From NCBI GenBank assembly GCA_002712305.1, contig PATE01000027.1, positions 8,534 through 17,703 of the forward strand: a stretch of 9,170 nt of DNA. The letters run 5' to 3'. Below are positions 1 to 9,170 of this stretch, in pieces. A program made the position numbers and the translations under genes. The notes under the pieces are model-generated. The model was not told the origin of the DNA. It made no database searches and worked only from the letters and a program-made list of their open reading frames with translations. How positions within the stretch are numbered: position 1 is the first letter of the stretch; each line of letters opens with the position of its first letter. The stretch is from Gemmatimonadota bacterium (GTDB lineage Bacteria; Latescibacterota; UBA2968; UBA8231).

Positions 1-1227
1 GCCAAACCAGTAGCCGTTTTCGGTCACGTGTCGGTCGATCTCGGCAAAGTCGGCCGATCCGTCGTCCTCCCACACATCGAAATCGATCCCTCGGACAGTA
101 CCCTCTTCGAAGCCCAGCAGCTGACGGAGATCGGGAATCGACGGTGTGTAGAGGATGCGGCCATCAGCCAGTCGCAATCTGCCCAGATGGCGGGGGACGG
201 CCAGATCACTTTCGACCAGATCGCACCGTCCGGCCAATTCGCGAATCTTGTCCTCATCGACGGCGATCCCCAGCCCGGGACCTTCGGGCACCGGTGATGT
301 CCCTGAATCGATATCGATCACATCGTCGGTGATGTCATCCGCATACTGATCCACTAGGTTGATCGTATGCCCGGCGGGCAGGGTGCACGCGAAATGCAGG
401 GCGAAGGCCTTCGTCAGCATACCACCGGTCAACTGAAAAACATTGAGTAGCCCCGCCCGCGCGTAGGCATGAGCGCGGATCAGAGCGTCGCCAAAACCAC
501 CACAATACTCCGCGATGATGTAGCCATCGGCGCAGCCCAGCAACATCTCCTGAATGCCGCCCAGGGGTGGCACGTGCATGAGGATGGGCACGTCGATTCG
601 TTGACGCAGTTGTCGCCAACCTTCCAGATCACTCAGAGACAGGGGATCCTCGATACAGGCCACACGGGGTGAACGCAACTGTTCGATGATCGGCAGGACG
701 GCGGCGGCGGTGCGGTTGTGGTTGAAGTCGTAGTGCATGCGGAAGCCGTCAGGAGCCACGTCATCGATGGCTCGGTGCTGTTCGAGAACGTCGTAGTGCT
801 GGCTCGTGTGAACCTTGAACAGCAGATACCCCTCTTCGGCGGCACGGGTGATCTCCGAGGCCATCGTCTCGGCATCTCCGGGTCGCGTCCATGCACAGAC
901 CGGGACCCGCTGGCGTTGCCGCGACCCCATCAACTGCCAGGCGGGCACATCCAGATGTTTGCCCACTGCGTCGTAACAAGCGGCGCCTAGACCCAAGGGA
1001 AGGGATTCATCGCGCAGAAAGGCCGCTGGTGACCTACCCACCATGGCCTCTCCCACAGCCGAAGGCGGCGGCGCGCACCGGTAGTCACCATATCCGACGA
1101 CGCCGTTGTCGCACGTGATGCGAAAGACCGTGCGCTGATCAATGGCCCGCATGCGCACAGCGGCCCCTTCGTAGCGGTCGGCAAACCGGGGGCGAATAGG
1201 AATGATGTCGACACTCGTAATACGCAT
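1..1227 (-). CDS. divergent mandelate racemase/enolase-superfamily protein (3'-truncated by window edge)
   Basis: The frame is open for 409 codons from ATG 1227 to the window edge with no stop, so the C-terminus is missing. The layout is that of the mandelate racemase/muconate lactonizing branch: an N-terminal capping part (1-105), then a barrel with K138-V-H140, a first metal-ligand motif YDFNHN (D167), a second motif CIEDPL (E193), a GG motif after E240 (YCGGFGD), and the family's usual closing motif PGLGIAVDED (317-326). Departures: at the third metal-ligand position, where relatives read roughly GGE, it reads ILMHV (215-219) with no acid, and where the base His is expected it reads VFQLTGG (263-269). 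About 80 further residues follow the point where the family normally ends. Family members abstract a proton alpha to a carboxylate in sugar-acid dehydration or racemisation; the substrate here is unknown and activity is uncertain. No Shine-Dalgarno sequence precedes the ATG; an out-of-frame ATG lies 4 bases upstream. It is divergent from the Msr gene. Confidence 0.85.
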   Translation of the reverse strand, partial: MRITSVDIIPIRPRFADRYEGAAVRMRAIDQRTVFRITCDNGVVGYGDYRCAPPPSAVGEAMVGRSPAAFLRDESLPLGLGAACYDAVGKHLDVPAWQLMGSRQRQRVPVCAWTRPGDAETMASEITRAAEEGYLLFKVHTSQHYDVLEQHRAIDDVAPDGFRMHYDFNHNRTAAAVLPIIEQLRSPRVACIEDPLSLSDLEGWRQLRQRIDVPILMHVPPLGGIQEMLLGCADGYIIAEYCGGFGDALIRAHAYARAGLLNVFQLTGGMLTKAFALHFACTLPAGHTINLVDQYADDITDDVIDIDSGTSPVPEGPGLGIAVDEDKIRELAGRCDLVESDLAVPRHLGRLRLADGRILYTPSIPDLRQLLGFEEGTVRGIDFDVWEDDGSADFAEIDRHVTENGYWFG

Positions 1228-1235
1228 GCATGAAA

Positions 1236-1263
1236 TCTATATCGGACAAGCCAGAACCGACAC
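1236..1263 (-). promoter_or_regulatory. candidate promoter for the enolase-like gene, possibly leaderless
   Basis: On the minus strand a -10-like TATAGA (1241-1236) lies 16 bases after a weak -35-like GTGTCG (1263-1258). Transcription would begin at about 1229-1227, on the ATG itself, which fits the absence of a ribosome binding site. The -35 match is poor, so this is a tentative call. Confidence 0.3.
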
Positions 1264-1291
1264 TCTATCCTCCGGCGAATGCTCAGCGACC

Positions 1292-1303
1292 TTAGAATTC
1301 TAA
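1292..1303. repeat. 12-bp perfect palindrome
   Basis: TTAGAATTCTAA equals its own reverse complement over all 12 bases. It sits in the AT-rich island of the divergent region and overlaps the first unit of the 11-bp direct repeats. It could be a dimeric regulator half-site pair or chance in AT-rich sequence. Confidence 0.35.
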
Positions 1304-1332
1304 CAAAGCCCTAACAATTACCTAAACAATGT
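1300..1332 (+). promoter_or_regulatory. three direct repeats at 11-bp spacing, Pho-box-like operator candidate
   Basis: CTAACAAAGCC (1300), CTAACAATTAC (1311) and CTAAACAATGT (1322) follow one another at exactly 11 bp, about one helical turn. A conserved 7-base core followed by a variable 4-base spacer is the known architecture of OmpR/PhoB-family response regulator sites such as the Pho box. The array ends 20 bp upstream of the candidate -35 element for the Msr gene and could also serve the divergent enolase-like gene. The regulator is not in the window and its identity is inference. Confidence 0.45.
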
Positions 1333-1352
1333 CCGGTGACCAGAACCGACTC

Positions 1353-1380
1353 TTGTGGTACCGCGTCAACAGCCTATGAT
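1353..1380 (+). promoter_or_regulatory. sigma70-like promoter for the Msr gene
   Basis: TTGTGG (1353-1358), a 16-base spacer, then TATGAT (1375-1380; 5 of 6 bases match TATAAT). Transcription would start near 1387, giving a leader of about 50 bases to ATG 1438. This placement argues against translation from the upstream in-frame GTG at 1336. Confidence 0.45.
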
Positions 1381-1400
1381 CAGGCAGTCCCGGTGCACGA

Positions 1401-1417
1401 CCGCCTCTTGAAGGCGG
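1401..1417 (+). other. leader hairpin upstream of the Msr gene
   Basis: CCGCCT (1401-1406) pairs with AGGCGG (1412-1417) across a CTTGA loop: six perfect pairs in the predicted 5' leader, 20 bases before the start codon. It could affect translation or mRNA stability. Part of the stem would be coding if the upstream GTG start were used. Confidence 0.35.
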
Positions 1418-1437
1418 CCTTGAGAGAGCGCAAGAGA

Positions 1438-2547
1438 ATGAAGAACACCCGATGGCAGTGGCCTCGCTCGCGAGCGGGTCTGTTGATCGCGTCCGTCGCG
1501 TTGGCCTGCTCAGGACCGGCGGACACAGCCCAACCGATCACATCCGATGGCCCCCAACCATCCGCAGAGAACGCGGCGGCCGCCATCGTCGCCGGTGGCT
1601 GCTTCTGGTGCATGGAACCACCCTTTGAGAAGCTGGATGGCGTGATCTCTGTCGTGTCCGGGTACACAGGGGGGGATCAGGTCGATCCCAGCTATCAGCA
1701 GGTGTCGTCCGGCCGCACCAACCACGTGGAGGCGGTGCAGATCACCTACGATCCGGCCATCATCGGTTATCACCAATTGCTGCGCGTGTTCTGGAAGGGC
1801 ATCGACCCCACCGACGATGGCGGTCAGTTTGCCGATCGTGGGGCCCACTATCGCACAGCGATCTTCGTGCACAATGACTACGAGCGACAGGTGGCCGAGG
1901 CGTCGCGGGCAGGCCTCGTGGACAGTGGCATCTTCGGCAACGAGATCGTGACCGAGATCCGACCTGCCACCGCCTTCTACCCCGCAGAAGGATACCATCA
2001 GGACTACTACAAGAAGAACCCAACCCACTACTACGCCTATCGTCGTGGATCGGGTCGGACGGGGTTTCTCGAGCGCACCTGGGATGAGCAGGATCTGTCG
2101 GCAACTCTCGGTTTCGTCAAACCGCCAGATCCACTGCTGAAGTCGCATCTGGATCCGCTGCAGTTTCAGGTCACCCAGCACGACGGCACCGAACGTCCCT
2201 ATGCCAACACTTATTGGGACCACAAAGGAGAAGGAATCTACGTCGACATCGTCTCCGGCGAGCCCCTGTTTTCCTCGGCCGACAAGTTCAAGTCAGGCAC
2301 AGGGTGGCCCAGCTTTACCCGTCCGATGGACGATGAGGTGCTGGCGGAAGACGTGGATTACAAGATCGGTGTGCCGCGCACGGAGATTCGCAGCAAGCTG
2401 GCCGATTCACATCTGGGCCACGTGTTCAGCGATGGTCCAGCACCGACAGGCCTGCGTTACTGCATGAATTCAGCGTCCTTGCGATTTGTGTCGAAGAAAC
2501 AGATGGAACCGCTCGGTTACGGAAGCTGGTTGGCGTCGTTGGAGTAG
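1438..2547 (+). CDS. msrAB: MsrA-MsrB fusion, peptide methionine sulfoxide reductase lipoprotein
   Basis: A 369-residue bifunctional repair enzyme. The N-terminal MsrA domain (about 48-215) reduces methionine-S-sulfoxide and the C-terminal MsrB domain (about 240-365) reduces methionine-R-sulfoxide, normally using thioredoxin-like reductants. MsrA carries GGCFWCME with catalytic C55 and nearby C58, plus the family block [13 protein letters not shown]. MsrB carries [14 protein letters not shown] and [11 protein letters not shown] with catalytic C342. The common MsrB resolving Cys (GCGWPSF) is Thr288 here, and the two zinc CxxC pairs are absent, as in zinc-free MsrB types. ATG 1438 is preferred over in-frame GTG 1336 (34 residues earlier) because it begins with a signal peptide: K/R-rich start, hydrophobic stretch LLIASVALA, then C24 as probable lipidated Cys. 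So it should be membrane-anchored, acting outside the cytoplasm. RBS is modest (GAGAG/AAGAG stretches). A 79-codon-plus antisense reading frame under it is a shadow. Confidence 0.95.
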
Positions 2548-2561
2548 GCCGTGGCACGGCC
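2547..2561 (+). other. hairpin at the msrAB stop codon
   Basis: GGCCGT (2547-2552) pairs with ACGGCC (2556-2561) across a GGC loop, beginning on the last base of the stop codon. There is no T tract behind it, so it is more likely a 3'-end stabilising hairpin than an intrinsic terminator by itself. Confidence 0.3.
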
Positions 2562-2591
2562 GGCGGGTCACAGCTCGATCTGACGGATCTG

Positions 2592-2643
2592 AGCCGACGT
2601 AACTATCCGGTAAGGGCGCGCCAGCTGCCGTCGGCTTCTTATT
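2592..2643 (+). terminator. candidate terminator after msrAB
   Basis: AGCCGACG (2592-2599) pairs perfectly with CGTCGGCT (2629-2636), followed by the T-rich run TTCTTATT. The 29-base loop is long for an intrinsic terminator but contains the self-complementary GGCGCGCC (2615-2622), which could form an inner stem. The right end overlaps the stop codon of the opposing gene (2639-2641). Confidence 0.4.
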
Positions 2644-3010
2644 CGACGTATCGACGGCGGTTGCGTCGAAGCTGCGGAACGAGTTTGCCACTGTCGGGAT
2701 CGCGCTGCGCCATCAACATGCGACTCGGCTGATCGGGATCCGGCATCAGTACGCTGGTCACCTCCTGCTTCAGAGAGCCGCTGCGCACACTGACGGTGGC
2801 GAATATGGCGTCGCGGCTTTTCTCGTAGTCCGTCAGATCATCAACAGGTACCGGCTCGGCCGCGTCGACGCCGTCCTCGGCGCCCGCATCACCCTGTACG
2901 GCAAGCCAACGCTGCTCAACACTCACCACCAGCCCATTGCCGCGTTTGCGCACGGCGGCGCGCTCCTCGCTGGTTGCATTCAGGCTCAATCGTTCAAGGC
3001 GCCGTTCCAC
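2639..3010 (-). CDS. hypothetical 123-residue protein
   Basis: I do not recognise this protein. It starts with GTG at 3010, preceded by a GGAG ribosome binding site with a 6-base spacer (3017-3020); an in-frame stop near 3061 rules out a much longer form. Codons show the same preference for C/G in third position as the neighbours, which supports a real gene. The ends are strongly basic (ERRLERL start; LRRNRRRYVE end) and the middle (about 40-60) is acidic with many D/E/A. It has no signal peptide, membrane segment or cysteine, so it is predicted soluble and cytoplasmic. The pattern (hydrophilic, charged, with the segment DYEKSRDAIFATVSVRSG) could suit a small regulatory or partner protein, but no function is supported. 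It is tail-to-tail with msrAB and divergent from the BNR gene. Confidence 0.65.
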   Translation of the reverse strand: MERRLERLSLNATSEERAAVRKRGNGLVVSVEQRWLAVQGDAGAEDGVDAAEPVPVDDLTDYEKSRDAIFATVSVRSGSLKQEVTSVLMPDPDQPSRMLMAQRDPDSGKLVPQLRRNRRRYVE

Positions 3011-3063
3011 AAGGCTCTCCGCCCGTGGCGGTGATCTCGAATATCTCCCTATTTCCTATGGAA

Positions 3064-3077
3064 CGGACAAAAGTCCG
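3064..3077. promoter_or_regulatory. small inverted repeat between divergent genes
   Basis: CGGAC-AAAA-GTCCG is a perfect 5-bp stem with a four-A loop, midway in the 108-bp divergent gap (3011-3118). It could be an operator for either gene or a leader hairpin of the BNR gene. I see no clear -35/-10 pair in the gap. Confidence 0.3.
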
Positions 3078-3118
3078 GAAATGACACGTCTCGATTCAGG
3101 CGACAGCGAGAGCGCTCG

Positions 3119-4390
3119 ATGATAGAGCCGATTCTTCTGACAAGCCGCGGTTCTGACCGTGCCACGGCCTACAACTTCAGCAACAAGATCCTGCGACATG
3201 ATCAGGGTCTGTTGGTGAGTTGGCTCGAGGCCCCATCGAAGAAGGGTGGATCGACGAGCATCCGACTGGGTGTCTGTGATGGGTCGACGGGCCAGCTGAC
3301 CAAGACCCTGTCGCTCGGCGAAGGCATCGACAATCACTGCGGGGCGACGATCCTGGGTGACGCCACGGGCCGAGTACATGCGTTCATCGGCGCGCATCAC
3401 GGAGACTTTCTCCATCGCGTGTCCGAGTCCCCAGCCGATTCGCATTCCTGGAGCGCACCCGAGAGCCTGGGCCCCAGTCACAGTTACCCGGCGGTCGTTT
3501 TGGATGAGGCAGGCACCCTCCACATGGCTTACCGCGAGAGTTACCGTGGCCCGGGCGAGACGTGGCAACTGGAATACATCCGCAAACCCGCTTCGGGCTC
3601 GTGGTCTTCACCAAGGTTGCTGGCCAAGTGTCCGGTGCCCGGCTACAGCCACTTCATGCATTCGCTGTCGGTCGGCCCCACAGGGGCGCTGCACATCACC
3701 CTGCAATTCCACTATGCGACCACTGGCAGCGCCAAACAGGGGAAGACGAAACTGGCGGCCCACCTGCACAGTACAGATGGCGGCGATCACTGGGCCAGCG
3801 AAGGCGAGGGGTGTGACCTGCCCATCACCATCGACAACGCTCGCCCCATCGTGAGTTACCTGCACGACGAGGAAGCCTCCATCCGAATCGGCACCCATGT
3901 GGTCGATGCTGACGACGAACCCTGGCTCTTCTGCGGAATGCCCGAGCCTCCCTATGGTGTCATGTTCCGGCACACGGCATCGGGTTGGCAGACAATCGAT
4001 CTGGAACAGGCGTGCCCGGGGCTCACCTTCGCCGCACCGGGGCGGGCGACGGCCACGTCTCGAGACGCATCAGGCCACGTCCACCTGCTGGTCAGCACCG
4101 CCCACAAGGGAGGGGGCGAGGGCTGGTATCACCCAGACAACGAACTTCACCACATCGCCTTCGACCCGAAAGGACGCGTGAGTCGTCACGAGCAACTCAC
4201 CTCGTCCGATCCGGCCGCCGCTCGTTGGTTGCCTTCGATCGAATTGTGGGACTGGACGGCGGCCGACGCGTCCTGCGATCAAGGACACTGGTACGCGTGG
4301 ACGAGTGGGCTGAGTGTAGGCTGGATGGACGCTGCCGACTATGAAGACACGCTCAAGACGGAAGTTTGGCTGGGCAGACTTCGCCCCTAA
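3119..4390 (+). CDS. BNR_4-like beta-propeller protein (sialidase/ulvan-lyase-like fold)
   Basis: A 423-residue protein made of repeated beta-rich blades. It contains a clear Asp-box, STDGGDHW (218-225), the hallmark of BNR/sialidase propellers, and blade-like units GDATGRVHAF (80-89), LDEAGTLHMAY (128-138), GPTGALHIT (186-194) and RDASGHVHLL (315-324). The DNHCG (71-75) and SYP...AYR (122-139) blocks resemble the BNR repeat-containing family (PF15892), a fold also used by some ulvan-type polysaccharide lyases; His73, His93/94, Tyr123 and Arg139 would be natural candidates for a sugar-binding or catalytic site. Known: such proteins bind or cut acidic polysaccharides. Inferred: a role in sugar-acid metabolism together with the neighbouring enolase-family enzyme. 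No signal peptide is visible, so it appears cytoplasmic, which is odd for a lyase of polymers; an oligosaccharide substrate is possible. A GAGAG ribosome binding site (3108-3112) sits 6 bases before the ATG. The last 4 bp overlap the opposing membrane-protein gene. Confidence 0.8.
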   Translation: MIEPILLTSRGSDRATAYNFSNKILRHDQGLLVSWLEAPSKKGGSTSIRLGVCDGSTGQLTKTLSLGEGIDNHCGATILGDATGRVHAFIGAHHGDFLHRVSESPADSHSWSAPESLGPSHSYPAVVLDEAGTLHMAYRESYRGPGETWQLEYIRKPASGSWSSPRLLAKCPVPGYSHFMHSLSVGPTGALHITLQFHYATTGSAKQGKTKLAAHLHSTDGGDHWASEGEGCDLPITIDNARPIVSYLHDEEASIRIGTHVVDADDEPWLFCGMPEPPYGVMFRHTASGWQTIDLEQACPGLTFAAPGRATATSRDASGHVHLLVSTAHKGGGEGWYHPDNELHHIAFDPKGRVSRHEQLTSSDPAAARWLPSIELWDWTAADASCDQGHWYAWTSGLSVGWMDAADYEDTLKTEVWLGRLRP

Positions 4391-4818
4391 AGAGAATCGG
4401 TGGACGTGGGCTGCTCCGTCACACGCCATCGACGCAACCACCAGGCCGTGGCAAGGGAAAAGGCTGCCACAACGCCCAGAATCAGGGCCAGACGGGTCCA
4501 CGGTTCGTCCATGGCCTGACGAACTTGCACCATCGTCCACAGCGTCCGGAGCCACTCGAGGGCACCGATCACCAGTAGACCCTGCAGCAGCCGGAGCAAG
4601 GCCAGCTTGCGAGGGATCAGCAACAGCGGCAGCAGCAGACACAGAACGACGACGACGATCTGACCGTCTCGCAGAAAGTGAGCGGCCAGAAGTACTGCAC
4701 TCAGAATCGTCGGTATCGCGCGGACCAATCGGGCCTCGTTCGAGTAGGCGGGCCGCTCACGGTACGACGCGACGCCGAGTTTCGTCAACGAGGGCTCGCG
4801 CTCGGGGCGCCTACCCAC
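4387..4818 (-). CDS. small four-helix integral membrane protein, function unknown
   Basis: A 143-residue protein with four predicted membrane segments at about 32-49 (AIPTILSAVLLAAHFL), 53-68 (QIVVVVLCLLLPLLLI), 72-93 and 108-128 (RLALILGVVAAFSLATA), with basic residues at the ends of several helices. Between helices 3 and 4 is the segment ALEWLRTLWTMVQVR (86-100), then PWTRLALILG. This general pattern recurs, from memory, in small uncharacterised bacterial inner-membrane proteins; I cannot name a family. Start GTG 4818 is supported by AGGA with a 7-base spacer; later TTG starts (codon 11 or 31) would remove the charged N-terminal stretch of about 30 residues. It overlaps the BNR gene stop to stop (shared CTAA) and its start lies 14 bp from the next gene's start, so its promoter probably lies inside that enzyme gene. 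Confidence 0.75.
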   Translation of the reverse strand: MGRRPEREPSLTKLGVASYRERPAYSNEARLVRAIPTILSAVLLAAHFLRDGQIVVVVLCLLLPLLLIPRKLALLRLLQGLLVIGALEWLRTLWTMVQVRQAMDEPWTRLALILGVVAAFSLATAWWLRRWRVTEQPTSTDSL

Positions 4819-4832
4819 GGAGTGATCCTGCC
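4819..4832. promoter_or_regulatory. 14-bp divergent gap holding two opposed ribosome binding sites
   Basis: For the plus gene, GGAG (4819-4822) lies 10 bases before ATG 4833. For the minus gene, AGGA (complement of 4826-4829) lies 7 bases before GTG 4818. No promoter fits in the gap, so the two leaders would overlap in antisense. Confidence 0.6.
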
Positions 4833-5900
4833 ATGGAAATCGTTTCGATAAGATCCTTCATGCCCACCGCCGCTCGCAAGCCGGCCGACTGGCGCGGCTG
4901 GATGGGGCAGATCTGCGTCCGACTCGAGACCGACGAGGGTCAGGTGGGTTACGGCATGGGCGGCGGGGGAGAGGCGGGGATGCACGTGATCGACACCGTT
5001 CTGCGCGGCGTCCTGGAGAAGGCGGATCCCACGCCGATCGAAGATCTCTGGGAGGAGATGTTCAGCGCCACTCTCGCCTTTGGCCGCAAGGGTCTGGCCA
5101 TCATGGCCATCTCGGCGGTGGACCTTGCCCTCTGGGATCTGCGCGCCAAGGCAAAGGACACGACCGTCGCGCACCTGTTGAGCGAACAGCCCACTGCGCG
5201 CCTTCCCATGTATCGGACGATCTCAAAGGATGCAGACCCCAACCGCTGGCTGGGACAGATCGAGCAAGCCCTCGCCGAAGGGTATGAGGCGGTGAAGATC
5301 GGCGGCTTGGGGCAGATGGATCCTACCACCGACGCCGACGCGATCGTCGACATGATGAGGCAGGCGCGACGCGTCTCGGGTGATATCCGCCTCATGGCGG
5401 ATGTGGGTATGAGATGGCAGGACGTCGATGCTGTAGCGGCTTTGTGCCACCGACTGGCCGAGGTCGATCTGGGGTGGCTGGAAGAGCCTCTGCCCGCAGA
5501 CGATCTCGACGGCTACGCGCGACTGGCCGCCACCTCACCTGTGCCCATCGCCGGAGGCGAACACGAATTCACCGCTCGCGGATTCGCCGAGCTGATGGCC
5601 CGTGGTGCGCACCACATCTACCAACCTGATGTGTGCTGGTGTGGGGGCCTGACTCAACTGCTGGAAATCTACCGCCTGGCAAGAACGCATCACGTGCAGG
5701 TCTGCCCCCACCGAGGTTCAGAGGCATGGTCGCTGCCGGCGCTGCAGACGGTGGACCCGAGTCCCCTGGCAGAAAGTGGGCGCCCCTGGATGGCATGGGT
5801 CGGTGGCGCACGATGGGCAGATGCGCACGTCGAAGCATCGGCTCGCCGGGGATTCGGCGTCGACGAGCAGGCCCTGGAAAACTCTACGTCCCCGGACTGA
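4833..5900 (+). CDS. enolase-superfamily sugar-acid dehydratase, L-rhamnonate dehydratase-like
   Basis: A 355-residue mandelate racemase-type enzyme with a complete active-site signature. Three metal ligands are seen: D190 (ADVGMRW), E217/E218 (WLEEPL) and E243 (AGGEHEFT). The His-Asp dyad is D266 (YQPDVCWCGG) and H293 (CPHRGSE). At the second-strand base position it has K155 in VKIGG, so the KxK pair of mandelate racemase is reduced to a single Lys. The GEHEFTxRGF...YQPDVCWCGGLT stretch is close to L-rhamnonate dehydratases, which dehydrate L-rhamnonate to 2-keto-3-deoxy-L-rhamnonate using Mg2+; related six-carbon or five-carbon sugar acids are alternatives. Length is slightly short of the usual 380-400. 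The reading frame stays open 492 bases upstream, but ATG 4833 is chosen because it starts the standard capping domain (MEIVSIRSFMP) and has GGAG upstream. It should be cytoplasmic. The gene ends convergent with the acyltransferase gene. Confidence 0.9.
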   Translation: MEIVSIRSFMPTAARKPADWRGWMGQICVRLETDEGQVGYGMGGGGEAGMHVIDTVLRGVLEKADPTPIEDLWEEMFSATLAFGRKGLAIMAISAVDLALWDLRAKAKDTTVAHLLSEQPTARLPMYRTISKDADPNRWLGQIEQALAEGYEAVKIGGLGQMDPTTDADAIVDMMRQARRVSGDIRLMADVGMRWQDVDAVAALCHRLAEVDLGWLEEPLPADDLDGYARLAATSPVPIAGGEHEFTARGFAELMARGAHHIYQPDVCWCGGLTQLLEIYRLARTHHVQVCPHRGSEAWSLPALQTVDPSPLAESGRPWMAWVGGARWADAHVEASARRGFGVDEQALENSTSPD

Positions 5901-5972
5901 GCCCAACGGCAATCGGGGCGCCAATTGGGTCAGTGCGATGAATCCCCTCGGCGGTCGCCCGAGCCGCCCCTG

Positions 5973-6000
5973 CAAGGATTCGGCATCAAGGATTCGGATT
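5973..6000. repeat. 14-bp tandem direct repeat spanning a stop codon
   Basis: CAAGGATTCGGCAT (5973-5986) is followed directly by CAAGGATTCGGATT (5987-6000): 11 identical leading bases at a 14-bp period. The second copy encodes the last residues (NPNP) and stop codon of the minus-strand acyltransferase; the first lies just beyond its stop. It looks like a local slippage duplication. Confidence 0.6.
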
Positions 6001-7914
6001 CAACAACTGGGCGATGTGGATCGCCTGAAACAAGGTCGCCGGTTCCAACTGAGTTCGCAGGGCGCGTTTGCGTGGCAGCAATGTGGTTTCCCCCGGGATC
6101 GGCGGCGAGACGACGACCTCCACCGTTCCCGGTCGAATGTTGGAATTGCCCGCCGGACACTTTGGCCACAACTGGTGGATGCCGCGCATGGCGATGGGAA
6201 CCAACACGATGTCGGCGGGTAAATACGCGAACAGTGCGTGCTGCATGGGCAGCACTTGTAGATCATAGGCCGAGGTGGTGCCTGCACCGTACACCACTCC
6301 CGGGCGCTCTTCCAGAACCTTGGCGAAACGAGCGGTGGGCGCGGCGGAGTCGTCGGATCGATCCAGGATCACGTAGCCGTCGATTTCTTCCAGCAATCGA
6401 TCCGCCGTCTTGGCGTCCACGCCGATGAGACTGATCGTACGTCCGGCAATCTTGAGATCGGTCGGTGTCGTGAGCCCCGCACGGGCGAGCATGCTGCACG
6501 GCTGCGGACCGTCCCAGCCCATGGCCTCGATCATCTGCGGCGACGAGAGGGTCGTATACATCACGGGATGGTCGAGCAGACTCTGGTGGGTTGGAAAAAA
6601 CACAACGCGTCGTTTGCCACTGGCCAGTTCGAGTTTCTGAGCCATCTGGGCAAAACGGGGATCGATCGTGATCTGCACGTCGACACCGAACAGATCCAAA
6701 GTGCTTCGCCCCCAATCCGAAGCCGCATCCCACGACGATTGCAGTCGCTCGGCATCAGAAAGCTGCTGCTTCTTCAGCCGCACCGTGTGTTGGGTTCGCC
6801 GACGAAAAAGTCCCACCCACTTCATCAGCTTCACTCGACGCGACCACTTCCCATGTTCGGCTGACGCACCCACGTGGGGATAATCGACGTAGCGGCCCTT
6901 CGCCTCACCGGCCAGCAGCGGTGGCAGTTGGATTTCGGCCAGATCGACGTTACCTCGCTTCTGCAGACGGCGCGCGCCCTTCACCAACTTCGTCGTCAGA
7001 TCGATCATGTCTCGCGTCAGGTAGCTGTACTGCTGGCCATACCAATAGTCGCGAGGCCGAATCTGAGCCGGATCTTCCAGATGGGCTTCGAGAAACTCCA
7101 GCAGCATGCCCTGCAGAAGCCGGACGTAGTCGACCAACTGTGAACGCCAGCGTTCGGCGACCTTGCCACGTAACGTCTCGGCCAGCAGTTCGATATCGGT
7201 AACGACCTTCCAAACACTGATGCCGAACCAGATGAAGTTGCTGAAGCAGTTGTAGCGAATCGCCAGGTGTTCGCCCGCGGCGAGAAAATCGACGACCTGC
7301 TCGGCGATACGACAAAGCTGCGTTCGCAGAGAAGCCTGGCCGACGCCGTCCACGCGATACAGATCATTCCAACGAGGATCGTCTTCGGCTGGGGCTGCGC
7401 TGATCTTGCCCGCCACGGATGCGGCATGGGCCAGAGGGGCGCGGGCGACTCTGAATTCGACGAGGGCCGCTTCACCGTCGTCAAGCGGCACCGGATTGGG
7501 ACGGGCCAGGGCGTCGAGGTAGACGGTGTGGTACAGTTGACCAAACTCAGCCTCGTCACCCCTGCCTGCGGTTACGAATTCATCACGCAGGCCGAGGAAG
7601 GCAACATTGGCATTGAAGTAGGTCGGCTCCAGATCGCGAAAGCGATCGTGGGCGTCACCGAGACGCTGCTCCCGCCGTGACGGAATGCCGTCGTAGATGG
7701 TGGTGATCAACCATTGACGGTGGGTAAGACCCTCGATATTGACGGTGCCGTCGCTGTAGGAGGGCCACTCGACACGCTGTGATGGTTCGCCCGCGAAATG
7801 ACCGTCCAACAGGGCGACACGCAGGAGCTCTCCCGCCGCTTCATCATAGCGGAGAAGGATCTCGTCGAGGCGTTGTCGAACTTCGGCGAGGGCTACCTGT
7901 AGATCGGGTGGCAT
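5986..7914 (-). CDS. large protein with C-terminal PlsC-like glycerolipid acyltransferase domain
   Basis: A 642-residue protein. The C-terminal third (about 405-610) reads as a PlsC/PlsB-family acyltransferase, which moves a fatty acyl group to glycerol-3-phosphate or a lysolipid: motif I is HQSLLD (443-448, the HX4D form), a block DGYVILDRS (512-520) follows, then VYGAGTTS (541-548) at the position of FPEGTRS, then VPIAMRG (572-578) and PGTVEVVVSPPI (595-606). The acid of the usual EGT motif is Ala544 here. The first ~400 residues are mostly predicted helical, with hydrophilic helices such as LAEVRQRLDEILLRYDEAAGE and a central aromatic-rich segment (222-237); I recognise no domain. No clear signal peptide or strong transmembrane helix is seen, so peripheral membrane attachment is likely. 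The frame stays open to 8157, but ATG 7914 is preferred because upstream sequence overlaps the divergent neighbour; an in-frame TTG lies 3 codons earlier. No good ribosome binding site is visible. Confidence 0.75.
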   Translation of the reverse strand: MPPDLQVALAEVRQRLDEILLRYDEAAGELLRVALLDGHFAGEPSQRVEWPSYSDGTVNIEGLTHRQWLITTIYDGIPSRREQRLGDAHDRFRDLEPTYFNANVAFLGLRDEFVTAGRGDEAEFGQLYHTVYLDALARPNPVPLDDGEAALVEFRVARAPLAHAASVAGKISAAPAEDDPRWNDLYRVDGVGQASLRTQLCRIAEQVVDFLAAGEHLAIRYNCFSNFIWFGISVWKVVTDIELLAETLRGKVAERWRSQLVDYVRLLQGMLLEFLEAHLEDPAQIRPRDYWYGQQYSYLTRDMIDLTTKLVKGARRLQKRGNVDLAEIQLPPLLAGEAKGRYVDYPHVGASAEHGKWSRRVKLMKWVGLFRRRTQHTVRLKKQQLSDAERLQSSWDAASDWGRSTLDLFGVDVQITIDPRFAQMAQKLELASGKRRVVFFPTHQSLLDHPVMYTTLSSPQMIEAMGWDGPQPCSMLARAGLTTPTDLKIAGRTISLIGVDAKTADRLLEEIDGYVILDRSDDSAAPTARFAKVLEERPGVVYGAGTTSAYDLQVLPMQHALFAYLPADIVLVPIAMRGIHQLWPKCPAGNSNIRPGTVEVVVSPPIPGETTLLPRKRALRTQLEPATLFQAIHIAQLLNPNP

Positions 7915-8030
7915 CGAAATCAAGCACCGGAGGAGTATTGTCGATTCAAGCTGGCGCGTACGGGCAGACGTCCTACCTTCGCGCGCAGATATTCGAACAT
8001 ACGACCCCAAGCCAGAGGTGACCAAGATAC

Positions 8031-9083
8031 ATGAGTACACATCGGATCGGATTGATCGGCTGCGGCGGCATTGCGGGTGCCTGGATTCGGGCAGTAGCCG
8101 AGCACGATGAGTGTCAGATCGACTGGGCCTTCGATCTGGATGCGGAGGCGGCCACACGCCGAGCCGAGGAGGTCTCCGGCCAGGCGATCACCGATCTGGA
8201 CAAGGGGTTGGCCTCAGCCGTCGATCTGGTCGTCATCGGCACACCTACGTCCAGCCATCCAACCCTTGTGCAGCAGGCGGCGACCGCGGGCAAACACGTC
8301 ATGTGCGAGAAACCGATGGCCCTGGGTCTGGACGACTGTCAGAAGATGATCGACGCCTGTGAAGCGGCCGGGGTGCAACTGGCCATCGGTCACAGCCTCC
8401 GCTTCTGGGGCGCCTTTCTCAAGACGCGAAAACTGATCGCCGAAGGGGCGATTGGAACACCGGTCTCCGGTAGCATCGACCGACTCGGAACGGCAAAGGC
8501 TCAGGCCGCCGAGGAAGTGGAGCCAGCCGCCGATCACTGGCGCAACGATCCGGCCAACACCGGCGGTCACGCGCTGGAGGGATTCATCCACGAACTCGAT
8601 TTCACGCGATCCGTTTTTGGCGACGTGGCGACGGTGACCTGCGAGATCGGCGAAGAGCGCGCGGTGGACGGGTTTGTGAGCCCGCAGATCATTCAGGGCG
8701 TGGTTGGCTTCGAAAATGGCGCAGTCGTGACGACGCGTACGGGCAGTACAGTCGGCGTCCCGACGCGAGGTTATTGGATTGCCGGCAGCGAAGGAGGGCT
8801 GCGTTTTGATGGCTGGGGAGGTCCGGTCGAACTCTATCGCCGCGACGCGAAAGATGTGGAACTCGTGGCGTGCGAGCAGGTGTACGCCTACCACCTTGAG
8901 CTGAAGGATCTGACCGACGCCATCGATGGCGTGCACGCCAGGCCTGAGAATGACGGCGCCAACGGACTTGCCAATGTCAGTCTTGGACTGGCCCTCTATC
9001 GTGCCTACGAAACCGGCTCGCGCGTAAGCTTCACCGACGGCGTGGCCGACCTGCCTCAGGGGTATCGAAACCTCAAATACTGA
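8031..9083 (+). CDS. Gfo/Idh/MocA-family NAD(P)-dependent oxidoreductase
   Basis: A 350-residue enzyme of normal family length. The N-terminal Rossmann domain (1-125) has the dinucleotide motif GLIGCGGIAGAW (7-18), an acidic residue at the end of the second strand (D35/D37) suggesting NAD preference, VIGTPTSSH (68-76) and the family motif CEKPMAL (92-98) with K94. The C-terminal alpha/beta domain has HWRNDPANTGGHALEGFIHELD (169-190, split by reading), where H187 and D190 match the usual HxxD catalytic pair; the commonly seen D of the preceding GG-x-x-x-D motif is E183. Family members oxidise or reduce a hydroxyl of sugars, inositols or sugar acids; the substrate cannot be read. AGAGGTGA (8014-8021) precedes the ATG by about 9 bases. 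There is no signal peptide, so it is cytoplasmic. It is divergent from the acyltransferase gene across 116 bp in which I see no convincing promoter. Confidence 0.92.
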   Translation: MSTHRIGLIGCGGIAGAWIRAVAEHDECQIDWAFDLDAEAATRRAEEVSGQAITDLDKGLASAVDLVVIGTPTSSHPTLVQQAATAGKHVMCEKPMALGLDDCQKMIDACEAAGVQLAIGHSLRFWGAFLKTRKLIAEGAIGTPVSGSIDRLGTAKAQAAEEVEPAADHWRNDPANTGGHALEGFIHELDFTRSVFGDVATVTCEIGEERAVDGFVSPQIIQGVVGFENGAVVTTRTGSTVGVPTRGYWIAGSEGGLRFDGWGGPVELYRRDAKDVELVACEQVYAYHLELKDLTDAIDGVHARPENDGANGLANVSLGLALYRAYETGSRVSFTDGVADLPQGYRNLKY

Positions 9084-9097
9084 TCTCCCTCAAATAC
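9071..9097. repeat. 10-base direct repeat around the oxidoreductase stop codon
   Basis: CCTCAAATAC occurs at 9071-9080, as the last codons before TGA, and again at 9088-9097, 17 bp later. It again places one copy on each side of a stop codon. Confidence 0.55.
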
Positions 9098-9127
9098 CGA
9101 GACCTGGGCGATCGATGTGGGAACTGA

Positions 9128-9170
9128 TCAGGCCGAACGCCAACCCCGCAGAACGAGTCGGTCGTCGTCC
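9128..9170 (-). CDS. possible C-terminal end of a further minus-strand gene
   Basis: One minus-strand frame reads DDDRLVLRGWRSA then TGA (stop complement at 9128-9130), with C/G-rich third positions as in the neighbours. A second minus frame is also open down to a stop at 9090-9092. With only about 43 bases visible, coding is a guess. The remaining 9084-9127 contains no feature I can name. Confidence 0.25.
   Translation of the reverse strand, partial: DDDRLVLRGWRSA

Follow-up and report, generated by a model that had tools for sequence, protein, structure and literature searches.

An expanded clade of enolase-superfamily proteins with a conserved histidine at the third metal-ligand position

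In the enolase superfamily many reactions are served by a single conserved metal site, and the family is a textbook example of this. An Asp, Glu or Asn third ligand is an established feature of its characterised members, without amounting to a formal definition, and to our knowledge the third ligands of these members are acidic or amide only. What, then, is encoded by a superfamily gene in which a histidine occupies this position? The gene in question lies on the minus strand at the left edge of the window (1..1227), the whole 9,170-nucleotide stretch that we analysed, on one contig (C48) of a 4.77 Mb source genome assembled in 146 contigs (G000). The part inside the window covers residues 1-409 of a 412-residue protein and matches PF13378 with 74.1 bits.

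The gene and its neighbours

The original prediction was made on a gene cut by the window edge. We retrieved the remainder from the contig to the left, which adds three codons only and completes the 412-residue protein (L009:8522-9760); one of these codons, close to the stop, has an ambiguous base. An assembly or window-edge artefact is thereby ruled out.

The window also encodes a BNR_4 protein, a rhamnonate-dehydratase-like enolase and a Gfo/Idh/MocA dehydrogenase. This second enolase (4341-5900, plus strand) is a canonical mandelate-racemase-type protein whose best NCBIfam match, L-rhamnonate dehydratase, falls below the cut-off; the first ~160 codons of its reading frame begin within the end of the BNR_4 gene and are probably not translated. 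The comparison with L-rhamnonate dehydratase that had been suggested for gene 1-1227 suits this neighbour (window ~4341-5900) instead. Elsewhere in the window are an MsrA-MsrB fusion protein that appears to carry an N-terminal export signal (1336-2547, plus strand) and a reading frame of 723 codons without any Pfam match (5986-8157, minus strand).

Active-site residues and the clade that shares them

D167 (727..729, minus strand, as for all residues below), at the end of barrel strand 3 and within RMHYDFN, and E193 (649..651), at the end of strand 4 and within ACIEDP, correspond in alignments to the superfamily's first two metal ligands. Both are present in 120/120 rows of an alignment that represents ~120 homologues and includes the query more than once. 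These two ligand motifs, as originally predicted, keep their place. The third position is changed. H218 (574..576), in PILMH after strand 5, aligns on the Asp of PLMID in 2p88 and on Asn in 4dye, and is invariant both in the 120 rows and in all 32 members of the clade described below. In nearly all other types this P+4 column holds Asp, Asn or Gly(-Glu), both in MAFFT alignments and when PDB chains are aligned with HMMER. A misalignment in which V219 is the true third ligand was ruled out, since H218 and not V219 is invariant.

The catalytic base position is altered as well. Q265 (433..435), within VFQLTGG, aligns on the strand 7 catalytic His of 3sjn and 4dye in profile alignments, and is Gln in 120/120 rows and in 28/32 clade members. 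That the third ligand is altered and the base His missing had been read from this sequence before, and both readings stand. A change that had gone unremarked is that the KxK motif of strand 2 (136-140) has become KxH (K138-V-H140, 808..816): K138 is found in 120/120 rows and H140 in 110/120, and in the 10 rows where this His is absent the column holds Lys. W113 (889..891), the last residue of barrel strand 1 (107-113), is kept in 119 rows and in 31/32 clade members and is a signature of the clade. Two further positions are nearly as constant, H278 (118 of 120 rows) and D389 (113/120).

Do these changes mark a protein that has given up catalysis? A non-catalytic relative, either a binding or regulatory protein or a partner subunit of a canonical enolase, would fit a protein that has lost both the strand 7 His and the second Lys of KxK, and the superfamily offers a precedent for a partner protein in the GlucDRP-GlucD complex (4gyp), which is among our structural matches. 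The pattern of conservation argues against it. The homologues come from metagenome-assembled genomes labelled Latescibacterota, Poribacteria, Gemmatimonadota, Chloroflexi/Chloroflexota and Zixibacteria, and one Chromatiales; over ~45-50% identity and several phyla, the strand-end residues W113, K138, D167, E193, H218 and Q265 are conserved. Conservation is concentrated in the active site, and KxK itself is retained in 10/120 rows. Compared with a 77% identical orthologue in another genome (G015), third codon positions hold 210 of the 346 differences, with dN ~0.19, dS ~1.36 and dN/dS ~0.14. The protein is under purifying selection, which together with the invariant residues disfavours a decayed relative; a lone degenerate paralogue was ruled out by the ~120 homologues and the low dN/dS. 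The non-catalytic alternative raised by the original prediction therefore seems to us quite improbable.

The source genome holds 74 family matches. Of its 71 near-complete superfamily members, 27 carry His at the third-ligand column. In a FastTree phylogeny built without the third-ligand and Q265 columns, 25 of the 27 fall with seven outside sequences into one clade that contains no other member (SH-like support 0.993). Three columns mark this clade against 53 other superfamily members: W113, H218 and Q265, at the frequencies given above. Among the 53, the Q265 column is His in 43, and the W113 column is mostly Ser, His, Thr or Cys. A KxH subclade is nested within the group with support 0.995. 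The two remaining His paralogues, L041 (G000:C107) and L033 (G000:C78), are placed outside the clade, which suggests independent origins or alignment ambiguity. Within the class, 47/47 genomes have relatives at E 1e-60 or better, against 0/17 genomes from other classes of the phylum. Cultured matches on plasmids, such as those from Halorussus, Haladaptatus and Sinorhizobium, were rejected as members because their residue at the site is Asn, Gly-Glu or Asp.

The genome also contains a fragment (L184, G000:C127:32269-32583) in which nothing but the tail of a D-E-H enolase is present (profile positions 308-404), perhaps a decayed copy. Another locus (L208:569-2899; G000:C12, ~26,870-29,200) encodes a D-E-H clade enolase whose reading frame runs on into a C-terminal BNR sialidase-like domain; a genome of the same genus (G001, L204) has this fusion too, and there the domain is 79% identical.

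Fold, C-terminal extension and known subgroups

An AlphaFold2 model (36 sequences, without metal; pLDDT 91.3, pTM 0.90) has the enolase-superfamily architecture, a capping alpha+beta domain and a (beta/alpha)7beta barrel. Its barrel strands end at W113, H140, D167, E193, residue 217 (followed by H218) and Q265. The top fold matches are the putative muconate cycloisomerase 2pgw (Z 35.1), GlucDRP 4il0 (Z 35.1) and the muconate lactonizing enzyme 3dgb (Z 34.8). Of the superfamily features, strands 3 and 4 each end in an Asp/Glu ligand, and the Asp/Glu/Asn third ligand at the end of strand 5 is replaced by His. Despite this third ligand, membership of the superfamily stands on fold and homology.

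The PGLGIAVDED closing motif (residues 317-326) is followed by ~83-86 residues. This C-terminal extension (residues 327-409 within the window, 1..249) is predicted to be an ordered beta/alpha segment with a W-x-D-D-G-S motif; in the full model it comprises strands at 347-352, 358-361 and 382-387 and helices at 367-371 and 392-404, and folded alone it reaches pLDDT 82.7. Searches of the PDB with the tail gave no informative match (Foldseek best E ~1; VIA-align best Z 4.2), which is not proof of a new fold. The extension noted originally is thus present and ordered in prediction, and it is not peculiar to this gene: it occurs in 16 of the 25 clade members of the source genome and is absent from 9. 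That the extension might prove common among homologues had been named as a point against its significance, and this is borne out in part, as it is the feature of a subclade (support 0.869).

To which of the known subgroups does the protein belong? The superfamily has been split into seven (PMC9795676), and alignments place the protein in none of the three that we compared. It lacks the features of the mandelate racemase subgroup, having KxH, Q265 and no Asp partner of the His-Asp dyad (strands 7 and 6). With the muconate lactonizing enzyme/N-succinyl amino acid racemase subgroup (2p88, 1muc) it shares the fold (Z 34), K138, D167, E193 and the PGLG closing motif. It differs from that subgroup in having His where 2p88 and 1muc have an Asp third ligand, KxH for KxK, no strand 6 Lys, Gln on strand 7, and the C-terminal extension. 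The muconate/chloromuconate cycloisomerase model TIGR02534 scores 64 bits against a cut-off of 334.95, and no NCBIfam equivalog attains its cut-off with this protein.

Glucarate dehydratase-like proteins (4dye/2oqh, 1ec7 and GlucDRP 4il0/4gyp) rank with the best matches by sequence and by fold, at 18-24% identity, and they too have a neutral third-ligand residue (Asn) and a longer C-terminus. This likeness raises another explanation, that we are looking at an ordinary Mg2+ enzyme that tolerates the neutral His218 as its third ligand and performs standard dehydration. The nearest PDB sequences, 2oqh and 4dye, carry Asn at the H218 column, and both Asn-type and Asp-type relatives branch close to the clade. 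However, glucarate dehydratase-like proteins combine the Asn ligand with a strand 7 His, as in 4dye, where our protein has Gln. Since this Gln comes together with the new Trp on strand 1, the active site has changed as a whole, and we regard an ordinary Mg2+ dehydratase as rather unlikely.

A profile search found no PDB member of the clade: the best match scored 153 bits, and the site His was absent from the best five alignments. PDB searches with two extension-free clade members returned distant chains only. A literature search, with most subscription journals outside its scope, turned up no report of a His third ligand within the enolase superfamily, and it is likely, but not certain, that the D-E-H clade is new to the literature. 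Among the matches found, the clade is a well-defined group, and no solved structure, metal assay, activity or assigned function came to light for any of its members.

Proposed chemistry and its biological setting

We propose, with a probability of about one half, that this is a catalytically competent, uncharacterised clade with a one-metal site formed by D167, E193 and H218 and with one-base chemistry. The proposal draws on where the residues lie and on what is established about the superfamily. The clade would be either a descendant or a sister group of muconate-lactonizing-enzyme-like proteins whose third ligand is Asp. The three residues would hold one divalent metal ion, perhaps softer than Mg2+, such as Mn2+, Fe2+ or Zn2+, and the substrate carboxylate would be bound by this metal and K138. 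With the second base lost, be it the Lys of strand 6 or the His of strand 7 with its Asp, Q265 may position the substrate, and H140 on strand 2, or Lys in other clade members, would be the sole base that abstracts a proton. Such one-base chemistry would probably lead to lactone cycloisomerisation or to the loss of water from a sugar acid by beta-elimination, and not to racemisation. Of the readings that the original prediction offered, a metal site using His is the best supported; metal binding itself is what we infer from the position of H218.

Mg2+ sites that combine a His with two carboxylates are unusual, and the histidine could instead mean that the metal has been lost and that His acts as a base. 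D167, E193, H218 and H140 would then form an acid/base and hydrogen-bond network in a metal-free, or differently based, enzyme, with His218 as the base and not a ligand. In keeping with this, the His replaces an acid exactly at the metal position, and a new base may be needed because the usual one on strand 7 is missing. However, D167 and E193 are strictly invariant alongside H218, as expected of ligands, and the P+4 position is the third-ligand position in muconate-cycloisomerase-type proteins. We consider an enzyme of this kind unlikely. A bolder version of the one-metal proposal is that the clade is a further subgroup beside the seven listed, with a two-carboxylate/one-histidine site, a transition metal and a reaction new to the superfamily, present as dozens of paralogues in Latescibacterota and relatives. 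This is less likely than not, and we advance it tentatively.

What might the substrates be? In the window, the BNR_4, rhamnonate-dehydratase-like enolase and Gfo/Idh/MocA genes are sugar-related, and near clade members elsewhere lie further genes of this kind: a DHDPS-type aldolase, Gfo/Idh/MocA, xylose-isomerase-like, aldo/keto reductase and polysaccharide deacetylase genes. The fusion to a BNR sialidase-like domain, conserved in two genomes, fits the same theme. We found no conserved operon or neighbourhood among the orthologues, and since their gene neighbours differ, this context points only weakly to a substrate class. A parallel exists in the SAR202 bacteria, uncultured or slow-growing marine bacteria whose COG4948 expansion likewise amounts to tens of enolase-superfamily paralogues in each (PMC6946804, PMC10444878). 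Growth on sugar acids and lactones is described for cultured SAR202 bacteria that carry 80 COG4948 genes (PMC10444878), and L-fucose, L-rhamnose and the corresponding acids and lactones are used by SAR202 bacteria in which COG4948 genes are about as numerous as here (PMC10444878; PMC6946804). The papers treat the SAR202 proteins as canonical mandelate racemase-type enzymes, and the passages cited here mention no His ligand (PMC6946804, PMC10444878).

Why would a histidine at this position matter? If our proposal is true, a strongly conserved, monophyletic D-E-H clade with ~25 copies in a single genome offers a natural experiment on a change in the shared half of the active site. COG4948 expansions in abundant uncultured bacteria are currently annotated as ordinary dehydratases or racemases, and the many paralogues of this clade would help to assign sugar-acid catabolism in these organisms.
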